From: an uncultured Burkholderiales bacterium
GTDB taxonomy: Bacteria; Pseudomonadota; Gammaproteobacteria; Burkholderiales; Burkholderiaceae_C
Assembly: GCA_903956845.1 (NCBI GenBank)
Contig: CAJBOO010000061.1
Coordinates: forward strand, 1 to 35,577
Length of the DNA: 35,577 bases
Direction: 5' to 3'
Part shown: in pieces, positions 1 to 35,577 of the stretch
Layout: each line of letters begins with the position of its first letter
Numbering within the stretch: the first letter of the stretch is position 1
The notes under the pieces: generated by a model
What the model saw: the letters and a program-made list of their open reading frames with translations, nothing else
The model's database searches: none
Told to the model about the DNA's origin: nothing
Position numbers and translations under genes: made by a program

Positions 1-353
1 GCGGCAAAGCGCTCGATTTTGGTTTGCTCATAAGTGCGGATCATCACCAGGTCAACCATGCGGCTGATCACCTTGGCGCTGTCTTCGATGGGCTCGGCCC
101 GGCCCAATTGCGAGTCGCCAGTGGTCAGGTGAACCACCGCGCCACCCATTTGGTACATGCCCGCTTCAAAGCTGATGCGGGTGCGGGTGGAGGCCTTCTC
201 GAAAATCATGGCCAGGGTGCGGTCGGTCAGCGGTTGGTGCTTTTCATAGGCCTTGAATTTCGCCTTGATCAAGGCCGCACGGGTGAACAAATAGGCGTAG
301 TCTTGCGCCGTCATGTCGGTGAACTGCAAATAGTGTTTCAGGGGCTGGCGCAT
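1..353 (-). CDS. argF: Ornithine carbamoyltransferase, N-terminal part (cut by window edge)
   Basis: Cytoplasmic enzyme that joins carbamoyl phosphate and ornithine to give citrulline in arginine synthesis. Only the first 117 codons lie in the window; the frame runs open through base 1, so the gene continues to the left. The carbamoyl-phosphate binding motif STRTR is at residues 55-59, followed by SFE, and the start MRQPLKHYLQF is typical of betaproteobacterial ArgF. The ATG (351-353) comes one base after the argD stop, giving the junction TGA-C-ATG, so the two genes are co-transcribed and probably translationally coupled. The identification is secure; the C-terminal ornithine-binding half cannot be judged. 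Confidence 0.95.
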   Translation of the reverse strand, partial: MRQPLKHYLQFTDMTAQDYAYLFTRAALIKAKFKAYEKHQPLTDRTLAMIFEKASTRTRISFEAGMYQMGGAVVHLTTGDSQLGRAEPIEDSAKVISRMVDLVMIRTYEQTKIERFA

Positions 354-354
354 G

Positions 355-1557
355 TCAGTCCTTTGGGGTGTTCAAAAACTGTTTCACCAGCGGCACCAAG
401 ATCGCCACCACTTGGTCGGCTTCGGCCTCGGTCATGATGAGGGCGGGCAGCAAGCGGATCACGCTGTCGGCGGTCACGCTGATCAGCAAACCTGCTTCCA
501 AGGCCTGCGCCATCAGCGGGCCACAAGGCCGATCGAGTTCGATGCCGATCATCAAGCCTTGGCCCCGAATCTCTCTCACACCCGACATGCCTTGGAACTC
601 GCGCTCGAAAGCGGCTTTGAAATGCAAACCCACTCGATGGGCGTTGCCCAGCAAATCGTCCTCTTCCATGATGCGCAGCGTTTCCACCCCTGCGCGCATG
701 GCCAAGGGGTTGCCGCCAAAGGTGGTGCCATGGTTGCCGGGTTGGAAGATGCCGGCGGCCTTGGGGCCAGCCACCACCGCGCCGATGGGCACGCCAGAGC
801 CCAATCCTTTGGCCAAGGGCATGACATCGGGCAGGACGCCAGCCCATTGGTGGGCAAACCATTTGCCGGTGCGACCGATGCCGCATTGCACCTCGTCGAT
901 CATCAGCAACCAGTCCTGTTGGTCGCACAGGGCCCGCACCTCGCGCAGGTAGTCGGCCCGCATCGGGTTGATGCCGCCTTCGCCTTGGATGGTCTCGAAA
1001 AACACGGCCACCACGTTCGGGTTGCCTTGGGTGGCTTTTTTCAAGGCAGCGATGTCGTTGAGCGGCACCCGAATGAATCCCTCGACCAGCGGGCCAAAGC
1101 CTTTTTGGATTTTCTCGTTGCCCGTGGCGCTGAGCGTGGCAATGGAACGGCCATGAAAGGCGCGTTCATAGACCACGATTTCGGGGCGTTCAATGCCCTT
1201 GTCATGACCAAACTTGCGTGCCATTTTCAGGGCAGCCTCGTTGGCTTCCAGGCCTGAGTTGCAAAAGAAGGCATTGCGCATGCCCGACAACTCGACCAGC
1301 TTGTCGGCCAGTTGCTGCTGCAAGGGGATGTGATAGTAGTTGCAGCTGTGCATCATGCGGCCCACCTGGTCTTGCAGGGCAGGGGTGAGCTTGGGGTGGG
1401 CGTGGCCCAAGGTGTTGACCGCGATGCCAGCCAAGGCGTCCAAATAAGACTTGCCGGCGGTGTCCCACACATGCACACCTCGGCCATGCGAGACCGTCAT
1501 GGGCAGACGGCCATAGGTGTTCATCAGATGGGCGGCGGGATCGTGGGCGGCGGACAT
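355..1557 (-). CDS. argD: Acetylornithine aminotransferase
   Basis: PLP-dependent class III aminotransferase converting N-acetylglutamate semialdehyde to N-acetylornithine; members often also act in lysine synthesis. It has 400 residues, the usual length. Visible motifs are NSGLEANE (100-107), the PLP-ring aspartate in DEVQ (221-224), and the Schiff-base lysine K250 in the stretch LAKGLGSGVPIGA. I chose the ATG at 1557 rather than the in-frame one seven codons upstream because AAGGA lies six bases before it and the family usually begins close to this point. It heads the argD-argF unit, with argF starting one base after its stop. A TAGAAT element at 1629-1624 could be its promoter. Confidence 0.95.
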   Translation of the reverse strand: MSAAHDPAAHLMNTYGRLPMTVSHGRGVHVWDTAGKSYLDALAGIAVNTLGHAHPKLTPALQDQVGRMMHSCNYYHIPLQQQLADKLVELSGMRNAFFCNSGLEANEAALKMARKFGHDKGIERPEIVVYERAFHGRSIATLSATGNEKIQKGFGPLVEGFIRVPLNDIAALKKATQGNPNVVAVFFETIQGEGGINPMRADYLREVRALCDQQDWLLMIDEVQCGIGRTGKWFAHQWAGVLPDVMPLAKGLGSGVPIGAVVAGPKAAGIFQPGNHGTTFGGNPLAMRAGVETLRIMEEDDLLGNAHRVGLHFKAAFEREFQGMSGVREIRGQGLMIGIELDRPCGPLMAQALEAGLLISVTADSVIRLLPALIMTEAEADQVVAILVPLVKQFLNTPKD

Positions 1558-1623
1558 GGTGATTCCTTGGGGCAACAAAACGAAATCGGCTCTGCAGCCT
1601 GGTGGGCTGGAGCCGAGGACCCG

Positions 1624-1629
1624 ATTCTA
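1624..1629 (-). promoter_or_regulatory. Candidate -10 element for argD-argF
   Basis: TAGAAT read on the minus strand, about 67 bases before the argD start. No convincing -35 is present at 16-18 bases, so this rests on the hexamer and its position only. Confidence 0.35.
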
Positions 1630-1667
1630 GGGGCATGGCGTGTCAGATGCCTGAAACCACCCGGCCC

Positions 1668-1673
1668 TAGAAT
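1668..1673 (+). promoter_or_regulatory. Candidate -10 element, start-codon-proximal (leaderless) promoter
   Basis: TAGAAT followed by exactly six bases and then the GTG start of the DUF3579 gene at 1680. Transcription would begin at or next to the start codon. There is no Shine-Dalgarno sequence and no good -35. This is one of six such arrangements in the window. Confidence 0.4.
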
Positions 1674-1679
1674 GGTTTT

Positions 1680-1979
1680 GTGCAGAGCAACAATTCCAAA
1701 GAAATCATCATCCTGGGCGTGACCCGTGAAGGGCAGACTTTTCGCCCCAGCGACTGGGCCGAGCGCCTGGCAGGGGTGATGAGCAGCATCCGACCCGGCG
1801 GCGCGATCCCCGGTGACCACCTGAGTTATTCCCCTTGGTGCGTGCCCAACAGCCTGGATGGCCAAAAATGCGTCATCGTCCACCGCGACATCCGCGAGGC
1901 CAATGTCATGGCATGGGACTTCTTGATGGGTTTCGCCAAAGACAACAACCTGCAAATCATCCAAGCCCAAGCAGATTGA
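1680..1979 (+). CDS. DUF3579 family protein
   Basis: A 99-residue soluble protein matching the DUF3579 (PF12112-type) family of beta- and gammaproteobacteria, recognised from the N-terminal wording KEIIILGVTREGQTFRPSDW followed by AERLAGVMSS. The function is unknown; no signal peptide or membrane segment is visible. The start is GTG at 1680. No ATG in frame precedes the conserved part and there is no Shine-Dalgarno, so translation may be leaderless from the TAGAAT at 1668-1673. The gene stands alone, divergent from argD and convergent with rpsT, with a bidirectional terminator just after its stop. Confidence 0.85.
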   Translation: MQSNNSKEIIILGVTREGQTFRPSDWAERLAGVMSSIRPGGAIPGDHLSYSPWCVPNSLDGQKCVIVHRDIREANVMAWDFLMGFAKDNNLQIIQAQAD

Positions 1980-1992
1980 ACTGCCCATGAAA

Positions 1993-2030
1993 AAACCGCC
2001 CCGAAGGGCGGTTTCTCATTTTTTCTTTGC
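1993..2030. terminator. Bidirectional Rho-independent terminator between DUF3579 gene and rpsT
   Basis: A perfect 9-bp stem, AAACCGCCC (1993-2001) and GGGCGGTTT (2006-2014), closes a CGAA tetraloop. A T-rich run follows on the plus strand (to 2030) and a T-run on the minus strand (from the A-run at 1989-1995), so it can stop transcription from both convergent genes. On the rpsT side two weaker hairpins, GCCTGC/GCAGGC (2057-2073) and GCCTGA/TCAGGC (2084-2099), lie at and past the rpsT stop. Confidence 0.85.
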
Positions 2031-2093
2031 CAACAGCGCACCGGTTTCAAACGGCAGCCTGCTTTCGGCAGGCCGGGCTGGTTGCCTGAGTCG

Positions 2094-2393
2094 TCAGGCG
2101 GCGAGTGCCAGGGTTTTCACCTTGGCGGCCAAGCGGCTCTTGTCGCGAGCAGCCTTGTTTTTGTGGAAGATTTTCTTGTCGGCAATGATGTCCACCACGG
2201 ATTGCATCTTGCCAAACAGTTCAGCGGCTTTGACTTTGTCGCCTGCTTGAACGGCTTTTTCAACGTTTTTCACCGCGGTGCGGTATTTGGAGCGCAACGA
2301 GCTGTTGGCTTCGTTCAGTTTGACGTCTTGACGGGCGCGTTTGCGGCCCGACGCAAGGCGTGGGTTCTTTTTCTTGGGTTTGGCTGAGGCCAT
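2094..2393 (-). CDS. rpsT: 30S ribosomal protein S20
   Basis: Small basic protein binding the 5-prime domain of 16S rRNA in the 30S subunit. It has 99 residues, including the typical start [20 protein letters not shown], the central stretch [15 protein letters not shown], and the C-terminal stretch [18 protein letters not shown]. The ATG at 2393 is preceded by AAGGA with six bases between, and matches the family start; a longer in-frame extension is not credible. The gene is monocistronic, divergent from murJ, with an extended -10 promoter at 2447-2439. Confidence 0.97.
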
Positions 2394-2438
2394 GGTAATT
2401 CCTTTGAGGGTTTGAGGATGATGCTGGCAAAGCCGTAC

Positions 2439-2447
2439 ATTGTAGCA
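2439..2447 (-). promoter_or_regulatory. Extended -10 promoter of rpsT
   Basis: On the minus strand TGC-TACAAT forms an extended -10 about 45 bases before the rpsT ATG. The -35 is poor, as is common with extended -10 promoters. Confidence 0.6.
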
Positions 2448-2478
2448 AACCCCCAAGCCACGGCCATTTCCAGGACGC

Positions 2479-2484
2479 TACACT
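2479..2484 (+). promoter_or_regulatory. Candidate -10 element, start-codon-proximal (leaderless) promoter of murJ
   Basis: TACACT followed by six bases and the GTG start of murJ at 2491. There is no Shine-Dalgarno before the GTG and no clear -35. Confidence 0.4.
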
Positions 2485-2490
2485 CGTCCG

Positions 2491-4056
2491 GTGAGCTTGT
2501 TCAAGTCCGCCTCTACCGTCTCCTTGCTGACCCTGTTGTCACGCATCACAGGCTTCGTGCGCGAGACCTTGATCGCCAGCGCTTTCGGGGCCAGTGCCCT
2601 GACCGATGCCTTCCGGGTGGCGTTTCTCATCCCCAATTTGTTCCGTCGCTTGTTCGCCGAAGGCGCATTCAGCCAGGCTTTCGTGCCCGTCTTGGCAGCC
2701 ACCCGCGCTGAGCAGGGCGACGCCGCCACGAAAACCTTGATCGACAAAGTGGCCACGGTGCTGGCCTGGTCAGTGCTGCTCACCAGCCTCTTGGGCGTGT
2801 TGGCCGCGCCAGGTTTGGTCTGGCTCATGGCCAGCGGTTTGCAGCAAACGCCTACGGGCATGACGACCGCGGTCAACCTCACCCGCTACATGTTTCCCTA
2901 CATCGCTTTCATGTCCATGGTGGCCTTGTCGGCGGGCATCTTGAACACTTGGCGGCGATTCGCCGTTCCCGCGGCCACGCCTGTGTTGCTCAATGTCAGC
3001 ATGATCTTGGCGGCTTGGCTGGGCGCACCTTGGCTGGCGTCGCAGGGCATCGAGCCCATCTATGCCTTGGCGGTCGGGGTGATGCTGGGCGGCGTGTTGC
3101 AGTTGGCGGTGCAAATCCCCGCGCTCAAGCGGCTCGGACTGCTGCCGCGCATCGCGTTGTCGCCTGCTGGTATCCGCGACGCTTGGAACGATGGCGGTAC
3201 CCGTCGCATCCTGGGTCTGATGGGTCCTGCCTTGTTGGGCGTGGGCGTGGCGCAGCTGTCTTTGCTGATCAACACCCAGATCGCCTCGCACCTGACCCCG
3301 GGCAGCGTGAGCTGGGTGAATTACGCCGACCGCTTGATGGAGTTTCCGATCGCTTTGTTGGGCGTGGCCCTGGGGGTGGTGCTCATGCCCCAGTTGTCTG
3401 CGGCCAAAGCCAGCGGCGACAGCGAGCGTTACAGCGCCATGCTGGACTGGGGTTTGCGTTGGGTGGTGTTATTGGCTTGGCCGTGCGCCGTGGCCTTGGT
3501 GGTGTTTGCCCAGCCCCTGGTGGCGGTGATTTACCACTATGGTGCATTCACGGCACACGATGTGGTGCAAACCACGGCCGCGTTGACGGGCTATGGCGTG
3601 GGCCTGTTGGGCTTGGTCGCGATCAAGGTGCTGGCGCCCGGTTTTTATGCCAACCAAGACACCCGCACGCCTGTGCAGATCGCGGTCATGGTGTTGGTGT
3701 TCACCCAAATCATGAACTGGCTGCTGGTGCCTTACCTCGCGCATGCCGCGCTCACCTTGTCGATTGGCTTGGGTGCCTTGCTCAACGCCCTGAGTCTGCT
3801 CATTGGCTTGAGGATGCAAGGCAAATACCAACCCTTGGCTGGTTGGTTCAAGCTGGTCATGCAGGTGTTGTTGGCCTCTGCAGTGTTTGGCGGATTGTTG
3901 ATCTGGGCTGCGCAGCAATGGGACTGGACGGCTTTGCAATCGCAAGCCCTGTGGCGTGTCGGTTTGATGACTGGCGTGGGGGCAGGTGCCGGTGTGGTTT
4001 ATTTCGCTACTCTGAGGGGTCTTGGGGTGGACTTGCGTGCGCTGTGGCGGCGCTGA
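2491..4056 (+). CDS. murJ: Lipid II flippase MurJ
   Basis: Polytopic inner-membrane protein of the MOP superfamily that moves lipid II across the membrane for peptidoglycan synthesis. At 521 residues and about 14 hydrophobic segments it is full length. The N-terminus, SASTVSLLTLLSRITGFVRE then ALTDAFRVAFLIPNLFRRLFAEGAFSQAFVP across the first 70 residues, is the family hallmark with its conserved arginines. The start is GTG at 2491, which gives the canonical MSLFKSAS beginning; there is no Shine-Dalgarno but a -10-like TACACT ends six bases before it. It is divergent from rpsT and 15 bases ahead of the SirB1-like gene, probably one unit. Confidence 0.96.
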   Translation: MSLFKSASTVSLLTLLSRITGFVRETLIASAFGASALTDAFRVAFLIPNLFRRLFAEGAFSQAFVPVLAATRAEQGDAATKTLIDKVATVLAWSVLLTSLLGVLAAPGLVWLMASGLQQTPTGMTTAVNLTRYMFPYIAFMSMVALSAGILNTWRRFAVPAATPVLLNVSMILAAWLGAPWLASQGIEPIYALAVGVMLGGVLQLAVQIPALKRLGLLPRIALSPAGIRDAWNDGGTRRILGLMGPALLGVGVAQLSLLINTQIASHLTPGSVSWVNYADRLMEFPIALLGVALGVVLMPQLSAAKASGDSERYSAMLDWGLRWVVLLAWPCAVALVVFAQPLVAVIYHYGAFTAHDVVQTTAALTGYGVGLLGLVAIKVLAPGFYANQDTRTPVQIAVMVLVFTQIMNWLLVPYLAHAALTLSIGLGALLNALSLLIGLRMQGKYQPLAGWFKLVMQVLLASAVFGGLLIWAAQQWDWTALQSQALWRVGLMTGVGAGAGVVYFATLRGLGVDLRALWRR

Positions 4057-4071
4057 AGGCATGATGCGAGC

Positions 4072-4782
4072 ATGGATTACAAATTAAAGTTGCCCACGGC
4101 ACTCGACTACTTCACCACCTTGGTGCAAAGCGATGACGAGTTTCCCTTGCTGGAAACCGCGGTCAGCCTGGCTCAGGACGAATACCCCGGCCTGGACATA
4201 CAGCAAGTGCTGAGCGAGGTAGACCAACTCAGCGCCAAGCTCAAGCGTCGCTTGATGCCCGAGGCGGACCCCTTGGACAAGCTGCGTGAATTGAACCAGT
4301 TTTTCTACCAAGAGTTGCGCTTTGGCGGCAACATTAACCATTACGACGACCCGAACAACAGCTACCTCAACCGCGTGTTGGAGCGCCGCTTGGGCATCCC
4401 CATCAGCTTGGCCGTGCTGTGGCTCGAGCTAGGACACAGCCTGGGTTTGAAAGTGCATGGCGTGGGCTTTCCGGGCCATTTTTTGGTCAAACTGGACCTC
4501 ACCTATCCCCAAGAAGGCCATGTGGTGCTCGACCCGTTCAGTGGCGAATCCTTGAGCCGAGACGACCTGGCCGAGCGCTTGATCCCTTGGCTGCATGGCG
4601 CCAAGCCTGGTCGACCCAGTGCGGTGTCAGATGATGCGCTGTCGTTTCACCTGGAGCCCGCTTCGCCCCGCGACATCATTGCCCGGATGTTGCGCAATTT
4701 GCAGGAAATCTACCGACGCTTGGGCGATCAAGCGCGACTGGCCAAAGTGCAGGCGCGTTTGGCGGTGTTGTTGCCGCCTTAG
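4072..4782 (+). CDS. SirB1 family / transglutaminase-like (tetratricopeptide-associated) protein
   Basis: A 236-residue soluble protein of the SirB1 family (transglutaminase-like core 2). It carries the expected order: a helical N-terminus (1-60), the stretch LNQFFYQELRFGGNINHYDD with NSYLNRVLERRLGIPISLAVLW around 85-125, then GVGFPGHFLVKL near 137-148, where glycine/proline/histidine resembles the family core. A short helical region at the C-terminus (RDIIARMLRNLQEIYRRLGD) is TPR-like. The biochemical function is unproven in this family. It follows murJ by 15 bases, suggesting co-transcription, and converges on purM across a GC-rich hairpin. Confidence 0.85.
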   Translation: MDYKLKLPTALDYFTTLVQSDDEFPLLETAVSLAQDEYPGLDIQQVLSEVDQLSAKLKRRLMPEADPLDKLRELNQFFYQELRFGGNINHYDDPNNSYLNRVLERRLGIPISLAVLWLELGHSLGLKVHGVGFPGHFLVKLDLTYPQEGHVVLDPFSGESLSRDDLAERLIPWLHGAKPGRPSAVSDDALSFHLEPASPRDIIARMLRNLQEIYRRLGDQARLAKVQARLAVLLPP

Positions 4783-4797
4783 CAGGCGCGGCTGACA

Positions 4798-4817
4798 GCG
4801 GGGCAGCCAGGCCCCGC
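4798..4817. terminator. GC-rich hairpin between convergent SirB1-like gene and purM
   Basis: A perfect 7-bp stem, GCGGGGC/GCCCCGC, around AGCCAG, lying between the two stop codons. Neither strand has a T-run after it, so it may act with Rho or only as a 3-prime stability element. Confidence 0.4.
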
Positions 4818-4822
4818 GCCAC

Positions 4823-5854
4823 TCAGGCCTGGATCACGACCGGTGCCGTGTTGCCGCGCTCGGCAATCACACCGATTTGATACACCTGCTCACCCCTGTC
4901 CGCCAAGGTCTTGGCGCAAGCCCCAGCCGCCGCCGCGTCAAGCACCAGCACCATGCCGATGCCGTTGTTGAAAGTGCGGCACATCTCGGCTTCGTCAATG
5001 CCCGCAGTGGTTTGCAGCCAGCTGAACAACTCGGTGCGCGGCCAGCTGCTGCGCACCAAATGCGCCGCACAAGCCTCAGGCAGCACGCGCGGGATGTTCT
5101 CGGTCAAGCCACCACCCGTGATGTGCGCCAAGGCTTTGATCGGGTGGTCTTTCAAGGCCGCCAACACGCTTTTCACATACAAGCGGGTCGGGGCCATCAA
5201 GGCTTGTTTGAATGGCAAACCGTCCAAAGTGGCGGGCAGGTCAGAAGCGGCGCGGTCAATGCATTTGCGCACCAAGCTAAAGCCATTGGAATGCACGCCG
5301 CTGGAGGCCAAACCCAACACCACATCACCAGGCTTGACATCTTGCCCGGTGAGGATCTTGCTTTTCTCGACCACGCCCACCGCAAAACCGGCCAGGTCGT
5401 ATTCGCCAGCGGGGTACATGCCGGGCATTTCAGCGGTTTCGCCGCCAATCAGGGCACAGCCAGAGAGCTCGCAGCCCTTGGCAATGCCACCGACCACGGC
5501 CGCAGCGGTGTCGACATCGAGCTTGCCGCAGGCGAAGTAGTCAAGGAAAAACAAGGGCTCAGCGCCTTGCACCAGCACGTCGTTCACGCTCATGGCCACC
5601 AAATCGATGCCCACGGTGTCGTGCATCTGCCATTCAAACGCCAACTTGAGCTTGGTGCCCACGCCGTCGGTGCCGCTGACCAGCACGGGTTCTGTGTAGT
5701 TTTTGGGCACCTCGAACAAGGCGCCAAATCCACCGATGCCTGCCAACACGCCTTCACGCATGGTTTTCTTGGCCAAGGGCTTGATGCGTTCAACCAAGGC
5801 GTCGCCAGCGTCAATGTCAACGCCAGCGTCTTTGTAGGAAAGGGGAGTGTTCAT
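4823..5854 (-). CDS. purM: Phosphoribosylformylglycinamidine cyclo-ligase (AIR synthetase)
   Basis: ATP-dependent ring closure of FGAM to AIR, the fifth step of de novo purine synthesis, in the cytoplasm. At 343 residues it is the usual length (about 345). The start [20 protein letters not shown] is typical; [13 protein letters not shown], the adjoining [20 protein letters not shown] and [11 protein letters not shown] are PurM-superfamily ATP/substrate motifs. I chose the ATG at 5854; a longer start at 5878 adds eight non-conserved residues. It is divergent from the AI-2E-type transporter gene; the spacer contains a TAGAAT dyad. Standard housekeeping gene, nothing odd in the product. Confidence 0.97.
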
Positions 5855-5890
5855 GTGCACGGTGCGCCAATGCGCCAAGGGGTCGGTCGA

Positions 5891-5908
5891 TAGAATCAGG
5901 GGATTCTA
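5891..5908. promoter_or_regulatory. Symmetric TAGAAT dyad, candidate overlapping opposed promoters
   Basis: TAGAATC (5891-5897), AGGG, GATTCTA (5902-5908) is a perfect 7-bp inverted repeat that puts a TAGAAT -10-like hexamer on each strand. One would fire rightward to the transporter (ATG 5932), the other leftward to purM (ATG 5854). The two cannot be occupied together. The -35 elements are weak on both sides. An operator is the alternative reading. Confidence 0.45.
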
Positions 5909-5931
5909 ATTGCCGGGTCTCCCGCCGCCTG

Positions 5932-7002
5932 ATGTTCACATCCCCTGACAACCGTTGGTACGCCGCTTGGCTGCTCATCCTTGCCGCCTTGCTGTGGCTG
6001 CTGTGGTGGCTCACCCCCGTGCTGACGCCGTTTTTGGTGGCCGCTGTCATGGCCTACATCCTGTCGCCCATGGTGACGCAACTCGACGAGTGGCTGGGGG
6101 GCCAGTTGCCCCGCGTGTGGCTGGTGGTGCTGGTCGAGTTCGTGTTTTTGGTCCTGCTGGTGGCCTTGGTGGCCATGGTGGTGCCGGTGTTTTTCAAAGA
6201 AGCCGCGCGGATGCAAGACCAGTTGCCAGGCTTGCTGGCGAAACTTCAAACCCAAGTCGCACCCACCTTGGCCAGTTGGGGCGTGGAATTCAGCGTTGAC
6301 CCGCAGGCCTTCAAGTCTTTCTTGAGTGACCACGTGGCCTCGATGTGGGAAAACGGTTTGTCTTCCGTGCTCACGTCTTTGCAAATTGGCGGCAGCGTGG
6401 CGCTGGCGCTGATTGGCAACCTGGTGTTGATCCCCGTGGCTTTGTTTTACCTGCTGCTCGACGGCCACCATGCGCTGGCGCATTTGCGCGATTGGATACC
6501 GGTCAAAGCCAAGGACAGCGTGGCTGGTTTTGTGCAAGAGGCTGACACCGTGCTCGGCGAATACGTGCGCGGGCAGTTGATGGTGATGTTGATCTTGTCG
6601 GTCTACTACGTGCTCGGGCTGTCCTTGTTCGGCTTGTCAGTGGCTTGGCCGATTGGCATCTTCACCGGCTTGGCGGTGTTTGTGCCTTATGTGGGTTTTG
6701 GCGTGGGTTTGTTGTTGGCCGCGTTGGCGGGCTTTTTGGAGATGGCCCCGATGCAAGCAGGCATCATGTTGGCGGTTGTTTTTGGTCTGGGGCAACTCAT
6801 CGAAAGCTTCATCTTGACGCCTCGCCTGATTGGTGAGCGCATTGGCTTACACCCCCTGACCGTGATTTTTGCTTTGCTGGCCTTTGGTCAGCTGCTGGGC
6901 TTTGTGGGTGTCTTGATGGCCTTGCCTGCCAGTGCGGTCTTGTTGGTTGCCTTGCGCCGTTTACGCACCCGCTATTTCAGCAGCCGTTTATATGAAGGCT
7001 GA
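5932..7002 (+). CDS. AI-2E family transporter (PerM-like inner membrane protein)
   Basis: A 356-residue polytopic membrane protein of the AI-2E transporter/PerM family. Two hydrophobic hairpins come first (about 12-70), then a periplasmic-type amphipathic region (85-145), then four to five further transmembrane segments with the family stretch FVPYVGFGVGLLLAALAGFL near 245-265 and GQLIESFILTPRLIGERIGL near 288-307, followed by HPLTVIFALLAFGQLLGFVG. The substrate is not known; the family name comes from one E. coli member. It is seven bases ahead of hda and is the first gene of a purM-opposed cluster often found in Burkholderiales. Confidence 0.9.
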   Translation: MFTSPDNRWYAAWLLILAALLWLLWWLTPVLTPFLVAAVMAYILSPMVTQLDEWLGGQLPRVWLVVLVEFVFLVLLVALVAMVVPVFFKEAARMQDQLPGLLAKLQTQVAPTLASWGVEFSVDPQAFKSFLSDHVASMWENGLSSVLTSLQIGGSVALALIGNLVLIPVALFYLLLDGHHALAHLRDWIPVKAKDSVAGFVQEADTVLGEYVRGQLMVMLILSVYYVLGLSLFGLSVAWPIGIFTGLAVFVPYVGFGVGLLLAALAGFLEMAPMQAGIMLAVVFGLGQLIESFILTPRLIGERIGLHPLTVIFALLAFGQLLGFVGVLMALPASAVLLVALRRLRTRYFSSRLYEG

Positions 7003-7008
7003 GCGCGC

Positions 7009-7695
7009 ATGAAACAAATCGCGCTCGACATCGGGGTGTCGGTCGGCCCGAGCTTGGCCAACTTTTATCCCGGTCACAACGCAGCCGCCTTGGCCCACCT
7101 CGAGCTCTGGATGGCGGGCAGCACCCGTTCGCCCGTGCCCACCTACCTGTGGGGCGAACACGGTTGTGGCAAAACCCATCTGCTCACCGCGGTGGCCGAG
7201 CACATCCGCGCGCAAGGTGCGTTGGTGGGTTGGATCGACGCGAACACCGAACAACCGACGGCCTTCAACCCCGAATGGGAAGTGCTGGTCTTGGACGATG
7301 TACAGCGGTTTTCAGCCGTGCAACAACACGCTGCTTTCAATTGGTTTGTCAATGCCGCCACGCCTGGCGCATCACGCCAACCTTGGGTGTTGGCCGCGGG
7401 CACGGTGCCGCCGCCAGACCTGCATTTGCGAGAAGACCTGCGCACCCGCCTCGGTTGGGGCCATGTCTTTCACCTCCAACTCCTGGACGACGACCAGCGG
7501 CGTGAGGTGCTGCTGCGCCACGCCCAGGCCTTGGGCATGACGCTTAACCACGATGTGTTGGACTACCTTTTGTCACGCTTTAGCCGCGACTTGGGGCATT
7601 TGATGGATTTGTTGCAACGCTTGGACACCTATGCCTTGCAAACCCAGCGTCCCCTCACCATCCCCTTGTTGCGGGCCATGCTTGATGAGTTGTGA
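7009..7695 (+). CDS. hda: DnaA regulatory inactivator Hda
   Basis: AAA+ protein related to DnaA domain III that, with the DNA-loaded beta clamp, promotes hydrolysis of DnaA-bound ATP and so limits re-initiation. It has 228 residues. The N-terminal MKQIALDIG occupies the clamp-binding motif position; Walker A GEHGCGKTH is at 49-57 and Walker B VLVLDD at 92-97; the sensor/arginine region follows at LHLREDLRTRLGWG. There is no DNA-binding domain IV, which separates it from DnaA. The clamp motif is a weak match to the canonical Q-L-x-L-P form. It sits between the transporter and the HAD gene with gaps of 6 and 3 bases, in an operon. Confidence 0.9.
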   Translation: MKQIALDIGVSVGPSLANFYPGHNAAALAHLELWMAGSTRSPVPTYLWGEHGCGKTHLLTAVAEHIRAQGALVGWIDANTEQPTAFNPEWEVLVLDDVQRFSAVQQHAAFNWFVNAATPGASRQPWVLAAGTVPPPDLHLREDLRTRLGWGHVFHLQLLDDDQRREVLLRHAQALGMTLNHDVLDYLLSRFSRDLGHLMDLLQRLDTYALQTQRPLTIPLLRAMLDEL

Positions 7696-7698
7696 ACC

Positions 7699-8370
7699 AT
7701 GAACCTCGCGCTGTTTGACCTGGACCACACCTTGCTCCCACTGGACTCTGACCAGTCGTGGGGCGAGTTCACCTTGTCGTTGGGATGGGTTGACCCCGCC
7801 ACCTTCAAAGCCAAAAACGATGGTTTTTATGCTGACTATCAAGCCGGGTGTTTGGATATCCATGACTATGTCCGTTTTTCCACCGCCGCGGTCCGCCAGC
7901 AAGGGCATGCGGCAGCCAATGCCGCCCACGCCCAGTTCATGGCCCAAGTGATTCGTCCCGCCTTGCTGCCCGCTGCGCTGGCGCTGGTGGACGAGCACCG
8001 CCGCCGTGGCGACACCTTGGTGATGGTCACCGCCACCAATGAATTCGTTACCCGCCCGATTGCCCAGGCCTTTGGAATGGAAGTCTTGTTGGCGGTCGAA
8101 CTCGAGCGCGATGCAGACGGCCTTTTCACGGGTGAGATCCAAGGCGTACCCACGCTGCGCGAGGGCAAGGTCACGCGTGTGGAGCAGTGGTTGGCCAGCC
8201 AAGGCCTGACCCTGGCCGATGTGCATGCCACTTTCTACAGCGATTCGATGAACGACCTGCCCTTGCTGGACAAGGTGCAAACACCGGTGGTGACCAATGG
8301 CAGTCCAGCCCTGCGGCAAATCGCGATGGAGCGCGGATGGCGTATCCTCGACCTTTTCGAGAACACATGA
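7699..8370 (+). CDS. HAD-IB family phosphatase (SerB-like)
   Basis: A 223-residue cytoplasmic hydrolase of the haloacid dehalogenase superfamily, subfamily IB (phosphoserine-phosphatase-like). Motif I is DLDHTLL with the nucleophile D7 and acid D9; motif II is the threonine/serine in MVTATNEFVT; motif IV is SDSMNDLPLL. The cap is helical (30-110). The substrate cannot be named: SerB proper is usually longer or placed elsewhere. Its stop overlaps the pcnB start as ATGA (8367-8370), so the two are translationally coupled. The start lies three bases after the hda stop. Confidence 0.88.
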   Translation: MNLALFDLDHTLLPLDSDQSWGEFTLSLGWVDPATFKAKNDGFYADYQAGCLDIHDYVRFSTAAVRQQGHAAANAAHAQFMAQVIRPALLPAALALVDEHRRRGDTLVMVTATNEFVTRPIAQAFGMEVLLAVELERDADGLFTGEIQGVPTLREGKVTRVEQWLASQGLTLADVHATFYSDSMNDLPLLDKVQTPVVTNGSPALRQIAMERGWRILDLFENT

Positions 8371-9824
8371 TCAAAAAAATCATCGACCGCTTGCTGGGCA
8401 AACCCAGCGCCGCGCCCAAAGCCACCTTTGGCAAACGACGCGTCATCAGCGAAAAAGAACACCGCATTGACCATGAACTGGTTGATGACCGCGCCTTGAA
8501 CGTGGTGCGAACCCTGCAAGAACGGGGCTTTGAGGCTTACATCGTGGGCGGCGCCGTGCGCGATCTGCTGGTGGGCTTGAAGCCCAAAGACTTCGATGTC
8601 GCCACCAACGCCACGCCCGAAGAAGTCAAGGCTTGTTTTCGCCGTGCCTTCATCATCGGACGGCGTTTTCGCATCGTGCACGTGGTGCACGGCCGAGGCC
8701 GCGACCACGAGGTGATCGAGGTCTCCACCTTCCGCGCTTACCTGGACAGCCAAGATGCCGAGCAGGTCAGTGGCAACGAACGCACCAGCAAAAAAGCCCT
8801 CTCCAACATGACCCACGCGGTGGATGCCAGCGGCCGCGTGCTGCGCGACAACGTGTGGGGCCCACAAGACGAAGACGCGGCCCGCCGCGATTTCACCGTC
8901 AACGCCATGTACTACGACCCGCACACCGGGGACGTGATCGACTACCACCACGGCTTTGAAGACGCCCAAAAGCGGGTGATCCGCATGATCGGCGACCCGG
9001 CCGCTCGCTACCGTGAAGACCCGGTGCGCATCATCCGCGCGGTCCGTTTCTCCGCCAAACTCAACCGGCTCGGCTTCAAGCTCGAGCCGCGCACGGCCAA
9101 ACCCTTGAAAGCCATGTTGTCCTTGCTGGCCGATGTGCCGCAAAGCCGTTTGTTCGATGAGATGCTCAAGCTGGTGCAAACCGGGCATGCTTTGGCCAGC
9201 ATCCAGCAACTCAAGGTGTTGGGACTCGCCAAAGGCATTTACCCATTGCTGGACGTGATGGTCGAGCGCGCAGACACGCCTTTTGTCAGCGCCGCTTTCC
9301 AAGACACCGACCGCCGCGTGGGCGAAGGCAAACCCGTGGCACCCAGCTTTTTGCTGGCTTGCGTGTTGTGGGCGGATGTGCGCGAGGGCTGGCATGCACG
9401 CACAGGCCAAATGCCGATTTACCCTGCCTTGCAAGAGGCGATCGAGGACGTGTTCAATGCCCGCATTGGCGACGTCTCTGGCCGAGGCAAGTTGGCTGGC
9501 GACATGCGTGAAATTTGGACCATGCAACCCCGCTTTGACAAACGCACCGGTAGCGGCCCGTTTGGCCTGGTGGACCAGGCCCGCTTCCGCGCAGGCTTTG
9601 ATTTCTTGTGCCTGCGGGCCGAGGTCGGCGAGGTGGACATCGAGTTGGCCGACTGGTGGGAAGAGTTTCAGCATGCCAATGACGATGCCCGCATCAGTTT
9701 GATTCAAGCCGTCAAACCCGCGCCCCGCGCAGTCCGTGCCGACGGGAGTGAAGCGTCCCGCAAGCGCACCCGACGTCGTCGCAAACCGGCTGGCGGCGCA
9801 GCCGATGGCAACCAGCCTGCGTGA
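8367..9824 (+). CDS. pcnB: Poly(A) polymerase I
   Basis: Class II nucleotidyltransferase that adds 3-prime poly(A) tails and so marks RNAs for decay. At 485 residues it fits the family. The catalytic core is at 60-80: GGAVRDLL then LKPKDFDVAT with the metal-binding aspartates D75 and D77. The RNA-binding region follows (MIGDPAARYREDPVRIIRAVRF). The C-terminus is strongly basic (KRTRRRRKP), as in PcnB but not in CCA-adding enzymes, and the length also argues against a CCA enzyme. The ATG at 8367 overlaps the HAD stop; a longer open frame upstream lies within the HAD gene and is not used. folK starts inside its end. Confidence 0.94.
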   Translation: MIKKIIDRLLGKPSAAPKATFGKRRVISEKEHRIDHELVDDRALNVVRTLQERGFEAYIVGGAVRDLLVGLKPKDFDVATNATPEEVKACFRRAFIIGRRFRIVHVVHGRGRDHEVIEVSTFRAYLDSQDAEQVSGNERTSKKALSNMTHAVDASGRVLRDNVWGPQDEDAARRDFTVNAMYYDPHTGDVIDYHHGFEDAQKRVIRMIGDPAARYREDPVRIIRAVRFSAKLNRLGFKLEPRTAKPLKAMLSLLADVPQSRLFDEMLKLVQTGHALASIQQLKVLGLAKGIYPLLDVMVERADTPFVSAAFQDTDRRVGEGKPVAPSFLLACVLWADVREGWHARTGQMPIYPALQEAIEDVFNARIGDVSGRGKLAGDMREIWTMQPRFDKRTGSGPFGLVDQARFRAGFDFLCLRAEVGEVDIELADWWEEFQHANDDARISLIQAVKPAPRAVRADGSEASRKRTRRRRKPAGGAADGNQPA

Positions 9825-10305
9825 GCCTGTCAGCGCCTTCGTGGCGCTGGGGGCCAATTTGGGCCATCCTGCCCAAGCCGTGTCGAAGGCACTCACAGAC
9901 TTGGCTCAGTTGCCCCACACCCAAGTCAAGGCCGTTTCCGAGTTGTACGAAAGTGCACCGCATCAGGCCGACGGGCCGATGTATGTCAATGCGGTGGTCG
10001 CGCTCAGCACTTCATTGAACGCGTTTGAATTGCTGCAAGCCTTGCAGGCGATGGAGCAACAAGCGGGCAGGCAGCGCAGTGTGCAAAACGCCCCGCGCAC
10101 CTTGGACCTGGACCTGCTTTTTTTTGGGCACGCACAACTCAGCAGTGCTTACCTGACCGTGCCGCATCCCCGCTGGCAAGAGCGGGCTTTCGTGTTGTTG
10201 CCCTTGCAAGACGTCGCACCTGAACGGGTGGACGCGCACATGCTGGCGCGGGTGGCAGATCAGCCGATTCAACGATCGGTTTCGGTGATCTGCGACTCAA
10301 AGTAG
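9805..10305 (+). CDS. folK: 2-amino-4-hydroxy-6-hydroxymethyldihydropteridine pyrophosphokinase
   Basis: Transfers pyrophosphate from ATP to hydroxymethyl-dihydropterin in folate synthesis. At 166 residues it is the usual size. FVALGANLG near the N-terminus, ELYESAPH, MYVNAVVAL and PRTLDLDLLFFG are the family signatures; the D-x-D pair of the last motif binds magnesium. The ATG at 9805 overlaps the 3-prime end of pcnB by 20 bases; a GTG at 9821 is in another frame. At its 3-prime end it overlaps the convergent TM2-like gene by 37 bases. Confidence 0.95.
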   Translation: MATSLREPVSAFVALGANLGHPAQAVSKALTDLAQLPHTQVKAVSELYESAPHQADGPMYVNAVVALSTSLNAFELLQALQAMEQQAGRQRSVQNAPRTLDLDLLFFGHAQLSSAYLTVPHPRWQERAFVLLPLQDVAPERVDAHMLARVADQPIQRSVSVICDSK

Positions 10306-10706
10306 CGTTGGAAGCCATAAGCCAGGCTCGACAGCATGGCGGTAGTGCCAACCATCATGGACAACACCAAAGCGATGATGGTGAACCAATTGGTCAAGCC
10401 CGCGCTGGCTTGGGGGTCAGCATCGGGGTTGTAGCGCTGGTTCCAATGCTCAGCCGACATCAGGCCCCAGGCCAGGGCATGCAAGGCACTCGCGGCAATG
10501 GTCAGCCCCAAGATCGGCAGCAAACACCAACTCAAAGGGTCATCCAGTCCCATGGTTTCGGCACGTTCAAAGCCGTACAAGCCCAAAAAGGTCATGACCA
10601 CCATCACCCAGCCCCAAGCGTCTTTCAGGCCATACATGTAAAAGCGGTTCAAGCCCAAGGGCCCCAGGACCAAGCTCAACCAAGTCGCCAGTGTTTTGTT
10701 TTTCAT
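10269..10706 (-). CDS. TM2-like small membrane protein
   Basis: A 145-residue protein with three to four hydrophobic segments. The start MKNKTLATWLSLVLGPLGLN followed by RFYMYG resembles the TM2 domain: two membrane segments around a G-x-x-G-x-x-R-F-Y turn. The role of TM2 proteins in bacteria is unknown. I chose the ATG at 10706, which puts the TM2 motif at the N-terminus; an upstream in-frame start adds 36 non-conserved residues. No Shine-Dalgarno precedes the ATG, but GATAAT ends seven bases before it, suggesting a leaderless message. Its last 37 bases run antisense to the end of folK. Confidence 0.75.
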   Translation of the reverse strand: MKNKTLATWLSLVLGPLGLNRFYMYGLKDAWGWVMVVMTFLGLYGFERAETMGLDDPLSWCLLPILGLTIAASALHALAWGLMSAEHWNQRYNPDADPQASAGLTNWFTIIALVLSMMVGTTAMLSSLAYGFQRYFESQITETDR

Positions 10707-10713
10707 GGGTGGG

Positions 10714-10719
10714 ATTATC
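10714..10719 (-). promoter_or_regulatory. Candidate -10 element, start-codon-proximal promoter of TM2-like gene
   Basis: GATAAT on the minus strand, five of six matches to TATAAT, ending seven bases before the ATG at 10706. There is no Shine-Dalgarno between. Confidence 0.4.
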
Positions 10720-10772
10720 GGCTCGATTGCCGGGCTGAACAGGCGGCTCGGGCTGGCAGGGGTTTGGCGGTC

Positions 10773-10778
10773 TATAAT
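10773..10778 (+). promoter_or_regulatory. Promoter of rpsP-rimM-trmD operon (-10)
   Basis: A perfect TATAAT about 84 bases before the rpsP ATG. The -35 region is weak (GGCTGG at 16 bases). The implied leader of roughly 75 bases ends with AAGGA (10851-10855) ahead of rpsP. Confidence 0.6.
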
Positions 10779-10861
10779 CTCAGGCTTTTCAGCGAGCGCT
10801 GGCCGGGTGGTCAAGTCGCGTGTCTCATCGCTGAATCAAAGTCTGCACCCAAGGATAAACC

Positions 10862-11113
10862 ATGGTCGTCATCCGACTTTCTCGCGGCGGTTCTAAAGCC
10901 CGTCCGTTTTTCAACATCGTCGTCGCCGACAAACGCGTTCGTCGCGATGGTCGTTTCATCGAGCGCGTGGGCTTTTACAACCCCATCGCAGCCGGTGGCG
11001 AAGAGCGTTTGCGCATTGCCCAAGACCGCCTGAGTTACTGGGTGGGCGTGGGTGCTCAAACCTCTTCCACCGTTGACCGTTTGATCAAGCAGGCCGGCAA
11101 AACAGCCGCCTGA
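10862..11113 (+). CDS. rpsP: 30S ribosomal protein S16
   Basis: Ribosomal protein needed for 30S assembly. It has 83 residues with the canonical beginning [20 protein letters not shown] then [22 protein letters not shown] good Shine-Dalgarno, AAGGA, lies six bases before the ATG. First gene of the conserved rpsP-rimM-trmD-rplS operon; rimM starts seven bases after its stop. Confidence 0.98.
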
Positions 11114-11120
11114 TCGCCAA

Positions 11121-11693
11121 ATGCAGCCCGCTTGGGAGCCTGCTGAATTACCAGCGGACGCCATCGAAGTCGGGCGCATTTTGGATGCTTGGGGGCTCAA
11201 GGGCTGGGTCAAGGTCCTCCCCCACAGCGCTTCGCCTGAAGCGCTGTTTTCTTCCAAACGTTGGTTTTTGCAGCCCAATGAACGCGGTGCCTCCCCTTTT
11301 GAAGGCACGGTGTTGTTGCGCATCCGCGAGGCCAAAGAACACTCAGACAGCGTGGTTGCGCTGGCCCACGACTTGGACGACCGAGACGTGGCCCAGAGCC
11401 TCAAAGGTGCGCGCATTTTTGTACAGCGTTCCTCTTTTCCCTCTACCGCTACCGATGAATACTATTGGGTCGACCTGATCGGCCTGGCGGTGCGTAACCG
11501 GGAAGGCGTTGAACTGGGCACTGTCAAAGAGCTGCTCTCCACCGGCCCCCAAACGGTTTTGGTGCTGACCCAGGCCAACCCCGACCCGGCTGGCAAACCC
11601 CTGGAACACATGATCCCTTTTGTCAACGCATTCATCGACCAAGTGGATTTGCCAGCCAAGCACATCCTGGTCGATTGGCAAGCCGATTACTGA
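11121..11693 (+). CDS. rimM: 16S rRNA processing / 30S maturation factor RimM
   Basis: Assembly factor that binds S19 and helps mature the head of the 30S subunit. It has 190 residues: an N-terminal RimM beta-barrel (about 15-105, with [19 protein letters not shown]) and a C-terminal PRC barrel (about 112-190, starting [20 protein letters not shown] and ending [10 protein letters not shown]). The start ATG is seven bases after rpsP and there is no sign of a separate promoter. trmD follows after ten bases. Confidence 0.96.
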
Positions 11694-11703
11694 GGCACAG
11701 CGG

Positions 11704-12459
11704 ATGCGGGTTGACATCATCACTTTGTTCCCCGAGCTGATCCAAGCTTTCTTAAGCGTCGGGGTTACCCGTCGCGCTTATGACGGCGGTTTGGTGCAAG
11801 TCCATTGCTGGAACCCGCGTGATTTCACAGACAGCAACTACCGCCGGGTTGACGACCGTCCCTTTGGTGGCGGCCCAGGCATGGTGATGTTGGCCGAGCC
11901 TTTGGCGGCTTGCCTGCAAGCCATCCGTGAGCAGCGTGGGCAAGACCGCCAGACCGCGCCCTTGGTCTATTTCTCGCCCGTGGGGCAGGCTTTGTCGCAA
12001 GCGGTGGTCAGCCAAGCTGCGGCATCTGCCGGAGCTGTGCTGCTGTGTGGGCGCTACGAGGGCGTGGACCAGCGCTTCATTGACACCCATGTTGATCTGC
12101 AAATCAGCCTCGGCGACTTCGTGCTCTCAGGCGGCGAATTGGCGGCCCTGGCCTGGCTGGACGCGGTGGCCCGCTTGCAGCCTGGGGTGTTGCATGACGA
12201 GGAAAGCCATTTGCAAGACAGTTTCACGCCCGCGCTCAGCGGCCTGTTGGACTGTCCCCACTACACCCGCCCGGACAGCTGGCAGGGGCAGGGCGTGCCA
12301 GCTCCCCTGTTGTCGGGGCACCATGCCCAAATCGCCCAGTGGCGACGGCAGCAAAGCCTCTTGCTCACAGCCAGACTGCGCCCCGCGCTGATCGACCAGG
12401 CCCGCGGACAAGGCTTGCTGAGCGCCCTGGACGAAAAAACCCTCAAGTCCGCTGAATAG
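11704..12459 (+). CDS. trmD: tRNA (guanine-N1)-methyltransferase
   Basis: SPOUT-class enzyme that methylates G37 of tRNAs with a G at position 36, preventing frameshifting. It has 251 residues. The start [26 protein letters not shown] (near 57-66), [15 protein letters not shown] and [15 protein letters not shown] are the knot and SAM-binding signatures, in the expected order. The ATG at 11704 matches the family; a longer in-frame extension lies within rimM. Third gene of the rpsP operon. Confidence 0.97.
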
Positions 12460-12509
12460 GTCTGCAAGACCTGGATGGGGGCGGTCGGGGGTGGCTGGCT
12501 CAGGCTGGT

Positions 12510-12606
12510 TATAATGTTGGGCTCTGATCCTCTGGATGGCCGCCCGTGCATGACAAGTCATCACAGGCCTTTTGTGTAGCGCATCCATGATCGTTGTGAG
12601 GAAATC
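12510..12606 (+). promoter_or_regulatory. rplS promoter (-10) and leader
   Basis: TATAAT at 12510-12515, about 90 bases before the rplS ATG, lets rplS be transcribed apart from trmD. The leader holds a near-perfect 12-base palindrome, ATGAC-AA-GTCAT (12550-12561), and ends in GAGGAA, five bases before the ATG. The -35 is not convincing. A regulatory role for the palindrome is possible but unsupported. Confidence 0.5.
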
Positions 12607-12987
12607 ATGAATCTCATCCAAATCCTGGAACAAGAAGAAATCGCCCGCATGGGCAAAAAAATCCCCGTTTTCGCGCCTGGCGACACCGTCGTGGTCAGCG
12701 TCAACGTGGTTGAAGGTACCCGCAAGCGGGTTCAGGCCTTCGAAGGCGTGGTGATTGCCAAGCGCAACCGTGGCATCAACAGCAACTTCATCGTGCGCAA
12801 AATGTCCAGCGGCGAAGGCGTGGAGCGTACGTTCCAAACCTACAGCCCCTTGATCGCTGGCATTGAAGTCAAACGCCGTGGTGATGTGCGTCGTGCCAAG
12901 CTCTACTATTTGCGCGATCGCAGCGGCAAGTCTGCACGTATCAAAGAAAAACTCACGGCCAAGGCTACTCCTGCTGCAGCCAAGTAA
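12607..12987 (+). CDS. rplS: 50S ribosomal protein L19
   Basis: Ribosomal protein at the 30S-50S interface. It has 126 residues, slightly longer than the E. coli protein because of a lysine/alanine-rich tail. [20 protein letters not shown] then [17 protein letters not shown] and [20 protein letters not shown] are diagnostic. A good Shine-Dalgarno, GAGGAA, precedes the ATG. It is last in the operon and followed by an intrinsic terminator at 13010-13040. Confidence 0.98.
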
Positions 12988-13009
12988 GCAGGGTTTGACC
13001 CAGCCACAG

Positions 13010-13040
13010 GCCGCCCCAGTTCACGCTGCGGCGGCTTTTT
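13010..13040 (+). terminator. Rho-independent terminator after rplS, flush with the next start codon
   Basis: GCCGCC (13010-13015) pairs with GGCGGC (13030-13035), with an inner CAG/CTG pair of arms and one C-C mismatch, followed by TTTTT (13036-13040). The NUDIX gene ATG starts at 13042, one base later. The hairpin therefore fills the place where that gene's ribosome binding site should be. Confidence 0.75.
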
Positions 13041-13041
13041 C

Positions 13042-13752
13042 ATGAGCACCACCCCCGTCACCCCCTTCGTCTCCTTGACGCAAATCCCTCAGTTTTCCCC
13101 GGAAGCAGCCGAGGTCTTGGGGGTGGATGACCATTTGCCCCGCATCGCTATCGAACGCCTGCATGCAACTGCCTTGCAGGCGTATTTCGCCGACCCGCCG
13201 GTCTGGACAACACCGATCCATGAGCCGCCCATGACCCAGCGCGTGCCCGCACCTGCTTCGGTGCTGTTGGGCATCGTCATGCGGGCCGAGCCCATGGTGC
13301 TGTTGACATTGCGCACTTCCCACCTGTCCAACCATTCAGGGCAAATCGCTTTTCCTGGTGGGCGACAAGATGCACAGGATGCGGATGAAACAGCGGCTGC
13401 ATTAAGGGAAGCGCAGGAAGAAGTGGGGCTGCATCCCCAGTTTGTGCAGGTGTTGGGTTGTTTGCCTTTGTACGTCACAGGCACCGGCTTCAAGGTCACG
13501 CCAGTGGTGGGTTTGATCGACCCGGCGATGCGGTTGCAAGCCAATCCGCACGAGGTGGCCGAGGTGTTTGAGGTGCCATTGCTGCATTTGATGAACCCCG
13601 CGAACCACCGTCGACATGCGGTGGAATGGCAAGGCGTGCGCCGCGAATGGTTCTCCATGCCCTACCAAGACGAGCAAACCACCCGCATGATTTGGGGTGC
13701 CACCGCAGGGATCTTGCGCAATTTCTACCAATTTTTGCAAGCCAAATCCTGA
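13042..13752 (+). CDS. CoA pyrophosphatase-type NUDIX hydrolase (NudL/YeaB family)
   Basis: A 236-residue NUDIX protein. The UPF0035/CoA-diphosphatase signature LLTLRTSHLSNHSGQIAFPG runs straight into the Nudix box, which begins GGRQDA and ends REAQEEVGL with the metal-binding glutamates. Family members split coenzyme A and its derivatives into 3-prime,5-prime-ADP and phosphopantetheine. The start at 13042 is uncertain: it lies one base after a terminator and has no Shine-Dalgarno. The first 70 residues are not conserved enough to settle this, and a later in-frame start is possible. The CobD-like gene follows after 39 bases. Confidence 0.88.
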   Translation: MSTTPVTPFVSLTQIPQFSPEAAEVLGVDDHLPRIAIERLHATALQAYFADPPVWTTPIHEPPMTQRVPAPASVLLGIVMRAEPMVLLTLRTSHLSNHSGQIAFPGGRQDAQDADETAAALREAQEEVGLHPQFVQVLGCLPLYVTGTGFKVTPVVGLIDPAMRLQANPHEVAEVFEVPLLHLMNPANHRRHAVEWQGVRREWFSMPYQDEQTTRMIWGATAGILRNFYQFLQAKS

Positions 13753-13779
13753 GCCTGTGGGCCTGGCTGGTGTCTTCAC

Positions 13780-13785
13780 TATCAT
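13780..13785 (+). promoter_or_regulatory. Candidate -10 element, start-codon-proximal promoter of CobD/CbiB-like gene
   Basis: TATCAT followed by exactly six bases (TGGGGC) and the ATG at 13792. The G-run is too close to the ATG to serve as a normal Shine-Dalgarno. The -35 is weak. Confidence 0.4.
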
Positions 13786-13791
13786 TGGGGC

Positions 13792-14766
13792 ATGAGTTTC
13801 CTTGCCCTTTTATTTGCCTTGTTGCTCGAGCAGGTTCGCCCGCTGGCCTCTGGCCATGGACTGGAGAAAGTCTTTGGCTGGTGGGCTGACTGGTTGCGGC
13901 AGACTTTGGATGCAGGTGATGCGCGTCACGCCTGGACCACATGGGGGCTGGCTGTTGGCTTGCCCTGCCTCTTGGCCGTTCTCGTGCATTGGGCCTTGCT
14001 GTGGTGGGCTGGGTGGTTTTTCGCCATGCTCTGGAGCTTTGCGGTGCTTTACGCCACCTTGGGTTTTCGCCGCTTCAGCCACCATTTCACAGGCATCCGC
14101 GATGCCCTGAGCACCGGTGACGACGAACTGGCCCGGGAGTTGTTGCGGCAATGGCAAGGCGAGCTGGACCTGGACATGCCGCGCAGCGACATCGTGCGGC
14201 ATGTGATTGAGCATTCCTCGGTGGCCGCACACCGCCACGTCTTTGGTGTGATCACCTGGTTTTCTGTGTTGGCTGCCTTGGGCCTGGGGCCCGTGGGCGC
14301 TTTGGTCTTCAGGCTGTCGGCCATGTTGTCCAAAGATTGGGTGGCAACCCCCGCCGGCATGGGTGAGGATGCTGCCCATTGCAGTCCCGCGTTGCAATCG
14401 GTCACCGCCTATGCATGGGACCGGGTGGATTGGGTACCTGCGCGATTGACCGCACTGTCCTATGCGGTGGTGGGTAATTTCGAAGATGCGGTCGATGCTT
14501 GGCGACAAGACGCCGCTCACTTTCCCCATCCCAACGATGGCGTGGTCTTGGCCGCCACCGCTGGCGCAATCAATGTACGCTTGGGCGGCTCGGGTTTGCG
14601 CCAGTCCTTGAATGACACCGTGGACACCGATCCGGTGGTCGAACCCACGTCGGGTCGTCCTGCTGACCTGGCGCATTTGCGCAGCATGGTTGGCTTGGTC
14701 TGGCGTGCCGTGGTGATGTGGATGGTGTTGCTGGCCTTGATGACCCTGGCCCGTTTATTGGGCTGA
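13792..14766 (+). CDS. CobD/CbiB-like (AmpE-like) membrane protein
   Basis: A 324-residue protein with hydrophobic segments near 1-12, 50-90, 150-180 and 300-322. It resembles the CobD/CbiB family proteins annotated in Burkholderiales and AmpE-like membrane proteins: the start MSFLALLFALLLEQVRPL, AVLYATLGFRRFSHHF then a helical soluble part, and VIEHSSVAAHRHVFGVITWF are the recognisable stretches. No cobalamin genes are nearby, so true adenosylcobinamide-phosphate synthesis is unlikely, and a membrane signalling role like AmpE is equally uncertain. It is convergent with rsgA, with six bases between stops and no clear terminator. Confidence 0.7.
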   Translation: MSFLALLFALLLEQVRPLASGHGLEKVFGWWADWLRQTLDAGDARHAWTTWGLAVGLPCLLAVLVHWALLWWAGWFFAMLWSFAVLYATLGFRRFSHHFTGIRDALSTGDDELARELLRQWQGELDLDMPRSDIVRHVIEHSSVAAHRHVFGVITWFSVLAALGLGPVGALVFRLSAMLSKDWVATPAGMGEDAAHCSPALQSVTAYAWDRVDWVPARLTALSYAVVGNFEDAVDAWRQDAAHFPHPNDGVVLAATAGAINVRLGGSGLRQSLNDTVDTDPVVEPTSGRPADLAHLRSMVGLVWRAVVMWMVLLALMTLARLLG

Positions 14767-14772
14767 CAGGCT

Positions 14773-15666
14773 TCAGTAATTTTTAGGCGCCGACAACTCA
14801 GCAAACAACTGGGTGTAAATCGCGTAGCGCCCTGGATCAATCAAGCCTTGTTGCAAAGCCGTTCTCACGCCGCAATCGGGTTCGTGAACGTGGCTGCAGT
14901 TGTGAAATTTGCAATGGTCTGCATGGGCACCGATGTCCGGCATGCAAGTCGCTAACTCGGTGGCTGCGATGTGGTGTAGACCGAATTCCTGAAAGCCAGG
15001 CGAATCCATCAAAGCGGTGGTTTTGTCTTCGTCGGTCCAATACCAGGTGGTGGATGTGGTGGTGTGTTTGCCCGATTGCAGTGCTTTGGAGATGATGTTG
15101 GTGGCGGCATTGGCCTCGGGAACCAATCGGTTGATCAAGGTGCTTTTGCCGGCACCCGAGGGGCCAAGCACCAAGGTCACGCGGTTGGCCAATTCCATGC
15201 GGAGTGCTTGTAAGTCATCGCTGGCATTGCGCAGGCCCAGGGGGAGCACCAGAGTGCCTGCCTCGCGGTAGGCTCGCAAACGATCCCATGCCAGCGCAAA
15301 AGGCGTTTCCAAGTCTTGTTTGTTCAAAGCGATCAGCGCTCGGATGCCTGCATGTTGCGCCGCGATCAGCGCACGTGCAACTTGGCTGGACGAAAAATCG
15401 GGTTCAGCAGCCACCAGCACCAGCACCTGGTCCAGGTTGGCTGCAAACGATTTGGTCCGTATCTCGTCTTGTCGGTAAAACAGGTTGCGCCTGGGTTCGA
15501 TCGACTCGACGCTGCCTTCGTCTTCAGAAGGTGACCATTGCACTTGGTCACCCACCACGGCTTGGTTTTTTTTGCCGCGGGGATGGCACAAACGTCGCTC
15601 ACCTTGCGCATCCTCAACCACGACATGTCGGCCATGGCTGGCCACCACGCGCCCCCAATGCGTCAT
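14773..15666 (-). CDS. rsgA: Ribosome small subunit-dependent GTPase A
   Basis: Circularly permuted GTPase that acts late in 30S maturation. It has 297 residues: an N-terminal OB fold (1-70), then the permuted order G4 NKQD (115-118), G1 GPSGAGKS (168-175), G3 DSPGF, and a C-terminal zinc site with C-x4-C-x-H-type spacing in HCKFHNCSHVHEPDC. The start ATG overlaps the M48 stop by four bases (15663-15666), indicating translational coupling. Full length with all motifs present. Confidence 0.96.
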   Translation of the reverse strand: MTHWGRVVASHGRHVVVEDAQGERRLCHPRGKKNQAVVGDQVQWSPSEDEGSVESIEPRRNLFYRQDEIRTKSFAANLDQVLVLVAAEPDFSSSQVARALIAAQHAGIRALIALNKQDLETPFALAWDRLRAYREAGTLVLPLGLRNASDDLQALRMELANRVTLVLGPSGAGKSTLINRLVPEANAATNIISKALQSGKHTTTSTTWYWTDEDKTTALMDSPGFQEFGLHHIAATELATCMPDIGAHADHCKFHNCSHVHEPDCGVRTALQQGLIDPGRYAIYTQLFAELSAPKNY

Positions 15667-16919
15667 GTGGTTAAACGCGCCAAGCGTTGTGATGCTGGGG
15701 GGTGAGAGTGGTAGAAAGCCACGAACAAAGGGTCAGGGGTCAGTGTCGACGCGTTGTCTTTGTAAAGTTTGATCAAGGCTTGTTGAAGGTCTTTGCCGCT
15801 GGCGTGTTCGCAGGCGAATGCATCTGCCTCAAATTCATGCTTGCGCGAACGAGCCGCACGCAGGGGGGTGGTGATGAAGGTTAGCAACGGCACCACTTGC
15901 ATGAACAGCAGCAAAGCCAGTGCGGCGTTCGACGCGGTCAAGTGTGGCTGAACCCCCAGGCCGGTATAGAACCAGGTTTGCGTGCTGAGCCAGCCCAACG
16001 CAGCCAAGCCCAGCAAGGTCACCCAAAAACTGCGCAGCAATGATTTGGGGATGTGGTTGAGTTTGGCGTGCCCGAGTTCGTGGGCCAACACAGCTTCCAT
16101 TTCCGTGGGGCTCAATTGTTTGAGCAAGGTGTCAAAGAACACCACCCGTTTTTGCTTGCCCAGCCCTGTGAAGAATGCGTTGGAGTGCGCTGACCGGCGG
16201 CTGCCGTCCATCACAAAGAAACCGTCTGATTTGAAGCCGGTGCGTTGCATCAAGGCGTCCACACGCGCTTTGAGTTGAGCGTCATCCAGAGGTTGAAAGG
16301 TGTTGAACAAGGGCATGATGAAATGAGGAGCAATCCACATCACGAACAATTGGTAAGCCACCAGCAAACCCCAGGCCATCAGCCACCAAGCTTGGCCGCC
16401 GGTTTCCATCAAAAACAACACGGCCCACAGCAAGGGCAAGCCCAAAATGGCACCCACAGCCATGCCTTTGAGCATGTCACTGAACCACAAACCTACCGTC
16501 ATCTTGTTGAAGCCGTAGTGTTGTTCGATCTTGAATGTCTGCACATAGGACAAGGGCAGGTTGATCAGACCAGAAATCAGCATGAAGCTGGCAACCAAAG
16601 CCAGTTGTTGCAGCATGCCTGAACCAAGGACCTCGGAGAGCCAGCCGTCCAGCAAACTCAAGCCGCCCATGAGTGTCCATGCAAGCAAGAGCAAGGCATC
16701 GATGGCCAAGTCCCAATGACCCAAGCGCAACTTGCTCAGCGTGTAGTCCGCGGCCTTTTGATGGGTAGGCAAGTCGATGGCCTCTTTGAAAGCGGCGGGC
16801 ACCTCGTTACGGTGTGTGGCCACATGCCGAATTTGACGGTTGGCCAGCCACAACTTGAGCCCCAAATTGAGCAGCAACATACCAGCAAACGCCAAGGTGA
16901 AAGAGAAAGAGATGTTCAT
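15663..16919 (-). CDS. M48 family zinc metallopeptidase (Ste24-like)
   Basis: A 418-residue inner-membrane protease with an N-terminal hydrophobic anchor (about 7-25), further membrane segments (71-90, 104-122, 150-200 and 300-340) and the catalytic HELGH at 280-284; the third zinc ligand is the first glutamate-rich motif EFEADAFA downstream. The layout matches CAAX prenyl protease 1/Ste24-type bacterial proteins rather than the shorter HtpX. Likely role: membrane or envelope protein turnover. Genes of this type are commonly paired with rsgA and orn in Burkholderiales. There is no Shine-Dalgarno; TAAACT ends six bases before the ATG. Confidence 0.92.
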   Translation of the reverse strand: MNISFSFTLAFAGMLLLNLGLKLWLANRQIRHVATHRNEVPAAFKEAIDLPTHQKAADYTLSKLRLGHWDLAIDALLLLAWTLMGGLSLLDGWLSEVLGSGMLQQLALVASFMLISGLINLPLSYVQTFKIEQHYGFNKMTVGLWFSDMLKGMAVGAILGLPLLWAVLFLMETGGQAWWLMAWGLLVAYQLFVMWIAPHFIMPLFNTFQPLDDAQLKARVDALMQRTGFKSDGFFVMDGSRRSAHSNAFFTGLGKQKRVVFFDTLLKQLSPTEMEAVLAHELGHAKLNHIPKSLLRSFWVTLLGLAALGWLSTQTWFYTGLGVQPHLTASNAALALLLFMQVVPLLTFITTPLRAARSRKHEFEADAFACEHASGKDLQQALIKLYKDNASTLTPDPLFVAFYHSHPPASQRLARLTT

Positions 16920-16925
16920 GGATCA

Positions 16926-16931
16926 AGTTTA
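16926..16931 (-). promoter_or_regulatory. Candidate -10 element, start-codon-proximal promoter of M48-rsgA
   Basis: TAAACT on the minus strand, followed by six bases (TGATCC) and the ATG at 16919. There is no Shine-Dalgarno and the -35 is weak. Confidence 0.4.
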
Positions 16932-16992
16932 GGCCTTTTCGTGTGAGCGCATGCCCCGTGTGGTCATGGTCGAGTCTGCACAGGGTTTGGGG

Positions 16993-16998
16993 GACAAT
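16993..16998 (+). promoter_or_regulatory. Candidate -10 element, start-codon-proximal promoter of orn
   Basis: GACAAT followed by six bases and the orn ATG at 17005. A G-run (16989-16993) is about 11 bases from the ATG and could be a poor Shine-Dalgarno, so this is the weakest of the six cases. Confidence 0.3.
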
Positions 16999-17004
16999 CC
17001 GTGA

Positions 17005-17595
17005 ATGACATCACCTTCAGACCCGACCTCCACGCTGCCTGTGCCCACCTTGCCCAAGTCTGATCACAATTTGGTCTGGCTTGATTGCGAAATGTCAGGC
17101 TTGGACCCTGAAAAAGAACGTCTGCTTGAAATCGCCGTTGTCATCACCGGCCCCCAGCTCTCGCCACGCATTGAAGGACCGGTCTTGGTGATTCACCAAA
17201 GCGATGCCTTGCTCGCTGGCATGGATGCGTGGAACAAAGGCACGCATGGCAAAAGTGGCTTGATCGACAAAGTCAAAGCATCCAAGCTGGACGAGGCGCA
17301 GGCCGAACAGATACTCATCGATTTCATCAAGCAATACGTCAGCAAAAGTGTGGCACCGATGTGTGGCAACACGATTGGCCAAGACAGGCGCTTTTTACAC
17401 AAATACATGCCCAAGCTCGAAGGCTGGTTTCACTACCGCAACCTGGATGTGAGCACCCTCAAAGAGCTGTCTAAACGCTGGAAGCCAGAGGTTTATGCCT
17501 CTTTTAAAAAGCAGCAAAGCCACACCGCGTTAGCGGATGTGCATGAGTCAATCGATGAACTCGAGCATTACCGCACGCATTTCTTGAAACTGTAA
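17005..17595 (+). CDS. orn: Oligoribonuclease
   Basis: DEDDh 3-prime to 5-prime exonuclease that finishes the decay of RNA to mononucleotides and degrades pGpG from cyclic-di-GMP. It has 196 residues, with about 20 extra at the N-terminus relative to E. coli. Exo I is LDCEMSGLD (D27, E29), followed by LLEIAVV; Exo II is in [11 protein letters not shown]; Exo III is [15 protein letters not shown] with the catalytic histidine and aspartate. It is monocistronic and opposite M48. A downstream ATG might be the true start, since the first 20 residues are low in conservation. Confidence 0.95.
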
Positions 17596-17619
17596 GCATT
17601 CATTTCGGGGAGTGAATGC
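17596..17619 (+). terminator. Hairpin after orn
   Basis: GCATTCA and TGAATGC form a 7-bp stem directly after the orn stop. The T-content downstream is modest, so termination here may be partial. Confidence 0.45.
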
Positions 17620-17742
17620 AGATTCATTTCTATGCGAGAATACCCTTGGTTGTGCTGACAAAGCGCAACATTGCTACATCTGCCTCACACCTTGGGTTCG
17701 CACAGAACCGCGTTGCAAACACTTTGCAGCATGCTTTGTTTG

Positions 17743-17795
17743 AAGGTTGATGTTTTTACAACCTTTGAATGGAGCCACCTCACCTTTTCAGGTGG
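17743..17795 (+). promoter_or_regulatory. Structured leader of the DEAD-box helicase gene
   Basis: Two tandem hairpins sit just before the start at 17806: AAGGTTG/CAACCTT (17743-17749 with 17759-17765, loop nine bases) and CCACCT/AGGTGG (17775-17780 with 17790-17795). The second lies over the ribosome-binding region. The rest of the 210-base gap (17620-17742) shows no gene and no clear promoter. RNA helicase genes often have regulated leaders; that this one is regulated is inference. Confidence 0.45.
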
Positions 17796-17805
17796 TGGTT
17801 AAAAC

Positions 17806-19326
17806 ATGATTGACGATTTGAATTCCCGCGCCTCGACCGAAACCGTCTTGGAGCACACTGCCCACGACGCCCCAGAACCCACGACATCGACCCCGGCTGC
17901 GAAAGCGCCCGTGAACAATGCCTTTGCCGACATGGGCTTGGCCCCTGAGCTGCTGGCCGCGGTTCGTGACCTGAACTTCACACAACCCACCCCCGTTCAG
18001 CTCAAAGCCATTCCCATGGCCTTGCAAGCAGATGCATCTTTGCCTTCGATTGACCTGTTGGTCTCCAGCCAAACAGGCAGCGGCAAAACCGCTGCGTTTT
18101 TGCTACCGGTGTTGCACACTTTGTTGGTCGAGCGCCAAGCCCAAGAGCAGGCCGAAGCTGACGAATGGCAGAAAAAAGTAGAAGACGCGAAAGCCAAGGG
18201 CGAAGAACTGCCTAAAAAGCCTCGCCGCAAAAACCCCACTGATGCACGTCATGTGAAACCCGCCATGCCTGGCGCATTGGTGTTGTGCCCCACCCGTGAA
18301 TTGGCCCAACAAGTAGCCAAGGACGCGATCGATTTGGTGCGCCATTGCAAAGGTTTGCGCATCGCCTGTGTGGTGGGCGGCATGCCTTACGCCATGCAAA
18401 TCGCACGTTTGCACAATGCCGACTTGGTGGTGGCCACCCCTGGCCGTTTGCTTGACTTGCAGCGCTCCAAACAGCTTCACTTGAACAAGGTTCAATTTTT
18501 GGTGGTGGACGAAGCCGACCGCATGTTGGACTTGGGCTTTGCCGATGATTTGGCTGACATCCATAAGCTGACCGAACAACGCCGCCAAACCATGATGTTC
18601 AGCGCTACATTTGCTCCCCGCATTCAGCAATTGGCAGTGCGCATCATGCGCACGCCTCAAAAAGTGCAAATCGATTCACCGCAAGAAAAGCACAACAACA
18701 TCAAGCAGATTTTGTTTTGGGCTGACAACGCACACCACAAGCGCAAGTTGCTCGATCATTGGTTGCGCGACACCAACATCGATCAAGCGATTGTCTTTGC
18801 CAGCACTCAAATCGAATGTGATGGCTTGGCCGAAGACCTGCAGCAAGTGGGTTTCTCAGCCGTGGCCTTGCACGGGGCGCTCAGCCAAGGTTTGCGCAAC
18901 CGACGTTTGCAAGCACTGCGTGATGGCCGCGTTCAAATTTTGGTGGCCACCGATGTGGCCGCACGCGGCATTGATGTCCCCAGCATCAGTCACGTGTTCA
19001 ACTTTGGCTTGCCCATGAAGCAAGAAGACTATGTGCACCGCATTGGCCGCACGGGCCGTGCAGGCCGCGATGGCCTGGCGGTCACTTTTGCTGAATGGCG
19101 TGACCGCCGCAAGATCCTGGACATTGAACATTTCACCCAACAGACGTTGTCGGCTGAAATGATCCCAGGCTTGGAGCCCACACAACGCGCCCCTCGCGCC
19201 CCTTCACACGAGCCTCGTCGAGGCGGTGGTGGCAAGCCAGGCGGCAAGCCTGGTGGCGCAGGCCGCACTTTCGCTGGCGCCAAACGCGGCTCGAGCTTCA
19301 AGCCACGCGGCGCCCCTCGCGGCTGA
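17806..19326 (+). CDS. DEAD-box ATP-dependent RNA helicase (RhlE type)
   Basis: A 506-residue RNA helicase. In order: Q motif (NFTQPTPVQLKAIP, 57-70), motif I SQTGSGKT (88-95), Ia PTRELAQQ (162-169), TPGRLLD, motif II DEAD (235-238), motif III SAT (266-268), ATDVAARGIDV, and motif VI HRIGRTGRAGRDG. The tail is rich in glycine and arginine (GGGGKPGGKPGGAGRTFAGA), typical of RhlE-like enzymes acting in ribosome assembly or RNA decay at low temperature. Unusual is a charged, lysine/glutamate-rich insert of about 45 residues (110-154) between motifs I and Ia. It stands alone with a structured leader and converges on the secretion operon. Confidence 0.93.
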   Translation: MIDDLNSRASTETVLEHTAHDAPEPTTSTPAAKAPVNNAFADMGLAPELLAAVRDLNFTQPTPVQLKAIPMALQADASLPSIDLLVSSQTGSGKTAAFLLPVLHTLLVERQAQEQAEADEWQKKVEDAKAKGEELPKKPRRKNPTDARHVKPAMPGALVLCPTRELAQQVAKDAIDLVRHCKGLRIACVVGGMPYAMQIARLHNADLVVATPGRLLDLQRSKQLHLNKVQFLVVDEADRMLDLGFADDLADIHKLTEQRRQTMMFSATFAPRIQQLAVRIMRTPQKVQIDSPQEKHNNIKQILFWADNAHHKRKLLDHWLRDTNIDQAIVFASTQIECDGLAEDLQQVGFSAVALHGALSQGLRNRRLQALRDGRVQILVATDVAARGIDVPSISHVFNFGLPMKQEDYVHRIGRTGRAGRDGLAVTFAEWRDRRKILDIEHFTQQTLSAEMIPGLEPTQRAPRAPSHEPRRGGGGKPGGKPGGAGRTFAGAKRGSSFKPRGAPRG

Positions 19327-19350
19327 ACCGCCCGAACCTGGTCAACGCAT

Positions 19351-20541
19351 TCAACGCTCTTTCAGCGAGCCGTTGAGTGTTTTGATCACAGGTTTGAGCA
19401 GGTAAGTCATCAAACTGCGTGTGCCGGTTTTGATGTCAATGCCCGCAGTCATGCCAGGTTTGATTTCGATGAGCCCTGACTTGGGGTTGACCTGTTCTTT
19501 GGCTATCTTGATGTTGACCTTGTAATACACCAAAGGTTGTCCCGTCAGCGGGTGTACCGCTGGCATACCTGCCAAGGTGTTTTCAGACAAGCTGTCCGGG
19601 CTGATGTCAACCAATTCGCCTTGCAGCGAGCCATACACACTGACATCAAAGGAGTCCAGACTCACACTGACTGGTTGGCCAGGCACCAATTGCGCCACAT
19701 CTGCGGGTTGGATTTTGGCCTCGATGAAAACAGCATCTCCGACGGGCGCGATCTGCATCAATTCATCCCCGGGGCGCAAAACGCCCCCGAGTGTGAAGAT
19801 CTTCACGCTTTTCACAATGCCGTCCATCGGTGCTTTGACGTCGGTGTGCGATAAGACACTTTCTGCTCCATTGCGCCGCTGGGCTTGGCTGGCCAATTCG
19901 TCTTCGATCCGGGTTAACTCCGCGCGTGCATCTTGCAGGTACTTGTTTTTCGTGGCTGTGATTCGGCTTTGCAATTCAGTGACTTGGCGTTTGGCGCGCA
20001 ACACATCCAACTCGCTGCCGTCCCCGGTTCGCAGCAAGTTTTCATTCATGCTTTTTTCTGCCTCGGCCATGCGCATGGCGTCCATGGTGAGTTGAATTTC
20101 CTCCTCCAAAGTCTGCTTCTTCTGAAAATGCAGGCCCGTCTGCGCTTGGACAAACTCGGGGAAGTCGTTGAATTCCGGTCCGTAAACAGGGTCTTGTTGG
20201 GCGATCTCAGCCTTTGCTCGCACTTGAGCTGCTTTCAGGGCCATGAGCCGGGCCAGACTTTCATCCAACCCTGCTTGTGCGCGCTCTTTTTCCAGAACCG
20301 CCAAGAGTTGGCCCGCCTTCACCGCCTGTCCCTCTCTCGTATGCAATTGCTTCAAAACGCCGCCATCTGCCGTTTGAACCACTTGCGTGCGCGCACTCAA
20401 AATGACTTGCCCGGTGCTGCGCACGGTTTGATCAATCTCAAAGTACGAGGCCCAAGCGATGAACACCACAACCAAGCTCACCAATAGCCAAATCATATGG
20501 CTGGCATGCCGCGACTCATCATCCATGTCGATCGCGCTCAT
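19351..20541 (-). CDS. HlyD-family type I secretion membrane-fusion protein
   Basis: A 396-residue periplasmic adaptor linking an ABC exporter to a TolC-like channel. It has a short cytoplasmic tail, a single membrane anchor (about 16-35, IWLLVSLVVVFIAWASY), a lipoyl-like half (GQVILSARTQVVQTADGGVL), a long coiled coil (about 85-230), the second lipoyl half (DVKAPMDGIVKSVKIFTLGG) and a beta-barrel C-terminus ending KTGTRSLMTYLLKPVIKTLN. It is closest in layout to LapC-type adaptors. The start ATG overlaps the ABC gene stop by four bases (20538-20541). Third gene of the operon. Base composition of this operon is visibly lower in G+C than its flanks. Confidence 0.92.
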   Translation of the reverse strand: MSAIDMDDESRHASHMIWLLVSLVVVFIAWASYFEIDQTVRSTGQVILSARTQVVQTADGGVLKQLHTREGQAVKAGQLLAVLEKERAQAGLDESLARLMALKAAQVRAKAEIAQQDPVYGPEFNDFPEFVQAQTGLHFQKKQTLEEEIQLTMDAMRMAEAEKSMNENLLRTGDGSELDVLRAKRQVTELQSRITATKNKYLQDARAELTRIEDELASQAQRRNGAESVLSHTDVKAPMDGIVKSVKIFTLGGVLRPGDELMQIAPVGDAVFIEAKIQPADVAQLVPGQPVSVSLDSFDVSVYGSLQGELVDISPDSLSENTLAGMPAVHPLTGQPLVYYKVNIKIAKEQVNPKSGLIEIKPGMTAGIDIKTGTRSLMTYLLKPVIKTLNGSLKER

Positions 20542-22667
20542 GAGGCATGCCCAACAGGACGGAGGTGTGGCGCTTGTCTGGGGTTTTGCAATTTGGCGAT
20601 AACTTGGTCTTTGGGGCCATCCAACACCACCTGCCCGTTGGCCACCACGATCAAGCGGTCGACCAAGGGCAGTAACTCGGACTTGTGCGTGACCATCACC
20701 AAGGTGTCAGTGGGTTTGAGCGCTTGCGAAAGCGCTTGCAACACCTGGTTTTCAGTGTGCTTGTCCATGGAAGAGGTGGGTTCATCCAACAGCCAAATAT
20801 GGGGTTTGCGCAAAAAAATACGTGTCAAGTTGGCCAGTTGTTTTTGTCCCGCTGACAAGCCCAAGCCACCTTCAGAAATCTCGTGCATCAAGCCCTTGGG
20901 GTGTTTGCTGATGACGTGTTGCATGAGGCCTGTTTGGCCTGCCATGTCCAAAATGGCTTGGTCACCGGGATCCAGCATGCCCAGGATCAGGTTTTCACGC
21001 AAAGTGCCCGCAAACAAACGCCCCTCTTGTTGAAGAAATGACAGCTTGTCAGCCAAGACAGATTTGCTGATTTGGGAGATATCAAGTTGGTCAAGCAAGA
21101 CCCTTCCTTGATGGGGCTTGTACATGCCAGACAACAATCGCAGCAAGGTGGTCTTGCCTGAACCGATGGTGCCTAAGATGCCTACTTTTTCACCAGGTCG
21201 GATCACCAACTCTCGCAGCTGCAAGGCTTTTTGAGTGCCGTGATATCCCGTGCTGATGTCCTCTAATTTGAAATGTCCTTGAATCACTTCGGGTGCCATC
21301 GGATGCGTCTGATCGGGATGGTCGCTTTCCAGTGACCACATGCGGTCCAAGCCCTTGACAGTGGCTTTGACTTGGCCCCACTGCATCAACATGGACGGGA
21401 TCAATGACACAGGGGACAAAATCCGCCCGGCCAAAATGGTGCAAGCAACCAGTCCACCCATGGTCATCTCACCCATGGCAATCAACACCGCACCTGTTGC
21501 AACCAAGGCGACGTAGGAGAGCTGTTGCATGGTCGCTGTGGTGTGCTGGTTGCGCTCTGTGATTCGCCGCATGTCCAATTCACTTTCTCTAGCGGCATCG
21601 GACACATGCATCCAACGGTTCAGCATGCGCCACCCTGACTGACCAGATTTGATGGTTTCAGCGCCTTCGATGGCCTCCACCAGCAAACCTGTTTTGGCAT
21701 GGGTCAACGAGGTACTTTGCAAAATCAGGTTTTCGATTTTTTGGCGGCTAACCATGCCAATGACGCAGGCCGCCAGAAAGAAAAAAACCGGCACGATCAC
21801 CAAGTAGCTGTGGGCAATGAGTGGGATCAACATCAAAAACAGCAAAACAAAGGGCACATCCACCAGCAGGTGTGTGGTCAGCGATGTCATGAATGCACGG
21901 ATAGATTGGTAGGCGTTGAGTTGACTGGCCATGCTGCCAAGGCTGGCGGGCATTTGGTCCATGCGAATCGACAGCAGACGCAAAAAAACAGCCCGTGACA
22001 AACGCTGATCTACGCTTTCTACCAAGCTGTCGTAAATGCGACTGCGGGCATGCTTGAGGATCCACTCAAAAAGAATCGAAATGCACACACCAATGGTCAA
22101 AACCGTCAGCGTTTGCAAGGCGCTGGATGGGATCACGCGGTTGTAAATTTGCATCGTGTACAAAGATGTGGCGATGGCCAGCAAATTCAAAGTCACCGAG
22201 CCGATGCAAATCACGGCTAACTTTCGTTGGTGTGTATGGATTTCTCGTCGGATCAGTTGGTAAACAGGGCTTTCAGAGGTATCGATCTGTTCCTTCAAAC
22301 TGAACCGGAACAAGGTCAAACCGGTGATCTTGGGATCGGGCAAAACGGTTTCAACCAACTTGGCTTGTTTCGAATCCCACATGTCAATCACCCATTGGCG
22401 TTGCGCATTCATGCCTCGCACGACAAACCAGCCTTTGTCAGTTTGGTGTCCCAGCAGAGGCATGTCCGCAGGGTCTGGCAGGCGGACCACCTTGGCAAGC
22501 GGAATGGCCATCTTGGTGCACAGTTGATGCATCAACTCAACGAGATGGGTTTGCTTGCGTTGCCCCAACTCATGAATGGCTTGAATCAATGCGTTTGTGT
22601 CTATCGCTTGTTGCTGCACGTGTGCCAAACGCACAATGCATGCTGTCAGGGAATGGTGGGTGCTCAT
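20538..22667 (-). CDS. Type I secretion ABC transporter permease/ATPase (LapB/LssB-like)
   Basis: A 709-residue fused permease and ATPase in the inner membrane. Residues 1-130 form a C39-like domain; where a working C39 peptidase has its catalytic histidine this one reads GWFVVRG, so I take it as a non-cleaving substrate-recruiting domain. Six membrane helices lie at about 155-430. The ATPase has Walker A GTIGSGKTT, signature LSAGQKQ, Walker B IWLLDEPTSSMD and the H-loop MVTHKS. This layout is typical of exporters of large RTX adhesins or enzymes, without leader cleavage. Its ends overlap both neighbours by four bases. No substrate gene, LapD or LapG is in the window. Confidence 0.92.
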   Translation of the reverse strand: MSTHHSLTACIVRLAHVQQQAIDTNALIQAIHELGQRKQTHLVELMHQLCTKMAIPLAKVVRLPDPADMPLLGHQTDKGWFVVRGMNAQRQWVIDMWDSKQAKLVETVLPDPKITGLTLFRFSLKEQIDTSESPVYQLIRREIHTHQRKLAVICIGSVTLNLLAIATSLYTMQIYNRVIPSSALQTLTVLTIGVCISILFEWILKHARSRIYDSLVESVDQRLSRAVFLRLLSIRMDQMPASLGSMASQLNAYQSIRAFMTSLTTHLLVDVPFVLLFLMLIPLIAHSYLVIVPVFFFLAACVIGMVSRQKIENLILQSTSLTHAKTGLLVEAIEGAETIKSGQSGWRMLNRWMHVSDAARESELDMRRITERNQHTTATMQQLSYVALVATGAVLIAMGEMTMGGLVACTILAGRILSPVSLIPSMLMQWGQVKATVKGLDRMWSLESDHPDQTHPMAPEVIQGHFKLEDISTGYHGTQKALQLRELVIRPGEKVGILGTIGSGKTTLLRLLSGMYKPHQGRVLLDQLDISQISKSVLADKLSFLQQEGRLFAGTLRENLILGMLDPGDQAILDMAGQTGLMQHVISKHPKGLMHEISEGGLGLSAGQKQLANLTRIFLRKPHIWLLDEPTSSMDKHTENQVLQALSQALKPTDTLVMVTHKSELLPLVDRLIVVANGQVVLDGPKDQVIAKLQNPRQAPHLRPVGHAS

Positions 22668-23992
22668 GGTTGGGTGTCCATGTCGGCCAGGTCACTGGCG
22701 GTGAGTGTTTTGAGGTTCCATGCAGTTTGAATTTCCGCACCTTTGAGGTCCGCTATTTGTGCTTCATGCATGGCCACATCGCGTGCGGCTGTGATCAGGT
22801 CTAACCAGCTTTTGCGACCGGCAGCGAACTGCCGCTCGAAAGATTCCAAGGCCAGTTGCGAGGAAGCCAGGGCACTTGATAACAAGCGTCTTCTCTCAGG
22901 AAATGACTTATGCAATTGGTAGGCGTTGACAATTTTTTCGCGCAATGCACGACGCTGGCTCAGGGTTTCCATCTCGGCGGAATCTTCCAAGGCCTTGGCC
23001 GATGCGATTGCACTCATGCTGGACAAGCCTGCCCCCAGCTTGGTTGACACGCTAAGGAAAACACGGTTTTCTGGCGACGTGTTGTTGATGGAGAAATGGC
23101 CTATTTGACGCTCAACACGCAAAGCAATGTCCGGCAGGAGCGCGGCTTCGCGCTCTTGTGTGCCAGCTCGTTGAACGCCCGCTTGGGCATGGATTTTTTG
23201 CAGGGCAGGGGACCGGGCCTCGGCGTCTTGCAGCAGGCTGTCCAAGTGGAGTTCGCCCGTGAAAGGGGCGGCAGCTTGCAAGGACAGTTGATCGGCTGGC
23301 AATGGCATGTCCAACTGTTCACGCAAGCGATTCAATGCCAATTCAGCTTGCAGCGAAGCTGAAAACACTTCGGATGCCGTGGCGTCAAGGCGCCCTTGGA
23401 CCAAACTCAAATCGCTGGCAGAACTGACGCCCTGGTTGATGCGATTTTTGGCGGTTTGCAGCAATTTCTCGTGGAGCACCAAGCTTCGCCGCCAAGCTTG
23501 TGTTTTCAGCTCAGCAGCCAGCCAGTCGGCATAAGACTGGATGACTTGGAGGCTGACTTGCTGACGAGCCTCAAGCACATTGGCTTGGGCGATTCTGAGT
23601 TGCGCTTTTGCCCGGTTAATTTGCGCTGTCAAAGCGCCACCTGTGTAAAGGGGTTGCGACAACCTGAGCGTGGTGACTGTGTCATCTGCCTGATAGCTGG
23701 TGTCGTTGCCCGACGCCTTGACCCCTTCGATGGACAGCGATGGTGTCGGGTACCTTTGCCATTCAGCCGCTTCCAAGGACCGTTGGGCTGCCCGTTGCGC
23801 GGCCAATCCTGCTTTGAGGTTGGGGTGGTTTTGCATACCCGTTTCGATCAAATCGGCCAATGCCAATGGTTGGGCTGAACACCAGCTGGCGGTCAACATG
23901 AACAGCCAGCCGCTGAACCAGCCCCTCCAGGCCCGGTACCCGGTTCCCTGATCGGCTTGCTTGAAATCTTTCGGCGAGACCGAATTTGCCAT
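22664..23992 (-). CDS. TolC-family outer membrane channel of the type I secretion operon
   Basis: Outer-membrane efflux protein of about 442 residues that would form the exit duct. There is a signal-peptide-like hydrophobic stretch (WFSGWLFMLTASWCSA), then two OEP repeats with long helices (SLQVIQSYADWLAAELK; AYQLHKSFPERRRLLSSALA) and LRLSQPLYTGGALTAQINRA, typical of LapE/TolC. I use the ATG at 23992, but the only Shine-Dalgarno (GGAGG, 24017-24013) lies 20 bases upstream of it; a TTG at 24004 in the same frame is eight bases from it and may be the real start. First gene of TolC-ABC-HlyD, overlapping the ABC gene by four bases. Confidence 0.9.
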   Translation of the reverse strand: MANSVSPKDFKQADQGTGYRAWRGWFSGWLFMLTASWCSAQPLALADLIETGMQNHPNLKAGLAAQRAAQRSLEAAEWQRYPTPSLSIEGVKASGNDTSYQADDTVTTLRLSQPLYTGGALTAQINRAKAQLRIAQANVLEARQQVSLQVIQSYADWLAAELKTQAWRRSLVLHEKLLQTAKNRINQGVSSASDLSLVQGRLDATASEVFSASLQAELALNRLREQLDMPLPADQLSLQAAAPFTGELHLDSLLQDAEARSPALQKIHAQAGVQRAGTQEREAALLPDIALRVERQIGHFSINNTSPENRVFLSVSTKLGAGLSSMSAIASAKALEDSAEMETLSQRRALREKIVNAYQLHKSFPERRRLLSSALASSQLALESFERQFAAGRKSWLDLITAARDVAMHEAQIADLKGAEIQTAWNLKTLTASDLADMDTQP

Positions 23993-24002
23993 GATGTTGT
24001 TC

Positions 24003-24031
24003 AATTGCAATACCTCCAATGGGAGGCAATT
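24003..24031 (-). promoter_or_regulatory. Hairpin enclosing the Shine-Dalgarno of the secretion operon
   Basis: On the minus-strand message AATTG-CCTCC (24031-24022) can pair with GGAGG (24017-24013) and, across a five-base bulge (TATTG), CAATT (24007-24003), with a CATT loop. The GGAGG is the only good Shine-Dalgarno for the TolC-like gene, so this fold would hide it. The consequence is inferred. Confidence 0.5.
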
Positions 24032-24060
24032 ATGGGTGAATCAGCTATTTAATGAGTACC

Positions 24061-24089
24061 TTGTTATTCATATTTAAGCAAAATAACAA
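24061..24089. promoter_or_regulatory. Eight-base inverted repeat in the AT-rich divergent spacer
   Basis: TTGTTATT (24061-24068) and AATAACAA (24082-24089) are perfect inverted copies 13 bases apart. Half-site centres are 21 bases apart, two helical turns, as expected for a dimeric regulator. The surrounding 24061-24220 holds only 34 G or C in 160 bases. No regulator is identified. Confidence 0.5.
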
Positions 24090-24119
24090 CATTTAGGAAT
24101 CATTTACGGTATTGCTAAA

Positions 24120-24129
24120 TAATCGATTA
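24120..24129. promoter_or_regulatory. Ten-base perfect palindrome in the divergent spacer
   Basis: TAATCGATTA reads the same on both strands and lies midway between the secretion operon and the bactofilin cluster. It could be an operator half-pair or chance in AT-rich DNA. Confidence 0.3.
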
Positions 24130-24211
24130 ATTCAATAAATTCATCATCAACTAGAATTTTTTTCAATTAAATCAAGAGCTTCAAGAAAAAAGTTAATTTA
24201 TATTTAAACTT

Positions 24212-24220
24212 TGCTAAGAT
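24212..24220 (+). promoter_or_regulatory. Extended -10 promoter of the bactofilin cluster
   Basis: TGC-TAAGAT is an extended -10 element 18 bases before the bactofilin ATG. AAGGAG (24228-24233) follows as a strong Shine-Dalgarno five bases from the ATG. The -35 region is AT-rich without a good match. Confidence 0.5.
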
Positions 24221-24238
24221 GGGAATCAAGGAGCAAGC

Positions 24239-24655
24239 ATGGCCAATCAATCAGATTCACTCGAGAGCGTCGTCATTGGTGACGGCGTGGTTGTCAAAGG
24301 TGCCTTCACCGTACCGTCAAAAGCCGTCATCAATGGTGTCATTGAAGGTGATTTGACGGCAGAAGAGGTGCTGATCGGTCCAACTGGGCGCATCACTGGC
24401 CGCGTGTCTGCCAAAGTCATCGACGTGCGCGGCCAACTGCACAACACCATCGTCAGTGAAAAAAGCCTGATCGTCAGGGCCACCGGCAAAATTGTCGGTA
24501 AAATCCATTATTCCGAAATTGAAATTGAAAAAGGCGGCGAAATTGAGGGAACCCTCAGCCAAGGCGCTGAACCCTCTGCCTCTGCACCAGCCGCCATCAG
24601 CCAGCCCGCAGCGCCAGCCATTCAACAGGCCAAGCCCCCTGCACCTGGGAACTGA
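24239..24655 (+). CDS. Bactofilin (first copy)
   Basis: A 138-residue bactofilin (DUF583/PF04519): a beta-helical polymer-forming cytoskeletal protein without nucleotide dependence. The repeating core spans about 10-107, with regular V/I-G patterns such as VVIGDGVVVKGAF, INGVIEGDLTAEEVLIG and KIVGKIHYSEIEIEKGG. The tail (108-138) is proline/alanine-rich and probably disordered. It has no signal peptide, so it polymerises in the cytoplasm or on the inner face of the membrane. The strong Shine-Dalgarno AAGGAG fixes the start. It heads a cluster with an M23 peptidase, a second bactofilin and a RodZ-like protein; the M23 gene follows after 19 bases. Confidence 0.95.
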   Translation: MANQSDSLESVVIGDGVVVKGAFTVPSKAVINGVIEGDLTAEEVLIGPTGRITGRVSAKVIDVRGQLHNTIVSEKSLIVRATGKIVGKIHYSEIEIEKGGEIEGTLSQGAEPSASAPAAISQPAAPAIQQAKPPAPGN

Positions 24656-24674
24656 TCCAGCTACTTGATTTTTT

Positions 24675-25718
24675 ATGCGTTCACCCCGCTCGTTTTTTCT
24701 GCACCTGCCCAAGCTGCCCAGCTTGGTCAAGCACGTGTGGACGCGTGAATACCAAGATGTCAAGCTGATCTTGGAGCAAAGCGGAGACCTCAAATATTTC
24801 AACATCCCCGGCGGTTTTCAGCGCATCGTTGCGCGGGGCTCCGTGGTGGCTGGTTTTGCCCTGACTGGCACCATCATTTTTCTCTTGACCACCACCTTGG
24901 TTCTGGGTGTGAGCAGGGCTCGCTTAGAACGTTCCCATGAAGAGGTCTACCGCGCCTTGCTGAGCAGCACCAACGATGGTGGCTCGGGCGACGCCTCTTT
25001 GAATGAAGAGCAAATGGTCACCTTGGCCCAAACCATCCGCGACCGCGACATGAGCATCCGCCGCTTTGTCGAAACCTCGATGGTCACCGTTTCAGAAGAA
25101 AACGACACCCTCAAGGCGCAACTCGAAACGAGTGGCCTGACCGAAAAGATCGTCAAAATCATTCAGCAAAATTCTGCCAATGGTGGTTTCAGTTTGGACA
25201 CCGACTTGCAGTCCAACCCCCTGCTGCGCGGCAAAGTCGCAGAAGAGTTGTCCACCAACCGCGCTTTGCGCGAGGTGTTGTATGCATTGCCCAACCGCAT
25301 GCCGGTGGCCAATTTCAACGTGTCTTCCGACTTTGGTATCCGTAAACACCCCTTGAACGGCAAAACCCACTTCCATACGGGTTTGGACCTGATGAGCGAG
25401 ACGGGCGACGACAAGGTGTTTGCTGTCAAGCCGGGCGTGGTCGTGATGTCAGAATTCCACCCCCAATATGGCAACACCGTCATGATCAGGCATCTGAACG
25501 GTGTCGAGTCACTTTATGCCCACTTGGCGCAACTGAGTGTCAAAGTGGGCGACAAGGTCACCACCGAGACTTTGTTGGGCTATATTGGCAACACAGGCTC
25601 TTCTTCCACCGGGAAGCACCTACACTTGGAAATTTTGGTTGGCGGTTACCCCGTCAATCCACAAAAAGTGATCCGCACCGCTCAGTATGTTCAACAAATC
25701 CAAAACAGCAAACAATAA
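24675..25718 (+). CDS. Membrane-anchored M23 (LytM-type) peptidoglycan endopeptidase
   Basis: A 347-residue bitopic protein: a cytoplasmic tail (1-55, with the amphipathic stretch REYQDVKLILEQSGDLKYFN), one membrane segment (57-78), a periplasmic coiled-coil-like linker (80-165), and a LytM domain (about 212-332). Zinc ligands and catalytic residues are present: HTGLD with H234 and D238, YAHL with H283, and HLHLE with H315 and H317, so it should be active in cutting cross-links. Being flanked by bactofilins resembles bactofilin-linked hydrolases such as LmdC in Hyphomonas, where the cytoplasmic tail meets the filament; that role here is inference. Its last 32 bases overlap the next gene. No Shine-Dalgarno is obvious. 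Confidence 0.93.
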   Translation: MRSPRSFFLHLPKLPSLVKHVWTREYQDVKLILEQSGDLKYFNIPGGFQRIVARGSVVAGFALTGTIIFLLTTTLVLGVSRARLERSHEEVYRALLSSTNDGGSGDASLNEEQMVTLAQTIRDRDMSIRRFVETSMVTVSEENDTLKAQLETSGLTEKIVKIIQQNSANGGFSLDTDLQSNPLLRGKVAEELSTNRALREVLYALPNRMPVANFNVSSDFGIRKHPLNGKTHFHTGLDLMSETGDDKVFAVKPGVVVMSEFHPQYGNTVMIRHLNGVESLYAHLAQLSVKVGDKVTTETLLGYIGNTGSSSTGKHLHLEILVGGYPVNPQKVIRTAQYVQQIQNSKQ

Positions 25719-26154
25719 TGCAAACCAAGTTGCGCAGACTGAACCCTTCCAGGTCCCGCCTGCATCCGCAACCTTGCCAGCTGAGCCTCCAGCGCTCGCA
25801 CAACCCCAGAGAAACAACATGATGGACATCATCTCCTCCAATGCAGCCAAACCTTCCATCTTGAGCGAAGGTTTTTCGTTTCGTGGCGAAATTTCTGCCA
25901 AGGGTGCCATCCATGTGGAAGGCTCTCTGAACGGTCAAGTGCAAGTGGACGAACTCACCATCGGTTCGCGTGGCCAGGTCGAGGGGGTGGTCACCTGCTC
26001 GAGTCTGCACATCAAAGGCAAATTTTCAGGGACTGCCACCTGCAGCGAGTTGATCGTGACATCTTCAGCCTCTGTCGATGGCCACGTGGTCTACCAAACC
26101 CTGTCAGTTCAAAAGGGCGCATCCATCAAAGGTGAGTTGCTGCTGGTCAAATAA
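25687..26154 (+). CDS. Bactofilin (second copy)
   Basis: A 155-residue bactofilin with a long proline/glutamine-rich head (1-58) and the beta-helical core at about 59-153 (EGFSFRGEISAKGAIHVEG, LTIGSRGQVEGVVTCSSLHI, SVDGHVVYQTLSVQKGASIK). In contrast to the first copy the disordered part is N-terminal, so the two paralogues are mirror-like. The start MFNKSK at 25687 overlaps the M23 gene by 32 bases and resembles other bactofilin N-termini. A second start at 25819 (MMDIISS) would give a 111-residue core-only form, and neither has a strong Shine-Dalgarno. The RodZ-like gene follows after 29 bases. Confidence 0.92.
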   Translation: MFNKSKTANNNANQVAQTEPFQVPPASATLPAEPPALAQPQRNNMMDIISSNAAKPSILSEGFSFRGEISAKGAIHVEGSLNGQVQVDELTIGSRGQVEGVVTCSSLHIKGKFSGTATCSELIVTSSASVDGHVVYQTLSVQKGASIKGELLLVK

Positions 26155-26183
26155 ACCAGCGCAAGCCTTGTCAAAGGGTTTGA

Positions 26184-27032
26184 ATGTCAGACATTTCGCA
26201 AATTGACGGTGCCGCAGTTCGATTAAAGCGCGAATCCCAGGGGTGGGTGCTGAACGATTTGGCGACCCGTGCGTGTTTGTCTGTCAAACAAATCAGGCAA
26301 ATTGAAGAAGGCGGCATGAGTGCCTTCTACAGCGAAAGCGTCAAGCTGACCGCGGCCAGAAAAGTGGCTTCCCTGCTCGACATGACCGAGGCGCAATTGT
26401 TTGGTCAAGAACTCCCGCCCCTTGTGCCTGCTTCGGATGATGCTGGCTTTGGCGATGACTTGACCACCTTGGTCGATACCTCCCAGCCCGCCTCAGGTGG
26501 CCGCGCTTTCCAGCCTCAGTTGGACCATGCGCCGATCACGCGCAGTGAAGCCTTGCATGTGCTGGCCCAACCGCCAGAACACTTGGAAGAGACGCAGGCA
26601 GACCCAACGATGGAAGGTGAGGTCTCAGCGCCCACCGCAGAGCCTTCGTTGGCCGTCCCCGCGGGTGATACCAGTGCATCCGAAGCCCCTCAAGATGACA
26701 GCCAACCCGCCAGTGGTGGCTTCAGCGTGTTGAAAGTGGTGGCTTTGTTCGTGGTTGCATTGGCTGCAGCTGCGCTTGTGCAAACCAAGGTGCTGGAGAA
26801 AAAAGCAGACGAGCCTGCCACAGACGCCACCTTGCCTGTGCCCGCTGAGACTTCCATCGCACCGAACCAAGCAACCCCCGAGACAGGGACGCCTGCCACC
26901 CCAGCCCATTTGACAGAGACAGCCCCAGCGGCAGTCAAACCCAGCGCCCCTGAGGCCGCGGCAACCCCAGCAGGGGTTTCCTCACCGACCAGCGCCACCC
27001 CCCCCGCATCGGCGCCAGCTGCCAGCCAATAA
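26184..27032 (+). CDS. RodZ-like helix-turn-helix membrane protein
   Basis: A 282-residue protein with an N-terminal HTH of the RodZ/HTH_25 sort (about 8-66, with LKRESQGWVLNDLATRACLS then VKQIRQIEEG), an acidic, proline-rich cytoplasmic linker (75-178), one membrane segment (about 181-199) and an alanine/proline/threonine-rich periplasmic tail (205-282). It lacks the beta-domain (DUF4115) of true RodZ, so I do not call it rodZ. In RodZ the HTH binds MreB rather than DNA; here the obvious partner is a bactofilin, though that is inference. AAAGGG lies five bases before the ATG. Last gene of the cluster, convergent with hemH. Confidence 0.8.
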   Translation: MSDISQIDGAAVRLKRESQGWVLNDLATRACLSVKQIRQIEEGGMSAFYSESVKLTAARKVASLLDMTEAQLFGQELPPLVPASDDAGFGDDLTTLVDTSQPASGGRAFQPQLDHAPITRSEALHVLAQPPEHLEETQADPTMEGEVSAPTAEPSLAVPAGDTSASEAPQDDSQPASGGFSVLKVVALFVVALAAAALVQTKVLEKKADEPATDATLPVPAETSIAPNQATPETGTPATPAHLTETAPAAVKPSAPEAAATPAGVSSPTSATPPASAPAASQ

Positions 27033-27058
27033 ATCGCTGCCTCGCCAAGCGCTTAGGC

Positions 27059-28153
27059 TTACTGTTCAGCGCCCATGGCCAAGGCCAAGTCTTTGGAGGT
27101 GTTGCGTTCTTCGGCGGATGCGCCCAGCAGCGGCCAGCCGCGCATGTGCAGGTGGCTGATGTCCGATAAGGCCTGAATCCATGCTGGGCTGTCGTTCAGG
27201 CACTCGATGTAATGGAAGGTGCTGCCCCCTTCTTCCAAGAAGGCGGTCTTGACCTCCATGGCAATTTCTTCCAGGGTCTCCAAACAGTCGCTGACAAAAC
27301 CTGGGCACACTAAATCGACCGAGCGGGTGCCTTGGCGGGCCATTTCTCGCACCGATGGTTCGGTGTAGGGTTCGAGCCATTTCGCCTTTCCGAAGCGGGA
27401 TTGAAAGCAAATCTTGTATTGCGATTTGTCCAATTGCAATGCCTCAGCCAATAAACGACCGGTTTTATGGCATTCGCAGTGGTAAGGGTCGCCAAGTTGG
27501 AGGGTGCGGGCTGGCACACCATGAAAGCTCATGACCAATTGTTCAGCGCGCCCGTGCACCGCCCAATGCGCCTTGATTTTCTCAGCCAAGGCTTGGATGT
27601 AGCCTGGGTGGTCGTGGTAGCGGTTGATGAAGCGAAATTCAGGCACGTTGCGGGTGCGCATGCCCCAGGCATAAACCGCATCAAACACACTCGCCGAGGT
27701 GGTGGCTGAATACTGGGGATAGGCTGGCAACACCAACACGCGGGTCACACCCTCGGCTTTCAGGGCATCAAGCACGTCAGGGATGGCAGGGCTGCCGTAG
27801 CGCATGGCATAGCGCACTTGCACACCTTGTGCCTGCAGTTGGGTGTGCAATGCCTTGGCTTGGCGCTCGGTCCAGACCTTGAGTGGCGATCCTTCAGGCG
27901 TCCAAATGCTGGCGTATTTGTGGGCTGATTTGGCGGGGCGCACCCGCAAAATGATGCCATGCAAGATGGCCAGCCAGAGCAAACGGGGGATTTCAACCAC
28001 CCGGGGATCGCTTAAAAACTCTGCCAAATAGCGTCGCAAAGCGGAGGCGGTGGGGGCGTCTGGGGTGCCCAGGTTGCAGTAAATAACAGCGGTTTGACTG
28101 GCTTGGCCATGGGCATAGGGAGGCTCGGCCGTGAAGCGGGGATTTGATGTCAT
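27059..28153 (-). CDS. hemH: Ferrochelatase
   Basis: Inserts ferrous iron into protoporphyrin IX in the last step of haem synthesis; peripheral to the inner membrane. At 364 residues it is the normal bacterial length. NLGTPDAP near the N-terminus, FLSDPRVVE, LPAYPQYSATTSASVFDAV, the catalytic histidine in SFHGVP and the glutamate in CLETLEEI are present. Its ATG overlaps the hpnE stop by four bases (28150-28153), so it is the last gene of hpnC-hpnD-hpnE-hemH. The cysteine-bearing region (CPGFVSDC) is intact. No odd features in the protein; the operon partnership is discussed in the findings. Confidence 0.96.
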   Translation of the reverse strand: MTSNPRFTAEPPYAHGQASQTAVIYCNLGTPDAPTASALRRYLAEFLSDPRVVEIPRLLWLAILHGIILRVRPAKSAHKYASIWTPEGSPLKVWTERQAKALHTQLQAQGVQVRYAMRYGSPAIPDVLDALKAEGVTRVLVLPAYPQYSATTSASVFDAVYAWGMRTRNVPEFRFINRYHDHPGYIQALAEKIKAHWAVHGRAEQLVMSFHGVPARTLQLGDPYHCECHKTGRLLAEALQLDKSQYKICFQSRFGKAKWLEPYTEPSVREMARQGTRSVDLVCPGFVSDCLETLEEIAMEVKTAFLEEGGSTFHYIECLNDSPAWIQALSDISHLHMRGWPLLGASAEERNTSKDLALAMGAEQ

Positions 28154-29400
28154 GCGGTATTTTCGCCCATGTGCTGACCCGCCATGGATTCGGCGGCCTG
28201 AATCCCGGACCGAACAGCCCCTTCGAGGGTCGCCGGGTAGGGGCCAGCCACGTAATCGCCACAGGCCCAGACACCCTCAGCGACCACGGTTCCTGGGCGA
28301 ACCAGGCCTGGTGTGCACGCAAACGTGGCGCGCTTTTCAACCACCGTGGTCAAGTGCGTGAGTTGCTTCAAGCCCAACTGGGCATGCGCTTGCCACAAGG
28401 CTGCTTGGGTGGTGTCGTCTCGGTTGAGTGAGCAATGACTCACCACCATGGCCAGCACGCCTCGCCACTGCGCTTGGCCGCTCAAACGTCCTTTGTCAAA
28501 GGCAAACTGCGCGACCGCTCCCGGGCCAGTTGGCAAGGCCAACATGGGGCTTGGCCAAATCAGGGGTTCTGGCGTGTGCAAGTAAACCGTGGCGATCGCG
28601 GTGTGGGCCAAAGCTGACGCTTGGGCGGACCAGGCGGGTGCCAAGCGGTGGGTCAGTTCGGCAGCTTGCCAAGCCGGACAGGCCAAGAGCACCGGGGTGT
28701 CTGAGGGCAGGGTGCTCACCAAGTGGTGGGTGACGATGTCTGCCCCTTGGGCCAGTAACCACCGTTCAGCGGCGTCTGGCAGCAGTTGGCCCAGGTCATG
28801 GCGCGGCAAGAGCAGATCACTGCTGCCAGCACCTGCGAACAAAGCGTCCGACAAGACCCGCAAAAAAACCTCTGCGCTGGCTTCGGTGCTATCAATGTTC
28901 AGCGCCGACACGCACAGCGGCTCGATCAGGTCTTGCATCACGCGTGGCGTCAGCAGCGTGCAGACCTGCGCCACGGATGCCAAGGGCGCACAGGCAAAGC
29001 CTGCGCGTTGCCATGCCAAGGATTGACGAACCAAAGCAAGTTTGTCTCTCCAAGACCATCCCTTGGCCATGGCAACGCCTGCCAACAGGTGCCAGGGGCT
29101 GGGCAGGTCTGGCAGGCGCAGACCCGCCCCATCCAAGCTCTGCAAGTTCAATGGGGTTCGGTGAAAGGCGTGGGCCTCGTCCAGTCCCAAGCTGTGCAGC
29201 AAGTCCAGGGTTTGGCGGTAAGCCCCAATCAAGATGTGTTGCCCGTTGTCCAGGGCCAAGCCTTGGTGGACCACCCGCCTGGCGCGTCCGCCAAGTTGGG
29301 GGGCTGCCTCGAGCAATCGAACACGGAAACCCAGTTGGCTTGCTCGCACCGCGGCAGCCAGCCCGGCCCAGCCGCCACCAACCACGGTGACAGCTTTCAA
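28150..29400 (-). CDS. hpnE: Hydroxysqualene dehydroxylase
   Basis: FAD-dependent enzyme that reduces hydroxysqualene to squalene, the third step of the HpnCDE route. It has about 416 residues. The dinucleotide-binding motif VVGGGWAGLAAAVRASQLG is at the N-terminus; LLEAAPQLGGRARR and the C-terminal CGDYVAGPYPATLEGAVRSG are the amine-oxidase-like signatures. I chose the TTG at 29400, which overlaps the hpnD stop by four bases (TTGA) and has GGGG ahead of it; a GTG at 29436 would add 12 residues and a 40-base overlap. Tightly coupled to hpnD upstream and hemH downstream. Confidence 0.93.
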   Translation of the reverse strand: MKAVTVVGGGWAGLAAAVRASQLGFRVRLLEAAPQLGGRARRVVHQGLALDNGQHILIGAYRQTLDLLHSLGLDEAHAFHRTPLNLQSLDGAGLRLPDLPSPWHLLAGVAMAKGWSWRDKLALVRQSLAWQRAGFACAPLASVAQVCTLLTPRVMQDLIEPLCVSALNIDSTEASAEVFLRVLSDALFAGAGSSDLLLPRHDLGQLLPDAAERWLLAQGADIVTHHLVSTLPSDTPVLLACPAWQAAELTHRLAPAWSAQASALAHTAIATVYLHTPEPLIWPSPMLALPTGPGAVAQFAFDKGRLSGQAQWRGVLAMVVSHCSLNRDDTTQAALWQAHAQLGLKQLTHLTTVVEKRATFACTPGLVRPGTVVAEGVWACGDYVAGPYPATLEGAVRSGIQAAESMAGQHMGENTA

Positions 29401-30236
29401 AAGCGCCCCAAGGCTTGCATCTTCCAAGCCAGCCACAGTTTGCGAACAGGGGTCAATGCCACACGCTGCTGCAGCACAGGGAAATGAGCGGTTTCGATTT
29501 CGTGCAACAAAGTGCGGTAGATGCTGGCCATCATCAAACCGGGTTTTTGTGTGCGCTTGTCAGCCTCTGGCAGCAAGGCCAGCGCTTGGTCATACAGGTC
29601 ATGGGCGCGGGCTGCTTGGAATTGCATCAAGGCTTGGAAAGCAGGGGAATCTCGGCGTTGTAAGACATCGTTGGCGGTGACTTGGAATTGCTGCAAATCC
29701 GTCATCGGCAGGTAGATGCGTCCGCGCATGGCGTCTTCGCCCACGTCGCGGATGATGTTGGTGAGCTGAAAAGCCAGTCCCAAGGTGTGGGCGTATTCGG
29801 TGGTTTTGGCATGGGTTTGACCAAAAATATGAGCAGCCACCTCACCCACCACACCCGCCACCAAGTGGCAGTATTGCTGTAGGCCAGCAAAGTCGAGGTA
29901 ACGGGTTTGGCTCAAGTCCATCTGACAGCCCAGGATCACCTGCTGCAAGTGGTGCTCGGTGATGTTGAATTCACCCGCCAGTGGCATCAAGGCTTGCATG
30001 ACCGGATGCTGTGCTTGTCCAGCGAAACTGCGCTGTACCTCTTGTTGCCACCAGTGCAATTTGTGGGCCGCCACACCGGCGTCTTGCACCTCGTCAACCA
30101 CATCATCCACTTCGCGGCAAAAGGCGTAAAAAGCGGTGATGGCCGCCCGCCGAGGCGGTGGCAAAAACAAAAAGGCGTAATAAAAGCTGCTGCCGGATGC
30201 AGCAGCTTTTGCTTGGACGTATTGCTGGGGCGTCAT
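29397..30236 (-). CDS. hpnD: Presqualene diphosphate synthase
   Basis: Condenses two farnesyl diphosphates to presqualene diphosphate. It has 279 residues of the squalene/phytoene synthase fold with both aspartate-rich motifs, REVDDVVDE (near 40-48) and NIIRDVGED; GRIYLP and the helical C-terminus are as expected. I chose the ATG at 30236, which overlaps the hpnC stop by four bases (30233-30236); the longer frame upstream lies within hpnC. A perfect 12-bp inverted repeat lies inside codons 9-19. Second gene of the operon. Confidence 0.95.
   Translation of the reverse strand: MTPQQYVQAKAAASGSSFYYAFLFLPPPRRAAITAFYAFCREVDDVVDEVQDAGVAAHKLHWWQQEVQRSFAGQAQHPVMQALMPLAGEFNITEHHLQQVILGCQMDLSQTRYLDFAGLQQYCHLVAGVVGEVAAHIFGQTHAKTTEYAHTLGLAFQLTNIIRDVGEDAMRGRIYLPMTDLQQFQVTANDVLQRRDSPAFQALMQFQAARAHDLYDQALALLPEADKRTQKPGLMMASIYRTLLHEIETAHFPVLQQRVALTPVRKLWLAWKMQALGRF
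30182..30210 (-). terminator. Terminator-like hairpin inside the start of hpnD
   Basis: AAAAGCTGCTGC (30182-30193) and GCAGCAGCTTTT (30199-30210) are perfect 12-base inverted copies around a five-base loop, followed on the minus-strand message by U-rich sequence (TTTTATTACGCC then TTTTTGTTTTTG). It is within the coding sequence (the KAAASGSSF region), so any termination would depend on translation or be partial. Confidence 0.5.
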
Positions 30237-31012
30237 GGGCGGGATTGTGGCATCCAGCAAGCGCGCCAGAACATCCAGAGGAGGTCTGGGGCATGCAACC
30301 GAGGGCGTTGCACCCGGGTGTCGATGGCTTGTATTTTGTCGAGGATGCGCAAGCCACCTTGCACCACCAGCCGCAGCTCCCATCCCGCCCGACCTGGCAA
30401 GCGGTGGACCAGGGGCGCGCCCTGCTGCATCAATTGCCGGGCAAACTGTATTTCAGCCCCAAGCTCAGCGTGGTCGGGCAAGTAAAAACGCCCACGCGGC
30501 TGGTCCACGCTCAGGTCTTGCCAAAAATTGATGAGTTGCAAGGCGCTGCAAACCGCGTCACTGCGCTGCAATGACAAGGCATCGTTGACGCCATAGAGGT
30601 GCAGCAACAAGCGACCGATGGGGTTGGCCGAGCGGCTGGCGTAATCGAGCAACTCGGCGCGGGAGGCATAGCGCCTGGCGTCCCGGGTGAACACCACATC
30701 TTGGGTGAACGCATCGAGCAGGGCGAGCAGCTGCTCAACTGGCAATGCAAAAGCGGATATTTGCTGGTGCAGCGCCTGGAACATGCCCGGCCAGCGGACA
30801 CTTTCAACACCAGGCTGGTTCAGACCGTTAAGCAAGTCTGCGCGCAGCGCTGCCAAGGTCTGAAGACGCTCGTCCGCACTGGCCTCGCCTTCATCCGCCA
30901 CATCGTCAGCGGTGCGGGCAAAGTGGTAAATCGCCACAATCGGGGGCCGCAACCGGGGTGGACACAGCCAGGAAGCGACCGGAAAGTTCTCATAGTGGTT
31001 GACAGATGGCAT
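30233..31012 (-). CDS. hpnC: Hydroxysqualene synthase
   Basis: Squalene/phytoene synthase fold enzyme that converts presqualene diphosphate to hydroxysqualene in the HpnCDE route. It has 259 residues. The start MPSVNHYENFPVASWLCP is typical; the aspartate motifs are ARTADDVADEG (near 27-37) and NFWQDLSVD. The ATG at 31012 has GGAAAG just before it; an upstream ATG at 31036 adds eight residues with no Shine-Dalgarno. First gene of hpnC-hpnD-hpnE-hemH. It shares a short spacer (31013-31096) with the divergent RND operon, so the palindrome at 31059-31072 may also affect it. Confidence 0.94.
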   Translation of the reverse strand: MPSVNHYENFPVASWLCPPRLRPPIVAIYHFARTADDVADEGEASADERLQTLAALRADLLNGLNQPGVESVRWPGMFQALHQQISAFALPVEQLLALLDAFTQDVVFTRDARRYASRAELLDYASRSANPIGRLLLHLYGVNDALSLQRSDAVCSALQLINFWQDLSVDQPRGRFYLPDHAELGAEIQFARQLMQQGAPLVHRLPGRAGWELRLVVQGGLRILDKIQAIDTRVQRPRLHAPDLLWMFWRACWMPQSRP

Positions 31013-31058
31013 GGTCTTTCCATTGTCGCTTGACATTCGGGGCTTTCGAAATTAGATT

Positions 31059-31072
31059 ACTAACCAGTCAGT
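31059..31072. promoter_or_regulatory. TetR-type palindrome in the hpnC / RND spacer
   Basis: ACTAACCAGTCAGT fits the symmetric pattern ACTnACnnGTnAGT (ten of fourteen positions symmetric), a form often bound by TetR-family repressors of efflux operons. It overlaps the likely promoter of the adaptor gene (TAATAT, 31076-31081, with a poor -35). No tetR gene is in the window. Confidence 0.45.
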
Positions 31073-31096
31073 CATTAATATTCTTGAGGATCCCCC

Positions 31097-32167
31097 ATGT
31101 TTCGTTTGATTTCCATCCCCCTGTTGATGGGCTTGGTGGCCTGCGCGCCCGCGCCTGCGCCGCAAGAACCCGTGCGCGCTGTGAAAGTGCTGCCAGTTGG
31201 ACAGACTGCGTTGACCACACAAGCCATCTATGCAGGCGAGGTCAAGGCCCGGGTGGAAACGCGTTTGGGTTTTCGGGTGGCCGGCAAAGTGGTTGCCCGC
31301 CATGTCGAGTTAGGCCAAAAGGTGCGGGCCGGTCAGTTGCTGGCCCAGGTGGATGCCCAAGATTACCGTTTGTCGGTGGACGCAGCCAAAGCGCAGGTCC
31401 AGGCCGCGCAAACCAACCGTGACTTGGCAGGCGCGGACTTCAAACGCTACAAAGAACTGCGCGACAAAGGTTTCATCAGCAGCGCCGAGCTCGAGCGACG
31501 TGAAACCACCTTGAAAGCGGCCCAGGCTCAACTCGACCAGGCCCAAGCCCAACTCTCTGGCCAAGGCAACCAACTCGGTTACAGCCAATTGCTGGCAGAC
31601 AAGGCGGGCGTGATCACCGGGGTGGACGCTGAAGTGGGACAGGTGGTGAGTGCGGGCATGCCGGTGTTGAGGCTGGCGCAAGACGGCCAACGCGATGTGC
31701 TGTTTGCCGTGCCAGAAGACAAACTGTCGCAGGTCAAAGTGGGCCAAACCGTCCATATCCAATCTTGGGGCAGCCAAGCCACCCAAACAGCCGTGGTGCA
31801 TGAAATCGCCGCCAGTGCCGACCCCGTGACCCGCACCTTCTCGGTCCGTGTCGCCTTGAAAGACACCACTGCCCCCCTGGGTAGCACCGTGTCCGTCATG
31901 CTCAGCCCCCAAGTCGCTGCCACGCAGGTCATCACCTTGCCCACCACGGCCATTCGCCAAGAGGCTGGCAAAACATCGGTGTGGGTGCTCGACACCGCCA
32001 CCATGACGGTCAAGTCCACCCCGATCGAGGTGGCCTCGGTGCAGGGCAATGAAGTGGTGGTCAGTTCAGGCTTGTCGGTGGGCCAACAGGTGGTGGCGGC
32101 TGGCGTGCATGTGCTGACACCTGGCCAAAAGGTCACGGTTTACCAACCCGCAGGTACCAAGCCATGA
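31097..32167 (+). CDS. RND efflux periplasmic adaptor (lipoprotein)
   Basis: A 356-residue membrane-fusion protein. The N-terminus is a lipoprotein signal (MFRLISIPLLMGLVAC, lipobox cysteine C16), so it is anchored in the inner membrane by lipid. It has lipoyl halves around GFRVAGKVVARHVELGQKV and LADKAGVITGVDAEVGQVV, an alpha-hairpin (about 95-160, AKAQVQAAQTNRDLAGADFK), then a beta-barrel and a membrane-proximal domain. GAGGA (31086-31090) lies six bases before the ATG. Its stop overlaps the permease start as ATGA (32164-32167). No outer membrane factor follows, so the pump must borrow a TolC-like protein. Confidence 0.93.
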   Translation: MFRLISIPLLMGLVACAPAPAPQEPVRAVKVLPVGQTALTTQAIYAGEVKARVETRLGFRVAGKVVARHVELGQKVRAGQLLAQVDAQDYRLSVDAAKAQVQAAQTNRDLAGADFKRYKELRDKGFISSAELERRETTLKAAQAQLDQAQAQLSGQGNQLGYSQLLADKAGVITGVDAEVGQVVSAGMPVLRLAQDGQRDVLFAVPEDKLSQVKVGQTVHIQSWGSQATQTAVVHEIAASADPVTRTFSVRVALKDTTAPLGSTVSVMLSPQVAATQVITLPTTAIRQEAGKTSVWVLDTATMTVKSTPIEVASVQGNEVVVSSGLSVGQQVVAAGVHVLTPGQKVTVYQPAGTKP

Positions 32168-35100
32168 AGGGGCATGACGCGCACAGCAGCGGTTTCAACC
32201 TGTCTGCATGGGCCTTGAATCATCCGGCTTTGACCCGTTACTTGATGTTGGTGCTGTTGGTCTTGGGCGTGACAGCCTATTTCCAGCTGGGACAAGACGA
32301 AGACCCGCCTTTCACCTTTCGAGCCATGGTGGTGCGAACCTACTGGCCGGGCGCAACCGCCCAACAAGTGGCCGAGCAGGTCACTGACAAGCTGGAGCGG
32401 ACCCTGCAAGAAGCGCCTTACGCGGACAAGATCCGCAGCTATTCCAAGCCAGGCGAATCGCAAATCATTTTTCAGATCAAAGACTCGTCGCGTGGCGCGG
32501 ATGTGGCCGATGTCTGGTATCAGGTGCGCAAAAAAATCGGCGACATGCGCGGCACCTTGCCGCAAGGTGTGCAAGGCCCGTTTTTCAACGATGAATTTGG
32601 CGATGTCTATGGCGTGATTTATGGCCTGTCCTCGGAGGGTTTCAGCCAGGCGGAAATGAAGGACTTGGGCGAAAAAGTACGTCAGCAGTTGCTGCGCGTC
32701 AAAGACGTGTCCAAGGTCGAGCTGTTCGGGGTGCAAGACGAAAAAATCTTCATCGAGATCCCGCAAAAGCGCCTGGCGCAGTTGGGCATCGACATGGGTG
32801 CGGTGCTGGCGCAATTGGGACAGCAAAACGCGGTCGAGAGCGCTGGCGCCTTGCAAACCCCCACCGACGTCGTGCAGGTACGGGTGGCGGGGCAGTTCCA
32901 AGCGATTGACCAGCTCAAAACCATGCCTATCCGAGGGGCTTCAGGCCAACAACTCCGACTGGGTGACATCGCGCAGATCCGTCGTGACTATGTCGACCCC
33001 GCCACGGTCAAGGTGCGCCACCAGGGCAAAGAAGTGATCGCGGTTGGCGTGTCCATGGTCAAGGGCGGCGACATCATCGCCTTGGGCAAATCGCTGGACA
33101 AAACGATTCAGCAGGTGCAGATCGGTTTGCCTGTCGGTGTGCAACTCAGTCAGATCCAAAACCAACCCAAAGCAGTCAGCCGCTCGGTGGGTGAATTCAT
33201 CAACGTGTTGATCGAGGCGGTGGTCATCGTGTTGTTGGTCAGCTTCATCTCCTTGGGCTGGCACAAGGGTGGCCGTTTTGGTTGGTACATCGACATGCGC
33301 CCGGGTTTGGTGGTGGGCATCACGATTCCGCTGGTGTTGGCCATGACTTTTTTGGTCATGTACTACTGGGGCATTGGTTTACACAAAATTTCCTTGGGCT
33401 CGCTCATCATCGCGCTGGGCCTCTTGGTGGACGACGCGATCATCGCGGTCGAGATGATGGTGCGCAAGATGGAGGAAGGCTTTGACAAGGTCCGAGCTGC
33501 CACCTACGCCTATGACGTCACCGCCATGCCCATGTTGACAGGCACCTTGATCACCGCTGCGGGTTTTTTGCCGATCGGTTTGGCCAAGTCGGTGACCGGT
33601 GAATACACCTTTGCGATTTTCGCGGTCACTGTCATCGCTTTGTTGCTGAGTTGGTGGGTGTCGGTGTTTTTCGTGCCCTACCTTGGCACGTTGCTGCTCA
33701 AGGTCAAGCCGCACAAAGCGGGCGACGCGCCCGCTGAATTGTTTGATTCCACTTTTTATGTGCTGTTTCGTGCCGCGGTGAATGGGTGCGTCAAACACCG
33801 CTGGTTGACCATCGGCGCCACCGTGCTGATTTTCGCCTTGGGCATTTTTGGCATGGGCAAGGTGCAACAGCAGTTTTTCCCCGATTCCAGCCGCCCCGAG
33901 ATCATGATGGACATTTGGTCGCCTGAAGGCACCTCGTTCCAAGCCAATGAAGCTGTCAGCCAGCGCGTGGAAAAAGCCTTGATGGCCATGGACGGGGTGG
34001 AATCGGTGAGCGTGTGGGTAGGCTCGGGCGTGCCCCGTTTTTACCTGCCGCTGGACCAAATTTTCCCGCAGACCAATGTGGCGCAATTCATGGTCATTCC
34101 GCGTGACCTCCAGCAGCGTGAACTGATCCGCACGCGCTTACCCGCATTCATGGCCACCGAATTCCCTGAAGTGCGTGCCCGCGTGAAGTTGCTCCCCAAT
34201 GGACCGCCAGTGCCGTTTCCGGTTCAATTCCGCGTCTCGGGGCCGGACCCCCTGGTGCTGCGCCAGCGCGCAGATGAGGTCAAGGCTGCCATGCGCGCCA
34301 ACGCCAACACCCGTGGCGTGAACGACAACTGGAATGAATCGGTCAAGGTATTGCGTCTGGCGGTCGACCAAGACAAAGCCCGTGTGCTGGGTGTGAGCAG
34401 CCAATCGATCGCCCAAACCACCCGCACTTTGCTCACCGGCTCGACCGTGGGCCAGTTCCGTGAAGGCGACCGCTTGATCGACATCGTGCTGCGCCAACCG
34501 CAAAGCGAACGCCAAACCATGGCCGACTTGTCGCAGGCTTATGTGCCCACCGCCAGCGGCCGCGCCATTCCCTTGCTGCAAATCGCCAAACCAGTCTTCG
34601 ATTGGGAGCCTGGGGTGATGTGGCGCGAAAACCGTGAATACGCCATCACCGTTCAATCCGACATCGTTGAAGGCCTGCAAGGTGCCACGGTCACCGCACA
34701 GTTGCAACCTGAGCTCAAGGCCTTGGAGGCCAAATGGGGTCAACCCGACTACCGCATCAGCGTGGCGGGTGCGGTCGAAGAGAGCGCCAAGGGCTCTGCG
34801 TCCATCGCCGCCGGTGTGCCTTTGATGCTGTTTGTCACTTTCACCCTGCTGATGTTGCAGCTGCAAAGCTTCAGCCGCTCGTTGCTGGTGTTTTTGACCG
34901 GTCCTTTGGGGATTGCAGGGGTGGCCATGGCCTTGCTGATTTTGGGCCGGCCCTTTGGATTCGTGGCCTTGCTGGGCGTGATCGCCTTGTTGGGCATGAT
35001 TCAGCGCAATTCGGTGATCTTGATCGACCAAATTGAGCAAGACCGAGCCCGTGGCGTACCGGCCTGGGATGCGGTCGTCGAATCCGCGGTCAGGCGCTTG

Positions 35101-35274
35101 CGCCCGATCGTATTGACCGCCGCAGCGGCCGTTTTGGCCATGATCCCCCTGTCCCGCAGTGCCTTTTGGGGTCCGATGGCGGTGGCGATCATGGGCGGCC
35201 TGATCATTGCCACGGTCTTGACCCTGCTGGCCTTGCCCGCGATGTACGCGGCTTGGTTCAGGGTCAAGCGCTGA
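32164..35274 (+). CDS. RND family efflux permease
   Basis: A 1036-residue proton-driven inner-membrane transporter, full length for the AcrB fold. The N-terminal helix is followed by GQDEDPPFTFR (43-53), typical of the branch with a single lipoprotein adaptor. The TM2-TM6 block is near 345-510, with the paired aspartates of the proton relay in LLVDDAIIAVEMM (about 423-424). The second half repeats from about 560, with large periplasmic loops and the closing helices at 870-1030. Drug or metal specificity cannot be told; the ED-P-F motif argues for the hydrophobe/amphiphile branch and against the heavy-metal branch. Translationally coupled to the adaptor. Confidence 0.93.
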   Translation: MKGHDAHSSGFNLSAWALNHPALTRYLMLVLLVLGVTAYFQLGQDEDPPFTFRAMVVRTYWPGATAQQVAEQVTDKLERTLQEAPYADKIRSYSKPGESQIIFQIKDSSRGADVADVWYQVRKKIGDMRGTLPQGVQGPFFNDEFGDVYGVIYGLSSEGFSQAEMKDLGEKVRQQLLRVKDVSKVELFGVQDEKIFIEIPQKRLAQLGIDMGAVLAQLGQQNAVESAGALQTPTDVVQVRVAGQFQAIDQLKTMPIRGASGQQLRLGDIAQIRRDYVDPATVKVRHQGKEVIAVGVSMVKGGDIIALGKSLDKTIQQVQIGLPVGVQLSQIQNQPKAVSRSVGEFINVLIEAVVIVLLVSFISLGWHKGGRFGWYIDMRPGLVVGITIPLVLAMTFLVMYYWGIGLHKISLGSLIIALGLLVDDAIIAVEMMVRKMEEGFDKVRAATYAYDVTAMPMLTGTLITAAGFLPIGLAKSVTGEYTFAIFAVTVIALLLSWWVSVFFVPYLGTLLLKVKPHKAGDAPAELFDSTFYVLFRAAVNGCVKHRWLTIGATVLIFALGIFGMGKVQQQFFPDSSRPEIMMDIWSPEGTSFQANEAVSQRVEKALMAMDGVESVSVWVGSGVPRFYLPLDQIFPQTNVAQFMVIPRDLQQRELIRTRLPAFMATEFPEVRARVKLLPNGPPVPFPVQFRVSGPDPLVLRQRADEVKAAMRANANTRGVNDNWNESVKVLRLAVDQDKARVLGVSSQSIAQTTRTLLTGSTVGQFREGDRLIDIVLRQPQSERQTMADLSQAYVPTASGRAIPLLQIAKPVFDWEPGVMWRENREYAITVQSDIVEGLQGATVTAQLQPELKALEAKWGQPDYRISVAGAVEESAKGSASIAAGVPLMLFVTFTLLMLQLQSFSRSLLVFLTGPLGIAGVAMALLILGRPFGFVALLGVIALLGMIQRNSVILIDQIEQDRARGVPAWDAVVESAVRRLRPIVLTAAAAVLAMIPLSRSAFWGPMAVAIMGGLIIATVLTLLALPAMYAAWFRVKR

Positions 35275-35294
35275 ATCACGGCGGGCAAGGCGGG

Positions 35295-35300
35295 TAGAAT
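35295..35300 (+). promoter_or_regulatory. Candidate -10 element before the tandem hairpins and tRNA-Leu
   Basis: TAGAAT about 20 bases after the RND stop. A start near 35307 would give a transcript that first meets the terminator at 35323-35362. The -35 is weak. It could drive tRNA-Leu by readthrough or a very short RNA. Confidence 0.35.
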
Positions 35301-35301
35301 T

Positions 35302-35318
35302 TCGGTCTGACCGATTTT
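35302..35318 (+). other. Small hairpin upstream of the main terminator
   Basis: TCGGT-CTG-ACCGA followed by TTTT; a weak stem that, with the next hairpin, forms a tandem pair after the RND operon. Confidence 0.4.
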
Positions 35319-35322
35319 CGAT

Positions 35323-35362
35323 GGGCGGTCTGTTCACGCAGACTGCCCTTTGCTTTTTTTTT
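35323..35362 (+). terminator. Strong Rho-independent terminator after the RND operon
   Basis: GGGCGGTCTG (35323-35332) and CAGACTGCCC (35339-35348) make a 10-bp stem with one G-U pair and a TTCACG loop, followed by TTT, GC and nine T. It ends seven bases before the tRNA-Leu 5-prime end. Confidence 0.85.
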
Positions 35363-35368
35363 GATCCC

Positions 35369-35455
35369 GCGCGGGTGGCGAAATTGGTAGACGCACCAGG
35401 TTTAGGTCCTGACGCCAGCAATGGTGTGGGGGTTCGAGTCCCCCCCCGCGCACCA
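35369..35455 (+). tRNA. tRNA-Leu (UAG)
   Basis: An 87-base tRNA with an encoded CCA end. The acceptor stem GCGCGGG pairs with CCCGCGC, the discriminator base is A, and CCA is at 35453-35455. The anticodon loop TTTAGGT gives anticodon TAG (35403-35405), reading CUA and probably all CUN codons. It has the long variable arm of class II tRNAs (ACGCC/GGTGT) and a T arm of five G-C pairs around TTCGAGT. The first pair of the anticodon stem is C27-A43, a mismatch. tig follows 47 bases later. Confidence 0.96.
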
Positions 35456-35502
35456 TTGGCCCCCGCAGCCCATGCGCAATTGATTTATTTTGGAGAAGCC
35501 AG

Positions 35503-35577
35503 ATGGCCGTGAACGTTGAAACCCTCGAAAAACTAGAACGCAAAATCACCCTGACTTTGCCCACCTCTGTCATCCAA
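35503..35577 (+). CDS. tig: Trigger factor, N-terminal end (cut by window edge)
   Basis: First 25 codons of the ribosome-associated chaperone and prolyl isomerase. The start MAVNVETLEKLERKITLTLP is typical of betaproteobacterial trigger factors. GGAG (35492-35495) lies seven bases before the ATG. tRNA-Leu directly upstream of tig, usually followed by clpP-clpX-lon, is a common betaproteobacterial order. The rest of the gene is beyond the window. Confidence 0.9.
   Translation, partial: MAVNVETLEKLERKITLTLPTSVIQ

Follow-up and report, generated by a model that had tools for sequence, protein, structure and literature searches.

Layout and conservation of the bactofilin gene cluster

The window analysed here, 35,577 nucleotides of an uncultured Burkholderiales bacterium (contig CAJBOO010000061.1), carries a cluster of four open reading frames, all on the forward strand, that encode a bactofilin (bac1), an M23 peptidase, a second bactofilin (bac2) and a helix-turn-helix (HTH) protein with a membrane segment (TM). 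The frames are separated by 19 bases, then overlap by 32 bases and are then separated by 29 bases; re-derivation of the reading frames, with which Pfam agrees, confirms the position and tight spacing of this quartet as given in a preliminary description of the sequence. bac1 (24,239–24,655; 138 amino acids) matches PF04519 with 72 bits over residues 12–106 and bac2 (25,687–26,154; 155 amino acids) with 80.1 bits over residues 57–151, both above the Pfam cut-off of 27.9 bits. These domain limits place the disordered tail at the C-terminus of bac1 and at the N-terminus of bac2, which is the mirror-image layout described before. The start of bac2, overlapping the end of the M23 gene by the 32 bases, encodes MFNKSKT (25,687–25,707), a candidate membrane-targeting peptide by its likeness to MFSKQAKS, the start of Caulobacter BacA (PMC12448750; this and the other papers are cited for the parts covered here). 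An MF[NS]K start is found in 53 of the 59 loci with a complete bac2, and a membrane-targeting-like start is absent from bac1.

The M23 gene (24,675–25,718) encodes an LmdC-like bitopic endopeptidase of 347 amino acids with a PF01551 score of 93.7 bits (Pfam cut-off 28.7 bits). Its zinc-ligand positions H234/D238 and H315/H317 (HxH) are invariant in 30 aligned M23 rows, and both motifs are present in 60 of 61 loci, the remaining locus giving no match; the zinc-coordinating residues are intact, in keeping with the apparently active enzyme of the preliminary description. The membrane segment lies at about residues 54–79 (24,834–24,911), where hydropathy peaks at residues 51–69 and 61–79 and the AF2 model has a long helix (residues 46–99). 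Just ahead of this helix the model, with a mean pLDDT of only 59.8 and values of 71–81 for the blocks of residues 21–50, contains strands at residues 29–35 and 38–44, a predicted cytoplasmic β-hairpin (codons 29–44; 24,759–24,806). In LmdC a β-hairpin is required for BacA binding (PMC10945521), and by analogy the hairpin of the present enzyme is a candidate bactofilin-binding element.

Among 61 related loci retrieved via the M23 gene, the HTH gene lies directly 3′ of bac2 (at –1 to 39 bases) in 56 of the 59 that could be evaluated, bac1 lies at most 60 bases upstream of the M23 gene in all 59 that could be placed, and the 32-base M23/bac2 overlap is retained in 50 of the 61. The quartet arrangement is thus kept across related loci to a degree that exceeds chance. 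At three loci (L049, L054 and L056) the trio has no adjoining HTH gene, and quartet-type HTH proteins are absent from those genomes. The expectation that the four genes stay together holds among close relatives but not in the wider order: among the matches listed, an orthologue of the M23 protein occurs in 1 of 399 sampled genomes, the window's own, and the quartet is found only in one Limnohabitans-like group.

Because the zinc ligands, the predicted cytoplasmic β-hairpin and the membrane-targeting-like start of bac2 are all present, the M23 gene and the bactofilins are a further member of the published BacA–LmdC module of Hyphomonas neptunium and Rhodospirillum rubrum, with which they share a bactofilin gene beside a bitopic M23 enzyme, zinc ligands, a cytoplasmic β-hairpin before the membrane helix and a gene overlap (PMC10945521). 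This supports the envelope module of bactofilin and M23 peptidase proposed before, and such adjacency has already been described for 226 species (PMC10945521). In contrast to the published systems, two dissimilar bactofilins here flank the enzyme and a RodZ-related fourth gene is present.

The HTH-TM protein and its relation to RodZ

The fourth gene (26,184–27,032) encodes a protein of 282 amino acids, named T1, that is RodZ-related on the evidence of its reading frame, Pfam, hydropathy, AF2 and structural matches. Its HTH domain, delimited by AF2 and structural matches, spans residues 8–72 (26,205–26,399), with pLDDT values of 94–98 for residues 11–40 and 51–70 and of 83 for residues 41–50. 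In the disordered linker, residues 120–131 (RSEALHVLAQPP; 26,541–26,576) form a candidate binding motif; the pattern R[SA][EH]x[LW]Hx[LF]A[QN]PP matches 28 of 56 quartet HTH proteins, that of locus L068 among them, in a final form broadened after misses had been seen (strict form 22 of 56, first relaxed form 22 of 56). The one membrane segment and proline/alanine-rich tail noted earlier are borne out by a single hydropathy peak at residues 181–199 (26,724–26,780), where AF2 predicts a helix at residues 180–200, and by a tail that is 67% P/A/S/T. The charge is 0 ahead of this segment and 3 behind it, with averages of 1.27 and 1.25 across 56 proteins, a balance unlike that of a textbook N-in anchor and one that may count against reading T1 as an adaptor.

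The best Pfam match of T1 is HTH_25, which scores 21.7 bits, below the cut-off of 24.6, and 25 bits, above it, in the genome search. In a structural ranking of the HTH domain with a second aligner the two top matches are S. aureus YmfM (3fym, Z 10.6), which we take to be of RodZ type, and RodZ (2wus, Z 10.3), the next reaching 9.2, so that this aligner favours RodZ by 1.1 Z; many DNA-binding XRE domains are at Z 8–9, and by Foldseek E-values alone RodZ is at rank 14. Against PDB sequences the HTH profile gave six weak matches (E 0.015–0.079), XRE regulators and the chlamydial protein CT009 (4gqm; E 0.079, positions 9–75) included. The same profile matches at least 21 genomes of the order besides the window's own, and in 17 of 21 of those the matched locus also fits, at E ≤ 1e-10, a profile built from canonical RodZ, with five of the 17 genomes among its sources; rodZ lies beside ispG and/or hisS in 5 of 20 inspected neighbourhoods of HTH-profile matches. 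Together the structural ranking and the profile matches to RodZ loci support the RodZ-likeness claimed for the HTH protein. In an HTH-domain tree of 72 columns, 27 of 28 T1 rows cluster with support 88/78 and L068 is separate; the tree, from which the canonical row L082 was excluded for want of a match to the HTH profile, has open deep branches, long branches that meet and three XRE outgroup rows, and was not used for the origin of T1.

Like RodZ of Thermotoga (2wus) and E. coli and YmfM of S. aureus (3fym), T1 has an N-terminal HTH of equal fold and one membrane segment. Unlike them, it lacks RodZ_C (no PF13464 match at E ≤ 1 in Pfam, in line with the β-domain having been described as missing), the aromatic MreB-contact residues and the rlmN–ispG place, its gene lying inside the bactofilin operon. 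In our own mapping of E. coli RodZ onto the T1 rows, F60 and Y64, the two aromatics that E. coli RodZ requires for MreB, correspond to V/I and A/S/T in all 28 quartet proteins. None of the 19 divergent RodZ rows is aromatic at these positions either, and among canonical RodZ rows with a letter there an aromatic residue occurs in 20 of 26 (F60) and 12 of 26 (Y64). With divergent and some canonical RodZ also without aromatics, these residues are a weak discriminator between bactofilin and MreB as partners. The chlamydial RodZ CT009 has no periplasmic domain, yet it interacts with MreB (PMC4047632), and the missing β-domain is therefore not unique to T1; in contrast to T1, CT009 retains two aromatic HTH residues required for that interaction (PMC4047632).

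RodZ-like genes and their bactofilin neighbours

The window's own genome has no canonical rodZ, rlmN leading straight into ispG without a rodZ gene in between, and carries mreB on another contig; the earlier remark that no mreB lies nearby is thus correct for the window and not for the genome. Of 60 sampled genomes of the family, 59 have RodZ_C, the sole miss being the window's own genome; within the genus, RodZ_C matches are all weak and confined to 5 of 61 genomes, at least three of them lying in a divergent RodZ. The divergent RodZ has the layout HTH-TM-RodZ_C′, the last domain aligning with canonical RodZ_C at an hhalign probability of 90.8 (reversed control 0.3), and in the window's own genome it lies on a 6-kb contig without a bactofilin. 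One genus genome of 99% completeness (G075) has no HTH-profile match at all.

Of 24 non-quartet HTH matches, from 16 genomes, 16 have a bactofilin gene within 3 kb, where 0.33 would be expected at random; given the kinship of the genomes, these 16 may amount to some three or four independent arrangements. The divergent RodZ of the window's own genome stands outside the 24, and its inclusion gives 16 of 25. The other 8 of the 24 have no bactofilin nearby. In L107, L167, L168 and L169 the gene of a divergent RodZ and a bactofilin gene are separated by 3–5 bases or share 4 bases, and a third type, an HTH-TM protein of 145 amino acids, is encoded near another bactofilin in L161–L165 and with no bactofilin nearby in L166. 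This frequent bactofilin neighbourhood of the group's other RodZ-like genes, which the preliminary description had not foreseen, strengthens the reading of T1 as an adaptor. Genomes of another family (f31) encode a divergent RodZ whose HTH closely resembles that of T1 but have 0, 0 and 1 bactofilin, and the HTH type therefore did not originate for bactofilins. Gene neighbourhood is compatible with bactofilin binding as well as with MreB binding and does not separate the two.

Possible roles of T1

We favour, at a probability of about 0.54, the reading that the quartet is an envelope-shaping operon in which the HTH protein is a membrane adaptor of RodZ descent, co-opted for bactofilins, which it would bind. 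The two bactofilins, of which only bac2 appears to start like the peptide that ties bactofilins to the inner membrane, would form a cytoplasmic scaffold. By analogy with LmdC, this scaffold would recruit the M23 enzyme via its cytoplasmic β-hairpin and so set the sites of peptidoglycan opening. The T1 HTH, possibly with the linker motif RSExLHxLAQPPE, would dock to bactofilin on the cytoplasmic side, in the manner of the RodZ HTH with MreB, and the scaffold may be linked to the envelope by the one membrane helix and the disordered Pro/Ala tail. From the distribution of these genes, T1 is probably a paralogue that arose in a lineage in which canonical rodZ was lost, a divergent RodZ being kept elsewhere.

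To our knowledge, tethering of bactofilins to the envelope beyond a short membrane peptide is known in few species, and Csd5 of Helicobacter pylori has no HTH domain. In the CcmA–Csd5/Csd7 system of that species a bitopic protein, by description, recruits the bactofilin to the envelope via its cytoplasmic N-terminal region, as proposed here for T1, and the hydrolase Csd1 is under bactofilin control; unlike T1, Csd5 is described as having a periplasmic SH3 domain (PMC9507126). Within the parts covered of open-access papers on bactofilin and RodZ or HTH proteins (subscription papers and bioRxiv being outside the scope), we found no description of RodZ–bactofilin gene pairing: RodZ is mentioned in PMC10259793, was found in the reference list of PMC13393453 and is an elongasome marker only in PMC10945521. 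In the taxon literature, the matches listed hold nothing on bactofilin.

The main rival is that T1 still binds MreB and cross-links the bactofilin–M23 module to the MreB elongasome. Such a role is possible because the genome has mreB and its canonical rodZ is gone; RodZ HTHs are known MreB binders, also where the periplasmic domain is missing (PMC4047632), and a similar HTH is kept in the f31 genomes with almost no bactofilin. We nevertheless consider this rather unlikely, given that MreB could already be served by a divergent RodZ carrying a RodZ_C-like domain and, as a weak argument in view of divergent and part of canonical RodZ being alike, that the F60 and Y64 positions are non-aromatic throughout the quartet proteins.

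That T1 is instead a membrane-tethered transcription factor, for the operon or other envelope genes, would fit its XRE-type fold, the Z scores of 8–9 of many DNA-binding XRE domains, the several regulators that Foldseek alone places above RodZ and the mildly positive net charge (mean 1.46 over 28). It is improbable when set against two top structural matches of RodZ type (YmfM being taken as such), relatives in other genera that are largely RodZ genes, a bactofilin gene as recurring neighbour and the L068 protein, which terminates immediately after its membrane segment and so has no sensor domain. Scarcely credible, too, is a passenger gene, a decaying RodZ paralogue with no role in the bactofilin module: linker and tail do differ in length and sequence among quartet HTH proteins, the linker motif is absent from half of them (28 of 56) and three loci have no HTH gene beside the trio, yet the HTH domain is strongly conserved (13 invariant positions in 28 rows), the membrane segment exceeds the hydropathy threshold in 54 of 54 proteins and the gene keeps its position at 56 of 59 loci.

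On the adaptor reading, a broader view may tentatively be put forward, at less than even odds, of RodZ-type HTH proteins, a family otherwise known for serving the actin-like MreB, as having switched filament: in a freshwater group from which canonical rodZ was lost, membrane proteins of RodZ descent would have multiplied to several paralogues, at least three kinds of them often bactofilin-adjacent, and would act as bactofilin–membrane adaptors, and RodZ would be a general 'filament-to-envelope' plug and not an MreB accessory. The sampled genus, without canonical RodZ and with mreB in the window's own genome, offers a natural experiment on the necessity of RodZ. If the adaptor reading is true, a RodZ-derived partner would unite MreB–RodZ and bactofilin–M23, two shape systems that have been handled separately, and it predicts a specific contact.

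The quartet and its gene order

An open reading frame check bore out the positions and spacing that the preliminary description had claimed for four genes at 24239-27032, which encode a bactofilin (bac1), an M23 endopeptidase, a second bactofilin (bac2) and a 282-residue helix-turn-helix (HTH) protein, separated by 19 bases, a 32-base overlap and 29 bases. In Pfam the bactofilins score 72 (bac1) and 80.1 bits (bac2), the second gene scores 93.7 bits for Peptidase_M23, and the best match of the HTH protein is HTH_25 at 21.7 bits, under the cut-off. A convergent ferrochelatase gene (27059-28153) lies downstream and is matched in 53 of 61 related loci.

The bactofilins and the M23 enzyme are a further example of the already published BacA-LmdC module, and this trio is known in kind. 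According to excerpts of PMC10945521, the cytoplasmic tail of the M23 enzyme LmdC binds bactofilin in Hyphomonas and Rhodospirillum, a β-hairpin of the tail is important in Rhodospirillum, and bactofilin-M23 gene adjacency is known from 226 species. In our enzyme the zinc-ligand residues are invariant (30 aligned rows), and the AF2 model, whose confidence is modest (mean pLDDT 59.8), places a helix at 11-23, a hairpin at 29-35/38-44 and then a long helix that starts at 46. The start of bac2, MFNKSKT, resembles the membrane-targeting peptide MFSKQAKS of Caulobacter BacA (excerpt of PMC12448750), and 53 of the 59 relatives with a complete bac2 begin MF[NS]K; the bac1 sequence has no start of this type.

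Gene order was compared in 61 related loci gathered by a scan with the M23 protein, so that M23 is present by construction and close relatives are favoured. Gene bac1 lies within 60 bases upstream of M23 in 59/59 placeable loci (L014 and L070 are cut and not counted), the 32-base M23/bac2 overlap is retained in 50 of 61, and the HTH gene follows 3′ of bac2 at −1 to 39 bases in 56 of the 59 evaluable loci (the contig of L057 stops 44 bases past the M23 stop, and L016 is cut inside bac2), the exceptions being L049, L054 and L056. The proposal that the four genes stay together across related genomes therefore holds among close relatives; beyond these no quartet was observed: at E ≤ 1e-40 the M23 profile matches at least one of 399 genomes of the order, our own. 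Within the family the HTH profile matches 7 of 60 genomes at E ≤ 1e-3; our genome reaches 1.2e-41, and none of the remaining six does better than 1.3e-5. One locus, from a metagenome-assembled genome recorded as Bordetella parapertussis (L025), has the same quartet and neighbours as Comamonadaceae loci, and its label seems doubtful.

A RodZ-related protein in a genome without canonical RodZ

Each of 54 quartet HTH proteins, among them that of the window, has one membrane segment above threshold, and the HTH has 13 invariant positions (28 rows). The AF2 model shows a confident HTH (helices within residues 9-72), beyond which come a disordered linker and another helix, at 180-200. Ranked by VIA-align 2, the top-scoring solved structures for the HTH are 3fym (Z 10.6), S. 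aureus YmfM, titled a DNA-binding membrane protein and presumably RodZ-type, and 2wus (Z 10.3), RodZ of the MreB complex, which ranks 14 by Foldseek alone; the next scores 9.2. At E ≤ 1e-7 the HTH profile matches at least 22 of 300 order genomes, our own included, and a canonical-RodZ profile (E ≤ 1e-10), built partly from five of the 17, also matches the hit locus in 17 of the 21 others, the four misses being f25 genomes. The gene lies beside ispG and/or hisS in 5 of 20 inspected neighbourhoods (L149, L151, L152, L154, L156), and others among the matches are HTH-membrane-segment proteins elsewhere in the genome. Because of this structure ranking, the shared profile matches and the ispG/hisS neighbourhoods, we conclude that the quartet HTH protein is RodZ-related.

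Canonical RodZ itself is gone from this genome (2.4 Mb, 98% complete; the window is contig C61). Of 60 family genomes, each from a different genus, 59 have RodZ_C (PF13464), and ours is the sole miss, with no match at E ≤ 0.001; on contig C121 (L093) ispG directly follows rlmN, with no rodZ between them. Weak RodZ_C matches occur in 5/61 genomes of the genus (E values between 8.5e-5 and 6.2e-4, a single one narrowly above the cut-off) and in 3/26 that are ≥90% complete; in the three whose location was read (G116, G076 and G087, of five that include G071 and G119) they fall within a divergent RodZ. This divergent RodZ, of which our own copy is on contig C147, combines an HTH and a membrane segment with a C-terminal domain which, aligned with three relatives from another family of the order (f31), matches canonical RodZ_C with an hhalign probability of 90.8 (reversed control 0.3); with Pfam alone, five proteins score 15.4-20.2 bits and stay below the cut-off.

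RodZ-like genes beside bactofilins

Our genome holds six bactofilin matches, one partial at a contig start. Positions of bactofilins and HTH-profile matches were compared in 16 genomes, of which nine belong to the genus and seven, of unstated kinship, came in via quartet or trio loci, with f31 genomes, two duplicates and our own left out. Sixteen of 24 non-quartet HTH matches have a bactofilin no more than 3 kb away (random expectation 0.33), and eight lie away from one (G099, one of two; G070; G420; G421, both; G422, both; G425). Our own divergent RodZ is on a 6-kb contig that lacks a bactofilin, and including this RodZ gives 16/25.

The divergent RodZ gene is immediately 5′ of a bactofilin gene in L107, L167, L168 and L169 (3-5 base gap or 4-base overlap), and by coordinates the two genes share a strand at comparable spacing in G106 and G111. 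Superclusters also occur. One (L108, 1-10000; L109) unites a bactofilin, min-like genes and the divergent RodZ with a second lmdC-bactofilin pair and the complete quartet, the divergent RodZ standing before the second pair and the quartet with its HTH gene following. In those of L049, L054 and L056 the divergent RodZ and the trio are some 3.5 to 4 kb apart. A 145-residue HTH-membrane-segment protein is encoded near another bactofilin in L161-L165, not in L166, with one ORF between in two of three fully listed loci; in L161, L162 and L165 the two adjoin ORFs that by their look we take to be fliL, fliM and fliN, a hint of a flagellar link. On our contig C2 a soluble 113-residue HTH_25 protein is encoded 5 bases upstream of a bactofilin.

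Since the genomes are related, these pairings perhaps amount to only three or four independent arrangements. Against the link, RodZ-like proteins of f31 genomes carry an HTH close to that of the quartet (E 9.6e-24 to 3.4e-26) in genomes with 0, 0 and 1 bactofilins, and the HTH type therefore predates or exceeds the bactofilin link. One f31 locus (L141, 9738-11094) has two tandem HTH genes, a short one (131 residues) and a full RodZ-like one (318 residues). Also counting against the link, the HTH profile, which matched 39 of 40 genomes, gave no match in G075 of the genus.

Bactofilin adaptor or MreB partner

The quartet protein differs from RodZ in gene place, in lacking the RodZ β-domain, as the preliminary description had held (no RodZ_C in Pfam), and in that 0/28 quartet proteins have an aromatic residue at either MreB-contact position by our own residue mapping. 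The main rival is that its HTH still binds MreB, linking the MreB and bactofilin systems; a clear MreB is encoded on another contig of our genome, and excerpts of PMC4047632 describe a chlamydial RodZ that has no periplasmic domain and still interacts with MreB, so these differences are no proof of lost MreB binding. We consider this rival unlikely. With a probability of about 0.54, we favour a RodZ-derived membrane adaptor within the bactofilin-M23 operon.

Building on the observed gene order, domains, absent canonical RodZ_C and neighbourhood bias and on the predicted RodZ-type fold, we envisage that bactofilin would form a scaffold at the membrane and recruit M23 through the M23 hairpin, and that the HTH, perhaps jointly with the linker motif RSExLHxLAQPPE (in 28/56 quartet HTH proteins, by a pattern broadened after misses were inspected), would dock on bactofilin. 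The closest functional analogue of this proposed role is Helicobacter Csd5, whose cytoplasmic N-terminal region takes the bactofilin CcmA to the envelope (excerpt of PMC9507126). The portions of the open-licence PMC literature covered held no account of a RodZ-related fourth subunit in a bactofilin-M23 module or of a recurrent RodZ-bactofilin gene pairing. Tentatively, and at somewhat less than even odds, RodZ-type HTH proteins may have switched filament, several paralogues beside bactofilins serving as bactofilin-membrane adaptors.
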